A stretch of DNA of 64,000 bases. Origin: Streptomyces viridochromogenes DSM 40736 (GTDB taxonomy: Bacteria; Actinomycetota; Actinomycetes; Streptomycetales; Streptomycetaceae). This document shows positions 1 to 64,000 of this stretch, piece by piece (position 1 is the stretch's first letter; each line of letters starts with the position of its first letter). Both the position numbers and the translations under genes were made by a program. The stretch covers positions 1,335,560 through 1,399,559 of the forward strand of contig NZ_GG657757.1 in assembly GCF_000158955.1 (NCBI RefSeq), in the 5' to 3' direction. The notes under the pieces were generated by a model, which ran no database searches, was not told where the DNA came from, and worked only from the letters and a program-made list of their open reading frames with translations.

Positions 1-238
1 CTGGAGGTGGACAGCGAGGGCACCTTACGCCCGGCTGCTCCTGGAGCGTGGCATCGGCACCGGACGGGACGGCGAGCCCGAGGAGTGCCGACGCGTCCAG
101 GACAGGTCCGAGGAACTGCTCGGGCTGCGCTGGGACGGCGTGGTGTTCGTCAACTCCCTGCCCGCCAACACCAAGAGCGGCGCCTCGCAGAAGAGCTGGA
201 AGCGGTCCAACATCCGGGAAGTGGAGGTAGCGCGATGA
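1..238 (+). CDS. 3' end of an unidentified gene, with probable +1 frameshift near base 25
   Basis: Only the C-terminal ~75 residues are in the window. From base 26 the reading frame gives YARLLLERGIGTGRDGEPEE and runs to TGA at 236-238. Upstream of that, frame 1 (LEVDSEGT) has all G/C third positions while the downstream frame does not, so one extra T at 24-25 probably separates the two. The stop overlaps the start of the next gene (ATGA at 235-238), so it belongs to the same operon. I do not recognise the family. The tail is rich in charged residues and has no membrane segment. Confidence 0.6.
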   Translation, partial: WRWTARAPYARLLLERGIGTGRDGEPEECRRVQDRSEELLGLRWDGVVFVNSLPANTKSGASQKSWKRSNIREVEVAR

Positions 239-2007
239 CCGCCACCGTGCCGAAGACGGCCCCCCGCGCGCCGCAGGGCCGGGGTGTGTCCGGCGGCGAA
301 CCCGACCTGTGGTGCACCTACGCGGCCGTGCGGACCCTAGCCTGGCTGGACCGCGCGGACCGTGTCACCGACCCGGACGGCACGGCCGCCTACCTGTCCG
401 GCCGGCGCAACGCCGACGGCGGCTACGCCTGGAGCCGGGGCATGCTCTCCGACGCCTGGGCCACCTTCTACTGCACGCAGGGGCTGCGCGACATGGGCCG
501 CCCGGTGCCCGGCACCGAGGGCACGGCCCGCTGGCTGGAGCGCACCTGGTCCGGGGACGCCTACGCGATGCTCCCGGGGCAGGCACCGGACGTGTGGGCC
601 ACCCACTTCTCCGCCCGCACGGCCGTCGAGCTGTGCGGCGGCCCGGTGCCCGACCGCGCCCGCCTGCTGGACTGGCTGAGCCGGCTCCAGTGCGCCGAGG
701 GCGGCCTGAGCTGGTCCCCGCAGGACGCCCGGCGGGGCAAGGCCGACGTACGGGCCTGCTACTACGGCGTGATGGCCTGGCGGGCCGCCACCGGTGACGG
801 CGCCACGGGTGCCCCGCCCTGGGACGAGGAGGCGCTCACCGCCTGGCTGCGCGCCCGCCAGGGCGAGGAGGGCGGCTTCCGTTTCGCCCCCGCCGCCGAG
901 GTGCCCTGCCTGTGGGCCACGTACCGGGCCGTGGGCGCGCTCGCGGCGCTCGGCCGGGCTCCGCGTGATCCCGACGGCTGCCACGACTGGGTCATGGGCC
1001 TGCGCGGCCCCTCCGGTGCCTTCGTGCGCTGGGAGGGGTACGACGTCGAGGACGTGTGGGCCTCCTTCTGTGCCGTCGGCACGCTCAAGGCGCTCGGCGC
1101 GCCGCTCGCCCCCGTCGCCGACGCCGTCACCGCCCGTATCGCCGAACTGGCCTGCCCGGGCGGCGGCTACACCTACCGGGAGCCCGGGGAGGCGGCGGAC
1201 GCCCTGTCCACCGCCGCCGCCGTTCTCTCGGCGGACCCGGCCTCCTCCCGGCCGGACGAGGTGCGCTGGCTGGAGGGCTGCCAACTGCCCAACGAGGGCG
1301 GCGTGATGTACATGCCGGGCCGGGGCAGCGAGGTGCGCTGCACCCTGTGGGCCCTGGCGGCCGGAGCGTTCGCCGAGGACCCGGCGGCCCGGCGCCGGAT
1401 CGCCGACTGGCTGGCCGGGCTCCAGAACGCCGACGGCGGATTCGGCTACTGGGAAGGCCGCGGCTCCGACCTGGTGTCCACGGCCGCGGCGGTGGAGGCG
1501 GCGGCCCTGCTCGGCGGGCCGGACGGACTCGGCCTGGACCTCGCCGGCGTCCTCTCCTTCGTCGAGTCCTGCCGCATCCCGGAGGGGGAGCCGTTCGCGC
1601 ACGGCAACGTGCCCGGCGCCGGGCCGGGTCTGCGCCCCGCGCTCCAGGCCCAGCGCGTCCGGCTGCTGCTCGGCCCGGGGCTCGCCTCCCCCGCCGAGGC
1701 CCGCGAGGCCGTCGACGTGCTGCTCGCCCGCCATCGCGTACGCGGCGGCGGCCACGCGGGCGAGGGCAACCGGGTCCCCGACCTGCTGTCGACCTACGAG
1801 GCGGTGCTGGCGGCCGACCGGGCCGGGCTCGCCCTCGACACCGGGCACGTCCGCGCGTTCGTCGACCGGGTGCGCGGCGCCGACGGCACCGCGTGGAGCC
1901 CGCTGGCCCCCGGCGGCGGAGGGCCGCTCGCCGACAGCCTCGGCACCCTCCTCTCCCGGCGCCTCGCCACGGGCCCCGGCACGCTGCCGGCCCTCGCCCT
2001 GTCCTGA
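235..2007 (+). CDS. Prenyltransferase/squalene-oxidase repeat (alpha-toroid) protein
   Basis: 590 residues. About nine or ten repeats of a helix-pair unit run through the whole protein, each with a Gly-Gly-aromatic turn (NADGGYAW near residue 59, EEGGFRFAP near 215, NADGGFGYWEG near 400) followed by a D-x-W/L-x-T/S-x-x-A-V helix (SDAWATFYCTQGL, DVEDVWASFCAVGTL, SDLVSTAAAVEAA). This is the fold of protein prenyltransferase beta subunits and class II terpene cyclases. The DxDD motif of class II cyclases is not seen; the closest is DVED. It may be a cyclase, a transferase or a non-terpenoid enzyme; I infer a tailoring role in the surrounding cluster. The ATG is chosen because it overlaps the upstream stop (ATGA); the longer reading upstream is a different gene's frame. 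Confidence 0.8.
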   Translation: MTATVPKTAPRAPQGRGVSGGEPDLWCTYAAVRTLAWLDRADRVTDPDGTAAYLSGRRNADGGYAWSRGMLSDAWATFYCTQGLRDMGRPVPGTEGTARWLERTWSGDAYAMLPGQAPDVWATHFSARTAVELCGGPVPDRARLLDWLSRLQCAEGGLSWSPQDARRGKADVRACYYGVMAWRAATGDGATGAPPWDEEALTAWLRARQGEEGGFRFAPAAEVPCLWATYRAVGALAALGRAPRDPDGCHDWVMGLRGPSGAFVRWEGYDVEDVWASFCAVGTLKALGAPLAPVADAVTARIAELACPGGGYTYREPGEAADALSTAAAVLSADPASSRPDEVRWLEGCQLPNEGGVMYMPGRGSEVRCTLWALAAGAFAEDPAARRRIADWLAGLQNADGGFGYWEGRGSDLVSTAAAVEAAALLGGPDGLGLDLAGVLSFVESCRIPEGEPFAHGNVPGAGPGLRPALQAQRVRLLLGPGLASPAEAREAVDVLLARHRVRGGGHAGEGNRVPDLLSTYEAVLAADRAGLALDTGHVRAFVDRVRGADGTAWSPLAPGGGGPLADSLGTLLSRRLATGPGTLPALALS

Positions 2008-2085
2008 ATCGCCCGAGCCCGACCGCCCGAGCCGAACCGCCCGGTCCCGAACCGCCCGGTCCCGAATCGCCGTACCGGAGGCCTC

Positions 2086-2514
2086 GTGCCCACCATCACC
2101 ATCCGTACCCCCGAACTCCCCGTATCCCGGCGCCGCGCCGTCGCGCTGCGCGTCACCCGCTGGCTCACCGCCCAGGGCGTCCAGGCCGCTCACGTCGTCG
2201 TCCGGTTCGAACCCACCGAGGAGAGCACCGTCTTCTCCGGCGGGCTGCCCGTCGAGGCGCTGCCGCACGACACGGACGGCGGCGGCCCGCGCCACGCCTC
2301 GGTGACGTGCTGTGTGGGTCCCGACCGCGACGACGCCTTCCGCGACGGGCTCGCCCGCTGCATCACCGAGGCGCTGGGCGCGGACGCCCGGACTCCGTTC
2401 TGCTACCTGGAGTTCCGCCCCACGTCCCCCTCCGACGTCTACCTCGGCGCGGGCGACGGTCTGAGCCGGGCCGACGGCACCGCCGTGGGACCCGCACCGG
2501 CCGCGGCCGGCTGA
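2086..2514 (+). CDS. Tautomerase-superfamily-like protein
   Basis: 142 residues from a GTG start giving MPTITIRTPELP. Proline follows the initiator Met, and in the tautomerase superfamily (4-oxalocrotonate tautomerase, MIF, cis-CaaD) that Pro becomes the N-terminal catalytic base after Met removal. The length fits the fused two-module members (about 140-150 residues). The middle part carries an FEPTEESTVFSGG stretch compatible with the beta-alpha-beta layout. It lies 78 bases after the toroid gene and before the carrier protein, so a keto-enol isomerisation or related step on a pathway intermediate is possible. Family assignment rests on the N-terminus, length and general pattern and is moderate. 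Confidence 0.55.
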   Translation: MPTITIRTPELPVSRRRAVALRVTRWLTAQGVQAAHVVVRFEPTEESTVFSGGLPVEALPHDTDGGGPRHASVTCCVGPDRDDAFRDGLARCITEALGADARTPFCYLEFRPTSPSDVYLGAGDGLSRADGTAVGPAPAAAG

Positions 2515-2578
2515 GCTCGTCCCCCCTCCCCCCCACTGGACCACTGGACCACCTGTTCCACCGGCAAGGAGTACGACC

Positions 2579-2878
2579 ATGACCACGACCGTCCCCACCA
2601 CCGAAGAGATCCACGACCGCATCCGGTCCGTCCTCGCCGCCCGGATCGGCGACGCCTTCACCGACGTGCCCTCCGACGCCGACCTCCAGAAGGCGCTCGG
2701 CGAGCGCTACGACAGTCTCACCGCCATGGAGTGCATCTCCGCCGTCGAGGGCGAGTTCGGGATCGAGGTGGACTTCGTCGCCGACGACGTCCGCTTCTGG
2801 TTCTCCAGCGTGGAGCGGATGGTGCGCTTCACCCACGAGCGGCTGGAGGACTCGGCGGCCCTCGGTCTCGGGACCTGA
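2579..2878 (+). CDS. Acyl carrier protein
   Basis: 99 residues. The centre RYDSLTAMECISAVEGEFGI has the Asp-Ser-Leu motif of carrier proteins; Ser46 would carry the 4'-phosphopantetheine arm. The region after it (IEVDFVADDVRFWFSSVERM) matches helix III and IV of ACPs. A good ribosome binding site (AAGGAG) precedes the ATG. The next gene, an adenylating enzyme, starts 2 bases after its stop, so the two are probably co-translated and the adenylated acid is likely loaded onto this ACP. Confidence 0.85.
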   Translation: MTTTVPTTEEIHDRIRSVLAARIGDAFTDVPSDADLQKALGERYDSLTAMECISAVEGEFGIEVDFVADDVRFWFSSVERMVRFTHERLEDSAALGLGT

Positions 2879-2880
2879 CC

Positions 2881-3900
2881 ATGCCCGACATCGCCTTCGC
2901 CACCTCCGGCAGCACCGGCCCGCCGGTGACCTGGCTGCGCACCGAGGCCCAGTTGCGGGCAGAGGCGGAGCTCGTGCACGAAGCGGTCCTGGGTTCCGCC
3001 CGGTTCGGCCGCATCGTGTCCTACGCTCCCCCGGGCCACCTCTACGGCCGGCTGTACGGGCACGAGCTGCCCCGGCTCCGGGACATCCCGGTGACCGGCC
3101 TCTGGGACGAGCCGCTCACCGTGCCCCCGCTCGACGACGGGGCCCCCACGCTCCTGGTCTGCCTGCCCTCCACCTGGCAGCTCCTCGCCCGGCACCTCCC
3201 CGCCCTGGCACGGCACGGCCGGGTCACGGCCCTGCACAGCACGGGCCCCGCCACACCGGCGGCCCACCAGGTCGCCGGACGCCTCGCGGAGACCGGCTTC
3301 CGGGCGCATGAACTCCTCGGCTCCACCGAGACCGGGGCCGTCGCCCACCGTCCGATCGCCGGCAAGCACACCGGCGGCGTGCCCTGGCGCCTGCTGCCCG
3401 ACGTGGAGGTGCTGCCGGGCACCCTCGCGGACGACGGCGCGGCGGCCCGGCGGCTGCGGGTCGGCAGTCCGCGGCTGGCCCGCCTGTCCGGCGCCGAAGC
3501 GCCCCCGGACGACTGGGAGTTGCCGGACCTGGTGGCCCCCCTGGGCCCGCGCACCTTTCACCACCTGGGGCGTGCGTCCCGGCTGGTGAAGGTGAACGGC
3601 GTGCGCTGCGACCTGGCCCGTGTGGAGGATCTGGCCCGCGAGCGCTGCCCGGGTCTGGACCTCGTCTGCGCGCCCGTGAGCGATCCGGTACGCGGCGAGC
3701 ACTACGAGGTGTTCTACGCCGGACCCGAAACGGTCGACCCGGCCGCCCTGCGCCGCCAGTTGGGCCGGCTGCCCTCGGGGCTGCCCGCGCCGCGTGCCGT
3801 GCACCGCGTTCCCCAGATCCCACGCGGCGCCACCGGCAAAGTCCTCATCACCGAGCTCACCGCCGCCGCCCGCCCCGCCGAGGAGGCCGAGCATGTCTGA
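2881..3900 (+). CDS. Short ANL-family adenylate-forming enzyme
   Basis: 339 residues, much shorter than usual ANL ligases (about 500-550). It starts directly at the phosphate-binding loop (FATSGSTGPP, residues 5-14) and so lacks the usual N-terminal ~100 or more residues. It keeps the LLGSTETGA motif near residue 145, the hinge region (FHHLGRASRLVKVNG) and the C-terminal catalytic lysine in GATGKV (Lys320). Such short forms adenylate carboxylic acids for transfer to a carrier protein. Position directly after the ACP gene supports that. Its stop overlaps the amidase start (ATG at 3893). The substrate cannot be read from the sequence; an aromatic or shikimate-derived acid is an inference from the DAHP synthase nearby. 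Confidence 0.8.
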   Translation: MPDIAFATSGSTGPPVTWLRTEAQLRAEAELVHEAVLGSARFGRIVSYAPPGHLYGRLYGHELPRLRDIPVTGLWDEPLTVPPLDDGAPTLLVCLPSTWQLLARHLPALARHGRVTALHSTGPATPAAHQVAGRLAETGFRAHELLGSTETGAVAHRPIAGKHTGGVPWRLLPDVEVLPGTLADDGAAARRLRVGSPRLARLSGAEAPPDDWELPDLVAPLGPRTFHHLGRASRLVKVNGVRCDLARVEDLARERCPGLDLVCAPVSDPVRGEHYEVFYAGPETVDPAALRRQLGRLPSGLPAPRAVHRVPQIPRGATGKVLITELTAAARPAEEAEHV

Positions 3901-5307
3901 CTCCCCCACACCGCAGGACGCCACCCCCACCCCGCAGGAAGCCATCACCGGCTACGCGCGGCAGGCCCGCTGGGCCGCCGCGCCCGAGGCGCCCGAGCCC
4001 GGCGCACCGATGGCGCTGCCGTTGCCGGAGCGGGTGGCGGCCCGGACCCGGGGCACGCTGGGCGCCGAGGAGTGGCGCACCGCGGAAGCCGCCTGGTCCG
4101 ACCTGGCGGACGCCCGCTACCGGGCCTGCGTCCAGCGCGCCCCGCTCGGCCCGGACGCCCCGCCGGTGCGCGTGGGTGTGAAGGACACCGTGGACGTGGC
4201 CGGTTTCCCCACCAGGCTGGGTCTGCGCGGCCACCGCCACCACGCCCGGGCCTCGAACCCGGCGATCGCCGCCCTGCCGGGCGCTCTCGCGGCCGTGACC
4301 GCGAAGGTCGTCACCACCGAACTCAACATCGGGGTGGGGTCGGAGTGCGTCAACCCGTACGCTCCGCGGATCGACCCGGGCGGGTCCAGCACCGGCACGG
4401 CCGTCTCCGTGGCCGCGGGTATCTGCGACCTCGGCCTCGGCACGGACGTGCTCGGCTCGGTCCGCTGGCCCGCCGGCCAGTGCGGGACGGTGGGCCTGCG
4501 GATGACCCAGCGGACCTCCCTGCTGGAGGGGGTCTTCCCGCTCTCCCCGCCCATGGACGCCCTCGGCTGGGTCACCCGCAGCGCGGCGGACCTGGCGTAC
4601 CTGTGGCCGCTCCTCGGGCTCGACCGGCTCGGCGCCCGGCAGCCGGCCGGCGAGGGGCCGTACCGGATCGGCGTCGTCGCGAACGTGGACGGGCCCGACG
4701 GCACCTGCGGTCCCGTCATGCGCCGGGCGCTGGAGGCGGCCTGCGGGTTCCTGGAGGCGAGCGGTCAGCGGCTGGATCCGGTACGGGTCGACGACCTGTG
4801 GGCGCTGCGCGGACCCGCCTGGGAACTGTGCGCGCGTCAGGCCTGGGACGCCTACCAGCTGTGGCGGCCCTGGGTGCCCGCCGATCTGCACGAGACCACC
4901 CGAGGGGCCCTCGAGGTCGGGGCGAAGGTCCAGGACGACCGCTACGCCTGGATCCTGGAGCGCCTGGCACACACCCGCGCCACGGTCGAGGGCGACTTCG
5001 ACACCGCCGGCGTGGACGCCTGGCTGCTGCCCCTGGAACCCGGCCGCGCCGCCGGACCTCGCCGCCGCGACGCCCGGGTGTCGACCATCCCGGCGCTGGG
5101 GAACCGACTACGAACTGCGCGTGTTCCTACACGCCGCTCGCCAGCTTCGCCGGGCTGCCCGCGCTCACCATGCCGGTCGCCCGGGACGAGCGCGGCGCGC
5201 CGCTGTGCGTGCAGCTCATCGCCCGCCGCGACCACGAACCGCTGCTGATCCGCCTGGCCGGGCTGCTGGAGGAAGCGGTCGGCCCGCTGGGCTTCGCCCC
5301 CGGCTAG
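3893..5307 (+). pseudogene. Amidase-signature enzyme, interrupted by two +1 frameshifts
   Basis: The amidase signature catalytic triad is present: Lys97 in VGVKDTVDVAG, Ser165 in GGSSTG and the nucleophile Ser189 in VLGSVRWPAGQCG, with the 24-residue Ser-Ser spacing of the family. The frame then breaks twice within 26 bases. Reading changes after ..STIPALG at about 5102 (extra A) to TDYELRVF, and again at about 5127 (extra C) to YTPLASFAGLPALTMPVA, which is a normal amidase C-terminus ending at 5307. Without the two extra bases the product is about 470 residues. Both sites are doubled bases, so sequencing error is as likely as true inactivation. If functional it would hydrolyse or form an amide on the pathway intermediate. 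The start overlaps the adenylating-enzyme stop. Confidence 0.8.
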
Positions 5308-5351
5308 AGCGGCGCGCACACCCGCCGACGCCAGGACGACGGAAGGCACCG

Positions 5352-5606
5352 ATGTCCCTCCCCAGCTCATCCGACGGCAGCCGTTGGCCCGGCACGCCGG
5401 TGGCGGACCTGCTGGACCGCGGTACCGCGCCACTGGGACCGACGGCCGCCCAGGACCGTCCGCTCGCCGGGGAGATCGTCCGGGCGGCCGAACTGGCCCG
5501 GGCCCGCCATCTGCCGGCCTCCGTCACCGGCCCCGGCCCACACCGTGACGCCGGTGCGGGCCCCGATGACATCCGCACAGAAGCCGACGCCGCTGCCGTC
5601 GTGTGA
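5352..5606 (+). CDS. Small hypothetical protein in the cluster
   Basis: 84 residues, beginning MSLPSSSDGSRW. Third codon positions are strongly G/C-biased, as in the neighbours, and GGAAGG lies a few bases before the ATG, so it is probably a real gene. No domain, signal peptide or membrane segment is recognised. It sits between the amidase and the DAHP synthase in the same direction and is presumably co-transcribed. Confidence 0.6.
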   Translation: MSLPSSSDGSRWPGTPVADLLDRGTAPLGPTAAQDRPLAGEIVRAAELARARHLPASVTGPGPHRDAGAGPDDIRTEADAAAVV

Positions 5607-5665
5607 CGCGCGCCCGCCGAATCCGGCTCGGGTGCCGTACCCGTCCCGCCCCATGGAGGAAGACC

Positions 5666-6853
5666 ATGACCGCCACGCGCCTGCTGTTGCCGGCCCGTGC
5701 CCTGCAACAGCCCGAATGGGCCTCGCTCGACGAGCTCAAGGAGGTCCTGCTCTCGCTCGAGGCCAAGCCTCCGCTGGTGGACTCCACCGCCTGCGCCGAC
5801 CTCACAGCCGAACTCGGGCGGGCCGCCCGCGGCGAGGCCTTCGTGCTCCAGGCCGGGGAGTGCGCCGAGCGCTTCGCCGACGCCACCCCGGAGACCGTCC
5901 TCGCCAAGGCGGACGAACTGCACGGGCTCGCCGACGCGTTCACCCAGGCCAGTGGGCTGCCCGCCGTCCGGATGGGTCGAATCGCCGGGCAGTACGCGAA
6001 GCCGCGTTCACAACCGACCGAGACGCTGTCCGACGGCACGGTGCTGCCCGTCTACCGCGGGGACGCGGTCAACGCCCCCGAGCCCACCCTGGCCGCACGG
6101 GTCGCGCTCCCGTCCCGGCTGCTGCTGGCCCACCGGAACGCCGGCACCACCCTGAGCACCCTGCTGGAAAGGGACATGGGCCTGGCCGGGCGGACGGCAC
6201 CGCAGCGCACGTACGCCGGGCACGAGGCGCTGCTGCTGGAGTACGAGCAGGCCCTGGTGCGGCCCGACGCCGACGGGGGCCGCTACGGCTCCTCCGGGCA
6301 CTTCCTGTGGATCGGCGACCGGACCCGTCAACCCGACCACCAGCACGTCCAGTTCGCCGCCGCGATCAGCAACCCCGTGGGCGTGAAGATCGGCCCCGGG
6401 GCGCCGCCCGAGGAGGTGCGCACACTGGTGCGGATGCTCGGCGACCGGAGCCGTCCCGGCAGGCTCTCCCTGATCGTGCGCATGGGGCGGGACCGCATCG
6501 CCCCGGGCCTGACCGCCGTGCTGAGGGCGCTCGGCGACGAGGCCGCCGGTGTGGCCTGGATCTGCGACCCGATGCACGGCAACACCCGGGTCAACGGCGC
6601 AGGGCAGAAGAGCCGGGCGGTCGCCGACGTGATGGCGGAGATCGAAGGCTTCGTGTCGACGCTGCACACGCACGGCCTGCGTCCGGCCGGTCTGATGCTG
6701 GAGACCGCCCACGGCCCGGTCACCGAGTGCGTCGACACGGCCGAGGAACTGGCCTCGGCCACTCCGCTGCCCCGCTACGAGTCGGCCTGCGACCCGCGGC
6801 TCAGTCCGCGTCAGGCCCGCGAGGTGATGACCCGCACCGCGGCACTGCTGTGA
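5666..6853 (+). CDS. Class II 3-deoxy-D-arabino-heptulosonate 7-phosphate synthase
   Basis: 395 residues. Condenses phosphoenolpyruvate and erythrose 4-phosphate, the first step of the shikimate pathway. Class II features seen: the metal-ligand Cys in QAGECAERF (Cys66), RMGRIAGQYAKPRS, the metal-binding His in CDPMHGNT (His304), and the ETAHGPVTEC segment. It is shorter than primary-metabolism class II enzymes (about 450) and resembles the PhzC type found in antibiotic clusters, which lack N-terminal regulatory parts and are usually insensitive to feedback. This points to diverted supply of shikimate-derived precursor for the cluster product. GGAGGA precedes the ATG at 5666. Confidence 0.9.
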   Translation: MTATRLLLPARALQQPEWASLDELKEVLLSLEAKPPLVDSTACADLTAELGRAARGEAFVLQAGECAERFADATPETVLAKADELHGLADAFTQASGLPAVRMGRIAGQYAKPRSQPTETLSDGTVLPVYRGDAVNAPEPTLAARVALPSRLLLAHRNAGTTLSTLLERDMGLAGRTAPQRTYAGHEALLLEYEQALVRPDADGGRYGSSGHFLWIGDRTRQPDHQHVQFAAAISNPVGVKIGPGAPPEEVRTLVRMLGDRSRPGRLSLIVRMGRDRIAPGLTAVLRALGDEAAGVAWICDPMHGNTRVNGAGQKSRAVADVMAEIEGFVSTLHTHGLRPAGLMLETAHGPVTECVDTAEELASATPLPRYESACDPRLSPRQAREVMTRTAALL

Positions 6854-6920
6854 GGCGGCGGCCCGGCCGGCCCGGCACGGCGCCCGCACGCGCGCCGCCG
6901 GGACGTCCCGCGACACCCGG

Positions 6921-6970
6921 GAACGACCGAGAACCTCCGAGAACGTCCAAGAACGTCTGAGAACGTCCGA
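6921..6970 (+). repeat. Five tandem decamers (GAACGTCCGA-like)
   Basis: Five head-to-tail 10-base units fill the gap before the aldo/keto reductase: GAACGACCGA, GAACCTCCGA, GAACGTCCAA, GAACGTCTGA and GAACGTCCGA. Unit length is close to one helical turn, so a protein binding each unit would lie on one face of the DNA. It could equally be a neutral tandem expansion. Confidence 0.9.
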
Positions 6971-6999
6971 GAAGAGAAGCAGAGAAGGGGACACAGCAC

Positions 7000-7992
7000 A
7001 TGGAGTTCCGCCGGCTCGGCCGAAGCGGCCTCGTGATCAGCGAGATCGCCTACGGCAACTGGATCACCCACGGTGCCCAGATCGACGAGGAGGCGGCCCA
7101 CGCCTGCGTGCGGGCCGCACTCGACGCGGGCATCACCACCTTCGACACGGCCGACGTGTATTCCGAGACCCGGGCCGAGACCGTGCTCGGCAAGGCGCTC
7201 GCCGGTCAGCGTCGCGAGGGCCTGGTGCTCGCGACCAAGGTCTGCCACCCGGTGGGCCCCGGCCCCAACGACCGCGGCCTGTCCCGCAAGCACGTCATCG
7301 AGGGCTGCGAGGGCTCGCTGCGCCGCCTCGGCACCGACTACGTCGACATCTACTACGCCCACCGCCACGACCCGGCCGTGCCGCTCGAGGAGACCATGCT
7401 CGCCTTCGCGGACCTGGTCCGCTCGGGCAAGATCCTCTACGTCGGGGTGAGCGAGTGGACCGCCGAGCAGATCAGCCGCGCCGCGGGTCTGGCCCGGGAG
7501 CTGCGCGTCCCGCTGGTCGCCAGTCAGCCGCAGTACTCCATGCTGTGGCGGGTCATCGAGTCGCAGGTCGTGCCCGCGTGCGAGCGGGAGGGACTCGGCC
7601 AGGTCGTCTGGTCGCCCCTGGCGCAGGGCATCCTGAGCGGCAAGTACCTGCCCGGCGCGGAGGCGCCCGCGGGCTCCCGGGCGAGCGCCGAGGCGGGCAA
7701 GGGCTTCGTCGACATGCTGGTCGGCCACTGGATGAACGACGAGGGAGCCCTGCGGGCCGTCCAGGAGCTGGGCCCGGTCGCCTCCGACCTCGGACTGACG
7801 ATGAGCCAGCTGGCGGTCGCGTGGGTCCTGCAGAACCCGTCCGTCTCGGCGGCCATCATCGGCGCGAGCCGTCCCGAGCAGGTCAAGGAGAACGCGGCGG
7901 CCTCCGGCGTGCGGCTGGAGCAGTCCGTGCTCGACCGCGTCGACGAGATCCTCTCGGCGTACATCGTGCGGGATCCGGCGAGGACGGGCTGA
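7000..7992 (+). CDS. Aldo/keto reductase
   Basis: 330 residues, a single TIM-barrel NADPH-dependent oxidoreductase. The catalytic tetrad is complete: Asp49 and Tyr54 in FDTADVYSE, Lys80 in LATKV and His121 in YAHRHD. The C-terminal GASRPEQVKEN segment is the cofactor phosphate-binding part. Closest in pattern to the Kv-beta/YghZ-like subfamily. It follows the DAHP synthase gene after a decamer-repeat gap and has AGAAGGGG before the ATG. I infer reduction of a carbonyl or dehydration/reduction of an intermediate in the cluster pathway. Confidence 0.88.
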   Translation: MEFRRLGRSGLVISEIAYGNWITHGAQIDEEAAHACVRAALDAGITTFDTADVYSETRAETVLGKALAGQRREGLVLATKVCHPVGPGPNDRGLSRKHVIEGCEGSLRRLGTDYVDIYYAHRHDPAVPLEETMLAFADLVRSGKILYVGVSEWTAEQISRAAGLARELRVPLVASQPQYSMLWRVIESQVVPACEREGLGQVVWSPLAQGILSGKYLPGAEAPAGSRASAEAGKGFVDMLVGHWMNDEGALRAVQELGPVASDLGLTMSQLAVAWVLQNPSVSAAIIGASRPEQVKENAAASGVRLEQSVLDRVDEILSAYIVRDPARTG

Positions 7993-8050
7993 GCACCGCG
8001 CCGGAGAACGGGAAACGAGAAGGGGGAGACGAGGAGAGGAGCACGACGGC

Positions 8051-8866
8051 GTGGACGACACGGACGGCAGGGACGGGGCACGGGAGTCCGGCGCGCCCGG
8101 CCCGGCCGGGAGGGCGGTGATCATCACCGGCGGCAGCCGTGGGCTGGGGCGGGAGACCACGCTCCGGCTCGCCGCGCAGGGGTGCGATCTCGCCGTGTGC
8201 GGTCGCGACGCCGCCTCACTGGAGGCGGTGGCCGAGGAGGTGCGGGCCCGGCACGGGCGCACCCCGCACACCCGGCGGCTGGACGTGCTCGACGAGTCCG
8301 CCCTCGCGGCGTTCGTACACGAGTCGGCCGCCCGGCTCGGCCGGGTGGACGGCCTCGTGACGGTCGCGGGCGGTGTACGGGGCTCCGACCTGCGCGCCAC
8401 GGAGCCGTACGACTGTTTTTTTACGTACCGGCTCAACGTCACGCACCCGGCGATCGCGCTGCGCGAGGCCGCCGATCACCTGGCCAGGACGGGGGGCGGC
8501 GCCGTGCTGGTCTCCTCGATCTCCGGCTGGAAGCCGGCCCCGCCCGCGCAGTACGCGGCGGCCAAGGCGGCACAGATCCACATGGCCGCGTCCCTCGCCC
8601 GTGAGCTGGGGCCGCGCGGGGTCCGGGTCAACAGCGTCTCGCCCGGTTCCATGCTCATCGAGGGCAAGGGCTGGGCCAGGCTCCGGGACGAGGACCCGCG
8701 GGCCTACCACGAGTTCGAGAAGGAGTTCCCCGGCGGCCGCCTGGTCGATCCGCGGGACGTCGCCGAGGTGATCGCCTTCCTGCTCTCGGACCGGGCACGG
8801 GCCGTCAACGGCGCGAACATCCCGGTGGACGGCGGCCAGAACGCGCCGAGCGCGTACGGCTACTGA
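8051..8866 (+). CDS. Short-chain dehydrogenase/reductase
   Basis: 271 residues, classical SDR. TGGSRGLG (residues 26-33) binds the dinucleotide, the NNAG motif is replaced by VAGGV, a Ser lies near 154, and the catalytic YxxxK is Tyr168/Lys172. The GTG start at 8051 follows an AGGAGAGGAG stretch. An acidic ~20-residue extension precedes the Rossmann fold. A run of seven T at 8416-8422 inside a GC-rich gene encodes Cys-Phe-Phe. It is the last biosynthetic-looking gene before the MarR regulator. Substrate unknown. Confidence 0.85.
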   Translation: MDDTDGRDGARESGAPGPAGRAVIITGGSRGLGRETTLRLAAQGCDLAVCGRDAASLEAVAEEVRARHGRTPHTRRLDVLDESALAAFVHESAARLGRVDGLVTVAGGVRGSDLRATEPYDCFFTYRLNVTHPAIALREAADHLARTGGGAVLVSSISGWKPAPPAQYAAAKAAQIHMAASLARELGPRGVRVNSVSPGSMLIEGKGWARLRDEDPRAYHEFEKEFPGGRLVDPRDVAEVIAFLLSDRARAVNGANIPVDGGQNAPSAYGY

Positions 8867-8896
8867 GCCTGACCCGCTTCCGCTGCCGGCGGGTGC

Positions 8897-8920
8897 GCCC
8901 GGCCGGATCTCCGGCCGGGC
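8897..8920. terminator. Bidirectional hairpin between convergent SDR and MarR genes
   Basis: A perfect 10-base stem GCCCGGCCGG / CCGGCCGGGC with an ATCT loop lies in the 54-base gap between convergent genes. There is no U-tract, as is usual for Streptomyces terminators. Confidence 0.65.
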
Positions 8921-9508
8921 TCAGCCGTGTCCGGGTTGGTCCAGCCCCTCGTGCCCCACGTGGGAGACCCCCTGCACCTTGAGTTCGTCCTGCACGTCGT
9001 CGAGCAGTTCGCGCAGCAGCTCGGCGAGCGCTTCACGCCGCTCCGGCCCGAGGCGCTCCAGCAGCTGTGCCTCGCGGGCCAGCACCCGGTCCACCGTGCG
9101 TTCCACCAGCTCGTGTCCGGCCGGGGTCAGTTCGACGAGGACCGCGCGGCTGCGCCCGGGGGCGGGGCGGCGGGTGACCAGGTTGTCGCGCTCGGCGCGT
9201 GCGACCCGCTGCGAGATGGCGCCCGCGGTGACCAGGGAGTGCCCGGCGAGGTCCCTCGTGCTCATGGTGTAGGGGGGCCCGCTGCGCCGCAGCACGCTGA
9301 GCAGGTCCAGGGTGGCCGGGTCGACCCCGGCCTCGGCCAGCACCCGCCGGCGGTCGTCACCGAAGTGCTTGGCGAGCTGCCAGATCCTCGTGACCACGCC
9401 GATGGAGCCCACCGGAGTCTGGGGCCGCTCGCGGCTCCAGGCAGCCGCGATGGCGTCCGCCGGGTCGTCTCCCTGCGGCCGACGATCGCTTCGTTCCGAT
9501 GACCTCAT
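8921..9508 (-). CDS. MarR-family transcriptional regulator
   Basis: 195 residues. A winged helix-turn-helix is seen in STRDLAGHSLVTAGAISQRV followed by the wing TRRPAPGRSRAVLVELTPAG. A flexible N-terminal ~30 residues precedes the first helix. It is divergent from the exporter gene at 9621 and the gap carries two palindromes, the usual layout for a MarR repressor that controls itself and an efflux gene, with the transported compound as ligand. By position the ligand may be the cluster product. Confidence 0.87.
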   Translation of the reverse strand: MRSSERSDRRPQGDDPADAIAAAWSRERPQTPVGSIGVVTRIWQLAKHFGDDRRRVLAEAGVDPATLDLLSVLRRSGPPYTMSTRDLAGHSLVTAGAISQRVARAERDNLVTRRPAPGRSRAVLVELTPAGHELVERTVDRVLAREAQLLERLGPERREALAELLRELLDDVQDELKVQGVSHVGHEGLDQPGHG

Positions 9509-9535
9509 GAGGCCTGCCCTCCACTCGCCTGCTAC

Positions 9536-9560
9536 ATTTAGATCTGAATTTAGTGCTAAA
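9536..9560. promoter_or_regulatory. Twin palindromes, probable MarR operators
   Basis: Two abutting inverted repeats in an AT-rich patch between the divergent MarR and MFS genes: ATTTAGATCTGAAT (9536-9549, one mismatch pair) and TTTAGTGCTAAA (9549-9560). AT-rich sequence of this kind is exceptional in this genome and would overlap both promoters. Confidence 0.65.
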
Positions 9561-9620
9561 CATACATCGGTGCTTCAGCGCACCCCCTCGACCAGCGCAC
9601 GTTCGACAACGAGTGGTGAT

Positions 9621-11186
9621 ATGCGCACAGTGACAACGAAAGCGAGTCCGAAGGCCGGAGCCGGGGCCCCCACCACCACCGGCCCCCACCGCGCCACCGG
9701 GCGGGACTGGGCGGGTCTCACCGTGGTCCTGCTCGCGATGTTCATGAGCCAGATCGACATGTTCATCGTGAACGTCGCGGCTCCGGGCATCCAGGCGGAC
9801 CTGAACGCCGGGTTCGGCCAACTCCAGTTCGTGATCGACGGTTACGTGATCGCCTACGCAGCGGGCATGGTAACCGGCGGGCGGCTCGGCGACCGGATCG
9901 GCCGCAAACGCACCTTCCAGTACGGGGTGGCCACCTTCACCCTGACCTCCCTGTTGTGCGCGCTCGCGCCCAGTCCGGGGACGCTGATCGCGGCCCGGGT
10001 GCTGCAGGGTCTGTCGGCCGCGGTGATGACCCCGCAGGTGCTTTCCCTCATCCGGGCCGTCTTCGTGCACGAACGCGACCGTGCCCGGGCCGTCGGCGCC
10101 TACGGTGCCTCCATCGGTGCGGGTGTCATCGCCGGTCTCGTCGGCGGCGGTCTGCTGCTCGACCTCGACGTGGCCGGTCTCGGCTGGCGCATGATCTTCC
10201 TGATCAACGTGCCGATCGGCGCGGCGATCCTGTGCGCGGCCGTGCCCGCCGTCACGGAGAGCCGCAGTGCGGACGTGCCGCGCCTGGACCTCCTCGGCGT
10301 CGTCTTCACGGCCGTGCTGCTGCCGCTGGTGCTCATCCCGCTGATCCTCGGCGGTGAGCACGGCTGGCCGTGGTGGACGTACGGCTGTTTCGCCCTCTGC
10401 GCGGCCGGCACCTGGGCCTTCCTGCGCTGGGAGCGGCGGACGGAGTCCCGGGGCAACGACCCGCTGCTGCCGAGCCGGCTGCTGCGGGCCAAGGGCTTCC
10501 CGCTCAGCATGGGCACCGTGCTGCTGTTCTTCTCCGGCAACGCCGGACTGTTCCTGGTGCTCACCTACCACCTCCAGTCGGGCCTCCGGCTGACGCCGCT
10601 CGCGGCGAGCCTGGTGTTCGTGCCGCTCGGCCTCGGGTTCATCGCCGCCTCGGCGGCCTGCCGCGCGCTCGCCGCGCGGTTCGGCATCGGGGTGTCGGTG
10701 GCGGGCGGCCTCGTCATGGCGGTCGGCCTGGTCGCGGTGCCCGCGGCCACCGGGCTGACCGGCACGAGCCAGGCGATCGGGCTCGCGGTGGTGATGGGCG
10801 TCTCCGGATTCGGGCAGGGCCTGGTCGTCGCCCCGCTGGTGGACACCGTCCTGTCCCGGGTCCACCCGGACGACGCGGGCGCCGGATCGGGTGTGCTCAA
10901 CACCGTCACCCAGGCGGGCATGGCCTTCGGCGTAGCGGTCATCGGGGCCTTGTACCGCGGCTTCCTGGGGACCAACCCTCAGGAGCCGGGCCCGGGCACC
11001 GGCATGTCCGAGTTCGCGGACGCCTTCGACCTCACCGCGTACGTCCTCGCGGCCCTCGCCGTCGGCACCGCGCTGCTCGCCCTCCGCCTGGGCCGCGTCC
11101 CCGCGACCACGGAACCCGCGGCGGGAGCGCGCACCTCGGGCATCGAAGAGCCACCCGAGCCCGCCGACGCCGCCAAGGACCGCTGA
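9621..11186 (+). CDS. MFS drug exporter, EmrB/QacA (DHA2) type
   Basis: 521 residues, about 14 hydrophobic segments. The motif A loop GGRLGDRIGRKRTF follows TM2, and FLINVPIGAA marks the motif C/TM5-6 region as in DHA2 exporters. The N-terminal ~35 residues and the acidic C-terminal tail are cytoplasmic. It is a proton-driven efflux pump at the cytoplasmic membrane; its place beside a biosynthetic cluster and a MarR repressor suggests self-resistance or product export. ATG at 9621 follows a GAGTGGTG stretch. Confidence 0.88.
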   Translation: MRTVTTKASPKAGAGAPTTTGPHRATGRDWAGLTVVLLAMFMSQIDMFIVNVAAPGIQADLNAGFGQLQFVIDGYVIAYAAGMVTGGRLGDRIGRKRTFQYGVATFTLTSLLCALAPSPGTLIAARVLQGLSAAVMTPQVLSLIRAVFVHERDRARAVGAYGASIGAGVIAGLVGGGLLLDLDVAGLGWRMIFLINVPIGAAILCAAVPAVTESRSADVPRLDLLGVVFTAVLLPLVLIPLILGGEHGWPWWTYGCFALCAAGTWAFLRWERRTESRGNDPLLPSRLLRAKGFPLSMGTVLLFFSGNAGLFLVLTYHLQSGLRLTPLAASLVFVPLGLGFIAASAACRALAARFGIGVSVAGGLVMAVGLVAVPAATGLTGTSQAIGLAVVMGVSGFGQGLVVAPLVDTVLSRVHPDDAGAGSGVLNTVTQAGMAFGVAVIGALYRGFLGTNPQEPGPGTGMSEFADAFDLTAYVLAALAVGTALLALRLGRVPATTEPAAGARTSGIEEPPEPADAAKDR

Positions 11187-11540
11187 CCGCCGTCCACCCC
11201 GTTCTGCCCCTCGGCTGGTCCCGCCGCTGGGCGGAACAGGGATGGGCGCGCGACGACTCGGCGGTCCGCCGTACCCTCGATGCGCGCACAGCACCGCCGT
11301 CGTGCCGCACCACGCGGTACGCCACGGCCGGGTGCCGCCACGAGCGCGGGTCGCGCCACGCACCACGGCTACACCCGGCGCGGCACGCGCCGCAGCCTCA
11401 GCGCGCACCACACCCAGCTCTGCGCCGCAACGGCGGAGGCGCACCACGGCCCGGCGCCGGTGGCCTCGCTCCGCAGACCCGAGCCCTGATCCGGACCCGG
11501 CGGGCCTGCGTTCAGGCGCCGCAGAGGCCATGACCGCGCG
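11187..11540. other. 354-base gap with no convincing gene
   Basis: Between two convergent genes. Open frames exist but are overlapping, Arg/Ala/Pro/Thr-rich, without ribosome sites or consistent third-position bias. No clear hairpin terminator was picked out by eye. It may mark the right border of the cluster. Confidence 0.5.
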
Positions 11541-12167
11541 TCAGACGTCGCCGTACGTCTCCCCGCCCGGTTCGAAGACGGCCGTTCCTGCCGTCGCGTC
11601 GGCGAGCCACGACCGGAATGCGGGCACGTCGGTGTCCGGGAGGGCGATCTCGAGGGTGACCGCCTCCCCGTAGCGCACGTCCCGGACCTCGCGCCCGGTG
11701 GTGCGCAGGTCGTTCTCGAGCTTGCCGGCGCGCTGGTGGTCGACGGTGACCGTGGCCAGCCGGAACCTGCGGCGCGTGCGCGTACCGAGGGTGTCCAGCG
11801 CCTCGCCGACCGCTCCGCCGTACGCCCGGATGAGGCCGCCGGCGCCGAGCTTGACCCCGCCGAAGTAGCGGGTGACGACGGCGACGACGTACCGCATGTC
11901 GCGGCGCAGCAGCATCTGGAGCATGGGGACACCGGCCGTGCCGCCGGGTTCGCCGTCGTCGCTCGCCTTCTGGACGGAGGCGTCGGCACCGATGACGTAG
12001 GCCCAGCAGTTGTGGTTGGCGTCCGCGTGCTGCTTGCGGACCGTGGCGATGAAGTCCTGCGCCTCCCGCTCGGTCGCCGCCGGGGCGAGGGCGCACAGGA
12101 AGCGGGAGCGGTTGACCTCGGTCTCGTGCACGCCCGCGCCGGCGACCGTGCGGTATTCGTCCTGCAT
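11541..12167 (-). CDS. YigZ/IMPACT family (UPF0029) protein
   Basis: 208 residues. The N-terminal domain carries the family signature with ANHNCWAYVIG, SDDGEPGGTAGVPML and the VTRYFGGVKLGAGGLIRAYG stretch; a C-terminal DUF1949-like domain follows. Family members are linked to translation control in eukaryotes (IMPACT) and are of unclear function in bacteria. Full length, ATG at 12167, transcribed alone toward the cluster border. Confidence 0.9.
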   Translation of the reverse strand: MQDEYRTVAGAGVHETEVNRSRFLCALAPAATEREAQDFIATVRKQHADANHNCWAYVIGADASVQKASDDGEPGGTAGVPMLQMLLRRDMRYVVAVVTRYFGGVKLGAGGLIRAYGGAVGEALDTLGTRTRRRFRLATVTVDHQRAGKLENDLRTTGREVRDVRYGEAVTLEIALPDTDVPAFRSWLADATAGTAVFEPGGETYGDV

Positions 12168-12258
12168 CCGGCCAGCCTAATGCGGTGATCGAGGGCGTTC
12201 GGCCCCCGCGGCGCCTCCGCCCGCCTCCGCCGGGACCTCCGCTACACCAGGTCCTCCG

Positions 12259-12543
12259 CTACGCCTGGGCCACGACCTCGCCTGCCGTGACCTGCGGCGG
12301 GTTGGGCAGCAGCTCGGCAAGACGGTCCCGTACGAAGCCGCCTGCCCGCTGGGTCGACTCCTCGGCGCCGGCCGGGTCCTGGAAGATGCTGGTCGACACC
12401 ATCACCCCGCCACCGGCGTCGACCCAGTAGTAGGCCACGAACCCCGGGACCTGCTGGATCAGCGGCACGAACCCCTCGTTCACCCGGCGTCCCGCCTCAG
12501 CCGGGTCGGTCACCCCTTCGTACCGCCGAAACACTGCGTGCAT
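12259..12543 (-). CDS. Antibiotic-biosynthesis-monooxygenase-like (ABM) dimeric alpha/beta barrel protein
   Basis: 94 residues with the ferredoxin-like ABM pattern: MHAVFRRYEGV at the start, PGFVAYYWVDAGGGVMVSTS in the middle, then a helix. Such small proteins act as monooxygenases or haem/quinone-handling dimers; the function here is open. GAGGAG lies 7 bases before the ATG at 12543, which is why the longer reading to 12567 is rejected. Confidence 0.75.
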   Translation of the reverse strand: MHAVFRRYEGVTDPAEAGRRVNEGFVPLIQQVPGFVAYYWVDAGGGVMVSTSIFQDPAGAEESTQRAGGFVRDRLAELLPNPPQVTAGEVVAQA

Positions 12544-12691
12544 GGCTCGTCTCCTCATGGATGGCAATGCCGTTCTCCGAGGCCGTTCTTCGCGGCCCTC
12601 CTCGCAGACGGCGTACCCGCCCCGGCACCCGCGCTCAGCCCGAGCCGGGGCAAATCACCGGAAAGGCCCCATGCCCGTGCGCGTGACCGGG

Positions 12692-13234
12692 CTACTTCTT
12701 CGGACCCCGGGGCACGGTCACGGAGGTGAGCAGCGCGCTGCCCGGGGCGAGGTCCGACCAGCTCCCGCCGTGCCAGGACAGGACGGCGATCGCCGAGGTC
12801 GGGAACTTCGTGCGGACCTGCTCCAGGGTGTCGTCGAGGCCGTCACCGGCGAGCGCCAGGACCAGTTCCTCCAGTCCGGGGTTGTGGCCGATCAGCAGCA
12901 GTGTCTCCACCTCGGCGGGCACCTCGTGCACGACGGCCAGCAGCCCGGCGGGATTCGCGGCGTACAGGCGCCGGTCGTGCCGGACCGGCGGCGGTGTGCC
13001 CCACTGGGAGGCGGCCAGCTCCCAGGTCCGGCGGGCGCGTAGGGCGGTGGAGCACAGCGCGAGGTCCGGCAGGCAGTCGGCCTCGACCAGGGCCCGCCCG
13101 GCGGCGGGGGCGTCCCGGCGGCCGCGCGGGGCCAGTGGGCGTTCGTGGTCGGCGACGTCCACGGGCCAGGCGGACTTGGCGTGCCGCAGCACGACCAGGC
13201 GTCGCAGCGGGCGCGCCGCGGTGCGGTCGATCAT
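12692..13234 (-). CDS. SixA-type phosphohistidine phosphatase (histidine phosphatase superfamily)
   Basis: 180 residues. The superfamily RHG motif appears as LRHAKSAW with catalytic His18, and the second His lies in LLLIGHNPGLEE. The length and lack of an alpha-helical insertion fit SixA, which dephosphorylates phosphohistidine on phosphotransfer proteins. Overlaps the upstream gene by 4 bases, so the two form an operon. Confidence 0.85.
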   Translation of the reverse strand: MIDRTAARPLRRLVVLRHAKSAWPVDVADHERPLAPRGRRDAPAAGRALVEADCLPDLALCSTALRARRTWELAASQWGTPPPVRHDRRLYAANPAGLLAVVHEVPAEVETLLLIGHNPGLEELVLALAGDGLDDTLEQVRTKFPTSAIAVLSWHGGSWSDLAPGSALLTSVTVPRGPKK

Positions 13235-13956
13235 GACGGGGATCCCAGATCGCGGGTGAGGTCGAGGCCGAGGAGCCGGTCGACGTAGGCGTACGTCTCG
13301 AAGCGTGCACCGTCCGGCAGGTCCGGATCGGTCTCCACCTGGCGCAGCACGTCCAGCACGCGTGGGACGTCCAGGTCGTCCTCCCAGGCGTCCCGCAGCC
13401 GCCCGCGCACCTCGTCGGGGACGGGCCGCGAGGGCGACCGGGCCCAGCGCGCGACCGCACCGCGCCAGCGGGCGAGGGTGGCGCGGGCCTCCTCGAGGAC
13501 GGCCGCCTCCAGCCGGACGGGGGTGTCGTGGTGCCGGGCGAGCAGGGCGAGGCGCAGCACGGCGGGGTCGGTGTCGTCCGGTGTGCCGGGGTGCTCGGGG
13601 TGAGCCGGGGCGACGTCCATCCGCACCCCGTCGGCCGCCGCCCCGCCCTCGCCGGTCACGTGGATCACCTGAGCCTCACCCAGACCGGCGCTCACGTCGG
13701 TGCTGTCCTCGAACGGCCGGATGCCGAGCGCCGTGGCGCGCGCTCGCAGTTCCGCCTGTCGCCGGCCGCCGGTCAGCAGGGCCCACACCGGTGTGCCGCC
13801 GAGTTCCAGGGTCCGGACGAGTACGTCCGCGACGAGCAGCACCCTCAGGTCGGTCGTGTCGGAGCCGGGCGCGTGCACCTCGACACGGGTCAGGCCCCGG
13901 CGGGCCGGGGCGGCGTCGACCGGCTCTCCGGTACGGGCGTCGATGATGCGCAGCAC
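13231..13956 (-). CDS. Degenerate cysteinyl-tRNA-synthetase/MshC-like protein
   Basis: 241 residues from a GTG start. The order of segments follows class Ia CysRS: an N-terminal LRIIDARTGEPVDAAPARRG, a Rossmann-like VLLVADVLVRTLELGG, and a later helical part with LRLALLARHHDTPVRLEAAV and LEEARATLARWRG, which resembles the CysRS/MshC helical region. No HIGH-like or KMSKS-like motif is seen and the protein contains no cysteine, so the zinc site is absent. It is therefore probably not a cysteine-activating enzyme. The stop overlaps the SixA gene by 4 bases. The real function is unknown. Confidence 0.6.
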   Translation of the reverse strand: MLRIIDARTGEPVDAAPARRGLTRVEVHAPGSDTTDLRVLLVADVLVRTLELGGTPVWALLTGGRRQAELRARATALGIRPFEDSTDVSAGLGEAQVIHVTGEGGAAADGVRMDVAPAHPEHPGTPDDTDPAVLRLALLARHHDTPVRLEAAVLEEARATLARWRGAVARWARSPSRPVPDEVRGRLRDAWEDDLDVPRVLDVLRQVETDPDLPDGARFETYAYVDRLLGLDLTRDLGSPS

Positions 13957-14053
13957 GAGGCGAGCGTAGGCGGGCGGGCGTCCGCATGCAGGCATGTCCG
14001 CTACTTTCCGGCCACCGTGGCGGGATTCTCCCCACCAATGACACGGCCACCGC

Positions 14054-14866
14054 TCACGCCAGGGTGCCGAGGAAGCGTACGTGGGGCCGGCGTTCGGGAC
14101 CTTCACGGCTGACGGCGGCCCGGACGCCGTACACCTCGGCGATGAGCTCCTCCGTGAGGACGTCACCGGGGTCGCCGGACGCCACGACCCGGCCCGCGCT
14201 CAGGACGACGACCCGGTCGCAGTACATCGCCGCGAGGTTGAGGTCGTGCAGGGCGACGACGGTGGTGACCGGCAGGCCTGTGACCAGGGCGAGCAGGTCG
14301 AGCTGGTGGTGGATGTCGAGGTGGTTGGTGGGCTCGTCCAGGAGGAGTTCGCGCGGCTCCTGGGCGAGTGCGCGGGCGATCTGCACCCGCTGGCGTTCAC
14401 CGCCCGAGAGGGTGTGCCAGGGCTGGCCTGCCCGGTCGGCGAGGCCGGTGCGCTCCAGGGCGGCGCGCACCGCCCGCTCGTCGTCCGCCGTGCCGGGCGT
14501 CCAGGCGCGGCGGTGCGGCACCCGGCCCAGCCGGACCACGTCCACGACCGTCAACTCGACCTGTGTGTCGGCCTGTTGCTCGACCACCGCGAGGCGGCGG
14601 GCGACGGTACGGCGGGGCAGGTCACCCAGCGGGGTGCCGTCGAGGGTGACGACCCCGGCGGTCGGCGTGAGCAGCCCGGCCAGCAGCCGGAGCAGTGTGG
14701 ACTTGCCGGAGCCGTTCGGGCCGAGGACACCGACGGTGGAGCCGGTCTGCGGCGCGAGGACGACGCCGTCGAGGATGAGGCGCCCGTCGGCGCGGCGGCT
14801 GACCCGGTCCGCCCGGAGCCCGGCGACCTCCACCGGCTCCCCCGCACGCGTCCGCACCCGGCTCAC
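14054..14866 (-). CDS. btuD: Cobalamin ABC transporter ATP-binding protein
   Basis: 270 residues. Walker A GPNGSGKS, Q-loop region VVEQQAD, signature LSGGERQRVQIARAL and Walker B ELLLDEPTNHLD are intact. It is of the FecE/BtuD type and supplies ATP hydrolysis for the permease encoded just upstream, with which it overlaps (GTGA). The riboswitch ahead of the operon points to a corrinoid substrate rather than a siderophore. GTG start at 14866; a longer reading that runs through from the permease is excluded by this overlap. Confidence 0.9.
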   Translation of the reverse strand: MSRVRTRAGEPVEVAGLRADRVSRRADGRLILDGVVLAPQTGSTVGVLGPNGSGKSTLLRLLAGLLTPTAGVVTLDGTPLGDLPRRTVARRLAVVEQQADTQVELTVVDVVRLGRVPHRRAWTPGTADDERAVRAALERTGLADRAGQPWHTLSGGERQRVQIARALAQEPRELLLDEPTNHLDIHHQLDLLALVTGLPVTTVVALHDLNLAAMYCDRVVVLSAGRVVASGDPGDVLTEELIAEVYGVRAAVSREGPERRPHVRFLGTLA

Positions 14867-15876
14867 CGCACCCTCCGTGTCCGGTACAGCACCGCCACGA
14901 ACGCCGGCACCCCGATCAGTGACGTCACGACTCCCACCGGTACCTCCTGCGGATCCAGGGCCGTACGGGCCAGGGTGTCGACCCACACCAGGAACACCGC
15001 ACCGGCGAGGGCGGTGACCGGCAGCAGCCGCGCGTGGCCGGGGCCGGCCAGGGCCCGGGCGGCGTGCGGCAGGACCAGTCCGACGAAGCCGATCGCCCCG
15101 GCAGAGCTGACCAGCGCGGCCGTGAGCAGAGCCGTGACGCACAGCAGCACCAGCCGGGTGCGGGCCACCGACACCCCGAGGGCGGCGGCCGCATCCTGCC
15201 CGAAGGCGAAGGCGTCGAGGGTTCGGGCGTACGACAGGCACACCACCAGCGCCACGGCCAGGACGGCCAGGCACAGCCACACGTCGGTCCAGCCCGCGCC
15301 GCTGAGCGAGCCGAGCAGCCAGAACAGCACGCCGCGGGTCGTCTCGGCGTCGGCGGAGGTCAGCACGACGAAGGAGGTGAGCGCGGAGAAGAGCTGCATG
15401 GCGGCGACACCCGCCAGGACGACCCGGTCGGTGGTGCCGCCCAGGGTGTGACTGAGGAGCAGTACCAGCGCGAAGGAGACCAGGGCGCCGAGGAACGCGC
15501 CCGCGGACAGCGAGACGGCACCTCCGCCCACGCCCAGGACGACGACCAGGACCGCGCCGGTGGAGGCGCCCGAGGACACGCCGAGGACGAACGGATCGGC
15601 CAGCGGGTTGCGCAGCAGCGACTGCATCACCGCCCCGCACACGGCCAGCCCCGCCCCGCACACGGCCGCGAGCAGGGTGCGCGGCAGGCGCAGCTGCCAG
15701 ACGATGCCGTCCCGGATCGGCGTCAGGTCGGTGCTGCCGAGCCCCAGATGGGACGCGGCGACGGACCACACGTCGGCGACCCGGATGTCGGCCGGGCCGA
15801 CGGTGATCGCCAGGGCCAGGGAGACGACCAGCAGGAAGACCCCGCCGGCGCCGAGCGCCAGTGCGCGAACGGTCAC
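14863..15876 (-). CDS. btuC: Cobalamin ABC transporter permease
   Basis: 337 residues with about 10 membrane helices, FecCD/BtuC family. Typical segments are WQLRLPRTLLAAVCGAGLA, NPLADPFVLGVSSGAS and SAGAIGFVGLVLPHAARAL. It would form a homodimeric channel with two BtuD subunits. GTG start at 15876 overlaps the stop of the binding-protein gene; the stop overlaps the ATPase start, so the three are translationally coupled. Confidence 0.9.
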   Translation of the reverse strand: MTVRALALGAGGVFLLVVSLALAITVGPADIRVADVWSVAASHLGLGSTDLTPIRDGIVWQLRLPRTLLAAVCGAGLAVCGAVMQSLLRNPLADPFVLGVSSGASTGAVLVVVLGVGGGAVSLSAGAFLGALVSFALVLLLSHTLGGTTDRVVLAGVAAMQLFSALTSFVVLTSADAETTRGVLFWLLGSLSGAGWTDVWLCLAVLAVALVVCLSYARTLDAFAFGQDAAAALGVSVARTRLVLLCVTALLTAALVSSAGAIGFVGLVLPHAARALAGPGHARLLPVTALAGAVFLVWVDTLARTALDPQEVPVGVVTSLIGVPAFVAVLYRTRRVR

Positions 15877-16895
15877 TTCGCGAGCCCGAACTCGCGCAGT
15901 CCGGCGGCGACCTGCTCCACGCCCTCGACCGTGCGGATGGTCGGGTTCATCGCCTGGCCGCTGAGCAGCACGTACCGCTTGTGCCGGACCGCGTCCATGT
16001 TCCTGGTGACGGGGTTGGACTCCAGGAAGGCGATCTTCTTCGCGGCCGACTCCGCGGTCTGCGACTTGCGCGTGAGGTCGCCGATGACGAGGACGTCCGG
16101 ATCGCGGTCGGCGACCGTCTCCCAGTTGATCTGCGGCCACTCCTCGTGCGTGTCGTCGAAGACGTTCTTCGCGCCGAGGGCACGGGTGATGATGCCGGGC
16201 GCTCCGCAACAGCCCGCCATGTAGGGCGACTCGGAGTTGGCGAACCAGTACAGGAGGGTGACGTCGGAGGCGTCGATGCCCTTTGTGGCCTCGGTCATCC
16301 GCCGCTGGAGGGAGGCCACGAGGTCGTCGCCGCGTTCCCTCACCCCGAACACGGTCGCGAGGTCCCGTACCTCGCCGTAGATCGTGTCGATGTCCAGCGC
16401 CCTGTCGCGCGTGCCGTCGCCGCCGGCCGAGTTGTCCTTGCCTCCGCAGTCGGACGGGGAGACGTAGGTGGGCACGCCGAACTTCTCGAACTGCTCACGG
16501 GTGGCGACGCCGCCCTTGCCGAGGGTGGAGACGAAGGACGCGGCGACGAAGTCGGGGTCGGCGTCCAGCACCCGTTCGAACGACGGGTTGTCGTCGGCGA
16601 TGCGCGGCACCTTCGCGTTCGCCTTCGCCAGGCCCTTCATCACCGGGTCGGTCCAGGTGGCCGTGCCCGCCATGCGGTCGGCGAGGCCGAGGGAGAGCAT
16701 GATCTCGGTGGTGCCCTGGTTGAGGGAGACGGCATGCTCGGGCGCGGCCGGGACACGCACCTCGTGGCCGCAGTTGTCGAGGGTGACGGCAGCCTTCCCG
16801 GTGGCGGGCTGCGCGTCGCCGCAGCCGGCCAGGAGGAGGGAACCGGCCGCGAGCAGGGCGGCGGCGCGGGCGGGTCGGGCGAGGGGCACGGACAC
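15873..16895 (-). CDS. btuF: Cobalamin-binding lipoprotein of the ABC importer
   Basis: 340 residues. A lipoprotein signal peptide ends in LLLAGC; the mature part has the two-lobed BtuF/FhuD helical-backbone layout (TWTDPVMKGLAKANAKVPRI, DPDVLVIGDL). It would be anchored on the outer face of the membrane and deliver the ligand to BtuC. The cobalamin riboswitch just upstream fixes the substrate class. GTG start at 16895. Confidence 0.88.
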   Translation of the reverse strand: MSVPLARPARAAALLAAGSLLLAGCGDAQPATGKAAVTLDNCGHEVRVPAAPEHAVSLNQGTTEIMLSLGLADRMAGTATWTDPVMKGLAKANAKVPRIADDNPSFERVLDADPDFVAASFVSTLGKGGVATREQFEKFGVPTYVSPSDCGGKDNSAGGDGTRDRALDIDTIYGEVRDLATVFGVRERGDDLVASLQRRMTEATKGIDASDVTLLYWFANSESPYMAGCCGAPGIITRALGAKNVFDDTHEEWPQINWETVADRDPDVLVIGDLTRKSQTAESAAKKIAFLESNPVTRNMDAVRHKRYVLLSGQAMNPTIRTVEGVEQVAAGLREFGLAK

Positions 16896-16967
16896 CAGTC
16901 CTCAGTCGTCGAGGGCCCGATCGCGGAGCCCGGTCGTACGGTGCTCCCCCGCCGCGTGCGGCCGCGG

Positions 16968-17145
16968 GGGCCGCCAGCAGGTCTTCGGACTCGGGTTCAC
17001 CCGGTGCGGGACGCCTTCCCGGACGACTCGCGCGCCGTCCAGTGGCCGAGGCCCCGCCCGTCCCCCTCACCGCTGCGCGTCAGTTCCGGATTCGCACCGG
17101 ATTCCCTGACCCACGTACATGGGTTCGACTGGCCTCGGCAAGCTA
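16968..17145 (-). ncRNA. Cobalamin riboswitch
   Basis: Read on the minus strand, the order of conserved blocks matches the cobalamin (AdoCbl) aptamer: GGGAATCCGGTGCGAATCC at about 17111-17093, then GCCACTGG near 17046-17039, then the B12 box AGTCCGAAGACCTGC at about 16990-16976. A long GC-rich hairpin (about 16945-16972) follows and then the btuF start, so it probably acts on translation by hiding the start region, repressing import when cobalamin is abundant. The exact 5' boundary is estimated. Confidence 0.93.
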
Positions 17146-17229
17146 TCACGGGGGCCGCCGGGGAATCACCGCGCGCCCTGCGCCGTTCTCCGGAGAGCAG
17201 GTCATTCGCGACGTCGGAGGAGGCCGCCG

Positions 17230-17637
17230 GTGTACGGCGACGAGGCAACGGTCCGCAGGATCCTGACGGAGCTCGGCGACACCTGGGCCGTGGTGGGTCT
17301 GTCCTCGAACCAGGCGCGCGCGGCGTACGGCGTCGCCGCCGTGCTCCAGCGGTTCGGCAAGCGCGTCGTGCCCGTGCACCCCAAGGCGGAGACGGTGCAC
17401 GGCGAGCGGGGGTACGCGAGTCTCGCGGACATTCCCTTCGACGTGGACGTCGTGGACGTGTTCGTGAACAGCGAGCTGGCCGGTGCGGTCGCGGACGAGG
17501 CGGTCGCCAAGGGGGCGCGGGCCGTGTGGTTCCAGCTCGGTGTCGTCGACGCGGCGGCGTACGACCGGACCCGCGCGGCGGGCCTGGAGATGGTGATGGA
17601 CCGCTGCCCGGCGATCGAGATTCCACGACTCGGGTAG
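17230..17637 (+). CDS. CoA-binding domain protein (YccU type)
   Basis: 135 residues, one Rossmann-like CoA-binding domain: TWAVVGLSSNQARAAYGVAA at the N-terminus, VVPVHPKAE, then DVVDVFVNSELA and AVWFQLGVVD. This is the stand-alone domain related to the succinyl-CoA synthetase alpha subunit; function unknown. GGAGGAG precedes the GTG at 17230. It is divergent from the btuFCD operon, whose promoter must lie in or near its 5' end. Confidence 0.85.
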   Translation: MYGDEATVRRILTELGDTWAVVGLSSNQARAAYGVAAVLQRFGKRVVPVHPKAETVHGERGYASLADIPFDVDVVDVFVNSELAGAVADEAVAKGARAVWFQLGVVDAAAYDRTRAAGLEMVMDRCPAIEIPRLG

Positions 17638-17707
17638 CTCTGGCCGTCCCCGAGGTGGCGGACCACCGGCCCGGGTCGCGCGCGGGGCGTCCCTCCATAA
17701 TGAGCCC

Positions 17708-18931
17708 ATGACCCACGCCTCCCCACCTCCGAACTCCCGCGCTCCGCAACGTTTCCCCGTCGTCGTCGTGGGCGCCGGGCCCGCCGGGCTGACCGTCGGC
17801 AACATCCTGCGGGCCGCGTCCGTGGACTGCCTGGTGGTGGAGACCGAGAGCCGGGAGTTCGTCGAGCGGCGGCCCCGGGCCGGCGTCATCGAGGAGTGGG
17901 CCGTGCGGGGCCTGGAGAAGCGGGGCCTCGCCCGGAACCTGCTGGACCGCGCGGAGCTGCACACCGCGTGCGAGTTCCGCTTCGAGGGCGAGCGCTTCCG
18001 GTTCCCCTACGGTGAGCTGACGGGTAGTCACCACTTCGTCTATCCGCAGCCGTTGCTGGTGACCGACCTGCTGCATGAGTACGCCGACGTGCGGGGCGGG
18101 CAGGTCCGCTTCGGGGTCCGGGACGTGCGCGTGCACGACATCGACAGCGAGCGTCCCTCCGTGTCGTACACCTGCCCGGAGACGGGTGAACAGCAGGTCG
18201 TGCACTGCGACTTCGTGGCCGGCTGCGACGGGGCACGTGGGGTGACCCGGGCCTCGCTGCCGCCGGAGCGGATCCGTGTCGCACGGCACGACTACGGGAC
18301 CGGCTGGCTGGCCCTGCTCGCCGAGGCGCCGCCGTCCGCCGACTGCGTGCTGTTCGGCTGCCACGCGAACGGGTTCGCCGGGCAGATGCCGCGCAGCCCG
18401 GAGGTGACCCGCTACTACCTCCAGTGCCCGCCGGGCGACGACCCGGAGAACTGGCCGCACGAGCGCGTCTGGGCCGAACTCCAGGAGCGGCTCGGGGCGA
18501 GCGGTGTGCCGCCGCTGACGGAGGGCCGGCTCATCGAGAAGCGCGTGCTGGACATGCACGACTACGTGGTCGAGCCGATGGTGCACGGCCGGCTCCACCT
18601 CGCCGGTGACGCGGCCCATCTGGTCGCGCCCATCGCCGCCAAGGGCATGAACCTGGCCCTGCACGACGCCTTCCTGCTCGGCGACGCGCTGGTGGCCCAC
18701 CTGAACGACGGTGACGACAGCGGCCTCGGCGGCTACGCGGAGGCGTGCCTGCGGCGGGTGTGGGACTACCAGGAGTTCTCCCAGTGGCTGGCCGAGGTCT
18801 TCCACGGGCCGGCGTCGGGCGACCCGTTCCGCGCGGGCACCTCGATCGCCCGGCTGCGCCGCCTGTTCTCCTCGCCCGTGGCGGCCGCCGCCTTCGCCGA
18901 GAAGTACCTCGGGACGGCCGCGCGGTACTGA
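17708..18931 (+). CDS. pobA: 4-hydroxybenzoate 3-monooxygenase (PobA type)
   Basis: 407 residues. FAD-binding GAGPAGL (about residue 22), the DG motif in CDGARGVTR and the second FAD motif GDAAHLVAPIAAKGMNLALH are those of p-hydroxybenzoate hydroxylase, which makes protocatechuate from 4-hydroxybenzoate using NAD(P)H and O2. The residue pattern RRPRAGVIEEWAVRGLEKRG also matches. No other protocatechuate gene is beside it. A related class A hydroxylase acting on another phenol cannot be excluded. Confidence 0.85.
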   Translation: MTHASPPPNSRAPQRFPVVVVGAGPAGLTVGNILRAASVDCLVVETESREFVERRPRAGVIEEWAVRGLEKRGLARNLLDRAELHTACEFRFEGERFRFPYGELTGSHHFVYPQPLLVTDLLHEYADVRGGQVRFGVRDVRVHDIDSERPSVSYTCPETGEQQVVHCDFVAGCDGARGVTRASLPPERIRVARHDYGTGWLALLAEAPPSADCVLFGCHANGFAGQMPRSPEVTRYYLQCPPGDDPENWPHERVWAELQERLGASGVPPLTEGRLIEKRVLDMHDYVVEPMVHGRLHLAGDAAHLVAPIAAKGMNLALHDAFLLGDALVAHLNDGDDSGLGGYAEACLRRVWDYQEFSQWLAEVFHGPASGDPFRAGTSIARLRRLFSSPVAAAAFAEKYLGTAARY

Positions 18932-18951
18932 CTCAGTCGTGCCGTACCGGC

Positions 18952-19311
18952 TCAGTCGTGGACGGGCCGGTCGGTGAGCCGGTGGTCGGCCACGTTCAAG
19001 GCCTCGTCCACGAGCCGGCGCAGATGGCCGTCGCGGAGTGAGTAGATCACCCGGCGGCCCTCCTTCCGTGTGTTCACCAGCCCGGCGAGGCGCAGGCGCG
19101 CCAGGTGCTGGCTGACGGCCGGGCGCGCCGCACCGCACGCCTTGGTGAGCGTCGTGACATCGGCCTCCGCCCTGGTCAGGGCGTGCAGCAGGGTGAGCCG
19201 GGTGCGGTCGCCGAGCAGGGCGAGCAGTTCGGCGGCGAGCGCGAACTGTTCCTCGCCCGGGGTGCGCGGATGCGCATCGTCCGCAGGTGACAGGTGCATG
19301 CGTGCGCTCAT
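18952..19311 (-). CDS. ArsR/SmtB-family metal-responsive repressor
   Basis: 119 residues. Winged HTH: LLGDRTRLTLLHALTRAEAD, then GAARPAVSQHLARLRLAGLV and wing RKEGRRVIYSL. Cys and His residues near the HTH (TKACG) and the C-terminal helix (EALNVADHRLTDRPVHD, with His and Asp pairs as in the alpha-5 zinc sites) could bind metal. It is divergent from a CDF metal exporter, the classic pair for zinc- or cobalt-induced efflux. ATG at 19311 chosen; Met at 19299 is an alternative. Confidence 0.87.
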   Translation of the reverse strand: MSARMHLSPADDAHPRTPGEEQFALAAELLALLGDRTRLTLLHALTRAEADVTTLTKACGAARPAVSQHLARLRLAGLVNTRKEGRRVIYSLRDGHLRRLVDEALNVADHRLTDRPVHD

Positions 19312-19316
19312 ACGCA
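19299..19316. promoter_or_regulatory. Inverted repeat at the ArsR start, possible operator
   Basis: TGCGT-N8-ACGCA spans the start codon of the ArsR gene and precedes the CDF gene by about 55 bases. Position fits autoregulation and control of the exporter, but the arms are short. Confidence 0.4.
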
Positions 19317-19371
19317 CATAATGGCGCCATGGGCGTGTGCACGTCCACTCGCGCACCGGAAGGAGACCCAC

Positions 19372-20502
19372 GTGAGCGACCGGCACGACCACGCGCACGG
19401 GCACGGGCACGACGACCACGGGCACGGGCACGGGGTCCATGCCCACGAGCACGCCGGCCACGGGCACGAGCACGGCGACCACGGGCACCAGGGTCACGAA
19501 CACGGCCACTCCCCCACGGGCCTGCGCCACCGGCTCTCCCACCTCCTCACCCCGCACTCCCACGAGACGGCCGACAAGGTGGATTCCGCGCTGGAGTCCT
19601 CGACCCGCGGCATGCGGGCGCTCTGGGTCTCACTCGCGGTGCTCGGCGTGACGGCGCTCGCGCAGGCGGTCGTGGTGGTCGCCTCCGGCTCGGTGGCACT
19701 GCTCGGAGACACCGTGCACAACGCCGCGGACGCGCTGACGGCCGTACCGCTCGCGATCGCCTTCGCACTGGGCCGGCGCGCGGCCACACGCCGCTTCACC
19801 TACGGCTACGGGCGGGCCGAGGACCTGGCGGGGCTGGTGATCGTGCTGACGATCGCCGCGTCCGCGGTCTTCGCGGGCTGGACGGCGGTCGACCGCCTCC
19901 TCGCCCCGCGGCCCGTCGAGCACGTTCCGGCGGTCGCCGTGGCCGCCCTCGTCGGGTTCGCGGGCAACGAGTGGGTGGCCCGCTACCGCATCCGCGTCGG
20001 CCGGACGATCGGTTCGGCCGCACTGGTCGCCGACGGACTGCACGCCCGGACCGACGGATTCACCTCACTGGCCGTGCTGCTGGGCGCCGGGGGCTCGGCC
20101 CTGGGCTGGCAACTGGCGGACCCGATCGTCGGGCTGGCGATCACGGCCGCGATCGCGCTGGTGCTGCGGGACGCGGCGCGGGAGGTGTTCCGGCGGGTGA
20201 TGGACGCGGTCGACCCGGCCCTGGTGGACCGGGCGGAGCGGGTGCTGGCCGAGGTCACGGGCGTACGCGGCGTGAGCGAGCTGCGGCTGCGCTGGATCGG
20301 TCACCGGTTGCGTGCCGAGGTGGCGGTCGTGGTGGACGGCGACGTGACGGTACGTGAGGCCCACCGCATCGCCGTCGACGCCGAGCACGCCCTGCTGCAC
20401 GCCGTGCCGCGGCTGACCGCGGCGCTGGTCCACGCCGACCCGGAACCGGCCCCGGGCGAGGCCGACCCGCATCAGCCGCTGGCCCACCACGCGGTGGCGT
20501 AG
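19372..20502 (+). CDS. Cation diffusion facilitator (zinc-type) exporter with His-rich N-terminus
   Basis: 376 residues. The first ~50 residues are dominated by His, Asp and Gly (HDHAHGHGHDDHGHGHG) and may buffer or sense Zn. Six membrane helices follow; the transport site appears as LLGDTVHNAADAL in TM2 (HxxxD type) and VADGLHARTDGF in TM5. A cytoplasmic C-terminal ferredoxin-like domain follows. It exports divalent cations, most probably Zn2+, in exchange for protons. AGGAG precedes the GTG at 19372. Controlled probably by the divergent ArsR. Confidence 0.9.
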   Translation: MSDRHDHAHGHGHDDHGHGHGVHAHEHAGHGHEHGDHGHQGHEHGHSPTGLRHRLSHLLTPHSHETADKVDSALESSTRGMRALWVSLAVLGVTALAQAVVVVASGSVALLGDTVHNAADALTAVPLAIAFALGRRAATRRFTYGYGRAEDLAGLVIVLTIAASAVFAGWTAVDRLLAPRPVEHVPAVAVAALVGFAGNEWVARYRIRVGRTIGSAALVADGLHARTDGFTSLAVLLGAGGSALGWQLADPIVGLAITAAIALVLRDAAREVFRRVMDAVDPALVDRAERVLAEVTGVRGVSELRLRWIGHRLRAEVAVVVDGDVTVREAHRIAVDAEHALLHAVPRLTAALVHADPEPAPGEADPHQPLAHHAVA

Positions 20503-20519
20503 ACCGGGAGCGCCGCGGG

Positions 20520-21077
20520 TCAGGCGAGCCCGAGCCCTTCCAGCACCACCGCGCCCGGCAGCTCCGCGAACGCCTTGCCGGGAACCAGCAGCTTGCCGCG
20601 CCGACGACCGCTGCCGACCAGGACGTACGGCAGGTCGACGACGGCCGCGTCGACCAGCACGGGCCAGTCGCCGGGCAGTCCGAGCGGGGTGATGCCGCCG
20701 TACTCCATGCCGGTCTCCCCCGTCGCCGTGTCCATCGCGGCGAACGAGGCCTTGCGGGCGCCGAGTTGGCGGCGTACGGCGTTGTTCACGTCGACCCGGG
20801 CGGTGGACAGCACGACGCACGCCGCCAGGGTGGCCTCGCCTCCGCGCTTGCCCGCGACGACCACGCAGTTCGCGGACCGCTCCAGCAGGTCACGGCCGTA
20901 GTGCTCCACGAACGTGGCGGTGTCGGCCCACTCCGGTTCGGTGTCGACGTAGAGGATCTGCTCGGCGGGGACGCTGCCCCGCCAGGTGCGTACGGCGTCG
21001 GCGACCGGGCTCGTGAGCTCGTCGAGGCAGGCGGGGGCCGGACGGGCGCCGTCGAAGTGTCCGATGGGTGCGCGCAT
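20520..21077 (-). CDS. YbaK/EbsC-family protein (aminoacyl-tRNA deacylase-like)
   Basis: 185 residues. The YbaK/ProX fold is shown by ANCVVVAGKRGGEATLAACV, the conserved VDVNNAVRRQLGARKASFA and GGITPLGLPGDWPVLVD segments. Members trans-edit mischarged tRNAs (Cys- or Ala-tRNAPro). Family known, substrate here not determined. Convergent with the CDF gene, 17 bases apart. Confidence 0.87.
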   Translation of the reverse strand: MRAPIGHFDGARPAPACLDELTSPVADAVRTWRGSVPAEQILYVDTEPEWADTATFVEHYGRDLLERSANCVVVAGKRGGEATLAACVVLSTARVDVNNAVRRQLGARKASFAAMDTATGETGMEYGGITPLGLPGDWPVLVDAAVVDLPYVLVGSGRRRGKLLVPGKAFAELPGAVVLEGLGLA

Positions 21078-21120
21078 GGCCGCACGTTAACAACCCCGGA
21101 CCAGCCCCGGGCCGGACGGC

Positions 21121-21693
21121 TCAGGCCACGGGCGGCACCGAGACGGCCATCATCATCTCCATCGGCACGTCCCCGGTGTTGCCGTACGTGTGCGGGATGT
21201 TGGCCTCGAAGGAGACGCTGGCGCCCGCGGGCACGCGGTGTTCCACGCCGTCGACGGTCAGCGTCAGCTCCCCGGCCGTGACGTGGAGCAGTTCGACGGT
21301 GCCGGCGGGGTGCGGGTCCGACGGGCTGCTCTCGCCGGGCATGAGACGCCAGTCCCACATCTCCAGCGGGCCGGGCGCCTCGGTGCCCGCGAGCAGCCGG
21401 TTGTAGCTGCCGGACTCCGTGTGCCACAGCCGTACGGCCTGTTCGGCGGGGACGATGCGGACCTTCGGGCCCTGCTCGTAGTCGAGGAGCGTGGTGATGC
21501 TGACGCCGAGCGCGTCGCCGATCTTGACCACGGTGCCGAGGCTGGGGTTGGTGCGGGCCTGCTCGATCTGGATGAGCATGCCCCGGCTGACACCTGCCCG
21601 GGCGGCGAGCACGTCCAGGGTGAAGCCGCGCACCGCGCGCCAGTGCTTGACGCTGCGCGCCAGGGACTGGGTCAGCAGGTCGAGGTCCGACAC
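21121..21693 (-). CDS. XRE-cupin transcriptional regulator
   Basis: 190 residues. N-terminal XRE helix-turn-helix (VLAARAGVSRGMLIQIEQ, about residues 25-42) and a C-terminal cupin (HPAGTVELLHVTAGELTLTV, IPHTYGNTGD). Such regulators sense small ligands in the cupin barrel. It is divergent from a DMT transporter gene and probably represses it. GTG at 21693 is preferred to the ATG at 21726 because the latter would lie inside the palindrome that seems to be the operator. Confidence 0.85.
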   Translation of the reverse strand: MSDLDLLTQSLARSVKHWRAVRGFTLDVLAARAGVSRGMLIQIEQARTNPSLGTVVKIGDALGVSITTLLDYEQGPKVRIVPAEQAVRLWHTESGSYNRLLAGTEAPGPLEMWDWRLMPGESSPSDPHPAGTVELLHVTAGELTLTVDGVEHRVPAGASVSFEANIPHTYGNTGDVPMEMMMAVSVPPVA

Positions 21694-21719
21694 GTTCCGT
21701 CCAATATTCTGTATGACAC

Positions 21720-21737
21720 AGTGCAACAGACTGCACT
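21720..21737. promoter_or_regulatory. AGTGCA-N6-TGCACT palindrome, probable XRE-cupin operator
   Basis: A perfect 6+6 inverted repeat in an AT-rich 97-base divergent gap (ATATTCTGTATGACAC beside it), 27 bases before the regulator start and about 53 before the transporter start. Confidence 0.65.
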
Positions 21738-21790
21738 ATGGTGTGGTTGACCTGATCGTTCACCGAACTGTACTGCGAGGCATCCGAACG

Positions 21791-22648
21791 ATGACAGCGC
21801 TCTTCGCCCTGGCCACCAGCGTGCTGTGGGGACTGGCCGACTTCGGCGGCGGACTGCTGACCCGGCGCACTCCCGCGCTCACCGTGGTCGTGGTGTCGCA
21901 ATCGATCGCGGTGGCCGTGCTCGGTGCCGTCGTGGTGGCGACCGGCGGCTGGAGCGAGTGGGGGCCGCAGCTGTGGTTCGCGGTGGCCGCCGGTCTGGTC
22001 GGGCCGGTGGCGATGCTCGCCTTCTACAAGGCGCTCGCGCTGGGCCCGATGGGCGTCGTCTCGCCCCTGGGCTCGGTCGGCGTGGCCGTGCCGGTGGGCG
22101 TGGGTCTGGTGCTGGGCGAGCGGCCCGGGGTGCTGCAGCTCGTCGGCATCCTGGTCGCCGTCGCGGGCGTCTGCCTCGCGGGCGGCCCCCAGTTCCGTGG
22201 CGCCCCCGTACAGCGCCAGGCCATCGCCCTGACCCTCCTCGCGGCCTTCGGCTTCGGCGCGGTGATGGCCCTGATCGCCGAGGCGTCCTCCACGCTGACC
22301 GGCCTGTTCCTCGCCCTGTTCGTGCAGCGGGTCACGAACGTCGCCGCCGGTGGACTGGCGCTGTACGTGTCGGCGCGGCGCGGCGCGCCCACCCTGCCGG
22401 CGGACGGTTTCCCGTGGCGCTCCCTCCCGGCACTCGCGTTCGTCGGCCTCGCGGACGTCGCCGCGAACGGCACGTACTCGATCGCCGCGCAGCACGGCCC
22501 GGTCACCGTCGCCGCCGTGCTCGCCTCGCTCTACCCGGTGGTGACGGCGGTGGCCGCGCGGGGCGTCCTGCGCGAGCGGTTGCGGGCGGTGCAGGCAGCG
22601 GGGGCGGGTCTGGCCCTGGTCGGGACGGTTCTGCTGGCATCGGGCTGA
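21791..22648 (+). CDS. EamA/DMT-superfamily transporter
   Basis: 285 residues, about 10 membrane helices in two EamA repeats. Starts MTALFALATSVLWGLADFGG, with the second repeat beginning at ALTLLAAFGFGAVMALIAEA. It is a metabolite exporter of unknown substrate in the cytoplasmic membrane. Divergent from the XRE-cupin gene, which probably controls it. Confidence 0.87.
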   Translation: MTALFALATSVLWGLADFGGGLLTRRTPALTVVVVSQSIAVAVLGAVVVATGGWSEWGPQLWFAVAAGLVGPVAMLAFYKALALGPMGVVSPLGSVGVAVPVGVGLVLGERPGVLQLVGILVAVAGVCLAGGPQFRGAPVQRQAIALTLLAAFGFGAVMALIAEASSTLTGLFLALFVQRVTNVAAGGLALYVSARRGAPTLPADGFPWRSLPALAFVGLADVAANGTYSIAAQHGPVTVAAVLASLYPVVTAVAARGVLRERLRAVQAAGAGLALVGTVLLASG

Positions 22649-22655
22649 CCGGGCG

Positions 22656-22682
22656 ACCGGGCCGGGCTTCGCCGGCTCCGGT
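22656..22682. terminator. Hairpin between convergent DMT and acyltransferase genes
   Basis: ACCGG...CCGG-GCTTCG-CCGG...CCGGT imperfect stem directly after the DMT gene stop, in a 51-base convergent gap. Confidence 0.5.
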
Positions 22683-22699
22683 TCAGCGCGGCACGGGCG

Positions 22700-23497
22700 T
22701 CAGGCCCCCGGCTCCAGCCCGGCCATGCCGGGCGAGGCCTCCTCGTCCAGCTCCGCCAGTCGCGCCGCGGTCTCCTCGTCCAGGTCCGACAGGGCGCGCA
22801 ACTGCTCGGGGGTGACGCCCTCCGGTATCGGCACCGGCGGTGGGGTGCGCAGCGGTGGCTGCCAGCCGTCGGCGGGTGTCCAGCGGCGTACGACGCGGGC
22901 CGGCGCGCCCGCCACCACGGCGTGGTCGGGCACCGTGCCCCGGACGACCGCCCCGGCGGCCACCACCACGTTCCGCCCGATCCGGGCCCCGGGCAGGATG
23001 ACCGCGCCCGTGCCTATCCAGCAGCCGGGTCCGATCTCCACCGGCTCCATCCGCGGCCACTGCTTGCCGATCGGCTCGTGCGGATCGTCGTAGGAGTGGT
23101 TCGTCGACGTCACGTAGACGTACGGACCGAAGTAGCAGTCGCTGCCGATGGTGACCGTGGTGTCGGCGATCACGTGGCTGCCACGGCCCAGGACGACACC
23201 GTCCCCGACGCGCAGGATCGGGTCCGGGCCGAGGTCCAAGTCGGGCATCAGGCCCGCGGTGAGGGTGACCTGCTCGCCGATGATGCAGTGGGCGCCGAGA
23301 TGGATCCAGGGTTCGCCGAAGACCGTGCCGAGCGGGAAGGCGAGTCTGGTACCTGTTCCCATCGCCCCGAACCGGTAGCGCCCAGGGTGCTCGACGGAGA
23401 CGGAGCCCGTGCGCTGCGCCCAGGCCCAGCCCGCATGGACGGCGCGCTGCGCGAGGCCGCGCCGCCAGGATGAGAACGTGTTCTTGCGCTTCGGCAC
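22700..23497 (-). CDS. Hexapeptide-repeat acyltransferase
   Basis: 265 residues. Repeats of the left-handed parallel beta-helix run through the middle (VGDGVVLGRGSHVIADTTV, IGSDCYFGPYVYVTSTNHSY, IGPGCWIGTGAVILPGARIG, VVVAAGAVVRG). His in TSTNHSY is the likely general base. The pattern is like NodL/xenobiotic O-acetyltransferases but with long N- and C-terminal extensions; the C-terminus (EQLRALSDLDEETAARLAEL) is helical. Substrate unknown, perhaps a surface sugar. GTG start. Confidence 0.82.
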   Translation of the reverse strand: MPKRKNTFSSWRRGLAQRAVHAGWAWAQRTGSVSVEHPGRYRFGAMGTGTRLAFPLGTVFGEPWIHLGAHCIIGEQVTLTAGLMPDLDLGPDPILRVGDGVVLGRGSHVIADTTVTIGSDCYFGPYVYVTSTNHSYDDPHEPIGKQWPRMEPVEIGPGCWIGTGAVILPGARIGRNVVVAAGAVVRGTVPDHAVVAGAPARVVRRWTPADGWQPPLRTPPPVPIPEGVTPEQLRALSDLDEETAARLAELDEEASPGMAGLEPGA

Positions 23498-23609
23498 GAG
23501 GTCACCGTACTCAGCGGTAGCTCACCTCGCGGGGTCGAAGGCCTGTGATCTTCGCCCCACCGGGTGTCGTACGGTTTGCGCGTTGTCTACGACGTTTCTG
23601 GAGGCGGAC

Positions 23610-24137
23610 ATGGGACAGCGGGCGATGATCACGGGGATCGGCGGCAGAGAGCCGCAGGTCGATCCGGAGGCGTTCGTGGCGCCGACGGCTTCGGTGATCG
23701 GGGGCGTGACGCTGGGTGTGGGGGCGAGTGTCTGGTACGGGGCCGTGCTGCGCGGCGACGTCGAGTCGATCTCCGTCGGGGCCAGCAGCAACGTCCAGGA
23801 CAACTGCACGTTGCATGCCGACCCCGGGTTTCCCGTGACGGTGGGTGAGCGGGTGTCCATCGGGCACAACGCGGTGGTGCACGGGGCCACCGTCGAGGAC
23901 GACTGTCTGGTCGGTATGGGGGCGACCGTGCTGAACGGGGCGGTGATCGGGGCGGGGTCGCTGGTGGCCGCGCAGGCGCTGGTGCCGCAGGGGATGGTGG
24001 TGCCGGCCGGGTCGCTGGTCGCCGGGGTGCCGGCCAAGGTGAAGCGGCCGTTGACGGAGGAGGAGCGGCAGGGGATTTCCCTCAACGGCACGATGTACGC
24101 CGAGTTGGCGAAGGCGCATCGCGACGTGCATGCGTAG
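23610..24137 (+). CDS. Gamma-carbonic-anhydrase-like hexapeptide protein
   Basis: 175 residues. Left-handed beta-helix with NVQDNCTLHADPGFP, VSIGHNAVVHGATVEDDCLV and GMGATVLNGAVIGAG. The three histidines that ligate the metal in gamma carbonic anhydrases are at equivalent places (TLHADPG, GHNAVVHG). YrdA/PaaY-type proteins of this length may be CO2 hydratases or thioesterases; activity is not certain. Preceded by GGAGGCGG. Confidence 0.85.
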   Translation: MGQRAMITGIGGREPQVDPEAFVAPTASVIGGVTLGVGASVWYGAVLRGDVESISVGASSNVQDNCTLHADPGFPVTVGERVSIGHNAVVHGATVEDDCLVGMGATVLNGAVIGAGSLVAAQALVPQGMVVPAGSLVAGVPAKVKRPLTEEERQGISLNGTMYAELAKAHRDVHA

Positions 24138-24161
24138 GGCGCGGTGCGGGAGCGTGGGGCC

Positions 24162-24210
24162 GGTCGCGCCCATGTGGCGGAGCCGCATATCGGCACGGCC
24201 CCGCGCCCCC
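24162..24210 (-). repeat. Dispersed intergenic repeat, copy A
   Basis: On the minus strand this reads GGGGCGCGGGGCCGTGCC, then GATATGCGGCTCCGCC, then ACATGGGCGCGACC. A close copy, about 85-90 % identical by eye, lies at 34493-34538 in the other orientation. It contains a GCGGCTCCGCC hairpin core and sits 3' of a gene, between convergent genes, so it may serve as a terminator. Confidence 0.75.
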
Positions 24211-24217
24211 GAGCGAA

Positions 24218-24844
24218 CTACTCCCCCGCGGTGACCACTGGTGCCGCCTTCTTCGCCCTGCGCTTGATCACCAGCATGGACGTGACACCGACCAGGACCG
24301 CCGCCACCAGGCCCAGCCAGGAGAAGCGCTTCAGCCAGGACTCGGCGACGATGCCGACGTAGTAGATGACCGCTGTCGTGCCGCCGGCCCAGACGATGCC
24401 GCCGAGGACGTTGGCGATGAGGAACTTCCAGTAGGGCATGCGGAGCACACCGGCCAGGGGGCCCGCAAAGATGCGGAGGAGGGCGACGAAGCGGCCGAAG
24501 AAGACGGCCCACATGCCCCACTTCTCGAAGGAGCGCTCCGCGGTGGCGATGTGCCCCTCGCTGAAGTGCTTGGGGAACTTGTTGCCCAGCCAGGCCAGCA
24601 GGGGACGGCCGCCCTTGCGGCCGATGGCGTAGCCGATCGAGTCGCCGATGATGGCTCCGGCCGTGGCGCTGGCGCCGAGGACGACGGGGTCTATCTCGCC
24701 GTTCTGGGAGGCGAGCAGCGCGGAGGAGACCAGGATGATCTCCCCGGGCAGCGGAATGCCCAGGCTCTCCAGGCCGATGACCAGCCCCACCAGCGCGTAC
24801 ACGGCGACCGCGGGTACCGTTTCGAGCCATTCCTGGACGTGCAA
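24218..24844 (-). CDS. DedA-family membrane protein
   Basis: 208 residues with about five membrane segments. DedA signatures: IGLESLGIPLPGEIILVSSA, GAIIGDSIGYAIGRKGG and VFFGRFVALLRIFAGPLAG, where the Arg in GRFVALLR is needed in characterised members. Family members act as lipid (undecaprenyl phosphate or phospholipid) flippases or affect membrane potential. A TTG start at 24844 with AAAGGA ahead is the best start. Confidence 0.87.
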   Translation of the reverse strand: MHVQEWLETVPAVAVYALVGLVIGLESLGIPLPGEIILVSSALLASQNGEIDPVVLGASATAGAIIGDSIGYAIGRKGGRPLLAWLGNKFPKHFSEGHIATAERSFEKWGMWAVFFGRFVALLRIFAGPLAGVLRMPYWKFLIANVLGGIVWAGGTTAVIYYVGIVAESWLKRFSWLGLVAAVLVGVTSMLVIKRRAKKAAPVVTAGE

Positions 24845-24915
24845 CGCCGGTTCCTTTCCCTCTGCCTCCCTGAGTGCACGGGAAGCCTACCGGGTTACAG
24901 GACGCCTCCCGGAGC

Positions 24916-27303
24916 TCAGGCGTTCCACGTCCACTCGGCGACCTCGGGCAGGTCGGTGCCGCGCTCACGGATCCAGGCGTGGTGGCGGGTGCGGGCGTCG
25001 GCCATCCGCTGGCGTACGGCCGTGGCGCGCACCGCCAGTCCCGGGACGCGGTCGATGACGTCCATGACGAGGCGGTAGCGGTCGAGGTCGTTGCGGACGA
25101 CCATGTCGAAGGGTGTGGTCGTGGTGCCGGACTCCTTGTAGCCGCGCACATGCAGGTTCTGGTGGCCGGCGCGGCGGTAGGCGAGGCGGTGGATGAGCCA
25201 CGGGTAGCCGTGGTAGGCGAAGATCACCGGCTTGTCGGTGGTGAAGAGGCCGTCGTACTCGAAGTCGTTCATTCCGTGCGGATGTTCCTTCTCGGGCAGC
25301 AGCCGGGCGAGGTCGACGACGTTCACCACCCGGACGGCCAGCTCGGGCAGGTGCCGGCGCAGCAGGTGCGCGGCGGCCAGGACCTCCTGCGTGGGGACGT
25401 CACCGGCGCAGGCCAGCACCACGTCGGGCTCGCGCAGACCGTCCTCGGTGCCGGCCCAGTCCCAGATGCCGGCGCCGCGGGCGCAGTGCACGCGGGCCTC
25501 GTCCATCGACAGCCAGTCGAAGCAGGGCTGCTTCCCGGCGACGATCACGTTGACGTAGTCGCGGCTGCGCAGGGCGTGGTCCGCGACGGACAGCAGGGTG
25601 TTGGCGTCCGGCGGGAGGTAGACGCGGACGACCTCGGGGCTCTTGTTGAGGACGTGGTCGACGAAGCCGGGGTCCTGGTGGGAGAAGCCGTTGTGGTCCT
25701 GCCGCCACACGTGGGAGGTCAGCAGGTAGTTGAGGGAGGCGATGGGGGCGCGCCACGGCAGCCGGCGGGAGGTGCGCAGCCACTTGATGTGCTGGTTGAC
25801 CATCGAGTCGACGATGTGCACGAACGCCTCGTAGCAGGAGAACAGCCCGTGCCGGCCGGTGAGCAGATAGCCCTCCAGCCAGCCCTGGCAGAGGTGTTCG
25901 GAGAGGACCTCCATCACCCGGCCGTGCCGGTCCAGGTGCTCGTCCTCGGGCAACGTGCCGGCCTGCCAGGCCTTGCCGCTGGCGTCGTAGACGGCCTGGA
26001 GCCGGTTGGAGGCCGTCTCGTCCGGGCCGACCAGGCGGAAGTCGCGGCGGGTCGCGGTGTCCCGCATGACCCGGGCGAGGAGGTCGCCGAGGACCCGGGT
26101 GGGCTCGTGCGTCGTGGTGCCCGGCTTGTCGACCGGGACGGCGAAGTCGTCCAGGGACGGGACGGGCAGGTCGCGGACGAGCAGTCCGCCGTTGGCGTAG
26201 GGGGTGGCGCCGAGCCGCTTGGTGCCCTCGGGCACGCACGCGAGGACGTCGGCGACCGGGCGGCCCTCGGCGTCGAACAGTTCCTCGGGCCGATAGGAGC
26301 GCAGCCAGGCTTCCAACTGCCGCAGGTGTTCGGGGTTGTCGCGGACCTCGGCCAGCGGCACCTGGTGGGAGCGCCAAGTCCCTTCGACCGGCTCGCCGTC
26401 CACCTCGGCGGGGCCGGTCCAGCCCTTCGGGGTGCGCAGCACGATCACCGGCCAGTGCGGACGCTCGGTCACGCCCTCCTCGCGGGCGGCGTGCTGCGCC
26501 TCGGCGATGCGGTCGAGGGCGGTGTCCATCGCCTGGGCCATCGCGCGGTGGACGGTGGCCGGGTCGTCGCCGCCGACGTGGATCGGCTCGTGGCCGTAGC
26601 CGCGCAGGAGCGCGTCCAGCTCCGCCTCGGGCAGCCGGGACAGCACGGTCGGGTTGGCGATCTTGTAGCCGTTGAGGTGGAGGATCGGCAGGACGGCACC
26701 GTCGTGGACGGGGTCGAGGAACTTGTTGGCGTGCCAGGAGCCGGCCAGCGGGCCGGTCTCGGCCTCGCCGTCGCCGATCACGCAGGCTACCAGCAGGCCG
26801 GGATGGTCGAGGGCGGCGCCGTAGGCGTGGGCGAGGGAGTAGCCGAGTTCGCCGCCCTCGTGGATGGAGCCGGGCACCTCCGGGGCGATGTGGCTGGGCA
26901 CGCCGCCGGGGAACGAGAACTGCCGCAGCAGCAGCTCCATGCCCTGCGCGTCCCGTGTCACGTCCGGGTACTTCTCGCCGTAGCTGCCCTCCAGCCAGGA
27001 GTTGGCCAGTACCGACGGTCCGCCGTGGCCCGGGCCCCAGATGCACAGGGCGTCCAGGTCGCGGGCCTTGATCACCCGGTTGAGGTGGGTGTGCACGAGG
27101 TTGAGGCCGGGCGAGGTGCCCCAGTGCCCCAGCAGCCGCGGCTTGATGTGCTCGGGTCGCAGCGGCTCGGTGAGCAGGGGGTTCGCCAGCAGGTAGATCT
27201 GACCGGCCGCCAGGTAGTTGGCGGCCCGCCAGTGGGCGTCCAGGGTGCGCAGTTCCTCGTCGGTCGGTGCGGTGCTGCTGTGCTGGCGCTGGGCCTCGGG
27301 CAT
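24916..27303 (-). CDS. xfp: Xylulose 5-phosphate/fructose 6-phosphate phosphoketolase
   Basis: 795 residues, the usual length. Splits xylulose 5-phosphate (or fructose 6-phosphate) with phosphate into acetyl phosphate and an aldose phosphate, using thiamine diphosphate. Seen: [20 protein letters not shown] with conserved His, [26 protein letters not shown] and the ThDP-binding [20 protein letters not shown]-terminal domain with [19 protein letters not shown] is complete. AGGGAG is 6 bases before the ATG. Likely adds acetyl-phosphate supply; no acetate kinase gene is adjacent. Confidence 0.95.
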
Positions 27304-27399
27304 GAGTGACTCCCTGGGGTTCTGCGGCGGCCTCAGGAGGAGTACCAGTCTGTTCCGATTCGATGCCAGGCGCCTCTCGGCCATGCTTGGGGGGCCGGC

Positions 27400-29280
27400 C
27401 TACGGGAGCGCGGCGGTGCGGACCTTCGTCACGGTGGTGACCGCGCTGGCGGTCGCGGAACCGAGTGCGTCCGGTCCTGCCGTCGGACCGGGTACGTCGG
27501 AGCCGGGCGTGCCCGCGTCACCGGGGGCGAACCCCGGTTCGGCCTCGCCGCGCCACTCCGTCCGGGCGAACCGCGTCTCGTAGCGCTGCCGCGGCGGTTC
27601 GCCGGACCTGGTCCGCGGTGGCTCGGCCCGCTGCCCGGGCGGGACGCCCTCGTGCGGCTCCTCGTCCCGGCGGTTCTCCTTCTCGTCCCGGCGGTTCTCC
27701 CGCTTGTCCTGGCGGTTCTCCCCAGGGATGTCCCGGGCCCGCTTCTCCCGGGGTTCCGCCGGGTCCGCGCTCACCACCACCGGTTCCAGCGCCCAGCGCT
27801 GCCCCTTCGAGGCGCCGCGGTCGGTGACGATCACCTCCCGGTCCTTCCCGGGCGCCACGGCGAGTCCGTGGCCGTCGCGCGGCAGGAGTTCGCCGCGCAC
27901 GGTCAGGTCGTAGCGCACGACTCCGGCGTGGACCAGGCAGCCGGCCATCTCGACCGAGCCCTCGGCCGGGTCGGAGCCGAGACAGAGGGTGGGGTCGGCG
28001 GCGCTGCGCAGCGCGCCGTCGTCCCGGTACGACCACTGCGGGGACCCGGCGGAACAGGTCCTCAGCACGATACGGGCGCCGGCCCGGTCCCGGCCGCCCG
28101 GGACGTCGAGGCACAGACCGGCGTCCAGGTTGCGCAACCGCCCGCGGCCCACCTCGGCCGGGTTGCCCGCGGAGTCGGCCGACGGAGAGCCGGCCGGGGA
28201 GGATCCGACGGAGTCCGGATCGACCGCGTGGCCGCTGACCGCTCCCCAGGTGGCCCGGGGGTCGGCGGTACCGCTCTCCTCGGTCCAGCCCCGGGCGGCG
28301 AACAGGGTCGCGAGCAGCACGAGGGAGGTCAGACCGACCGCGGCGACCAGGGTTTTGGTGTGTTTCCTCGGCGCCCCGGGCCGGCCGCCCGCCGGGAGCG
28401 CACGGGCCGGGAGACGATGGCGGCCGTGGATCGGGGGCCCGGCCAGAGCGCTCCGGCCCTCGTCGCGGCCCGGCCGTGAGGCGAGGTAGCGGCGGGCACC
28501 CCACCCCAACACGGTCTCGACGAGCAGGTCCTCGAGTCCGCCCTCGAAATGGCCGAGTTGTTCGGCGGCGTGACGGCAGTACCGGCAGGCCATGAGATGC
28601 CGTTGCACGTCCGGCAGCAAGGCCCTGCCGCGGCGCATCGGAACGTCCAGCAGGCGGTTGTAGTAGCGGCATTCCTGGCTCGGCGCGAGTTCCCGGTGCG
28701 CCCGCACGCATCCCGCCCGGAATTGCTCGCGCGCCTGTTCCAGCGCCGCCGACGCGGTACCCGGGTCGACGCCCAGCAGACCGGCCGGTACGGATAGCGG
28801 TTCGGCCTCCACCTCCGTGTGCCAGAGCAGGCATTGGGAAGCCCCCGGAAGGCCGCGGAATGCGCGCTCGGCGAGGCGTCGCCTTTCGGGTGTGACGGAC
28901 CGTGCGGCGCGCAGACCGCGACCCCCGACGGGTTTGCGGAGTTCCGGCAGCACCCCGGAAATGCCGTCGTCGGCGGCCCACTCCGCGACCGTGTCCCGCA
29001 CGGCCGCGAGCAGTCGTGGGCGCAGGGCGCCGCCGCCGGGTCCGCCGAGTTCCCTGCGGAACGCGGCGGCGGCCGCCATCGAGGCCGAATCCTCCGAGGA
29101 GGCGAGGCAGATCACGGCGTACTCGTGGACCGCCCGCCAGTGCCGCGCCAGCAACAGCGCGACGGCGCGCGGGCCTTCGGCGGGCTCTCCCACCCGGGCG
29201 AGGAGATTGCGGTCGGAGTCCGCGGGCCGGGCCCCGGGGTGGGGAGCGTACGGAGGGCGTGGGGGGTAGGGGGATTGCAC
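27400..29280 (-). CDS. Sigma-like / zinc-finger / TM / ricin-lectin fusion protein
   Basis: 626 residues. In order: a Pro-rich start; a helical region resembling sigma-factor region 2 (VALLLARHWRAVHEYAVICL, about 40-75) and region 4 (about 140-200); a HLMACRYC zinc-finger-like motif near 227-234, as in anti-sigma factors; one membrane helix near 308-330; a Ser/Pro linker; a ricin-type beta-trefoil lectin domain with SPQWSY near 413; and a charged tail with ENRRDE repeats. A membrane protein with lectin outside and a regulatory-like domain inside is inferred. Role unknown, possibly sensing polysaccharide. GTG at 29280 with GGAAGG upstream. Confidence 0.7.
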   Translation of the reverse strand: MQSPYPPRPPYAPHPGARPADSDRNLLARVGEPAEGPRAVALLLARHWRAVHEYAVICLASSEDSASMAAAAAFRRELGGPGGGALRPRLLAAVRDTVAEWAADDGISGVLPELRKPVGGRGLRAARSVTPERRRLAERAFRGLPGASQCLLWHTEVEAEPLSVPAGLLGVDPGTASAALEQAREQFRAGCVRAHRELAPSQECRYYNRLLDVPMRRGRALLPDVQRHLMACRYCRHAAEQLGHFEGGLEDLLVETVLGWGARRYLASRPGRDEGRSALAGPPIHGRHRLPARALPAGGRPGAPRKHTKTLVAAVGLTSLVLLATLFAARGWTEESGTADPRATWGAVSGHAVDPDSVGSSPAGSPSADSAGNPAEVGRGRLRNLDAGLCLDVPGGRDRAGARIVLRTCSAGSPQWSYRDDGALRSAADPTLCLGSDPAEGSVEMAGCLVHAGVVRYDLTVRGELLPRDGHGLAVAPGKDREVIVTDRGASKGQRWALEPVVVSADPAEPREKRARDIPGENRQDKRENRRDEKENRRDEEPHEGVPPGQRAEPPRTRSGEPPRQRYETRFARTEWRGEAEPGFAPGDAGTPGSDVPGPTAGPDALGSATASAVTTVTKVRTAALP

Positions 29281-29437
29281 GGAACCATTTCCTTCCAGCC
29301 GCAGGACGGCATGGGAATTGCGCGTCCGTCGGAAAGCAGGTGGGTGATTGGTGCATACCTGTGCCGCATCAGTCGCGGACTTGCCTGTGAGGCAGCTCAC
29401 TTTCGCACATGCGACTCACAGGCAACAAGGAGTTCGG

Positions 29438-29635
29438 ATGCCCCATGCTCAAAACGCCGGAATTTCCGATGTGTTACCGGCGGTATCCGCACCCGCATTC
29501 GACAAAGCCGGTGCCGAAAGCCTCAAGTTGTGTGCGAACAAAGGCGGTTGGTCCGCGAAATCTCCCACTCCACAGCCTTCTCCCATGCGGCTCTCTGCGT
29601 GCTCTCATCTCCGCCCGCCAGCATGGGCCGCATGA
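29438..29635 (+). CDS. Possible small TTA-containing gene before galU
   Basis: 65 residues from ATG at 29438, with AAGGAG 7 bases ahead. Its stop overlaps the galU-type ATG (ATGA, 29632-29635), as in coupled operons. It carries a rare TTA codon (bldA-dependent in Streptomyces) and only about 56 % G/C at third positions, far below the neighbours. It may be a small regulatory leader protein, a recently acquired gene or a chance frame in an AT-richer promoter region. No similarity recognised. Confidence 0.35.
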   Translation: MPHAQNAGISDVLPAVSAPAFDKAGAESLKLCANKGGWSAKSPTPQPSPMRLSACSHLRPPAWAA

Positions 29636-30582
29636 TCACCCCCCACCCTTCCCGCCCGGCCGCCCCCGCCCGAACCGTCCGCAAGGCGGTCGTCCCCGCC
29701 GCCGGCCTCGGCACCCGCTTCCTGCCCGCCACGAAGGCGACGCCCAAGGAGATGCTGCCGGTCGTCGACAAGCCGGCCATCCAGTACGTCGTCGAGGAGG
29801 CGGCAGCGGCGGGCCTCGACGACGTCCTGATGGTCACCGGCCGGCACAAGCGGGCCATCGAGGACCATTTCGACCACGCCTTCGAGCTGGAACAGGCGCT
29901 CGCGGCCAAGGGCGACACCGTGCGACTGGACGCGGTGCGCGACCCGGCGCGGCTGGCGAGCATCCACCACATCCGGCAGGGCGACCCGCTGGGCCTCGGC
30001 CACGCCGTCCTGTGCGCCCGCCGGCACGTCGGCGACGAGCCCTTCGCGGTCCTCCTCGGCGACGACCTCGTCGACCCGCGCGAGACGCTGCTCAGCCGGA
30101 TGCTCGACGTCCGCGACCGGCGGCTCGGCAGTGTGGTCGCCCTGCTGGAGGTCCCGCCGGAGCAGATCCACCGCTACGGGTGTGCCGCCGTCGAGCCGAC
30201 CGGCGAGGAGGACGTCGTCCGCGTCACCGGCCTGGTCGAGAAGCCGGACCCGGAACACGCGCCGAGCCGCTACGCCGTCATCGGGCGCTACGTCCTCGAC
30301 CCGGCCGTCTTCGGCGTCCTGGAGCGCACCGCACCGGGCCGGGGCGGTGAGGACCAGCTGACCGACGCCCTCCAGGAACTGGCCGCGGGCGGCACCGTGC
30401 ACGGGGTCGTCTTCAAGGGCCTGCGCCACGACACCGGCGACAAGGCCGACTACCTGCGCACGGTGGTGCGGCTGGCCTGCGACCGGCCCGACCTGGGACC
30501 GGAGTTCGTGTCATGGCTCAAGGAATTCGTCGCGGAACTGGACGGAGCCCGCCCGACGCACCACCGGGACATCGCGGCCTGA
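29632..30582 (+). CDS. galU: UTP-glucose-1-phosphate uridylyltransferase (GalU type)
   Basis: 316 residues. The nucleotidyltransferase signature KAVVPAAGLGTRFLPATKATP, PKEMLPVVDKPAIQYVVEEA, GDPLGLGHAVLCA and LLGDDLVD are those of bacterial UDP-glucose pyrophosphorylase. It makes UDP-glucose for polysaccharides and glycosylation. Two in-frame ATGs (29623 and 29632) are possible; 29632 is chosen because it overlaps the stop of the small upstream frame. A second galU elsewhere in the genome is likely, so this may be a specialised copy. Confidence 0.88.
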   Translation: MITPHPSRPAAPARTVRKAVVPAAGLGTRFLPATKATPKEMLPVVDKPAIQYVVEEAAAAGLDDVLMVTGRHKRAIEDHFDHAFELEQALAAKGDTVRLDAVRDPARLASIHHIRQGDPLGLGHAVLCARRHVGDEPFAVLLGDDLVDPRETLLSRMLDVRDRRLGSVVALLEVPPEQIHRYGCAAVEPTGEEDVVRVTGLVEKPDPEHAPSRYAVIGRYVLDPAVFGVLERTAPGRGGEDQLTDALQELAAGGTVHGVVFKGLRHDTGDKADYLRTVVRLACDRPDLGPEFVSWLKEFVAELDGARPTHHRDIAA

Positions 30583-30585
30583 GAC

Positions 30586-30602
30586 GGCCCGGGCCGCGGG
30601 CC
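30586..30602. terminator. Short hairpin between convergent genes
   Basis: GGCCCG-N5-CGGGCC directly after the galU-type gene stop, in a 51-base convergent gap. Confidence 0.4.
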
Positions 30603-30633
30603 CCCCGGCGGGCTTCCCGTGAGCGACGCGTTC

Positions 30634-31086
30634 TCAGCCGTTGGGCCGCAGCGTCCAGACGACGGTCATCTCGGCCGTCACCGCACCGTCCGCCCGCTGG
30701 ACGGCGATCGCCACCGGGAACTCGGGACGCTCACCGGCGTCCAGTTCCGCGACGACCTCATCGGCCGGGCGGCCCAGCGTGGCGGTGGCGGTCACCGGCC
30801 CCATCGCCAGTTTCCGGTAGGCGATCTCGGCGCTGACGGCGAGCGGCACGGCCCGGGAGAGCTGGTCCCCGAACGCGGCCAGCACGATCGCTCCGCTCGC
30901 GGACTCCCCGAGCGTGAACATCGCGCCGGCGTGCGGCCCGCCCACGTGGTTGTGGTACTCGCTCTGGTCCGGCAGGGACACCACGGCCCGCTCCGGCGTG
31001 GTCTCGAGGAACTCGAGGTTCAGGGTCCGAACCATGGGCACCGTGGCGGCGAGCATCTCGCCGATGGACATCTGGTCTGCGCTCAT
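30634..31086 (-). CDS. Hotdog-fold thioesterase-like protein (DUF4442/PaaI type)
   Basis: 150 residues. The central hotdog helix is preceded by HNHVGGPHAGAMFTLGESAS, similar to the PaaI/YiiD HGG-type thioesterase motif. Single-domain, cytosolic. Members hydrolyse acyl-CoA thioesters; the substrate here is unknown. Converges on the galU-type gene. Confidence 0.75.
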   Translation of the reverse strand: MSADQMSIGEMLAATVPMVRTLNLEFLETTPERAVVSLPDQSEYHNHVGGPHAGAMFTLGESASGAIVLAAFGDQLSRAVPLAVSAEIAYRKLAMGPVTATATLGRPADEVVAELDAGERPEFPVAIAVQRADGAVTAEMTVVWTLRPNG

Positions 31087-31245
31087 GACCGCATGTTACT
31101 CACGAGTAGAGGTGACTGAACAGACGCTGTGACGGCCGCCGCATCGGTTCGCACAGCTTCCACACCGCTCTGTCTCCGGGTTGCTACGTCTCCGTCCACG
31201 CGCGGTGACCGAATCGTGTCCGGAGCGCGGCTAGGGTTGCTGCCC

Positions 31246-32262
31246 ATGTGGCCAGGACAGCAGCCGCCCGGGGGCGAGCAGAACCCGCAAGCGAACAACC
31301 CGTACCAGCAGCCGGGGTACCAGCAGCCGAATCCGTATCAGCAGCCGGGCTACCAGCAGCCCAACCCCTATGGGCAGCAGCCCCAGTGGGGCGCGCCCGC
31401 GCCGGCCGGCGCACCGCAGCCCCCGCCGGGTGGTGGAGGCGGCAACCGGACGAAGCTGGTCGCGATCATCGCCGCCACGGCGGTGGTCGTCGCGGCCGGC
31501 GTCACCGGCTTCCTGGTGCTGGGCGGCGACGAGAGCGACACGGCTGACGGGAAGAACGACAAGAAGCCGGCACCGACCGCCTCCAAGAAGGCCTCCGACG
31601 AGCCGAGCGCCTCCGCCTCCGCCTCCGAGGACAATCCGCGCGGCGGTGAGGCGGAGAAGGCGACCATCCCGGGCTGGAAGGTCGTCGTCAACACGCGCTT
31701 CGGCACCGAGTTCGACGTCCCCGCCGACTGGGAGATCGAGACACCCGGTACGAGCGTGGGCTTCGAGTGGGAGAAGAAGGACGGTGAGCTGGACCGCACC
31801 ACCGTCACCGCCCCCGCCTACCTGCAGTCCAAGTGGTGCACGAGCGACCCCGACAAGGACGGCCGCAAGGAGGACACCGCCCTGGTCACCGCCGGCACCC
31901 GCGGTGAGGACGGCGCGAAGACCACGGACGAGGCGGCCGAGACCCGCGTGCCGTGGTGGATCTTCGGCGGTTACACCCAGCCGGACAAGAAGAGCGTGAA
32001 GTACAGCAAGCCCAAGCCGTACACCACCAAGTCGGGCATCAAGGGCAGTGTCGCCACGGCACACTCGGAGAACACCCCCCAGAACGGGAAGTGCGACAGC
32101 GAAGGCAAGGCGATCACCTTCGCCTTCAAGAACGGCGCCGGGGACTTCGTCACCTGGAACCTGTTCGGCGCCAAGGGTGTCAAGGACGAGCTGTCCGAGG
32201 CGACCGTCCAGAAGATCCTGAGCACCGTGCGCCTCACCAAGGAGCCCCCCACGGGGAACTGA
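31246..32262 (+). CDS. Membrane-anchored hypothetical protein with Gln/Pro-rich repeats
   Basis: 338 residues. The cytoplasmic N-terminus has repeats of YQQPGYQQPNP-type units and Gly/Pro; one membrane helix follows (LVAIIAATAVVVAAGVTGF, about 68-87), then a Ser/Lys/Glu linker and an extracellular domain with PGWKVVVNTRFGTEFDVP, WCTSDPD and GKCDSEGKA (two Cys that may pair). Such proteins are common in Streptomyces and often have unknown envelope roles. No clear ribosome binding site; the ATG may be leaderless or a slightly different start may be used. Confidence 0.75.
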   Translation: MWPGQQPPGGEQNPQANNPYQQPGYQQPNPYQQPGYQQPNPYGQQPQWGAPAPAGAPQPPPGGGGGNRTKLVAIIAATAVVVAAGVTGFLVLGGDESDTADGKNDKKPAPTASKKASDEPSASASASEDNPRGGEAEKATIPGWKVVVNTRFGTEFDVPADWEIETPGTSVGFEWEKKDGELDRTTVTAPAYLQSKWCTSDPDKDGRKEDTALVTAGTRGEDGAKTTDEAAETRVPWWIFGGYTQPDKKSVKYSKPKPYTTKSGIKGSVATAHSENTPQNGKCDSEGKAITFAFKNGAGDFVTWNLFGAKGVKDELSEATVQKILSTVRLTKEPPTGN

Positions 32263-32271
32263 CGGGCCGGG

Positions 32272-32307
32272 GGCCGTCACAATCCGCTTGGCCGTCACAA
32301 TCCGTTT
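32272..32307 (+). repeat. Two tandem 18-base copies
   Basis: GGCCGTCACAATCCGCTT is followed at once by GGCCGTCACAATCCGTTT, one mismatch. It lies between the previous gene's stop and the MFS start, about where the MFS promoter should be. Confidence 0.85.
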
Positions 32308-32341
32308 GGCAAGTCGGCCCGGCCCCGGCGATAGTCGGCCG

Positions 32342-33649
32342 GTGACGTCCCCCACCGCCTCCTCACGAGGCTCCCGCCGGCCCGCCTGGGCGGGCCGCAA
32401 CTACTCCCTGCTGACCGCTGCCGCGGTCGTCACCAGCCTGGGCAGCCAGGGCGCCCTGGTCGCGGCGGCGTTCGCCGTGCTCGCGACGGGCGGCGACGGC
32501 GGCGACGTAGGTCTGGTCGCGGCGGCCCGGACGCTCCCGCTGGTGCTGTTCCTGCTGGTCGGCGGCGCGATCGCGGACCGGCTGCCCCGGCACCACGTGA
32601 TGGTCGCGGCCAACGCTCTGAACTGCCTCTCGCAGGCCGTCTTCGCCGCTCTGGTGCTGACCGGCGACGCCCGGCTGTGGCAGATGATGCTGCTCGCCGC
32701 CCTGGGTGGCACGGGCCAGGCCTTCTTCGGCCCGGCCGCCGAGGGCATGCTGATGTCCTCGGTCGAAGGCGAGCAGGCGGGCCGGGCGTTCGCGGTGTTC
32801 CGGATGGCGATGCAGGGCGCGGCTCTGGGCGGTGCCGCGCTGGGCGGTGCCATGGTCGCCGTGATCGGGCCCGGCTGGGTGCTCGCGGCGGACGCGGCGG
32901 CCTTCGCCGTCGCCGGGCTGCTGCGGGCCTTCCTCGACGTCGGCCACATCCCGCCGCGCACGCCCGGCGGCGGGCTGCTCGCCGATCTGCGGGACGGCTG
33001 GCGGGAGTTCTCCGGCCGGCCCTGGCTGTGGGCCGTCGTCGTCCAGTTCTCCATCGCCAACGCGGTCGTCGCCGCAGCCGACGCCGTCTACGGCCCGCTC
33101 GTCGCCCGCGACCACCTCGGCGGCGCGGGCCCGTGGGGCCTCGCCCTGGGCGTGTTCGGGGCCGGCACGGTCGCCGGGGCCGTGCTCATGACCCGCTGGA
33201 AACCCCGCCGTCTACTCTTCGCCGGCACCCTCTGCGTCTTCCCCCTGGCCCTGCCCTCGGCCGCACTCGCCGTACCGGTGCCCGTCGGCGTCCTGTACGT
33301 GGTGATGTTCGTCGCCGGTGCGACGGTGGAGGTGTTCGGGGTGTCCTGGATGACGGCCCTGCACCAGGAGATTCCCGAGGACAAGCTCTCCCGCGTCTCC
33401 GCGTACGACTGGTTCGGCTCCGTCGCCCTGGTGCCGCTCGCCACGGCCGCGGCCGGCCCCGCGGAGGAGGCCTTCGGCCGCTCGGCGGCCCTGTGGGGCT
33501 GCGCCGGCCTGGTCGTCCTGGTCACGGCGGCGGCGCTGTGCGTGCCGGACGTACGCAACCTGAGGCGCACGACCACGCACGTCACCCGCGGCGGGGCCAC
33601 CGGGAGCGAGTCAGCCGATGCCGAACGCCCCGTCGGGGGGCTCGGGTGA
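32342..33649 (+). CDS. MFS transporter (12 TM, enterobactin-exporter/MefA-like)
   Basis: 435 residues with about 12 membrane segments. The motif A-like loop is GGAIADRLPRHHVMV after TM2. Pattern and length match the MFS_3/TetA-like group of efflux proteins that includes macrolide and siderophore exporters. Substrate unknown. The GTG at 32342 is the best start; the 3' end overlaps the convergent methyltransferase-fold gene by 39 bases. Confidence 0.82.
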   Translation: MTSPTASSRGSRRPAWAGRNYSLLTAAAVVTSLGSQGALVAAAFAVLATGGDGGDVGLVAAARTLPLVLFLLVGGAIADRLPRHHVMVAANALNCLSQAVFAALVLTGDARLWQMMLLAALGGTGQAFFGPAAEGMLMSSVEGEQAGRAFAVFRMAMQGAALGGAALGGAMVAVIGPGWVLAADAAAFAVAGLLRAFLDVGHIPPRTPGGGLLADLRDGWREFSGRPWLWAVVVQFSIANAVVAAADAVYGPLVARDHLGGAGPWGLALGVFGAGTVAGAVLMTRWKPRRLLFAGTLCVFPLALPSAALAVPVPVGVLYVVMFVAGATVEVFGVSWMTALHQEIPEDKLSRVSAYDWFGSVALVPLATAAAGPAEEAFGRSAALWGCAGLVVLVTAAALCVPDVRNLRRTTTHVTRGGATGSESADAERPVGGLG

Positions 33650-34456
33650 CGGCACGGCGTCCTCGTCCCGCACCGCACGCGCGCCACCGATGAACTCCCG
33701 CAGCGCGGTGCCGTGTTCGACCCGGGCGGGAAAGGCGTCGGCGGCGGTGCGCCGGGCCAGGGCGGCGACGTCTACCGGTCGATGCCCGGCGACGAGCACC
33801 GCGTTCCCGAACCGCCGCCCCCGCAGCACCCCCGGCTCGGCGATCAGCGCGAGCTCCTCGAACACGGTGCCCAGCGTGGCGAGTTGCGACCGCAGAAAGG
33901 CGAAGGGCGCCGCGTCGGGCAGGTTCGCGAGGTAGACGCCGCCGTCCCGCAGCACCCGCGCGGCCTCACGGACGTACGCGACGGACGTGAGGTGCGCCGG
34001 CACCCGCGACCCGCCGAACACATCGGCCACGATGACGTCCGCCGAGTCCGAGGGACCGTTCTCCAGCCAGTCCCGGGCGTCCCCCGCATGCAGCGAGACG
34101 CGAGCCCCCTCCGGCAACGGCAGATGCCCGGCCACCAGTTCCAGCAGTCCGCGGTCGACCTCGACGACGTCCTGCCGGGACCCGGGCCGGGTCACGGCCA
34201 CATACCGGGGCAGGGTCAACGCGCCCCCGCCGAGATGCAGCACGTCCAACGCGGCCCCCGGCTCCCCCACCACGTCCAGCACATGCCCGAGCCGCCGCGC
34301 GTACTCGAACTCCAGATGCGTCGGATCATCCAGATCGACATAGGACTGCGGCGCCCCGTCGACAGTCAGCAACCAGGCCCGTTCCCGATCGATGTCGGGC
34401 ATCAGCTTGGCAAACCCGTGATCGACGGACCGGGCGACGGCGATGGCTTCCTTCAC
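33611..34456 (-). CDS. Spermidine-synthase-like protein
   Basis: 281 residues. Rossmann methyltransferase fold of the spermidine synthase family: VLHLGGGALTLPRYVAVTRP for the nucleotide loop, VVEVDRGLLELV with the acidic residue, and ADVIVADVFGGSRVP. The polyamine-binding residues of true spermidine synthases are not all evident, so the actual aminopropyl transfer activity is doubtful. GTG at 34456 is chosen by the VKEAIAVARSVDHG start; GTG at 34477 with GAGAGG ahead is an alternative. Confidence 0.8.
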   Translation of the reverse strand: MKEAIAVARSVDHGFAKLMPDIDRERAWLLTVDGAPQSYVDLDDPTHLEFEYARRLGHVLDVVGEPGAALDVLHLGGGALTLPRYVAVTRPGSRQDVVEVDRGLLELVAGHLPLPEGARVSLHAGDARDWLENGPSDSADVIVADVFGGSRVPAHLTSVAYVREAARVLRDGGVYLANLPDAAPFAFLRSQLATLGTVFEELALIAEPGVLRGRRFGNAVLVAGHRPVDVAALARRTAADAFPARVEHGTALREFIGGARAVRDEDAVPSPEPPDGAFGIG

Positions 34457-34492
34457 TCCTCCATTGTGCCGTTGCACAACGGGCCTCTCAGG

Positions 34493-34538
34493 GGGGCGGG
34501 GCCGTGCCGATGAGCGGCTCCGCCGCGTGGGCGCGACC
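34493..34538 (+). repeat. Dispersed intergenic repeat, copy B
   Basis: GGGGCGGGGCCGTGCC, GATGAGCGGCTCCGCC and GCGTGGGCGCGACC in order, matching the element at 24162-24210 (reversed there). It lies between the starts/ends of two minus-strand genes. The GCGGCTCCGCC core forms a small hairpin. Confidence 0.75.
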
Positions 34539-34569
34539 AGCCGCAACGGCCCCGCAGCCCCCCACCACC

Positions 34570-35739
34570 TCAACCCACCACGGTCACGGTCCCCGCCCCC
34601 ACAGTCCGCCCGCCCTCACGGATGGCGAACCCGAGCCCCGGCTCCAACGGCACCTCCCGCCCCAGCTCCACGGTCATGGCGACCGTGTCACCGGGCCGGG
34701 CCACCGCCACCTCACCGAGATCGACGACCCCCACCACATCCGCGGTCCGGATGTAGAACTGCGGCCGGTACCCACTGGAAACCGGCGTCGTACGCCCACC
34801 CTCACGCGCGGACAGCACGTACACCTGCGCGGAGAACCGCCGCCGCGGCTTCACACTCCCCGGCGCGGCCACCACATGCCCCCGCCGAACCGCGTCCCGC
34901 GGCACCCCCCGCAGCAGCAACGCCACGTTGTCCCCGGCCTGCGCCTCCTCCATCGGCTTGCCGAAGGTCTCGAGCCCGGTCACCACGGTCTCGACGCCCG
35001 CCCCGAGCACCTCCACCCGGTCACCGACGCGCACCACGCCCCGCTCCACCGCACCGGTCACCACGGTCCCCCGGCCGGTGATGGTCAGCACGTTCTCCAC
35101 GGACAGCAGGAACGGCGCGTCCAGATACCGCTCCGGCATCGGCACATAGGTGTCCACCGCGTCGAGCAGCGCTTCGATCGAAGCCGTCCAGCGCGGGTCC
35201 CCCTCCAACGCCTTCAGTCCCGAGACGCGTACGACGGGTACGGAGTCACCGCCGTAGCCGTGCGCGGTGAGCAGGTCGCGGACCTCCAGCTCGACCAGGT
35301 CGGTCAGCTCCTCGTCGCCCGCGTCGGCCTTGTTGAGGGCGACGACGATGTGGTCGACGCCCACCTGCCGGGCGAGCAGCACGTGTTCGGCTGTCTGCGG
35401 CATGATCCCGTCGAGCGCGGAGACGACGAGGATCGCCCCGTCGAGCTGCGCGGCGCCGGTGACCATGTTCTTGACGTAGTCGGCATGGCCCGGCATGTCG
35501 ACGTGGGCGTAGTGCCGGGTGTCGGTCTCGTACTCCACGTGCGCGATGTTGATGGTGATGCCGCGCGCCGCCTCCTCGGGCGCCCGGTCGATCCGGTCGA
35601 ACGGCACGAACGCGCCGGTGCCGCGGTCGGCGAGGACCTTGGTGATGGCGGCCGTCAGGGTGGTCTTGCCGTGGTCGACATGACCCATGGTGCCGATGTT
35701 GAGATGCGGTTTCGTGCGGACGTAGGCCGTCTTGGACAT
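34570..35739 (-). CDS. tuf3: Elongation factor Tu 3
   Basis: 389 residues. G1 [10 protein letters not shown]2 RGITI, G3 [13 protein letters not shown]4 NKADAGDEE (main EF-Tu has NKCD) and all three domains are present. Differences from major EF-Tu include [15 protein letters not shown] and a divergent C-terminus. Streptomyces genomes carry a divergent third EF-Tu (SCO1321 in S. coelicolor) reported to be stringent-response-linked. It delivers aminoacyl-tRNA to the ribosome, probably under special conditions. It stands alone, not in the rps-fus-tuf operon, and has a structured 5' leader. Confidence 0.95.
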
Positions 35740-35790
35740 GGCTGTACCTCGAAGCGTCTAGTCATGAAGTGGGACCCCGAGGACCTGCCC

Positions 35791-35833
35791 GACCCTCCCC
35801 TTGCGGGGTCCGCCGGACGAACCGGAGAGGGTC
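35791..35833 (-). promoter_or_regulatory. Predicted three-way RNA structure in the tuf3 leader
   Basis: Read on the minus strand: an outer GACCC/GGGTC stem encloses CCGG-TTCGT-CCGG and CCCC-GCAA-GGGG hairpins, the latter with a GNRA tetraloop. It lies 52-94 bases before the tuf3 ATG, so probably in its 5' untranslated RNA. It may be an attenuator or a stabilising leader; no known riboswitch class matches. Confidence 0.5.
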
Positions 35834-36069
35834 AGCTTCGGGCGCCGTCGGTGAAGGCGGTGAGATCGACGGCAGCCTTCGGGGCATCCGTGACGACGGA
35901 TGCTGCGAGGGCGAAGGCGTGCCGGAACATGACATCGATCATTGCCGACGCTTTACCGCACGTCGAATGGTTTTCGGCTGCCTCGGCGCGGACTCTCGCA
36001 CGGCCGGCTGTGACGCTCGTGAGACGATCCATACGGCGATCACACACATGTGTCGGTTAGTGTCACCGG
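35834..36069. other. Divergent promoter region between tuf3 and a TVP38-like gene
   Basis: About 236 bases with no convincing gene. A 36-codon frame on the minus strand (35832-35942) lacks a ribosome site. AT-richer stretches near 35935-36000 and 36030-36065 (TGTGTCGGTTAGTGTCAC) may hold promoters for the two genes. Confidence 0.45.
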
Positions 36070-36861
36070 ATGCTCGATGCCACCACCCGCTCTGGGGGCA
36101 CCGCCACGGCCTCTCCCCGGGCCACCGCCGCGGAGCTCGCCGTCGCCGTCCCCCCGGCAACGACCGCCTCGTCCGTCGCACCCACCGGTTTCGCCGCTCG
36201 TTGCGTGAGAGTTCTGCTGTCTCCGTGGTCGCGGCTCTCCCTGCTCGTCGCCCTGCTCGCCGCGGGTGCCTGCACGGTGCTGCTGTTCGAGCCGCAGCGG
36301 CTGCTGACGCAGGGCTGGCCGCCGCAGCTCGGCGGAGCGGCGGCGGCAGTGGTGTTCACGGTGGCGTACGGCGTGTGCACCGTGGCGTTCGTGCCGAGGC
36401 CGCTGCTGAACCTGGCGGCGGGCGCGCTGTTCGGTTCCCAGCTGGGGCTCGGCGTGTCCCTGGCGGGCACGGTGCTCGGTGCCGGGATCGCCTTCTGCCT
36501 CGGCCGGGCGCTGGGACAGGACGCCCTGCGGCCGCTGCTGCGCGGGCGCTGGCTGAAGGCCGTGGACGGCCAGTTCAGCCGGCACGGGTTCCGTTCGATG
36601 CTGGCTGTGCGGCTGTTCCCGGGTGTCCCGTTCTGGGCCGCGAACTACTGCGCCGCCGTCTCCCGCATGGGCCTGCTGCCGTTCCTGCTGGCGACGGGCC
36701 TCGGCTCGATCCCGAACACCGCCGCGTACGTCGTCGCCGGAGCCCGCGCCTCGGCCCCGACCTCGCCGGCCTTCCTGATCGCGATGGCGTGCATCGCGCT
36801 GCCCGCGCTGGCAGGCGTGGTGATCGCCTGGCGCAAGCGGCACCGCCTGCGCCAGCTCTGA
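36070..36861 (+). CDS. TVP38/TMEM64-family (DedA-superfamily) membrane protein
   Basis: 263 residues. A ~50-residue Ala/Thr-rich cytoplasmic start, then about five or six membrane helices. The SNARE-associated/VTT domain shows FVPRPLLNLAAGALFG, VLGAGIAFCLGRALGQD and MLAVRLFPGVPFWAANYCAA, where the re-entrant loop LFPGVPF and Arg are the conserved features. Lipid scramblase or flippase activity is known for the superfamily; the role here is not known. Confidence 0.85.
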   Translation: MLDATTRSGGTATASPRATAAELAVAVPPATTASSVAPTGFAARCVRVLLSPWSRLSLLVALLAAGACTVLLFEPQRLLTQGWPPQLGGAAAAVVFTVAYGVCTVAFVPRPLLNLAAGALFGSQLGLGVSLAGTVLGAGIAFCLGRALGQDALRPLLRGRWLKAVDGQFSRHGFRSMLAVRLFPGVPFWAANYCAAVSRMGLLPFLLATGLGSIPNTAAYVVAGARASAPTSPAFLIAMACIALPALAGVVIAWRKRHRLRQL

Positions 36862-36883
36862 CGAACCGTTACGCCTGCCCTGC

Positions 36884-38053
36884 TCACACCCGCTCGAGCA
36901 CCATGGCGTTGGCGAGCCCGCCCGCCTCGCACATGGTCTGGAGCGCGTACCGGGCGCCCCGTTCCCGCATCGCGTGCACCAGCGTCGTCGTCAGCCGGGT
37001 GCCGCTCGCGCCGAGCGGGTGGCCGAGTGCGATGGCGCCGCCGTGCACGTTGACCCGGGCGAGATCGGCGCCGGTCTCCTGCTGCCAGGCGAGCACGACG
37101 CTGGAGAACGCCTCATTGACCTCGAAGAGGTCGATGTCGTCGAGGGTCAGTGATGCCCTGCGCAGCACCTTCTCGGTCGCGGGGACGACCCCCGTCAGCA
37201 TCAGCAGCGGGTCCGAGCCGGTGACGGCGAAGCTGTGCAGCCGCGCGAGCGGGCGCAGACCGAGCCGGGCCGCCGTCTCGCTCGACGTGATGAGCACCGC
37301 CGCGGCACCGTCATTGACCGGGCTGGCGTTGCCCGCCGTGACGTTCCACTCGATCTGCGGGAACCGGTCGGCGAAGCCGGGGTCGTGGTAGGCGGGTTTG
37401 AGCCCGGCGAGGATCTCGGTGGTGCTGCCCGGCCGTACGCACTCGTCGCGTGTGACGCCCTCCAGCGGCGTGACCTCGGCGTCGAAGAGCCTGTTCTCCC
37501 AGGCCGCGGCGGCCTTCCGGTGCGAGGAGACGGCGAAGGCGTCCATCTGTTCCCGGGAGATCGACCACTTGGCGGCGATCAGCTCGGCACTGATGCCCTG
37601 CGGGACGAGTCCCTCGGGGTAGCGCTCCGCGACCCCGGGTCCGAAGGGGTCCTTGCCGGCGGGCACGTTCGACCACATCGGCACCCGGCTCATCGACTCG
37701 ACCCCGCAGGCCACGACGAGGTCGTACGCGCCCGAGAGGACGCCCTGGGCGGCGAAGTGCACGGCCTGCTGGGAGGAGCCGCACTGGCGGTCCACCGTGG
37801 TGGCGGGGACGGTTTCCGGCAGGCCGGCCGAGAGGACGGCGTAGCGGGTGGTGTTCATGGCCTGCTCGCCGACCTGGTCGACGGTGCCGCCGATGACGTC
37901 GTCGATCAGTGCCGGGTCGACACCGGAGCGCTCGACGAGGGTGCGCAGGGTGTGGGCGAGAAGCTCGACCGGGTGGACGTGGGCGAGGGCGCCGTTCGGC
38001 TTGCCCTTGCCGATCGGGGTGCGTACGGCTTCGACGATCACTGCGTCACGCAT
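36884..38053 (-). CDS. Acetyl-CoA acetyltransferase (thiolase)
   Basis: 389 residues. Nucleophile Cys91 in DRQCGSSQQAV, NEAF motif in LFEVNEAFSS, His in GGAIALGHPLGASG and the second Cys in TMCEAGGLANA are all present, as in degradative or biosynthetic thiolases. It condenses or cleaves acyl-CoAs. It is divergent from an HxlR regulator with two palindromes in between, suggesting that the regulator controls it. No beta-oxidation partners are adjacent. Confidence 0.92.
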   Translation of the reverse strand: MRDAVIVEAVRTPIGKGKPNGALAHVHPVELLAHTLRTLVERSGVDPALIDDVIGGTVDQVGEQAMNTTRYAVLSAGLPETVPATTVDRQCGSSQQAVHFAAQGVLSGAYDLVVACGVESMSRVPMWSNVPAGKDPFGPGVAERYPEGLVPQGISAELIAAKWSISREQMDAFAVSSHRKAAAAWENRLFDAEVTPLEGVTRDECVRPGSTTEILAGLKPAYHDPGFADRFPQIEWNVTAGNASPVNDGAAAVLITSSETAARLGLRPLARLHSFAVTGSDPLLMLTGVVPATEKVLRRASLTLDDIDLFEVNEAFSSVVLAWQQETGADLARVNVHGGAIALGHPLGASGTRLTTTLVHAMRERGARYALQTMCEAGGLANAMVLERV

Positions 38054-38076
38054 GTGCGGGCCTCCGCGGCTACCAG

Positions 38077-38125
38077 TGAGTAGGAAATCCGAACTCACCG
38101 TAGCCCGCTGAGTTGGAAAATCCAA
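38077..38125. promoter_or_regulatory. Two palindromes between thiolase and HxlR genes
   Basis: GTGAGT-N11-ACTCAC (38077-38099, enclosing AGGAAATCCG) and TTGGA-AAA-TCCAA (38113-38125). Both contain a GGA-AA-TCC core. The gap is 93 bases between divergent starts, so both probably overlap promoters and bind the HxlR dimer. Confidence 0.65.
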
Positions 38126-38146
38126 CCCTCTCCTAGACTGGCCTCC

Positions 38147-38617
38147 ATGGCCGCCACCAAGGACCCGCGCCCCTGCTCCATCGCCGACACCCTGGCGCTC
38201 GTCGGCGAGAAGTACTCCCTGCTCGTACTGCGGGAGGTGTGCCTCGGCAACGGCCGTTTCGATCAGCTGGTGCGCAACATCGGCGCACCGCGCGACATCC
38301 TCGCCACCCGGCTGCGCCGGCTCGTCGACGCCGGGATCCTGGACAGGCAGCCCTACAGCGAGCGTCCGCAGCGCTTCGAGTACCGGCCCACCCGTGCCGG
38401 ACTGGAACTGGAGCCGGTGCTGATGACCCTGATGGCGTGGGGCGACCGTCATCTGCGGTCGGTCGGCGACCGGCCCATGGTCCTCGACCACTCCTGCGGC
38501 CAGGTGCTCGCACCGGTCGTCACCTGCGGGGCCTGCGGGGACGAGGTGCGCCACGAGGACCTCACGGCCCGCCCCCAGGCACCCGGCTGGTCGGTGACCG
38601 GGCCCACGGCGGCCTGA
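38147..38617 (+). CDS. HxlR-family transcriptional regulator
   Basis: 156 residues. HxlR winged [49 protein letters not shown] and the wing [18 protein letters not shown]. Cys in CSI at the N-terminus and a C-terminal CGACGDE pair could sense redox or quinones as in some members. Divergent from the thiolase gene, which it probably regulates. Confidence 0.87.
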
Positions 38618-38783
38618 GCAGGGCCCGTCGTGCGTACGAGCGGCTTCCAAACCCCTGTGTCCGAGCGGTCACCCGGGGGCGCTACGCTTCCCCCTCGGCA
38701 CATCTGATTCCCCGCTCATCACACTCGGCGGTCGGGCGTGCCCGTCGTCCGTTCCACGATCGGCACTTGGATTCCGCTACCTC

Positions 38784-39660
38784 ATGTCTTGGTTCGAATC
38801 ACTCATCCTCGGACTCGTCCAGGGGCTGACCGAGTTCCTCCCCGTCTCCTCCAGCGCGCACCTGCGGCTGACGGCGGCCTTCTCGGGCTGGGAGGACCCT
38901 GGCGCGGCCTTCACGGCGATCACGCAGATCGGCACGGAGGCCGCCGTGCTGATCTACTTCCGCAGGGACATCGGGCGGATCCTGTCGGCGTGGACCCGTT
39001 CACTCACGAACAAAGGAGCTGCGCGGCGACCCCGACGCGCGGATGGGCTGGCTCGTCATCGTCGGCTCGATCCCGATCGGTGTGCTCGGCGTGACGCTCA
39101 AGGACCAGATCGAGGGACCGTTCCGCGACCTGCGGATCACCGCGGCCATGCTGATCGGCATGGGCATCGTCCTGGGCGTCGCCGACCGGCTCGCGGCCCG
39201 CGACGAGAAGGGCGGCCGGCACCGCGCGCCCAAGCAGCGCAAGGCCCTGGAGGACCTGGGCGTACGGGACGGCCTGATCTACGGCGCCTGCCAGGCCATG
39301 GCGCTCATCCCGGGCGTCTCCCGCTCCGGCGCCACCATCAGCGGCGGCCTGTTCATGGGCTACACGCGCGAGGCCGCGGCCCGCTACTCCTTCCTGCTCG
39401 CCATCCCCGCGGTGCTCGCCTCCGGCGTCTTCGAGCTGAAGGACGCGACGGAGGGCGGCCACGTCTCGTGGGGGCCCACGATCTTCGCGACGATCGTCGC
39501 GTTCGTGGTGGGTTACATGGTGATCGCCTGGTTCATGAAGTTCATCACCACCAAGAGCTTCATGCCGTTCGTGTGGTACCGGATCGCGCTCGGCATCCTC
39601 ATCATCGTCCTGGTCACGATGGGCGTGCTGAGCCCGCACGCGGCCGAGTCGGCGGGCTGA
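38784..39660 (+). pseudogene. uppP: Undecaprenyl-diphosphatase, interrupted by one +1 frameshift
   Basis: The N-terminal part ([27 protein letters not shown]) is intact to about residue 77. The expected ..[16 protein letters not shown] is broken by an extra G at 39015-39016 (aaaggag for aaagag); the downstream frame from about 39017 continues normally through [20 protein letters not shown] to the stop at 39660. Corrected, it is about 290 residues with 8 membrane segments, normal for BacA/UppP, which recycles undecaprenyl diphosphate for cell wall synthesis. The doubled G suggests a sequence error. If real, another UppP must serve the cell. Confidence 0.88.
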
Positions 39661-39758
39661 CGACGGCGCCCTGTGATCCGGCTCTCGTGACCAACCGCAT
39701 ATCGATCGGGTAGCCGTCCAGTAGCGGGCTGTCAGTGGCTGCCCCTAGGCTGGTCCGC

Positions 39759-39938
39759 ATGTCCCCCGATTCCGTGACCCCTGGTTCCGTGCGTTCCGCT
39801 GTCGAGGTCAACGAGGAGATCCGCGCGCTGTGGCGGCGCACGGGCGGCACCCTGTCGGCCGAGGAGCGCGCGGAGTACGAGCTGCTCGTCGTCGAGTGGG
39901 CCGCCGCGATCCGCAGCGGGGTCGTCAAGGCAGCCTGA
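39759..39938 (+). CDS. Small conserved hypothetical protein
   Basis: 59 residues, mostly helical and charged: VEVNEEIRALWRRTGGTLSA, then EERAEYELLVVEWAAAIRSG. Third positions are G/C-rich. Of a type common in Streptomyces genomes, without known function. Overlaps the end of the convergent DUF4291 gene by 14 bases. Confidence 0.65.
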   Translation: MSPDSVTPGSVRSAVEVNEEIRALWRRTGGTLSAEERAEYELLVVEWAAAIRSGVVKAA

Positions 39939-40560
39939 CCGCACCTGCCCCGGCGCCCCGGGCGCCCAGCCGCGCCAGCACCTCGTCGTCGACGTGGAAC
40001 GGCCGCTCTTCGGGCAACAGCCCGGCGGCCGCGTCGAGTTCGCCCGCCCGCACCAGCGCATGAACCTCCGTGGCCAGCGGCGTGACGTCCTCGATCCCCA
40101 CGATCCACTCGTCCGCGTACCGCGCCGCCGCCTCCCCCGCGAGCCCCAGCTGAAGCGACCGGTACGGCAGGGGTGCGAGCCGCAGATCCCGCTCCGGATC
40201 CCACTGCACCCGCGCGGGTGCCCGCCTCAACTGCCGCTTCCAGTCGGCCTGTTCACCGTGCAGGGCGGGGACGTGGTGGGACAGACAGGCGTTGCGCAGC
40301 GCCCAGAGGAAACCGTCCCGGCTGATCTCGACCGCCAGGACCGTCTCCTGGCCCTCCTTCGTGCCCCAGCCGCAGCGGTACATCATCCACAGGAAGGACG
40401 GCTTGATCCATGTCATGCGGTCCCGCTTCCAGGCCGCCGGGAAGCGGCCGTCGCGGGCGGCGGGGCCGCCGATCTCCGGGCGGTAGGCCTGGTAGACGGT
40501 GATCGTGGACTCGGTGTGGCGGGCGCGGACACGGAATCGCGGTTCGTTTCGATCGTTCAC
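39925..40560 (-). CDS. DUF4291 family protein
   Basis: 211 residues. The family's core TITVYQAYRPEIG and RDRMTWIKPSFLWMMYRCGW are clear, followed by VLAVEISRDGFLWAL. DUF4291 proteins occur across bacteria and fungi and have no settled function. GTG start at 40560. The upstream neighbour is divergent. Confidence 0.82.
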   Translation of the reverse strand: MNDRNEPRFRVRARHTESTITVYQAYRPEIGGPAARDGRFPAAWKRDRMTWIKPSFLWMMYRCGWGTKEGQETVLAVEISRDGFLWALRNACLSHHVPALHGEQADWKRQLRRAPARVQWDPERDLRLAPLPYRSLQLGLAGEAAARYADEWIVGIEDVTPLATEVHALVRAGELDAAAGLLPEERPFHVDDEVLARLGARGAGAGAVRLP

Positions 40561-40634
40561 GGAGGACAGGCTGGGCCCCGGGGGCGCCCGGCGGCCACCG
40601 AATATCACGCACGGCTCTTGGCTCGGCACCTGAC

Positions 40635-41123
40635 ATGCCCAACACTGAGCCGATGACGCAGCGCGTGGAGCTCGCCACCGTAAGAGACCGGCTGGCCGTC
40701 GACGGGGTGATCACCGACTACGCGGTCGCCGTCGACGACGGGGACTGGGAGGCGTACCGGGACCTGTTCGTCCCGCAGGGGCGGGCGGACTACCGCTCGG
40801 CCGGCGGCATCGAGGGAGAGGCCTCGGCGGTCGCCGCGTGGCTCGCCGAGAGCCTGGGGCTGTTCCCGATGCGGCAGCATCTGATCGTCAACCGGCGCGT
40901 GCGGTTCGGCGTCTGGGAGCAGGACACCGGCGACACGGCCCGGGTCCAGGCCGACTACGTCAACCCCATGGCCACGTCGGGGCCCGCGCCCGACTTCATG
41001 TGCGGCGGCCGGTACGCCTTCGCGCTGCTGCGCACGGACGACGGCTGGCGACTGAGCGAGGTGGTCGTACGGGAGAAGTGGCGGCGCCTTCCCGGGCGGC
41101 ACTCGGCACCTGTGGTCAACTGA
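40635..41123 (+). CDS. NTF2-like (SnoaL_4) domain protein
   Basis: 162 residues of the cone-shaped alpha+beta NTF2 fold: VDGVITDYAVAVDDGDWEAY at the first helices, then LFVPQGRADYRSAGG, HLIVNRRVRF and DGWRLSEVVVREKW. Family members include isomerases, dehydratases, cyclases and dioxygenase beta subunits; function here is unknown. An alternative start is ATG at 40653. Confidence 0.78.
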   Translation: MPNTEPMTQRVELATVRDRLAVDGVITDYAVAVDDGDWEAYRDLFVPQGRADYRSAGGIEGEASAVAAWLAESLGLFPMRQHLIVNRRVRFGVWEQDTGDTARVQADYVNPMATSGPAPDFMCGGRYAFALLRTDDGWRLSEVVVREKWRRLPGRHSAPVVN

Positions 41124-41192
41124 CCCGGCGTCCTCTGTCCTAGATCGTCGGCAGGGCGCACACTGGAGGCACCCGCGGGGTAGGAGGCGCCT

Positions 41193-42767
41193 ATGAAGAC
41201 GCTCGGCCACTGGCTCGCCTCTCCCCGGCGCCGCTCGGCCGCCGCGGCGGTCGCGGGCGCCCTGCCCGTCCTTGCCTTTCCCGCTCCGTCCCTGTGGTGG
41301 TGCGCCTACATCGCCCTGGTCCCCTGGCTCCTGCTGCTGCGCACCGCGCCGACCGGAAAACGGGCGGCCGTCGAGGGCTGGTGGGGCGGCTTCGGCTTCA
41401 TGCTGGCCATGCACCACTGGCTGCTGCCGAGCCTGCACGTGTTCACGTTCGTCATCGCCGCCCTGCTGGGCGCCCTGTGGGCCCCGTGGGGCTGGCTGGT
41501 GCGCCGCCTGCTCGCGGGCGTCCCCTCGACGGCCCAGGTCGCGGGCGCGCTGCTGGTGGTGCCGTCCGGGTGGCTGGGCATCGAGCTGATCCGGTCCTGG
41601 CAGGGCCTCGGCGGGCCCTGGGGCATGATCGGCTCCAGTCAGTGGCAGGTCGAGCCGGCGCTGCGGCTGGCCTCGGTCGGCGGGGTGTGGCTGCTCAGTC
41701 TGCTGGTCGTCGCCGTCAACGTCGCGGTGACCGTGCTCGTGGCGGTCCAGCAGGCCCGCGTGCCCGCCGTGGCCGGCATCGTCGCCACGGCGGCGGCCAC
41801 GTCGGCCGCCTGGACCCTCGCACCCCGCCCCGCCGTCGACGGCCACCTCCGGATCGCCGTCGTCCAGCCGGGCGTCATCGACGGCCCGGGCGGCGCCGAC
41901 CGCCGGCTCGCCCGCGAGGAACAGCTCACCCGCCGCCTCGCCGGCCAGGACGTCGACCTGGTCGTCTGGGGCGAGAGCAGCGTCGGTTTCGACCTCGGGG
42001 ACCGGCCCGACCTCGCCCGGCGGCTCGCGGACCTGTCCCGTGCGACGGGCGCGGACATCCTGGTCAACGTGGACGCCCGGCGCTCCGACGTGCCCGGCAT
42101 CTACAAGAGCTCGATCCTGGTCGGCCCGGACGGTCTGACCGGCCAGCGCTACGACAAGATGCGGCTCGTCCCCTTCGGCGAGTACATCCCGGCCCGCTCC
42201 ATGCTCGGCTGGGCCACCTCCGTCGGCAAGGCGGCGGGCGAGGACCGCAGGCACGGCTCACAACCGGTCGTGATGAACGTGGGGGACCGGCTGCGCGTCG
42301 GCCCGATGGTGTGCTTCGAGACGGCGTTCCCCGACATGACCCGCCACCTCACCCGGGAAGGCGTCGACGTGCTGATCGGCCAGTCGTCGACGTCCACGTT
42401 CCAGCACAGCTGGGCCCCCGAGCAGCACGCCTCCCTCGCCGCCCTGCGGGCCGCCGAGACCGGCCGCCCCATGGTGCATTCGACGCTCACCGGTGTCTCC
42501 GCCGTCTACGGCCCGAGCGGGCAGCGGGTCGGCTCGTGGCTCGGCACGGACGCCTCAGCCACGCAGATCTACGCGGTCCCCCTCGCCCACGGCACCACGC
42601 CCTACGTCCGCCTGGGCGACTGGGCCGTCCACGCGGCCGTCCTGATCCTCCTCGTCTGGGCCGCGGGCGAGGGCGTACGGACGCTGCGGCTCAGGCGGTC
42701 CGCTCCTGAACCGCGCGAAGCACCCGCTCGCACAGTTCATGGGTCTCCAGCGCGTCCCGGGCGCTGA
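41193..42767 (+). CDS. lnt: Apolipoprotein N-acyltransferase
   Basis: 524 residues: an N-terminal domain with about six membrane helices, then a nitrilase-type domain. The catalytic triad is Glu261 in WGESS, Lys322 in YDKMRLVPFGEY and Cys374 in VCFETAF. It transfers an acyl chain to the N-terminus of lipoproteins at the outer membrane face; Streptomyces carry Lnt homologues and often two. GGAGGC precedes the ATG. The last 26 residues overlap the convergent gene's 3' end. Confidence 0.9.
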   Translation: MKTLGHWLASPRRRSAAAAVAGALPVLAFPAPSLWWCAYIALVPWLLLLRTAPTGKRAAVEGWWGGFGFMLAMHHWLLPSLHVFTFVIAALLGALWAPWGWLVRRLLAGVPSTAQVAGALLVVPSGWLGIELIRSWQGLGGPWGMIGSSQWQVEPALRLASVGGVWLLSLLVVAVNVAVTVLVAVQQARVPAVAGIVATAAATSAAWTLAPRPAVDGHLRIAVVQPGVIDGPGGADRRLAREEQLTRRLAGQDVDLVVWGESSVGFDLGDRPDLARRLADLSRATGADILVNVDARRSDVPGIYKSSILVGPDGLTGQRYDKMRLVPFGEYIPARSMLGWATSVGKAAGEDRRHGSQPVVMNVGDRLRVGPMVCFETAFPDMTRHLTREGVDVLIGQSSTSTFQHSWAPEQHASLAALRAAETGRPMVHSTLTGVSAVYGPSGQRVGSWLGTDASATQIYAVPLAHGTTPYVRLGDWAVHAAVLILLVWAAGEGVRTLRLRRSAPEPREAPARTVHGSPARPGR

Positions 42768-43596
42768 GCACCTTGCCCGCCCGCACCGCGTCCAGGAAGG
42801 CCAGCACGGCCTGTTCGATCCCGCGCTGCCGGGCCACCGGCACCCAGTCCCCGCGCCGTCGCACGGTCGGCTGGCCCTTGTGGTCGACGACCTCGGCGAG
42901 GTTGATCACCTGCCGCTTGGTGTCCTGCCCGGACACCTCCAGGATCTCCTCGGCCGAACCGCTGAGCCGGTTCATCACGCCGAGCGCGGTGAAGCCGTCC
43001 CCGGCGAGCTGGAGCACCAGGTGGTGCAGCAGGCCGTCGCGGACCCGGGCGCGCACGGTCACGTCGTCGACCGGCCCGGGCACCAGGAACCGCAGGGTGT
43101 CGACGACGTGGATGAAGTCGTCGAGGATCATCGTGCGCGGCTCCTCCGGCAGCCCGACGCGGTTCTTCTGCATCAGGATCAGCTCGCGCGGATGGTCGGC
43201 GCACTGCGTGTAGCCGGGGGCGTGCCGCCGGTTGAAGCCGACGGCGAGGCTCACGTCCCGCTCCTCGGCGAGTTCCACCAGCCGGACGGAGTCGTCGAGC
43301 GCGTAGGCGAGCGGTTTGTCGACGTACGTCGGTACGCCCGCCTCCAGCAACCGCGTCACGATCTCCGGGTGCGCGATCGTGGGGGCGTGCACGAAGGCGG
43401 CGTCGAGGTCCGCCGCGAGCAGGGAGTCGAGGATGGTGTGCCGCCGCTCCCCGGGGACGTGCAGGCCGTCGGCGACCCGGGCGAGCGTGGCGGGCGTACG
43501 GGTCTGAAGGTGCAGCTCGATGCCGGGCTGGAAGGCGAGAACCGGCAGGTAGGCCTTCTGCGCGATGTCGCCGAGTCCGATGCAGCCGACCTTCAC
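42691..43596 (-). CDS. Gfo/Idh/MocA-family oxidoreductase
   Basis: 301 residues. N-terminal Rossmann domain with VGCIGLGDIAQKAYLPVL, VDKPLAYALDDS (the Lys of the family's EKP/DKP motif) and an alpha/beta C-terminal domain. It oxidises or reduces sugars or related substrates with NAD(P). GAGGAG is ahead of the GTG at 43596. Substrate unknown. Its 3' end overlaps lnt by 77 bases. Confidence 0.88.
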   Translation of the reverse strand: MKVGCIGLGDIAQKAYLPVLAFQPGIELHLQTRTPATLARVADGLHVPGERRHTILDSLLAADLDAAFVHAPTIAHPEIVTRLLEAGVPTYVDKPLAYALDDSVRLVELAEERDVSLAVGFNRRHAPGYTQCADHPRELILMQKNRVGLPEEPRTMILDDFIHVVDTLRFLVPGPVDDVTVRARVRDGLLHHLVLQLAGDGFTALGVMNRLSGSAEEILEVSGQDTKRQVINLAEVVDHKGQPTVRRRGDWVPVARQRGIEQAVLAFLDAVRAGKVLSARDALETHELCERVLRAVQERTA

Positions 43597-43609
43597 GGGG
43601 TGTTCTCCT

Positions 43610-44794
43610 CTAACGGTTTCCTGCCGGGGCCTGCCCGGAAGCATACGGGTGCTGCGGGGGCCTCCAGTCGGCGATGCCGTCGAAGCCGCGCAGGAACAGG
43701 GCGGGCCCGGCCTTCGACAGCGCGGCCACGGCGTTGTCGCGTACGACGGTCCCCGCACGGCTCGTCATGAGGTTGAGGCGGGCCACCTTCACGGCCTGGC
43801 GTGCGACGGCGGTCGTGCGGGGCAGCCGGGCCGCGGTGTAGGCGGGGAGGTCGTCGCAGTGGTGGGCGAGGACGACCGCGTCCTCGATGGCCTGGTTGCC
43901 GCCCTGGCCGAGCGTCGGCGGCATGGCATGCGCGGCGTCGCCGACCAGGGCGACCCGGCCGTGGTGGTGGGCGGGCAGGGGTTCGGCGAGGTGATGGACG
44001 TCGTGGCGCAGGACGTCCTCGGGGCGGGCGGCGGCGAGCACGGCGGGGATCGGGTCGTGCCAGTGGCCGAAGCGGCGCAGCAGTTCGGCCCTCTCGTCGT
44101 CGGGCGCGCTGCCGCCGGCGGGTGTCACGGCGGCGGCGTAGGCGTAGACGCGGCCGTCCTTGAGCGGGTGGGTGCCCCAGATGTGGCCCCTGCCCCAGGT
44201 CTCGTGGGAGGCGAACTCGGCTCCGGGGACGGGGATCACGACCCGCCAGGTGGTGAACCCGCAGTAGACGGCCCCGGGGTGGCCGGGGAAGAGCGCGCGG
44301 CGCACCGCGGACCGGACTCCGTCGGCGGCCACCACCAGGTCGGCTTCCAGCTCGCCGTCCGCGGTGGCGACGCGGGCCGGCCGGTCGGTGTCGCCGCGGT
44401 CGGTGAGGGTCGCGGCGTCGGCGGTGCGTACGGTGCCGGGCGGGAGCTGTGCGGCCAGGTGCTCGATGAGCGTGGCGCGGTGCAGCAGCACGAGCGGGCC
44501 GCCGAAGCGTTCCGCGGCGGCGTCGGCGGAGGAACGCGCGAGCCACCGCCCCCTCGGTGTGCGCAGCCCGCCGTCCCCCGACCAGGCCGCGAGCTCGCGG
44601 ATGGTGTCGCCGAGGCCGATGACGTCCAGCGCCCGCAGCGCGTTGGGAGCGAGCGAGATGGCCGCGCCCACCGGCCGCAGTGAGCGGGCCCGCTCCAGCA
44701 CGGTGACGTGCCGGCCGCGCCGGTGCAGGGCGGCGGCCGCGGTCAGACCTGCGATGCCGCCGCCGATCACGACGATCCGCTCGGACCGTGCCAT
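43610..44794 (-). CDS. FAD-dependent aromatic-type monooxygenase
   Basis: 394 residues, class A flavoprotein. GGGIAGL near residue 11, the DG motif in AADGVRSAVRRA and GDAAHAMPPTLGQGGNQAIEDA are typical. Resembles salicylate/kynurenine/TetX-type hydroxylases. Divergent from a TetR gene with strong operators in the gap, so it is probably induced by its own substrate. Substrate unknown. Confidence 0.88.
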   Translation of the reverse strand: MARSERIVVIGGGIAGLTAAAALHRRGRHVTVLERARSLRPVGAAISLAPNALRALDVIGLGDTIRELAAWSGDGGLRTPRGRWLARSSADAAAERFGGPLVLLHRATLIEHLAAQLPPGTVRTADAATLTDRGDTDRPARVATADGELEADLVVAADGVRSAVRRALFPGHPGAVYCGFTTWRVVIPVPGAEFASHETWGRGHIWGTHPLKDGRVYAYAAAVTPAGGSAPDDERAELLRRFGHWHDPIPAVLAAARPEDVLRHDVHHLAEPLPAHHHGRVALVGDAAHAMPPTLGQGGNQAIEDAVVLAHHCDDLPAYTAARLPRTTAVARQAVKVARLNLMTSRAGTVVRDNAVAALSKAGPALFLRGFDGIADWRPPQHPYASGQAPAGNR

Positions 44795-44829
44795 GGCTCC
44801 TCCTCGGACCAGGGGAATGAACGTGCTGC

Positions 44830-44877
44830 GTAACTACACCTGTAGTTACCTCTCGACGTTACTACACCCGTAGTGAC
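44830..44877. promoter_or_regulatory. Tandem palindromic operators for the TetR regulator
   Basis: A perfect palindrome GTAACTACA-CC-TGTAGTTAC (44830-44849) and a second, weaker copy GTTACTACA-CC-CGTAGTGAC (44858-44877). Centres are 28 bases apart and both lie between the divergent monooxygenase and TetR starts. Confidence 0.85.
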
Positions 44878-44895
44878 ACCGGTAGCGTGAGCGCC

Positions 44896-45486
44896 ATGTC
44901 CGTACGCGCCGCCGGCCCCTCCCGCTCCGACCTCGTCGCCGACGCGGCCCTCTCCCTGCTCGCCGAACGCGGGATGCGGGGCCTCACGCACCGCGCGGTC
45001 GACGAGGCGGCCGGTCTCCCCCAGGGCTCCACGTCCAACCTCGCGCGGACCCGGCAGGCTCTGCTGGAGCTGGCGGTGCGGCGTCTGGCCGACCGCGAGG
45101 CACGGGTGCTGGCGCTGCACGAGATGCCCGACCCCCGGTCCGGCACCGACTCCCTCGCCGACGCGCTGGCCCTGGCCACCCACCGCGCCCTGACGAGCAA
45201 CCGCGCCCTCACGCTCGCCCGCTACGAACTGGCCCTGGAGGCGACGCGCCGCCCCGAGCTCCGGGCCTGTTTCGACGCGACGGGCGCCCGCTTCCGGGAC
45301 CAGCTCGCCGCCCTGGTCACCGGGATGGGCTCCACGGATCCCGCCCGGCACACGCTGTCGCTGATCGCCTGGGCGGACGGGCTGATGTTCAGCTGTGTGG
45401 CGGGATCGTTCGGCGCCGAGGTGCCGAGCCTCGCTCAGGTGCGGGCCGGGCTGCGGGAACTGCTGGCCGGGATGACCGCGGCCTGA
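44896..45486 (+). CDS. TetR-family transcriptional regulator
   Basis: 196 residues. N-terminal HTH (ADAALSLLAERGMRGLTHRA then VDEAAGLPQGSTSNLARTRQ), then an all-helical ligand-binding domain. It would repress the divergent FAD monooxygenase and itself through the 20-base palindromes. The ligand may be the monooxygenase substrate. Confidence 0.88.
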   Translation: MSVRAAGPSRSDLVADAALSLLAERGMRGLTHRAVDEAAGLPQGSTSNLARTRQALLELAVRRLADREARVLALHEMPDPRSGTDSLADALALATHRALTSNRALTLARYELALEATRRPELRACFDATGARFRDQLAALVTGMGSTDPARHTLSLIAWADGLMFSCVAGSFGAEVPSLAQVRAGLRELLAGMTAA

Positions 45487-45529
45487 AAAAACCGTGGTGC
45501 CGCACGGAGTGTTGGGAAAAGATGCGGCC

Positions 45530-46042
45530 ATGACGACCGAACGCCGTATGCCTGCCCCGACCGCCGACGAACGCACCATGCTGGAAGGGTGGTTGGAGTT
45601 CCACCGGCAGACCCTCGCCTGGAAGTGCGAGGGTCTGAGCGACGAGCAGCTCCGGTCCGCCTCGGCGGAGCCCTCCGAGCTGTCCCTGATGGGGCTGGTG
45701 CGGCACATGGCGGACGTGGAGCGGAACTGGTTCCGCCGCGTCCTGGCCAACGAGGACGCGGCCCCGCTCTACTTCAGCGACGAGGACCTCGACGGCGAGT
45801 TCCATCTGACCGAGGCGGACACCTACCGGGAGGCCCACGCCACCTGGCAGGCCGAGATCGAGGCGGCCCGGCGCAACGCGGCCCGCTTCGGCCTGGACGA
45901 CCTCACCGAGGGCAAGCACCGCCGCACCGGCGAGCGGTTCAACCTGCGATGGCTCTACACCCACATGATCGAGGAGTACGCGCGGCACAACGGCCACGCC
46001 GACCTGATCCGCGAGCGCATCGACGGCTCGACCGGCGACTGA
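45530..46042 (+). CDS. DinB/DUF664 family protein
   Basis: 170 residues, a four-helix bundle. Potential metal-binding His residues are in VRHMADVERNW and HMIEEYARHNGHADLIRERI, as in DinB-like bacillithiol/mycothiol-dependent enzymes. Actinomycete members may be mycothiol-dependent transferases. ATG at 45530. Confidence 0.85.
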   Translation: MTTERRMPAPTADERTMLEGWLEFHRQTLAWKCEGLSDEQLRSASAEPSELSLMGLVRHMADVERNWFRRVLANEDAAPLYFSDEDLDGEFHLTEADTYREAHATWQAEIEAARRNAARFGLDDLTEGKHRRTGERFNLRWLYTHMIEEYARHNGHADLIRERIDGSTGD

Positions 46043-46146
46043 CGTCACCCCGCGGCACGGCGACCACCTCCGTACGGGGCGCGAGATCACCCGTGCGGGG
46101 CATCCTCCGCCCGTTCGCCGCCCCACGGAGGGCCGGACGCAGCAGA

Positions 46147-46668
46147 GTGGCGCGGGTGCATCGAACGACGACCACCGCGACGCTCCTGGTGACCGTGGCT
46201 GTCTCGGCCCTGTCCGGTTGTATGACGGTCCAGCGTCCCTCCGTTCCCGGCCCCCCGACGGCACCGTCCGGGCCGTCGGCACCGGGGCCGGAGGGGCAGT
46301 CGGAGACCCAGGTCGTGCAGGCACCGGCCCGAGAGGCCCTCGAACTCATCGAGACGTCCCGCCGCCCGGAGCCGACCGCGTCCGAGGCCCGCCCGGCCGC
46401 CCCCGCGGCGGCCTCGCCCGAGCGGACCGTGCCGTCCGGCAACCGTGACCCTCACCCGCGCCCCGTGCGCCCGGAGCCGCGCGAGCCGAACCGGCGGAGC
46501 CCGCAGCGGCAGCATGCCGATGTCCCCGACGTCTCGGGTCCGGTACGGCGGAACGTCCAGCAGAACGTTCCGAACACGCCGGACGTCTGTGCGCTGGGCA
46601 GGCGCTACGGGGGGTGGCCGGCGGACAGCCCGCAGGCGACCATCTGCCGCGACGCCTACGGACGTTGA
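46147..46668 (+). CDS. Pro-rich secreted lipoprotein, hypothetical
   Basis: 173 residues. Signal peptide VTVAVSALSGC with lipobox; the mature part is low-complexity and Pro/Ser/Arg-rich, ending in a conserved-looking CALGRRYGGWPADSPQATIC with two Cys. Probably anchored at the outer membrane face. Function unknown. GTG at 46147 or 46156. Confidence 0.7.
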   Translation: MARVHRTTTTATLLVTVAVSALSGCMTVQRPSVPGPPTAPSGPSAPGPEGQSETQVVQAPAREALELIETSRRPEPTASEARPAAPAAASPERTVPSGNRDPHPRPVRPEPREPNRRSPQRQHADVPDVSGPVRRNVQQNVPNTPDVCALGRRYGGWPADSPQATICRDAYGR

Positions 46669-46678
46669 CTCCCCTGGA

Positions 46679-47194
46679 TCAGGGCCGCTGCCGCGGCGGC
46701 GTCCACGCCTCTCCGCCACCCTCACCCAGCCGCGACTCCCACCGCCGGATGGCGGCTCGCACGCCCTGTCCGTAGCCGTCGTCGGCGAGGTCGGCGGCGG
46801 CGCTCCTGGCCCGCCGCAGATGGGTGCGGGCGGCATCGCGCTGACCGAGTCCGGCGTAGTCGGCGGCCAGACTCAGGTGCAGGGAGGGGTAGAACGCGCG
46901 TACCGCGAGCGCCCCTTCCCGGGCGGCGGGGCCGTCCCTCGCGATCTCCTCCGCGGCCGTCAACGCGCGCAGGTCCCAGGCCAGTTCGTCCGCGGGATCG
47001 TCCTGCGTGTCGGCCAGGTAGTGGGCGAGGGTGCAGCGGTACAGCGGGTCGCCGTGCTCCCCGACCTCCGCCCACAGGTCCAGCAAGCGCCGCCGGGCCT
47101 CCTCCCGGTCTCCCGCGTGGTGCAGGATCACGACCTGCCCGATCCGCGTCAGCACGGCATCCGCCGCCGCCTGCCCCTGCCGCTCCGCCACCAC
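46679..47194 (-). CDS. TPR-like hypothetical protein
   Basis: 171 residues, almost all helical, with tetratricopeptide-like helix pairs (LYRCTLAHYLADTQDDPADE, AFYPSLHLSLAADYAGLGQR, TRHLRRARSAAADLADDG). GGAGG is ahead of the GTG at 47194. Cytosolic, function unknown, probably protein binding. Confidence 0.75.
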   Translation of the reverse strand: MVAERQGQAAADAVLTRIGQVVILHHAGDREEARRRLLDLWAEVGEHGDPLYRCTLAHYLADTQDDPADELAWDLRALTAAEEIARDGPAAREGALAVRAFYPSLHLSLAADYAGLGQRDAARTHLRRARSAAADLADDGYGQGVRAAIRRWESRLGEGGGEAWTPPRQRP

Positions 47195-47304
47195 GCCCTC
47201 CGCACGCTCGACCGCTGTCTCCTCCCGACGCTAGCCGCAGACCGGGAGGATCCAGCTCAGGCCGCTCCGTACGCCGTCGGCCACGCGGCGGTCAGCCGTC
47301 GGCC

Positions 47305-48015
47305 TCAGCCCAGGTTCGGAATGGTCCAGTCGATCGGCTCATGCCCCTGCGCCGCCACCGCCGCGTCGATCTGCGTGAACGGCCGGGAGCCGAAGAACTT
47401 CTTCGCGGACAGGGGCGAGGGGTGCGCGCCCTTGACCACCACATGCCGGGTCTCGTCGATCAGCGGGAGCTTCTTCTGCGCGTAGTTGCCCCACAGCACG
47501 AACACCGCCGGGTCGGGCCGGTCGGCCACCGCGCGGATGACCGCGTCGGTGAACTTCTCCCAGCCCCGGCCCTTGTGCGAGTTGGCCTCGCCGCCGCGGA
47601 CCGTGAGCACCGCGTTGAGCAGCAGCACGCCCTGCTGGGCCCACGGCATGAGATAGCCGTTGTCCGGAATGGGAGTGCCCAGCTCCTCGTGCATCTCCTT
47701 GTAGATGTTCCGCAGGGACGGCGGGATCCGCACACCGGGCCGGACCGAGAAGCACAGCCCGTGCCCCTGCCCCTCGCCGTGGTACGGGTCCTGACCGAGG
47801 ATCAGGACCTTCACCTTCTCGTACGGCGTGGCGTCCAGCGCGGCGAAGACCTCCTCACGCGGCGGGTGGACGGGGCCCTTCGCCCGCTCCTCCTCGACGA
47901 ACTCCGTCAGCTCGTTGAAGTAGGGCTGCTGCAGCTCGTCACCCAGAACCCCGCGCCAGGACTCGGGCAGCATGGCGGTGTCGGTCACGTCAACGTCCTC
48001 ACGATGTGCGGTCAC
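47305..48015 (-). CDS. ung: Uracil-DNA glycosylase, family 1
   Basis: 236 residues. The water-activating motif GQDPYHG and the HPSPLSA motif (catalytic His) are intact, with LLLNAVLTV in between. It removes uracil from DNA in base-excision repair. Complete and typical in length. ATG at 48015. Confidence 0.95.
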   Translation of the reverse strand: MTAHREDVDVTDTAMLPESWRGVLGDELQQPYFNELTEFVEEERAKGPVHPPREEVFAALDATPYEKVKVLILGQDPYHGEGQGHGLCFSVRPGVRIPPSLRNIYKEMHEELGTPIPDNGYLMPWAQQGVLLLNAVLTVRGGEANSHKGRGWEKFTDAVIRAVADRPDPAVFVLWGNYAQKKLPLIDETRHVVVKGAHPSPLSAKKFFGSRPFTQIDAAVAAQGHEPIDWTIPNLG

Positions 48016-48054
48016 TTCCAGGCCTCAGAACCTACCGGCGACCACTGACAACGT

Positions 48055-48082
48055 GCCCGGGAAGCCCCGAGTGCGCCCGGGC
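48055..48082 (-). terminator. Hairpin after the peptide-binding lipoprotein gene
   Basis: GCCCGGG-N14-CCCGGGC ends at the lipoprotein stop codon on the minus strand; the 66-base gap holds nothing else. Confidence 0.45.
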
Positions 48083-49668
48083 TACCAGGCGGTCTTGCGG
48101 TGCAGCTCCCACATCATCATGATCGTCGACGGGTCCAGGGCCCGCTCGGCGCCCGAGACGTCCCGGCTCGCCGCCACGTACTGCCTGCCCTGCCACAGCG
48201 GCAGCAGCCGCGCGTCGTCGACGAGGATCTGCTGGGCCTCCTCGAACTCCTTCACCACGTTCGCGCGGTCGCTCTCGCGGCGCGACCGGGGCAGCAGGTC
48301 GCCGGTGATCTCGGGCGCCGGGTAGGGCGTGCCGAGGGCGTTCTGCTCGCCGACGAACGGTGCGATGAAGTTCTCGGCGTCCGGGAAGTCGGGGAACCAG
48401 CCCCGTCCGAACACCGGGTACTCGCCCTTGCGGTAGCCCTCGACGTAGGTCTTCCAGGGGCGGCTCTTGAGGGTGATCGTGAACAGGCCCGACCCCTCGA
48501 GCTGGCGCTTCAGCTCCTTGAACTCCGCGGCGGTCTCGGAGCCGTACCGGTCGCTCGTGTACCAGAGGGTGAGCGGGACCGTCCGGTTGATGCCCGCGCC
48601 GGTGAGGGTCTTGCGGGCCTTGGCGACGTCGGGGTCGCCGTAGTCGTCGAAGAAGCCCGTGGTGTGGCCGGTGAGGCCCTTGGGGACCATGGAGTACAGC
48701 GGGTCGACGGTGTCCTTGTAGACCTTGTGGGCGATCGCCGCCCGGTCCACGACCTGCGCGATGGCCTGGCGCACGGCCTTGCGGTTGGCCCAGGGGTCCT
48801 TCGGGTTGAACACCAGGTAGTTGATGTCGGTGCCCGTGCCCTCGACGAGCTGGATCTCCTCCTCCTTGGCGCCCTGCAGCTCGACGACGTCCCCGGCGGC
48901 CAGACCGCGGTAGGTCACGTCGATCTGCTTGTCCCGCAGGGCCTTGACCATGGCGCCGGAGTCCTGGAAGTAGCGGATGGTGACCGCGTCGTTCTGGCGC
49001 TTCGCGAAGCCCTTGTAGGCGTCGTTGCGCACGAGGACGGCTTCCTTGCCGTCACTGTACGAGTCGAGGCTGTACGGCCCGGAACCGACGGCGTCGTCGC
49101 CCTTGCGCAGGGCGTCCTTCGGATACTCCTCCGGGGCGACGATCGACATGGCGGGGGTGGCGAGCACGAACGGGAAGGTGGCGTCGGGCTTGTTGAGGTG
49201 GAAGATCACCTCGCGGTCGTTCGACGCCTGGACCCGCTCCAGGCTGCCCAGCAGACCGGCGGGGCCGCCGTTGACGTTGATCTTGCGGATCCGGTCGAAG
49301 GAGTACTTCACCGCCTGGGCGTCGAGCGCTTCCCCGTTGGAGAACTTCAGGCCCTCGCGCAGCTCGCAGCGGTACACCTGGTTCGAGGAGTCGCTGAAGC
49401 CGCACTGCTCGGCGGCGTCCGGCTGCGGCTCGCTCGTACCGGTCGGATAGCTCAGGAGCGTCTGGTAGATGTTGCGGAACAGCTCCCATGAACTGTCCCA
49501 GGAGGCCGCGGGGTCCAACGTGCTGGGAGCACTGGTGGTGCCCACCACGATCGGCCCTTCGTCCTCCGGGGTGTCGGACGACAGCACGCCGCACCCGGCG
49601 AGCAGGGTCGATATGGACGCGATGGCCGCTACCCGCCGCAGGCATCGGTTCCGCTTGAACACGCGCAC
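48082..49668 (-). CDS. Peptide/oligopeptide-type ABC solute-binding lipoprotein (family 5)
   Basis: 528 residues. Lipobox STLLAGC after a basic signal peptide. SBP_bac_5 domain: TLDPAASWDSSWELFRNIYQ, GLKFSNGEALDAQAVKYSFD, GSGPYSLDSYSDGKEAV. It binds peptides or related ligands at the cell surface. No permease or ATPase genes are adjacent, so it must share a transporter encoded elsewhere or act alone. GAGGAG before the GTG. Confidence 0.9.
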   Translation of the reverse strand: MRVFKRNRCLRRVAAIASISTLLAGCGVLSSDTPEDEGPIVVGTTSAPSTLDPAASWDSSWELFRNIYQTLLSYPTGTSEPQPDAAEQCGFSDSSNQVYRCELREGLKFSNGEALDAQAVKYSFDRIRKINVNGGPAGLLGSLERVQASNDREVIFHLNKPDATFPFVLATPAMSIVAPEEYPKDALRKGDDAVGSGPYSLDSYSDGKEAVLVRNDAYKGFAKRQNDAVTIRYFQDSGAMVKALRDKQIDVTYRGLAAGDVVELQGAKEEEIQLVEGTGTDINYLVFNPKDPWANRKAVRQAIAQVVDRAAIAHKVYKDTVDPLYSMVPKGLTGHTTGFFDDYGDPDVAKARKTLTGAGINRTVPLTLWYTSDRYGSETAAEFKELKRQLEGSGLFTITLKSRPWKTYVEGYRKGEYPVFGRGWFPDFPDAENFIAPFVGEQNALGTPYPAPEITGDLLPRSRRESDRANVVKEFEEAQQILVDDARLLPLWQGRQYVAASRDVSGAERALDPSTIMMMWELHRKTAW

Positions 49669-49763
49669 GCTCCTCGATCTGCCATACCAAGGGTCGGCAG
49701 ACCATACCGCAGTGCCGCGCCCGCTGACTCTCCCCCGGGCATGACTCCTTGATCAGTAAACCT

Positions 49764-49779
49764 ATGACGACGTTGTCAT
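49764..49779. promoter_or_regulatory. LacI-type palindrome before the peptide-binding lipoprotein gene
   Basis: ATGAC-GACGTT-GTCAT, close to the TGACAACGTTGTCA sites of LacI-family regulators. It lies 96 bases upstream of the lipoprotein start. No LacI gene is in the window. Confidence 0.5.
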
Positions 49780-49802
49780 CGCCCTTGGGGACACCATTAC
49801 GC

Positions 49803-49841
49803 CGGCACGGGCGCCGCTCGCGTCAAGGGGCGCCCGTGCCG
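49803..49841 (-). terminator. Strong hairpin terminator of the SDR operon
   Basis: A 13-base perfect stem (CGGCACGGGCGCC / GGCGCCCGTGCCG) with a 13-base loop lies 19 bases past the stop of the minus-strand SDR gene. Confidence 0.75.
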
Positions 49842-49860
49842 AACCGCGTACGTGCTGCCG

Positions 49861-50619
49861 TCAGCCCGTGCCCGCGTTGAGGAAGATGCCGCCGTCCACG
49901 ACGAGCGTCTGGCCGGTGACCCAGTCGGACTGCGCGGAGGTGAGGAACGCGGCCGCGCCGCCGATGTCCGAGGGCACGCCGAGCCGGCCCAGCGGGTAGG
50001 CCGCGGCGGCCTCCTCCTCCCGGCCCTCGTACAGGGCCTGGGCGAACTTGGTCTTCACGACGGCCGGGGCAATGGCGTTGACCCGCACCTTGGGCGCGTA
50101 CTCGCGCGCGAGCTGCACCGTCAGGTTGATCATGGCGGCCTTGCTGATGCCGTAGGCGCCGATGAAGGGCGAGGGCGACAGGCCCGCGACGGAGGCGATG
50201 TTGACGATGGCGCCGCCGTTGTCCTTCTGCCAGGCGTGCCAGGTCTTCTGGGCGAAGCCCAGTGCGGAGACGACATTGGTCTCGAAGACCTTGCGCGCGA
50301 CGTTCAGGTCGAGGTCCGCGATCGGCCCGAACACCGGGTTGGTACCGGCGTTGTTGACCAGGTGATCGAGGCGGCCGAAGGCCTCCATCGTGCGCTCGAC
50401 GGCGAGGGCCTGGTGGTCCTCGTCGTGCGCCTTGCCGGCGACGTAGATCGCGCGGTCGGCGCCGAGCTGCTCGACGGCCTCCTTGAGGGCGTCCTCGTTG
50501 CGGCCGGTGATGCACACGCGGTCACCACGCGCCACGAGCGCCTCGGCGACGCCGTAGCCGATGCCGCGGCTGGCGCCCGTGACGAGGGCGACCTTGCCGG
50601 AGAGTTCCACGGAAGTCAT
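49861..50619 (-). CDS. SDR oxidoreductase (FabG-like)
   Basis: 252 residues, classical SDR. TGASRGIG, NNAG, Ser in IASVAGLSPS and YGISK are complete. C-terminal SDWVTGQTLVVDGG fits tetrameric FabG-type enzymes. It follows a second SDR by 10 bases, so the two are one operon; a pair acting on the same acyl or keto substrate is an inference. Confidence 0.88.
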   Translation of the reverse strand: MTSVELSGKVALVTGASRGIGYGVAEALVARGDRVCITGRNEDALKEAVEQLGADRAIYVAGKAHDEDHQALAVERTMEAFGRLDHLVNNAGTNPVFGPIADLDLNVARKVFETNVVSALGFAQKTWHAWQKDNGGAIVNIASVAGLSPSPFIGAYGISKAAMINLTVQLAREYAPKVRVNAIAPAVVKTKFAQALYEGREEEAAAAYPLGRLGVPSDIGGAAAFLTSAQSDWVTGQTLVVDGGIFLNAGTG

Positions 50620-50629
50620 GTCTGGTCCC

Positions 50630-51391
50630 CTAGTCGAGCGGTCCGCCGGCCACGTACAGCACCTGGCCGGAGACGAACCCGGCCGCCTCGCCCGTGAAGA
50701 AGGCGATGGCGTTGGCGATGTCGTCCGGCTCGCCGACCCGGGCCACCGGGATCTGGGTGGCGGCGGCGGCCTTGAAGTCCTCGAAGCCCATGCCGACGCG
50801 GTCGGCGGTGGCCTTGGTCATCTCGGTGGCGATGAAGCCGGGGGCGACGGCGTTGGCGGTGACGCCGAACTTGCCGAGCTCCTTGGCCAGGGTCTTGGTG
50901 AAGCCCTGGAGGCCCGCCTTGGCGGCCGAGTAGTTGACCTGCCCGCGGTTGCCGAGCGCCGAGGACGACGAGAGGTTGACGATCCGCCCGAATCCGGCGT
51001 CGACCATGTGCTTCTGACAGGCCTTGGACATCAGGAAGGCGCCGCGCAGATGCACGTTCATGACGGTGTCCCAGTCGGAGACGCTCATCTTGAACAGCAG
51101 GTTGTCGCGCAGCACGCCCGCGTTGTTGACCAGGATCGTCGGCGCGCCGAGCTCCTCGGCGATCCGCGCGACGGCCGCTTCGACCTGCGCCTCGTCCGAG
51201 ACGTCGCAGCCGACCGCGACGGCCTTGCCGCCGGCGGCGGTGATCTTCTCGACGGTGTCCTTGCACGCCGCCTCGTCGAGGTCGAGCACGGCGACAGCGC
51301 GGCCCTCGGCGGCCAGGCGTACGGCGGTGGCGGCGCCGATCCCGCGCGCCGCGCCGGTGACGACGGCTACCCGCTGCTCAGTGGTGGACAT
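50630..51391 (-). CDS. fabG: 3-oxoacyl-ACP reductase-like SDR
   Basis: 253 residues. TGAARGIG, NNAGVLRDNLLFKM, SSSSALGNRGQVNYSAAKAG and a C-terminal SGQVLYVAGG are characteristic of FabG. It reduces beta-ketoacyl thioesters with NADPH. Because no other fatty-acid synthase genes are here, it is probably a paralogue rather than the primary FabG. First gene of the two-SDR operon. Confidence 0.88.
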   Translation of the reverse strand: MSTTEQRVAVVTGAARGIGAATAVRLAAEGRAVAVLDLDEAACKDTVEKITAAGGKAVAVGCDVSDEAQVEAAVARIAEELGAPTILVNNAGVLRDNLLFKMSVSDWDTVMNVHLRGAFLMSKACQKHMVDAGFGRIVNLSSSSALGNRGQVNYSAAKAGLQGFTKTLAKELGKFGVTANAVAPGFIATEMTKATADRVGMGFEDFKAAAATQIPVARVGEPDDIANAIAFFTGEAAGFVSGQVLYVAGGPLD

Positions 51392-51654
51392 GGCTGCTTC
51401 TCCTCAGGTGAGCGACCGCTTAGTACCTTCAGTGGGTGTGACGCTAGAAGCCCTGGCACGCGGTGTCAACGGCCGGGCCCGGCATGTGATCCATTACCCG
51501 GGCCCACGAGGCCCAGCGGACCACACTCGTCCCCCACCCGGCCCTGATCGGCCGCCCCGGCCACCCGATCAGCGCACGACCGCCGCGCCCGCGCACCTTT
51601 CCCCGCCTAGCGTCGAAGCGCGAGCCACTCGTGGCCGGAAAAGGGAGAGACTCC

Positions 51655-52125
51655 ATGCGCCGTCGCACCGGTGCCATCGGCATGCTGTTCGCGATCGCCG
51701 CGATCATGCCGCTGGCCGAGCCCGCTCACGCCCGAACCGATCGGGACTGCCGTGACTTCGCGTTCCAGGAGGACGCGCAGGCCGTTCTCGACGCGGATCC
51801 GAGCGATCCCGACAGACTCGACGAGGACCAGGGCCGCGGGGACGGCATCGCGTGTGAGGCGCTGCCCCACCGCGGCGCGGGCATCATCTCCCCCACGCAC
51901 ATGCCCACCCCCACCGTCAGCCCGTCGGTCTCCGTCAGCCCGTCCGCCTCCGCCACCGTCACACCCACCACCGCTCCGTCCCGCGGTGTGCGCGGCGGAC
52001 TGGGCGGCGCCGTGGCCTCCGGGCCGAGCGACTGGGACGTGGCCATCGGGCTGACCTTCGCCGTGAGCGCCCTGCTCACGGCCGGCTTCTTCCTGAGGCG
52101 ACGTCTGAGGTCACGTCTGCGGTGA
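51655..52125 (+). CDS. Excalibur-domain membrane-anchored protein
   Basis: 156 residues. Signal peptide ending PAHA; an excalibur calcium-binding-like motif ([20 protein letters not shown], then [13 protein letters not shown]); a Ser/Thr/Pro spacer; a C-terminal membrane helix ([19 protein letters not shown]) and a short Arg-rich tail. It would be exposed on the cell surface. GGAGAG before the ATG. Function unknown. Confidence 0.82.
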
Positions 52126-52164
52126 CCTCGGGGGCGCGGCCCGACCGTGCCCCCGACCGGTCCG

Positions 52165-52578
52165 TCATCGCACCAGCAGGTCCAGCAGCCGTTCCGTCTC
52201 CGCCGCCGGATCGGTCGTCAGGCCGGTGTGCACGGGGCCGGGCTGGACGATCGTCGAGCGGGGGGCGACGAGCCAGCGGAAGCGGCGGCCGGGGTCGTCG
52301 CCCGCTGCCTGGCCGGCCGCCGTGCCGCCCGCGCAGACCCCTTCCACGGCCCGCAGGGCGGCGTGGATGCCCGCCACGTCCGCCTGGGGGTCGAGGGCCA
52401 GCAGGCGGGCCTCGTCGAGGTGCGTGCGGGCGCCGACGTAGGACTCGGCGCGGCAGTAGACGAGCACCCCCGCGTTGATGCACTCGCCGCGCTCGACGCG
52501 CGGCACGACGCGCAGGACCGCGTACTCGTAGACCTGGCGGTCCCGCGTCCCGCCCCTGATGATGTGCCGGTCGCTCAC
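52165..52578 (-). CDS. DUF3037 family protein
   Basis: 137 residues with the DUF3037 pattern: YEYAVLRVVPRVERGECINA, GVLVYCRAESYVGARTHLDE. The GTG start overlaps the stop of the HipA-like gene (GTGA), so the two are translationally coupled. DUF3037 is often paired with HipA-like proteins and has no settled function. Confidence 0.8.
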   Translation of the reverse strand: MSDRHIIRGGTRDRQVYEYAVLRVVPRVERGECINAGVLVYCRAESYVGARTHLDEARLLALDPQADVAGIHAALRAVEGVCAGGTAAGQAAGDDPGRRFRWLVAPRSTIVQPGPVHTGLTTDPAAETERLLDLLVR

Positions 52579-53330
52579 TTGATCCCCTGGATGCGCTCGT
52601 GGATGGCGGCGGCCCGGGCGAGCAGCGGCCGCGCGTAGGCCCGCCGCAGGTCGTCGGGTGTGGCGAAACCGGGCTCGCCGGTCAGCCAGGCGTCCGGGAC
52701 GCGGGCCGTGACCTCGGCGAGCAGTTCCTCGGTGACCAGAGGCGCCAACTCGGCCGCGGCGGCGGCCACGTCGGGCCCGAAGGGCGCCAGGGCATGGTCG
52801 GAGGCGTCGTACGGTCGGGCCGCGGAGGTTTCCGCGCCGGGCCAGTTGTGGTGCCAGATCATGGTCGCGCCGTGGTCGACGAGCCACAACTCGCCCCGCC
52901 ACATCAGCAGGTTGGGGTTGCGCCAGGACCGGTCGACGTTGTTGACCACCGCGTCGAACCAGACGATCCGCCCGGCCTCCTCGGGGCCGACCGGGAACGC
53001 GAGCGCGTCGAAGCCGAGCGCGCCGGAGAGGAAGTCCATGCCGAGGTTGGTGCCGCCGCTGGACCTGAGCAGGCTCTGCACCTCCTGGTCGGGCTCGGAG
53101 AGCCCCAGCTCCGGGTCGAGCTCGACCGTGACCAGCCGCGGCACCCGCAGCCCGAGCCGGCGGGCGAGCTCCCCGCACACCACCTCGGCGACGAGCGTCT
53201 TGCGGCCCTGTCCCGCGCCGGTGAACTTCAGGACGTAGGTCCCGAAGTCGTCGGCCTCGACGAGCCCCGGCAGCGAACCGCCCTCCCGCAGGGGGGCGAT
53301 GAAACGGGTCGCGATCACTTCCTTGAGCAT
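52575..53330 (-). CDS. HipA-like kinase domain protein
   Basis: 251 residues, much shorter than HipA (about 440). LVLKFTGAGQGRKTLVAEVV-like N-lobe, VVNNVDRSWRNPNLL for the catalytic loop (Asp and Asn) and LVDHGATM for the DFG-like Mg site are seen. It lacks the HipA N-terminal subdomain and no HipB-like DNA-binding partner is nearby. It is coupled to DUF3037 instead. Probably a Ser/Thr or lipid-type kinase of unknown target. Confidence 0.75.
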   Translation of the reverse strand: MLKEVIATRFIAPLREGGSLPGLVEADDFGTYVLKFTGAGQGRKTLVAEVVCGELARRLGLRVPRLVTVELDPELGLSEPDQEVQSLLRSSGGTNLGMDFLSGALGFDALAFPVGPEEAGRIVWFDAVVNNVDRSWRNPNLLMWRGELWLVDHGATMIWHHNWPGAETSAARPYDASDHALAPFGPDVAAAAAELAPLVTEELLAEVTARVPDAWLTGEPGFATPDDLRRAYARPLLARAAAIHERIQGIK

Positions 53331-53533
53331 CGCCCCAGGTTACTGACGCGGTGGCCCGGCCGCCGCCGCCGGCGTCGCGACGGCGGCCGGGAAACCGACA
53401 GCGAACCGACAGCGAGGTTTTATGCGCAGCTGCTCCCGGCCGGGCCAGGATTTCGACACCGTCTGAACAGGCGGTCCGCCGGGCCCGTACCTCCCGGCAG
53501 ATCATCGCAAGCCTCCCGAAGGGAAATGTCCGT

Positions 53534-54037
53534 ATGACCAGCGCTTCGCTCCAGCCCGCATCGGGACCGGCCCGTCGTACCGTCGTGGCGGCGGCCGGAG
53601 CGGCGGGCCTCGCCGCCGCGCTGACCGCGTGCGGAGGCTCGGACGACAGCTCGTCCGGCTCCGTCGACTCCTCCGGCTCGTCCGGCACCGCCCAGGGCGA
53701 CCAGGGGTCGGGCAGCACCCCGTCGAGCGGTGGGGGCGGTGCCGCGGCCGGCGGCGCGCTCGCGTCGACCGCCGACATCCCCGAGGGCGGCGGCAAGGTC
53801 TTCGCCGACCAGAAGGTGGTCGTCACCCAGCCGGCCGCGGGCGAGTTCAAGGCGTTCTCGGCCACCTGCACCCACCAGGGATGCGCGGTGAAGAGCATCG
53901 CCGACGGCGTCATCAACTGTCCCTGCCACAACAGCAACTTCTCGATCACCGACGGCAGCGTGAAGAGCGGTCCCGCGAAGAAGCCGTTGCCGGAGATGAA
54001 GATCACCGTCGACGGCGACTCGATCAAGCTCGCCTGA
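53534..54037 (+). CDS. Rieske [2Fe-2S] lipoprotein
   Basis: 167 residues. N-terminus ARRTVVAAAGAAGLAAALTACG has a twin-Arg-like motif and a lipobox. A Ser/Gly linker is followed by a Rieske domain with ligands Cys112, His114, Cys129 and His132 and the disulfide pair Cys117/Cys131. A small electron-transfer protein at the outer membrane face, exported by Tat with or without its cluster. Partner unknown; the stop overlaps a convergent gene. Confidence 0.88.
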   Translation: MTSASLQPASGPARRTVVAAAGAAGLAAALTACGGSDDSSSGSVDSSGSSGTAQGDQGSGSTPSSGGGGAAAGGALASTADIPEGGGKVFADQKVVVTQPAAGEFKAFSATCTHQGCAVKSIADGVINCPCHNSNFSITDGSVKSGPAKKPLPEMKITVDGDSIKLA

Positions 54038-54692
54038 GCTCGCCCCGGAGCGGCGCGTCCCGGGGACGCGTGAGACACGCCAGCACCTCGTCCGTGGTCG
54101 CGACCGTGGCGACCAACGCGAGGGTGTGGCGGATCATCGCGGGGGTGTACTCGGCGGGCACCCCCGCGACGGCGTCCGCCGGGACGACGGCGGTGTAACC
54201 GCGGTTCACGGCGTCGAACACGGCGTTGGGGACCGCCACGTTGGCCGAGACCCCGGTGACGATCAGCGTGCGGCAGCCGAGGTTGCGCAGCAGCGGGTCG
54301 ACCTCCGTGCCCTGGAGCGGCGACAGCCCGTGCAGGCGCCGGACGACGAGGTCCTCCTCGGCGACCTCGATCGGCGCCGCGACACGCACCGCGCGCGTGC
54401 CGGTCAGCTGCCGGACGGGCAGCCGTTCGGCGGCGCGGAAGAGCGTTGCGTTGCGGCTGGCTCCGCGGCCGTCGGGGCGGCGTTCGGCGATGGCGTGGAC
54501 GACCTGGACACCGCCCGCGTGGGCGGCGGCGACCAGGCGGGCGACGTTGGCGAGCACTCCGCCGGAGCGGGCCGCCTCGGCGAGTTCGGGCAGCGCGCTG
54601 TCGGCTCCGACCACGCCTTCCTGGCATTCGACGGTGAGCAGCACGGTGGTGGGCGGATCGAGGAGTTCACTGAGCTCTGCGTACGAGGGCAC
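54024..54692 (-). CDS. Isochorismatase-like hydrolase lacking the catalytic Cys
   Basis: 222 residues of the isochorismatase fold: TTVLLTVECQEGVVG at the N-terminus, LIVTGVSANVAVPNAVFDAV near the C-terminus. The usual nucleophile Cys in the TN(I/V)CVE motif is Ala here, and the first Asp is replaced by Glu (VECQ). It may bind rather than cleave its ligand or use another chemistry. GTG start at 54692. Confidence 0.82.
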   Translation of the reverse strand: MPSYAELSELLDPPTTVLLTVECQEGVVGADSALPELAEAARSGGVLANVARLVAAAHAGGVQVVHAIAERRPDGRGASRNATLFRAAERLPVRQLTGTRAVRVAAPIEVAEEDLVVRRLHGLSPLQGTEVDPLLRNLGCRTLIVTGVSANVAVPNAVFDAVNRGYTAVVPADAVAGVPAEYTPAMIRHTLALVATVATTDEVLACLTRPRDAPLRGELRRA

Positions 54693-54770
54693 GGTTCCCC
54701 CTGGGCGCCGGCGGCGGGTCGGGCGAGCGTAGCCACCGTTGCGCCCGGAAGGAAGAGACAGCATTCTTTT

Positions 54771-54787
54771 TCTGACGTGATGTCAGA
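54771..54787. promoter_or_regulatory. TCTGAC-N5-GTCAGA palindrome before the PPOX gene
   Basis: A perfect 6+6 inverted repeat 44 bases before the ATG at 54831. The same CTGAC-N5-GTCAG core recurs at 61361-61375. Confidence 0.6.
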
Positions 54788-54830
54788 GGATCTCCTCTGG
54801 CACGACGTGGGAGAAAGAAAGAGGGGGAGC

Positions 54831-55301
54831 ATGACCGTCACGCAGCAGCGCCGGGGCCGGAAGATCATGATGACGCCCGGTGAGCTGGACGATTTCCTCA
54901 CCACGCAGCGCACCTGCCGGGTCGCCACGATCTCGGCCGACGGCGCCCCGCACGTGAGCACGCTGTGGTTCGCCTGGGACGGCAGGTCGATGTGGCTGTA
55001 CTCGGTCGTGCGCAGCAAGCGGTGGACCGACCTGCGGCGCGACCCGCGCGTGGCCATCGTGGTCGACACCGGTGAGGAGTACGACGAGCTGCGCGGCGCC
55101 GAGCTGTCCGGGACCGTCGAGTTCGTGGGCGAGATACCGCGCATCGGCGAACTGCGCGCCGAACTCGACGTCCCGGAGATGCTGTTCGCCCGGAAGAACT
55201 TCCACCTGGAGGAGATGCCGCACGACGGCCGGCACGCCTGGCTGCGCCTGACCCCCGAGAAGGTCGTCTCCTGGGACTTCCGCAAGCTGGCCGGACAGTA
55301 G
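54831..55301 (+). CDS. PPOX-class (pyridoxamine-5'-phosphate-oxidase-like) flavin protein
   Basis: 156 residues, split-barrel FMN/F420-binding fold: LDDFLTTQRTCRVATISADG, APHVSTLWFAWDG, KRWTDLRRDPRVAIVVDTG. Such actinobacterial proteins often use F420. Preceded by GGGGGAG and a palindromic operator. Substrate unknown. Confidence 0.83.
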   Translation: MTVTQQRRGRKIMMTPGELDDFLTTQRTCRVATISADGAPHVSTLWFAWDGRSMWLYSVVRSKRWTDLRRDPRVAIVVDTGEEYDELRGAELSGTVEFVGEIPRIGELRAELDVPEMLFARKNFHLEEMPHDGRHAWLRLTPEKVVSWDFRKLAGQ

Positions 55302-55305
55302 CGCC

Positions 55306-56208
55306 TCAGTCGAGGCTCTCGCCCGCAGCCTGGAGGGCCCGCACCGCCGCCCGGATCGACGGGCGGCGGTCGGCGTCCGCACGCCAGACGACGTACACAT
55401 GCCGCCGCACCCGCTGACCGACGGGGACCGTCACGACCCCGTCCGGCACGGGACGGCGGCCGAGCACAGGGGCGATGCACACACCGAGGCCCGCGGCGAC
55501 CAGCGCGAGCTGGGTGTGGGTCTCGGCGGCGCGGTGGCCGACGATCGGTTCGATGCCCCGGGAGCGGAGCGTGAACATCAGCCACTCGTGGCAGAACTCC
55601 CCGTCGCCCCAGGTGATCCACTCGTCGTCGGCGAACTCGCCGAGGTCCACCTCGTCGCGCCCCGCGAGCCGGTGGTCCGCCGGCATGGCGACATCGGCGG
55701 GGTCGTCCAGGATCGGCGCCTTGACCAGGCCGTCGGGCAGCGCCATCGGCTTGTTGTACCAGTCGAGCACCACGGCGAGGTCCAGATCACCGCGCACCAC
55801 ACCGGCGATGGCCTGCTCCGGCTCCAGCTCGCTTGAGCGCAGCCGCAGCGCGGGATGTTCCCGGCGCAGCGCGGACAGCGCGAGCGGGAAGAGCCCGCGA
55901 GCCGCGGTCGGGAACGCCGACAGTCTGAGTTCGCCGACGACCTGCCCGCGCTGCGCCTCCAGGTCGGACTGGGCGAGCTCCACCTGGGACAGGATGCGCG
56001 CGGCATGCTCGGCGAGCAGCCGGCCGGCGTCGGTGAGCCGCACACCCCGGCCGTTCTTGGCGAGGAGTTGCTGGCCGACCTCGCGCTCCAGCTTGGACAT
56101 CTGCTGGGAGACCGCGGACGTCGTGATGTGCAGGCCCTCGGCCGCGCCGCTGACCGAGCCGTGCCGGGCGAGGGCGTCGAGGGTGCGCAGGCGCTCCAGG
56201 TTCAACAT
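55306..56208 (-). CDS. LysR-family transcriptional regulator
   Basis: 300 residues. N-terminal HTH (LNLERLRTLDALARHGSVSG, AAEGLHITTSAVSQQMSKLE) and a C-terminal effector domain of the periplasmic-binding type. Divergent from an EamA transporter with an ATACT/AGTAT box in the 74-base gap. It probably controls the exporter and itself; ligand unknown. Confidence 0.9.
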   Translation of the reverse strand: MLNLERLRTLDALARHGSVSGAAEGLHITTSAVSQQMSKLEREVGQQLLAKNGRGVRLTDAGRLLAEHAARILSQVELAQSDLEAQRGQVVGELRLSAFPTAARGLFPLALSALRREHPALRLRSSELEPEQAIAGVVRGDLDLAVVLDWYNKPMALPDGLVKAPILDDPADVAMPADHRLAGRDEVDLGEFADDEWITWGDGEFCHEWLMFTLRSRGIEPIVGHRAAETHTQLALVAAGLGVCIAPVLGRRPVPDGVVTVPVGQRVRRHVYVVWRADADRRPSIRAAVRALQAAGESLD

Positions 56209-56215
56209 GTAAGCA

Positions 56216-56229
56216 ATACTACGCAGTAT
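56216..56229. promoter_or_regulatory. ATACT-N4-AGTAT palindrome, probable LysR box
   Basis: A perfect 5+5 inverted repeat in the AT-rich gap, just upstream of the LysR start and 53 bases before the EamA ATG. Confidence 0.6.
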
Positions 56230-56282
56230 CGGGTGCGAAATATCGCTTGTGCTACGAGGTTTTGGCCAGCATCGTGGCTGCC

Positions 56283-57230
56283 ATGAGCACCGTCACCACC
56301 CCCGTCGGCCGGGTCACCGTCACACCCCCTTCGAGCGAACGGCCGCGTCGCCGTCTCGACTGGCGTCTCCGCTTCGCCGCCCTGTCCCTGATCTGGGGCT
56401 TCAGCTTCCTCCTCATCAAGGTGGGCACCCATGCGTACGCGCCGTTCCAGGTGACGCTCGGCCGGCTGGTGTTCGGTACGGCGGTGCTCGCCGCCGCCAT
56501 GGCGGTGCGGCGCGAGCGGCTGCCGCGCGGGGCGCGCACCTGGGGGCATCTGGCGGTCGCCGCGTTCCTGCTCAACGCCCTGCCGTTCTCGCTGTTCGCG
56601 TACGCGGAGCTGACCATCCCGTCCACACTGGCGGGCATCTGCAACGCGACCTCGCCGCTGTGGGGCATGACGTTGTCGCTGGTCGCCCTGTCGGAGGACC
56701 GTCCGACCCGGGTGCGGGTCGCGGGGCTGGGTCTCGGTTTCCTCGGCGTGCTGACCGTGCTGGGCGCCTGGCAGGGCTTCCACGGCCTGGACGCCGGCGG
56801 CACGGCGCTGGCTCTGCTGGCCTCCCTCAGCTACCCGATCGGCTGGATCTACGTCCGACGCACCCTGGCCGGCGCCGGCCACTCGCACCTGTCCATGACC
56901 GGCGCGCAACTGCTGCTGGCGACGGTCCAGCTGGCCGTCGTCACCCCACTGTTCACGACCCTGCCCACGAACCTCTCCCCCGTGCCGCTGCTGGCGATCG
57001 CCGCCCTGGGAGCGCTGGGCACGGGCCTCGCCGTGCTCCTCCAGTACGGCCTGGTCGCCGAGGTCGGCCCGACCACGGCCCAGATGGTCACGTACTTCAT
57101 CCCGGTCATCGCGACGGCGGCGGGCGTCGCGCTCCTCGGCGAGCCGCTGGCGTGGTCGACACCGGTCGGCGCGGTGATCGTCCTGACGGGGGCGGCGCTC
57201 ACACAGGTCCGGCCGAAGCCCCGGTCATAG
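56283..57230 (+). CDS. EamA/DMT-family exporter
   Basis: 315 residues, about ten membrane helices in two repeats (RFAALSLIWGFSFLLIKVG and ALALLASLSYPIGWIYVRR). Resembles RhtA/YddG-type amino acid or metabolite exporters. Divergent from the LysR gene. Substrate unknown. Confidence 0.87.
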   Translation: MSTVTTPVGRVTVTPPSSERPRRRLDWRLRFAALSLIWGFSFLLIKVGTHAYAPFQVTLGRLVFGTAVLAAAMAVRRERLPRGARTWGHLAVAAFLLNALPFSLFAYAELTIPSTLAGICNATSPLWGMTLSLVALSEDRPTRVRVAGLGLGFLGVLTVLGAWQGFHGLDAGGTALALLASLSYPIGWIYVRRTLAGAGHSHLSMTGAQLLLATVQLAVVTPLFTTLPTNLSPVPLLAIAALGALGTGLAVLLQYGLVAEVGPTTAQMVTYFIPVIATAAGVALLGEPLAWSTPVGAVIVLTGAALTQVRPKPRS

Positions 57231-57266
57231 CGGGTGCCCCTGCCCGGCGCTCGGGCCGCCTCCGCC

Positions 57267-58598
57267 TCAGACGTAACTCCGCGCCGGAGGCGGTCCGAGC
57301 GCCGAGGCGATCGCGTCGGCCAGCGCCTCGGTCTCGTCCTCGGTGAGCGTCGAGACGGTGACCCGGACGCCGGGCGGTGCGCTCAACCGGAAGCGGGCGC
57401 CGGGGGCGACGGCCCAGCCGGCGTGCAGCAGCCGGGCGACGGCACCGGTCTCGTCCGGCACCGGCACCCACACGTTCATCCCGCTACGCCCGTGCGCCGC
57501 GACCCCGCGCCGATCGAGCGCGCCGATCAGCGCGTCCCGGCGCCGCCCGTACGCGGCCGCCACCGCGCGCGTGTCCACCGCGCCGTCGGCCCACAGCCGC
57601 ACCAGAGCGCGCTGCATCAGCCGGCTCACCCAGCCCGGCCCGAGCCGCTGCCGCCCGCGCACCCGGTCGACGGTGACGCCGTCCCCGGTGAGCAGGGCGA
57701 GCCGCAGATCCGGCCCGTAGGCCTTGGCGGCCGAGCGCACGAACGCCCAGTGCCGGGTGGCGCCGGCCAGGGGATGGAGCGGCACGTCGACGATGCCGTG
57801 GCCATGGTCGTCCTCGATCAGCAGGGCCTCCGGGTACTCCCGGAGCACGGACCGCAGGGCACGCGCGCGCGTGGCGCTCACCGCGGCGCCGGTCGGGTTC
57901 TGCGCACGGCCCGTGACGATCAGGGCACGCGCCCCGGCCGCCAGCGCCCGGCGCACGTCGTCGGCGTGCGTGCCCTCGTCGTCGACGCCGACGGGGACGG
58001 TCCGCAGCCCGAGCGCGGGCACGAGGTCGAGGGTGCGGCCCCAGCCGGGGTCCTCGACGGCGACGGTGTCGCCGGGCTTGAGGTGGGCCACCAGCACGCG
58101 TTCGGCCCCGTCGAGCGCACCCGACACCACGGCGAGCGGGCCGTCCGGCACCCCGTCGGCGTCGAACCCGGCGCGTGCGAGCCGGGCCAGCTCCGGATCC
58201 AGCGGATCCTCTCCGTACAGCACGGGCGCACGGTCGCCCTCGGCGGCGGCCGCCGCGAAGGCCGCCGCGAGCGGCGGCAGCAGGGCCGGGTCCGGATTGC
58301 CGTCCGCCACGTTCCGCACGCCTTCGGGGACGTCCACCCTGATGTGGTCCCGCCCGGTCGTCGCGGGCGCGGAGCGCACCCGGCTGCCGCGCCGGCCCGC
58401 GGTCTCGATGACCCCGCGCTCGCGCAGAGTCCGGTACGCGGCCGCGACGGTGTTGGGATTCACCCCCAGACGCTCCGCCAACTCCCGCATGGGCGGGAGC
58501 AGTTGCCCGGGCTGCAAGACACCGGCCCCCACAGCCCGCTCGACGCTCGCCGAAATGTCCACTGCGCGGCGCCCGCTGATCGGATACTCTCCTAGCAC
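57267..58598 (-). CDS. MocR-family (GntR HTH + aminotransferase-like) regulator
   Basis: 443 residues. N-terminal GntR winged helix (MRELAERLGVNPNTVAAAYR, LRERGVIETAGRRGSRV), then a fold-type-I PLP aminotransferase domain with TGRAQNPTGAA and RSAAKAYGPDLRLA, where the Lys would bind PLP. MocR proteins such as PdxR respond to pyridoxal phosphate. Divergent from a PPOX-type gene, which is a plausible PLP-linked target. GTG start. Confidence 0.9.
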   Translation of the reverse strand: MLGEYPISGRRAVDISASVERAVGAGVLQPGQLLPPMRELAERLGVNPNTVAAAYRTLRERGVIETAGRRGSRVRSAPATTGRDHIRVDVPEGVRNVADGNPDPALLPPLAAAFAAAAAEGDRAPVLYGEDPLDPELARLARAGFDADGVPDGPLAVVSGALDGAERVLVAHLKPGDTVAVEDPGWGRTLDLVPALGLRTVPVGVDDEGTHADDVRRALAAGARALIVTGRAQNPTGAAVSATRARALRSVLREYPEALLIEDDHGHGIVDVPLHPLAGATRHWAFVRSAAKAYGPDLRLALLTGDGVTVDRVRGRQRLGPGWVSRLMQRALVRLWADGAVDTRAVAAAYGRRRDALIGALDRRGVAAHGRSGMNVWVPVPDETGAVARLLHAGWAVAPGARFRLSAPPGVRVTVSTLTEDETEALADAIASALGPPPARSYV

Positions 58599-58609
58599 AA
58601 ACCCAAGTA

Positions 58610-58621
58610 TGCACTAGTGCA
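58610..58621. promoter_or_regulatory. TGCACTAGTGCA palindrome, probable MocR operator
   Basis: A perfect 12-base palindrome in the 35-base divergent gap; a related half-site AGCACA lies at 58594-58599. Confidence 0.55.
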
Positions 58622-58633
58622 ATGGAGAGCGCC

Positions 58634-59320
58634 ATGCAGGGGACCGCGCAGACGTCGTCGCAGCCCGCCACCGCCTACACCCCGACCGACCGCACCGTCC
58701 CCACACGCTCGGCGAACCGGGCGGCGTACGACAGGGAACTGGTGCACGCGATACTCGACGAGGCCTACGTCTGCCACCTCGGCTTCGTCCGCGACGGCGC
58801 ACCGGTCGTGCTGCCGACGCTGTACGCCCGGGTCGGCGAGCGGCTCTACGTGCACGGCTCGACGGGCTCGCGCCCGCTCCGGGCGGCCGGTCAGACGGAC
58901 CCGGGCCTGCCGGTCTGCCTGACCGTCACGCACGTCGACGGCCTGGTCCTGGCCCGCTCGGCCTTCCACCACTCGATCAACTACCGCTCCGTGGTGGTGC
59001 ACGGCGTCGCCCACGACGTGACGGACCCCGAGGAGAAGCGCCGGGCCCTGGACGCGCTGGTCGACCACGTCGTGCCGGGACGCGCCGCCGACTCCCGGCC
59101 GGCCAACAGGAAGGAGCTGGCCGCCACGGCCGTGATCCGCCTGGACCTCGACGAGGTCTCCGCCAAGCTCCGCACCGGCGGCGTCAACGACGAGCCGGAA
59201 GACCTCGCCCTCCCCCACTGGGCCGGAGTGGTCCCGGTGCACAGGACCTACGGCACCCCGGTTCCCGACCCGGACCTGACCCCCGGCACCGAACTGCCCG
59301 ACTACCTCGAGGCTCGGTGA
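58634..59320 (+). CDS. Pyridoxamine-5'-phosphate-oxidase-like flavoprotein
   Basis: 228 residues, split-barrel fold: AILDEAYVCHLGFVRDGAPV, VLPTLYARVGERLYVHGSTG, SAFHHSINYRSVVVHG. This family (flavin-nucleotide-binding) lies beside MocR genes in many actinomycetes. True PNPOx activity is not proven. GGAGAG precedes the ATG at 58634; an upstream ATG at 58622 is in frame. Confidence 0.85.
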   Translation: MQGTAQTSSQPATAYTPTDRTVPTRSANRAAYDRELVHAILDEAYVCHLGFVRDGAPVVLPTLYARVGERLYVHGSTGSRPLRAAGQTDPGLPVCLTVTHVDGLVLARSAFHHSINYRSVVVHGVAHDVTDPEEKRRALDALVDHVVPGRAADSRPANRKELAATAVIRLDLDEVSAKLRTGGVNDEPEDLALPHWAGVVPVHRTYGTPVPDPDLTPGTELPDYLEAR

Positions 59321-59326
59321 CCTGAA

Positions 59327-59349
59327 GGGGCGCGGGGAACCGCGCGACC
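59327..59349. terminator. Hairpin of the common Streptomyces GGGGCGCGGGG type
   Basis: CGCGG-GGAA-CCGCG stem in a GGGGCGCGGGGAACCGCGCG context just after the PPOX gene stop. Sequences of this kind recur between genes in Streptomyces and probably end transcription. Confidence 0.5.
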
Positions 59350-59587
59350 GGCCGGGGACGGCCCGCAGCCGCCGTCGGACAAGCGCACCCGGCTCCTTGC
59401 GCACCCCCGCACCTCCGCCACCGCAAGCCCCGCGATTCCCCGGATCAGTGGGATCGACGGGGTCCACGGACTTCGGCTGCGGGCGCCGCCGTTCGGCCCG
59501 GCGGCAACGCCGGGCGCGTTTTCCGCAGGGCCCGCCTCAGGCGGCCGGGGGCGGAAGAACGAGTGCGTTCGAAGACATGATCGGCAC

Positions 59588-60592
59588 TCAGGCGGCCGTT
59601 CCGCCCCTGGACAACTCCCTTTCCGGGCCACCGCTCGCCACCGGGCCCTCGGACCCCTTCGCCGGCGTCGAGGACTGCGCGATGAAGGCGCCGACCAGCA
59701 CGATCACGCCACCGGCGATCTGCGGCGCCGAGAGGTGCTCGCCGAGCAGGATCCAGGCCAGGACGGTGGCGATGACCGCCTCGAGACAGGCCACGACGCC
59801 GGCGACCTGCGGGGAGAGCCGTCGCACGGCGAGCACACCGGTGACGTACGCGACGACGGTGGCGACGAGGACGATCCAGGCCAGCAGCGCCACGGCGGCG
59901 ACGGGTGTGCCGTCCATGCGCGCGGTGCCCGTGAGCACGGACCAGTCCATGCTCCAGGGCCGGGCGACGACGGTCAGCACGGCCGCGCCGACGAGCAGCC
60001 CGTAGGCGATGACACCGAGCGGGTCGGGGGCCTCGTCCCCGGCGTCGCTGCCCTGGTCGGAGAGGACGAAGTAGCCGACCTGACAGCAGGCCGCGCCTAG
60101 TGCGAGCAGCAGCCCCAGGGCGTCGAAGCCGAGACCGGACCACACCTCGACGACGCAGGCGAGTCCGCCGACCGCGAGGACGACACCGACCGCCGCGGCA
60201 CGGGTGACGGGCCGCCGCTGCACGAAACGCACCCAGCCCAGCACGAGGGCGGGCGCCAGGTATTCGATGAGCAGGGCCACCCCGACGGGGATACGGGAGA
60301 GGGCCGCGAAGTAACAGGCCTGGACACCGGCGACGGCCAGCAGCCCGAACCCGGCGAGCAGTCCGGGACGGCGGCGCAGCAGCGCACGGTGGCGTACCGC
60401 GAGCGGCAGCATCACGAGGGCCGCCCCCGCCACGCGCAGCCACACCACGTGCAGCGGGTCGAGGCCCGCCTCGATCAACGGCTTGGCCGCGACACCGGAT
60501 CCGCCGAAGGCCACCGCGGACACGAGCGCGAGGCCGAGCCCCACACCCCTGCCGCGCCCGCTCGCACTGCTGTCAGACGTACGCACCGGCAC
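59588..60592 (-). CDS. EamA/DMT-family transporter (RhaT-like)
   Basis: 334 residues with about ten membrane helices in two EamA repeats (GLGLALVSAVAFGGSGVAAK, ALGLLLALGAACCQVGYFVL) and a charged C-terminal tail. Substrate unknown. GTG at 60592. Stands alone. Confidence 0.85.
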   Translation of the reverse strand: MPVRTSDSSASGRGRGVGLGLALVSAVAFGGSGVAAKPLIEAGLDPLHVVWLRVAGAALVMLPLAVRHRALLRRRPGLLAGFGLLAVAGVQACYFAALSRIPVGVALLIEYLAPALVLGWVRFVQRRPVTRAAAVGVVLAVGGLACVVEVWSGLGFDALGLLLALGAACCQVGYFVLSDQGSDAGDEAPDPLGVIAYGLLVGAAVLTVVARPWSMDWSVLTGTARMDGTPVAAVALLAWIVLVATVVAYVTGVLAVRRLSPQVAGVVACLEAVIATVLAWILLGEHLSAPQIAGGVIVLVGAFIAQSSTPAKGSEGPVASGGPERELSRGGTAA

Positions 60593-60669
60593 ATGATGAC
60601 AGGGCCTGACAGGAGCGTCACCCCCTTGACACCTGTCTCACTGCCTGGACGCCGCGAGCCCCCGGTCAG

Positions 60670-61218
60670 TCAGTGAGCCGCGTCGCTCCCTCTGACGCCG
60701 TCGAGCCGGGCGAGCACCTCGCGCGGCTCGATCCCGGCCCGACCGAGCACCTCGACGGCGCGCGCCTGCCGGTCCACGAGGATCGCCGCGAGCAGGTCGG
60801 CCGCACGGGCCGGTCCGCCGTGCCGGGCGGCGCGTTCGCAGGCGTACTCCATCGCCGTCGCGGCCAGCGGCGAGAAGCCCGCTGTCTCCTTCACAGAGGG
60901 GTCCGCCGGCACGGGAACGGCACCGGAGTCCTCGACACCGCTCTGCCAGCGCAGGCCGTACCCGATGCTGCGCTGGACGAGATAGCCGAGCAGCCGAGCG
61001 AGCTGCGGTCCGTCACCGACGGCGATGCGCGCCTCGGGGTCGGACTCCAGCAGCGAGTGGAGCAGATGGGCGGTGTCGATCTGCCGGTCCCCGTCCCTGA
61101 CCGCCCGGCGACGGGCACCTCCGATCACCGATGCCAGCTCGGCACTGAGCCTGGCATCGTTCTCCGCGCGGTGGATGCCGTGCTCATGGGCCGACTGCCG
61201 GGGAATCGAGGGTTGCAC
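60670..61218 (-). CDS. Clp N-terminal-domain protein
   Basis: 182 residues, two Clp-N repeats (IDTAHLLHSLLESDPEARIA and ARAADLLAAILVDRQARAVE) without any AAA+ domain. Resembles the ClpC adaptor-type N-domains and small stand-alone Clp-N proteins; may bind peptides or Clp. Start at GTG 61218 is chosen from the VQPSIPRQSAHEHG N-terminus; GTG at 61227 and ATG at 61254 are alternatives. Confidence 0.78.
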   Translation of the reverse strand: MQPSIPRQSAHEHGIHRAENDARLSAELASVIGGARRRAVRDGDRQIDTAHLLHSLLESDPEARIAVGDGPQLARLLGYLVQRSIGYGLRWQSGVEDSGAVPVPADPSVKETAGFSPLAATAMEYACERAARHGGPARAADLLAAILVDRQARAVEVLGRAGIEPREVLARLDGVRGSDAAH

Positions 61219-61360
61219 ACCCCTCACCCCATCAGTCCCGAGAGCCCGGGTCATCCTCGGAGCGAAGCATTTTCGCGTCCCACAGGAAGTGGACTTCGCC
61301 GACCGGAATCTCCTCCCTACGGAGGAGATCAGGCCGTTGCGCCCCAGGCCACCCACACTT

Positions 61361-61375
61361 CTGACTGTTCGTCAG
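61361..61375. promoter_or_regulatory. CTGAC-N5-GTCAG palindrome before the SRPBCC gene
   Basis: A perfect 5+5 inverted repeat in an AT-richer patch, 67 bases before the ATG at 61442. Same core and spacing as the site at 54771-54787. Confidence 0.6.
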
Positions 61376-61441
61376 TATTGAACATTGCGACTCCTCCGGC
61401 TACGTTCCGCGACACCCAGCCCGACACAAAGAGGTGTTCGC

Positions 61442-61870
61442 ATGGCCGAAGTCAGCGCGGAGGCACGCATCGGGGCACCGGCCGAGAAGGTGTGGGCCCA
61501 GCTCACCGACTGGCCCGCGTACGGCGAGTGGAACGCGACGCACACCAGCTTCCCGTCGGGCGGCCCCGAGCCCCTCGAAGTGGGAGCCACGTTCCAGGAG
61601 AACATGAGACTCATGAACTTCCCGGCCGAGGTGGAGTGGACCGTCGAGGAGCTGGAACCGGCCCGGGTGCTCGCCATCCGCGGCAAGGGCCCGATGGGCG
61701 TGACCGTGGCGACGCGCTACACCCTCACCCCGGACGGCACGGCGACGACGGTCCGCATCGACGGCGAGTTCACGGGCGCGGCGGTGTCGCTGATGGCGGG
61801 CAAGCTCAAGGACTCGGGCACGGCGGCCCTGCAGGAGTCGCTGCGCAAGCTCGACGGGCTGGTGACCTGA
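61442..61870 (+). CDS. SRPBCC-family protein
   Basis: 142 residues with the START-like helix-grip fold: AEARIGAPAEKVWAQLTDWP, then VEELEPARVLAIRGKGPMGV and a long C-terminal helix. Binds a hydrophobic ligand; members include polyketide cyclases, Aha1-like and carrier proteins. Function unknown. No aromatic-pathway genes adjoin it. Confidence 0.85.
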   Translation: MAEVSAEARIGAPAEKVWAQLTDWPAYGEWNATHTSFPSGGPEPLEVGATFQENMRLMNFPAEVEWTVEELEPARVLAIRGKGPMGVTVATRYTLTPDGTATTVRIDGEFTGAAVSLMAGKLKDSGTAALQESLRKLDGLVT

Positions 61871-61886
61871 CCGGCCGGAACACCGA

Positions 61887-61914
61887 GGCGCCCCCGGATC
61901 GCTCCAGGGGCGCC
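61887..61914. terminator. Hairpin between convergent SRPBCC and PadR genes
   Basis: GGCGCCCC-N12-GGGGCGCC perfect 8-base stem in the 66-base convergent gap. Confidence 0.6.
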
Positions 61915-61936
61915 CGTCCCACGAGGGGGATGAACC

Positions 61937-62578
61937 TCAGTCCTCGTCGGCGAGGATCAGATACAGCTTCTTGCGGGCTTCGTTGATGACGCCGAGCGCC
62001 TTCTCCCGCTGTTCCTTGCTGCCGGTCTTCCAGACCTGCCCGAAGGCCTCCATGAGCCCGAAGCCGGCCTGGCGGATCTCGCCGAGGGCCTCCCAGTCGA
62101 CCCCACGGGAGGCCTCCTCCCAGGGCGCCTCGGGCCCCTCCTCGGCCGCCGCGCGTCCCGCCTCGGTGAGCGAGAACAGCTTCTTGCCGCCCTCGGACTC
62201 GCTGATGATCAGCCCTTCGTCCTCCAGCAGCTGGAGGGTGGGATACACCGAGCCCGGACTGGGCTTCCACGCCCCGCCGCTGCGCTCGGCGATCTCCTGG
62301 ATCATCTCGTAGCCGTGCATCGGCCGGTCCTTCAACAGGGCCAGGATCGATGCCCGTACATCACCGCGCCGCGCCCTTCCCCTGGGCCCGCCACGCCCTC
62401 GGCCGCCCCAGGGGCCGGGACCGAAGCCCGGGCCACCGGGCCCGCCCCAGCCGGGGCCGCCGGGACCGCCCGGGCCGAAGGGACCGAAGGCAGCACGCAG
62501 CCCCTCGAAACCGCCCCGGCCGTGCCGCGGTCCGCCGTGTCCGTGTCCATGTCCGTGCTCAAAACCATGGGTGCGCAT
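61937..62578 (-). CDS. PadR-family regulator with Gly/His/Pro-rich N-terminus
   Basis: 213 residues. The first ~75 residues are low complexity (HGHGHGHGGPRHGRGG, then GGPGGPGWGGPGGPG), followed by the PadR winged helix: ILALLKDRPMHGYEMIQEIA, PSPGSVYPTLQLLEDEGLI. A C-terminal dimerisation helix is present. The His-rich part could bind metal. Divergent from a methyltransferase gene with a CGATATATCG palindrome between. GGAGAG precedes the ATG at 62578. Confidence 0.88.
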   Translation of the reverse strand: MRTHGFEHGHGHGHGGPRHGRGGFEGLRAAFGPFGPGGPGGPGWGGPGGPGFGPGPWGGRGRGGPRGRARRGDVRASILALLKDRPMHGYEMIQEIAERSGGAWKPSPGSVYPTLQLLEDEGLIISESEGGKKLFSLTEAGRAAAEEGPEAPWEEASRGVDWEALGEIRQAGFGLMEAFGQVWKTGSKEQREKALGVINEARKKLYLILADED

Positions 62579-62623
62579 CGCAACCACTCTCCATTCCATC
62601 GTTGATCTGTCGCGATACCTCAA

Positions 62624-62633
62624 CGATATATCG
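62624..62633. promoter_or_regulatory. CGATATATCG palindrome, probable PadR operator
   Basis: A perfect 10-base palindrome with a CGATA half-site 11 bases to the left (62613-62617), 46 bases before the PadR start. Confidence 0.6.
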
Positions 62634-62732
62634 GAACAGTTGCCCAGACAAGACTGGATCCGCAGCCGCTTGTGTCCTGTGACAGCGAAATCTCGTTCGA
62701 TTGCCGCTGAACCGCGGCTCTAGGCTGTCGCG

Positions 62733-63581
62733 GTGACTGATGAGCAGGAGCGGGTGCGGCCGTCGGGAGTCTGGGCCACCGCGGTGGGGGTGGCCCGGGT
62801 GCGGGCGCTGGAGACCGAGCGGGAGAACGCGCTGTTCCGCGACCCACTGGCACAGGCCTTCGCCACCGCCGGCGGCCTGTGGCCCTCCTCGCCGCCGCCC
62901 GATGACGAGGCCGCGCGACGCCGCCGGCCGGCCGTGTCGTTCTCCATCGTCATCAGGACGAAGTTCCTCGACGACCTGTTGCGGCAGGCCTCCGCGTCGG
63001 GTGTCCGGCAGGTCGTGCTGCTCGGCGCCGGCATGGACACCCGGGCCTTCCGGATGGACTGGCCCGAGGGCACCCGGCTGTTCGAGGTCGACACCGCCGC
63101 GCCCCTGGACTTCAAGGCTTCGGTGCTGCGCCAGGAGCGGGCCGTCGCACGCTGCGAGCGGATCACCGTCCCGGTGGACCTGCGTGAGGACTGGCCGGGC
63201 GCGCTGGCCGCCGCGGGGCACGACCCGGCGGTGCCGACCGCATGGATCGCCGAAGGACTACTGATCTATCTGACCGAGGACGCGGTGGAGCTACTGCTGG
63301 CCCGGATCGGCGCGCAGTCGGCGGCAGGCAGTCGGATGGGGCTGACCTTGGGCTCGCGCGGCGTGATCGAGCGCTTCGGCGCGCACGCCGAGCCGGGATC
63401 GGCGGCGTCCATGTGGGTCTCGGAGATGCCCGACGACCCGGTGGGCTGGCTGGCCGGGCACGGCTGGGAGGCCGGCAGCCACACCCTGCGCGAGCGCGCT
63501 GCCGCCTACGGCCGCCCGATCAGCACCCCTGCGCAGCGCGAGGAGCGGCCCGGCGGACTGATCTCGGCGGTCCGCCGGTAG
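62733..63581 (+). CDS. Class I SAM-dependent methyltransferase (PPM1/TIGR00027 type)
   Basis: 282 residues. The nucleotide-binding VVLLGAGMDTRAFRM and FEVD loop mark the LCMT/PPM-like family, typically carboxyl-methyltransferases. RTKFLDDLL precedes it as in this group, which is expanded in actinobacteria. Probably controlled by the divergent PadR. Substrate unknown. GTG start. Confidence 0.85.
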   Translation: MTDEQERVRPSGVWATAVGVARVRALETERENALFRDPLAQAFATAGGLWPSSPPPDDEAARRRRPAVSFSIVIRTKFLDDLLRQASASGVRQVVLLGAGMDTRAFRMDWPEGTRLFEVDTAAPLDFKASVLRQERAVARCERITVPVDLREDWPGALAAAGHDPAVPTAWIAEGLLIYLTEDAVELLLARIGAQSAAGSRMGLTLGSRGVIERFGAHAEPGSAASMWVSEMPDDPVGWLAGHGWEAGSHTLRERAAAYGRPISTPAQREERPGGLISAVRR

Positions 63582-63666
63582 AGCGCCTTGGCCGGCCGGC
63601 AAAACCGGGCCAGTACTCGCGAATTGGCCTTGGCCCGCGACTTCACGGCGCCTCTAGCGTCTGGGC

Positions 63667-64000
63667 ATGCGGATTCGAATCGTCGACGCCTTCACCGAGC
63701 GCCCCTTCTCCGGCAACCCGGCGGGAGTGCTGCTCCTGCACGACGCGGACGCCTTCCCGGACGACAGCCGGCTCCAGAACATCGCCCTGGAGGTCAACCA
63801 CGCCGAGACGGCCTTCGCCCACCCCCTCCCCGAGGGCGGCGAGGCCGACTGGGCACTGCGCTGGTTCACGCCGGCCGCCGAGGTCGCCATGTGCGGCCAC
63901 GCGACCCTGGCCACCGCCCACGTCCTGCACACCACCGGCGCCCACGAGGGCCCGGTGCGGTTCGCCACCCGCAGTGGCGTCCTCGTCGCCACACCCACCG
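63667..64000 (+). CDS. PhzF-family isomerase, 3' part outside the window
   Basis: The first 111 residues are present; the window ends inside the gene. MRIRIVDAFTERPFSGNPAG, the catalytic Glu47 in NHAETAF, and the MCGHATLATAHVL motif are typical of PhzF/diaminopimelate-epimerase-fold proteins. PhzF of phenazine clusters isomerises dihydro-hydroxyanthranilate, but stand-alone homologues in Streptomyces have other, mostly unknown substrates. Confidence 0.88.
   Translation, partial: MRIRIVDAFTERPFSGNPAGVLLLHDADAFPDDSRLQNIALEVNHAETAFAHPLPEGGEADWALRWFTPAAEVAMCGHATLATAHVLHTTGAHEGPVRFATRSGVLVATPT

Follow-up and report, generated by a model that had tools for sequence, protein, structure and literature searches.

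The gene tuf3 (34570–35739, minus strand, ATG at 35739) lies within a 64-kb window, the whole stretch of Streptomyces viridochromogenes DSM 40736 DNA that was analysed, and encodes a variant elongation factor Tu of 389 amino acids that shares 64% identity with the housekeeping EF-Tu encoded in the same 8.65-Mb genome. Known since the 1990s as an EF-Tu expressed under stress, EF-Tu3 has also been described as drug-resistant; Olsthoorn-Tieleman 2007, as cited in PMC12309360, is the source for its resistance to GE2270A, and van Wezel 1995, to which the same article refers, places tuf3 in its title apparently under positive stringent control. The gene is activated by WblC, and WblC and HrdB were both found at the tuf3 promoter of S. 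coelicolor (PMC7157823). A Shine-Dalgarno (SD) sequence, GAGGU, is present at 35746–35750 (minus strand), and the leader is read on the minus strand from 35833 down to 35740. Directly 3′ of tuf3 there is a spermidine-synthase-like gene (33611–34573, minus strand; named by inspection only). The sole Rfam match within the 64-kb window is a cobalamin riboswitch at 16973–17133 (minus strand, 82.1 bits).

Promoters activated by WblC consist of a GAAAWY box, 3 bp, a −35 element of the published motif TKGMNN, 16–19 bp and a −10 element, with transcription starting 7–8 bp further on (PMC7157823). The same arrangement precedes tuf3 on the minus strand: the box GAAAAC (35970–35975), 3 nt, the −35 element TCGACG (35961–35966), a 17-nt spacer and the −10 element AATGAT (35938–35943), so that by sequence comparison the block corresponds to a WblC/WhiB7-activated promoter. 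Across 134 leaders the AAA run of the box is nearly invariant, the TTCGAC block at −35 is conserved and so are the A and T of the −10 element. By the published spacing rule (PMC7157823) transcription of tuf3 is predicted to start at 35931/35930. A start downstream of 35791, which the earlier note on this DNA had named as fatal to its idea of a structured leader, is unlikely, since the only conserved promoter-like block places the start near 35931/35930.

An unannotated upstream ORF and its internal hairpin

The predicted start is one base before, or at, the ATG of an unannotated upstream ORF (uORF) of 32 codons, MFRHAFALAASVVTDAPKAAVDLTAFTDGARS*, that runs on the minus strand from the ATG at 35930 to a TGA (35832–35930) and was recognized by its translation and conservation. 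Because its ATG coincides with the predicted start or trails it by one base, the mRNA is probably leaderless; leaderless mRNAs arise from about a fifth of the primary starts of S. coelicolor (PMC4895711). The UGA stop occupies 35832–35834, and helix S1, described below, starts with the G and A of this codon.

We fetched tuf3 loci by protein similarity and parsed 224 of them (some genomes are represented twice, leaving about 205 distinct leaders). Each of the first 134 loci, almost all from Streptomyces, has the uORF, with 29–60 codons and nearly always an end of GARS* or GARR*; in the full set the length ranges from 25 to 72 codons. The uORF, with a C before its ATG, is present in all 222 leaders that have S1. 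Despite the variable lengths, an ATG at the promoter-given distance shares the frame of the stop in every one of the 208 leaders with a detected box, and in most leaders from other families the box sits about 45/46 nt ahead of this ATG. The pN/pS ratio is 0.37 in the uORF frame, whereas the two other frames give 0.83 and 1.63; being low only in frame, it indicates that the reading frame is under selection, and the uORF is probably translated. Conservation and coding signature together thus give the conserved uORF characteristic of ribosome-dependent uORF attenuators. It is a gene that standard annotation likely misses, and searches of the Pfam and NCBIfam HMMs with the uORF peptide produced no match.

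In nearly all leaders the uORF ends with GGC-NNN-(CGA or GAG)-NNN-UGA. The last codons (35834–35845, minus strand) are nearly fixed at the nucleotide level: GGC, mostly GCC, and CGA in 215 of 222 cases. Among the arginine codons of Streptomyces CGA is rare, and its fixation near the stop points either to slow decoding or to a constraint on the RNA. Control by bldA was considered and rejected, as a TTA codon occurs in none of the uORFs.

The uORF carries a hairpin of its own, H0, with the sequence GCAUCCGU-cguc-ACGGAUGC (35884–35903, minus strand; +28 to +47 relative to the uORF start). Of the 198 distinct uORFs, 178 show a tetraloop stem of 5 bp or more centred at this place; stems of at least 7 bp occur in 68%, versus 2.4% after shuffling of codon order. 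Cells of the alignment in which both bases of a pair have changed number 48, against 15 in shuffled sequences and 0–4 when the arms are slid. Since H0 covaries within the uORF, part of the conservation of the peptide (SAVADA, PAVAGA) likely reflects RNA structure. By analogy with classical attenuators, the place of H0 suggests a pause hairpin.

Helices S1 and S2 of the leader

The earlier note had proposed a structured leader at 35740–35833, with an outer stem enclosing a three-way junction with a GNRA tetraloop. The outer stem is present exactly at 35833–35791 on the minus strand, 52–94 bases before tuf3: the 5′ arm GACCCUCUCC (35824–35833) pairs with GGGGAGGGUC (35791–35800), forming S1, which is paired and covaries in all families seen. 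The interior of the proposal did not hold up. The minimum free energy (MFE) fold is a single long hairpin instead of a junction, the junction is not conserved either, most Streptomyces have GCAG in place of the tetraloop GCAA, and the CCCC required by the inner stem is frequently missing outside Streptomyces. The 43 nt from 35833 to 35791 fold at −25.5 kcal/mol (z −2.49; three of 200 shuffles were equally stable), while the 94-nt leader stretch has a z-score of −1.90 (seven of 200 shuffles as stable). Folding energy alone is moderate evidence; it is conservation that decides.

What conservation reveals inside the loop of S1 is the 5′ arm of a second helix, S2: GGACCCCG (35804–35811, minus strand), likewise paired and covarying, has its downstream partner in CGGGGUCC (35772–35779, minus strand), beyond the 3′ arm of S1. 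Two helices in pseudoknot topology, each backed by covariation, make an H-type pseudoknot, whose folding in the cell we infer from sequence comparison. Within Streptomyces the S2 arms are nearly invariant and covariation is uninformative there. Across genera and families S2 takes the forms GGACCCC/GGGGUCC, GGACCUC/GAGGUCC, GAGCCCC/GGGGCUC and GAGAACC/GGUUCUC as well as GUGACCCG/CGGGUCAC, CGGGACCG/CGGUCCCG, GCGGCCCG/CGGGCCGC, CAGAACCC/GGGUUCUG and GGGAACCCAC/GUGGGUUCCC. In 48 distinct arm sets of S1 and S2, 97.9% of cells are paired, and double-change cells number 62 versus 13.4 in shuffles and 2–13 with slid partners; the rule used for extracting the arms favours complementarity, and slid partners, shuffles and a fixed geometry served as controls. 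By parsimony, S1 has undergone about 11 double changes and the seven core pairs of S2 about 14, counts that are estimates, as the tree was built from 156 nt of the gene and is rough. Covariation across homologous leaders, the lack of which the earlier note would have taken as decisive against it, is thus strong, though other genera and families were needed to reveal it.

It is very improbable that a DNA operator or chance palindromes account for the GC-rich inverted repeats. Many stable hairpins do arise in GC-rich DNA, and the single-sequence z-scores above are modest; yet the covariation is strand-specific, with G-U in 41 cells and A-C in only 3 on the tuf3-sense strand, an excess that points to selection on RNA and not on a DNA palindrome, and the topology is that of a pseudoknot with fixed loops.

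The geometry of the pseudoknot is nearly constant: S1 has 10–12 bp, S2 mostly 7–10, and loops L1, L2 and L3 have mostly 9–15, 1–4 and 9–12 nt, respectively. The mean estimated energy is −34.0 for the pseudoknot (with a penalty of 9.6 kcal/mol) versus −32.7 for the best nested fold, and in most leaders the pseudoknot estimate is near or below that of the nested fold. In some single leaders S2 complementarity is no better than in shuffles, and S2 is weakened in three Streptomyces records. Between S2 and the tuf3 start there are 18–133 nt of variable sequence. A stimulator of frameshifting or readthrough was rejected by inference, given this varying distance and a stop and stem with no spacer between them. 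This compact H-type pseudoknot has none of the hallmarks of a T-box or of a tRNA-like element.

Conservation of the uORF, H0, S1, S2 and the overlap of the stop with S1, and covariation of all three helices, are thus shown by sequence comparison.

Distribution among actinobacteria

The uORF, its stop and the stem occur together in 222 of the 224 tuf3-type loci, from at least five actinobacterial families. One of the two exceptions (L020) is a housekeeping tuf; the other (L305) has a displaced stop. In L305/L309 a CGA stands in place of the overlapping TGA and the next in-frame stop follows four codons on, while S1 and S2 are kept. One locus missed by the parser (L293), re-read as L308, has the complete arrangement.

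A pseudoknot that acts apart from the uORF, as an mRNA stabilizer or a protein-binding site, with the stop overlap incidental, would explain why L305 retains both helices although its uORF stop has moved. We consider this improbable: although the uORF varies in length from 25 to 72 codons, its stop coincides with the first pair of S1 in 222 of 224 leaders. L305 is a natural variant for testing the overlap.

With the cut-offs used, tuf3 was found in 240 of 296 sampled Streptomyces genomes, in 53 of the 101 genomes sampled from the family and in 53 of the 394 sampled from the class, where the three weakest matches (66% identity) are probably housekeeping genes. A model of the leader, R1, has one significant match in the genome studied here and 42 matches in the 394 class genomes, nearly all of them beside tuf3 loci found by the protein search. 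Two R1 matches without an intact tuf3 precede decayed tuf3 genes. Since matches to R1 sit at tuf3 or at decayed tuf3, the leader appears to be dedicated to this gene. The two decayed loci, L306 (genome G730) and L307 (genome G088), both in Streptomyces, have the promoter, an apparently GTG-started uORF, the stem and S2 before a decayed, shortened tuf3; in these two genomes the leader has outlived the intact gene. A spermidine-synthase-like gene lies 3′ of the decayed tuf3 in both loci as well, possibly a long-lived neighbourhood or operon. In the plasmid collection the leader was found on one Streptomyces linear replicon, again upstream of tuf3, while the search of the phage collection produced no match.

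Proposed ribosome gating of the pseudoknot and its possible output

The leader probably regulates tuf3, and we regard a ribosome-gated attenuator as the probable form of that control. Transcription by WblC and the main sigma factor would start at or beside the uORF AUG, and ribosomes would load at the very 5′ end of the mRNA; H0 would probably slow the RNA polymerase and let the first ribosome catch up. A ribosome reaching the uORF stop would cover the 5′ arm of S1 and hold the pseudoknot open. If ribosomes fail to reach the stop, for instance because antibiotics block elongation, the pseudoknot would fold, and the folded form would be the most likely state to favour tuf3 expression.

The positions fit such gating. 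For a ribosome with UGA in its A site, positions +5 to +14 from the P-site codon are those of the 5′ arm of S1. This is the stretch of mRNA inside the entry channel, covered by the ribosome. As predicted from the sequence, S1 thus has the structure seen in uORF attenuators, starting in the stop codon and keeping its 5′ arm within the covered stretch; a ribosome terminating there would open S1 but hardly anything beyond it, so that folding of the pseudoknot would report whether ribosomes finish the uORF. The earlier note had suggested post-transcriptional control by a ribosome, a protein or a tRNA. The ribosome gains support from a conserved uORF that terminates within the opening base pairs of the stem; the tRNA and the protein find none. 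Neither the uORF ending in the stem, nor the promoter, nor the hairpin within the uORF had figured in that first reading.

Against gating, the sequence reveals no output stage, as blocking of the SD is not conserved and the spacing between S2 and tuf3 varies, and L305 keeps both stems despite its displaced stop. The pseudoknot can also refold after termination, and gating therefore needs steady ribosome traffic or co-transcriptional timing.

Transcription, mRNA stability and translation are all candidate levels for the control of tuf3. One candidate output is translation attenuation of the erm/cat type, in which a ribosome on the uORF would select a form of the leader that hides or frees the SD. 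The genome studied here gives some reason to consider it: the MFE fold pairs CCUCGGGG (35782–35775, overlapping S2) with CUUCGAGG over the SD, in competition with S2, and the unpaired value of the SD is 0.47 with the pseudoknot versus 0.23 with a ribosome at the stop. The corresponding means across 205 leaders were 0.46 and 0.40; 28 leaders changed in one direction and five in the other, an inconsistency for which we rejected SD sequestration as a general output. In most Streptomyces the sequence CGAAGC at the end of the uORF could base-pair with GCUUCG beside the SD, but this pairing is absent outside the genus and sometimes broken even within it, and it was set aside too. As S2 lies at anything from 18 to 133 nt from the tuf3 start, we think translation attenuation of this type unlikely.

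The same switch with its output at conditional transcription termination, by Rho or at a U-less hairpin, the pseudoknot or the uORF ribosome deciding, has a better, if still tentative, claim. In position and shape H0 resembles the pause hairpin of an attenuator, uORF-coupled premature termination occurs in actinobacteria, for example at ilvB1 and whiB7 (PMC13236596), and variable spacing to the SD suits an output independent of spacing. What this reading has to contend with is the lack of a U-tract: a stretch of eight positions with six T is found after S1 in only four of 205 leaders. An attenuator with an intrinsic terminator, as in trp or ilvB1, was rejected, the leader having no terminator-like site with a U-tract.

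As to the direction of the ribosome-gated switch, a WblC-type promoter and a product reported to resist EF-Tu inhibitors make an attenuator that raises tuf3 upon elongation failure the simplest reading; we give about even chances to the folded pseudoknot being the form that favours expression. Pausing of ribosomes at termination could turn the direction round, and the conserved CGA and the GAR(R/S)-stop end would fit such a pause.

More speculatively, and with odds we put somewhat against it, the leader may exemplify a class of termination-gated pseudoknot sensors, in which the stop of a leaderless uORF placed in stem 1 would report translational throughput or EF-Tu function, inducing the drug-resistant spare EF-Tu upon inhibition of the main one, both in addition to WblC and independently of it. 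Part of this reading is the length of the 5′ arm of S1, which is about that of the mRNA stretch under a terminating ribosome. More generally, the conserved uORF and pseudoknot make the regulation of tuf3 directly testable and provide a mechanism through which translation trouble itself could raise a replacement elongation factor.

A search of Rfam 15 with the leader gave no match at the gathering score and only sub-threshold chance matches with E-values of 1.9 and above (E up to 10). Taken as an RNA, the leader would represent a cis-regulatory family spread across the actinobacteria that Rfam 15 lacks and whose sensor includes a stop codon; we know of no precedent for a stop codon being part of a pseudoknot stem. 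No description of the tuf3 leader was found in the literature searched, and an earlier mention in the tuf3 papers of 1995 and 2007 is possible.

Ribosome-dependent uORF attenuators are known, in actinobacteria as well (PMC13236596, PMC12421871). Those of whiB7/wblC and ilvB1 (cited in PMC7157823 and PMC13236596) use an actinobacterial uORF to couple ribosome progress to the next gene, as the tuf3 leader would, and whiB7/wblC belongs to the same resistance regulon as tuf3. At ilvB1 there is a Rho-independent terminator with a U-tract, whereas the tuf3 leader has no U-tract and its pseudoknot begins in the stop codon. The mycobacterial leaderless poly-cysteine uORF attenuators (Canestrari 2020, as cited in PMC13236596) have a leaderless short ORF at the 5′ end of the mRNA that regulates the next gene, as is probable for tuf3. 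Unlike them, the tuf3 uORF has no run of one sensor codon, and its conserved part is the stop overlapping the pseudoknot. The erm/cat attenuators would share with tuf3 a drug-responsive leader peptide ahead of a resistance gene, and in this one genome the SD can be paired; in tuf3, however, SD sequestration is not conserved and the gene supplies a substitute for the drug target rather than a methylase or an acetylase. In repY-repZ of plasmid ColIb-P9, a pseudoknot governing the next gene is itself controlled by whether a leader peptide is translated as far as its stop. There the pseudoknot adjoins the repZ start and activates its translation, whereas the tuf3 pseudoknot lies 18–133 nt upstream of the start and has the uORF stop within its own first stem.
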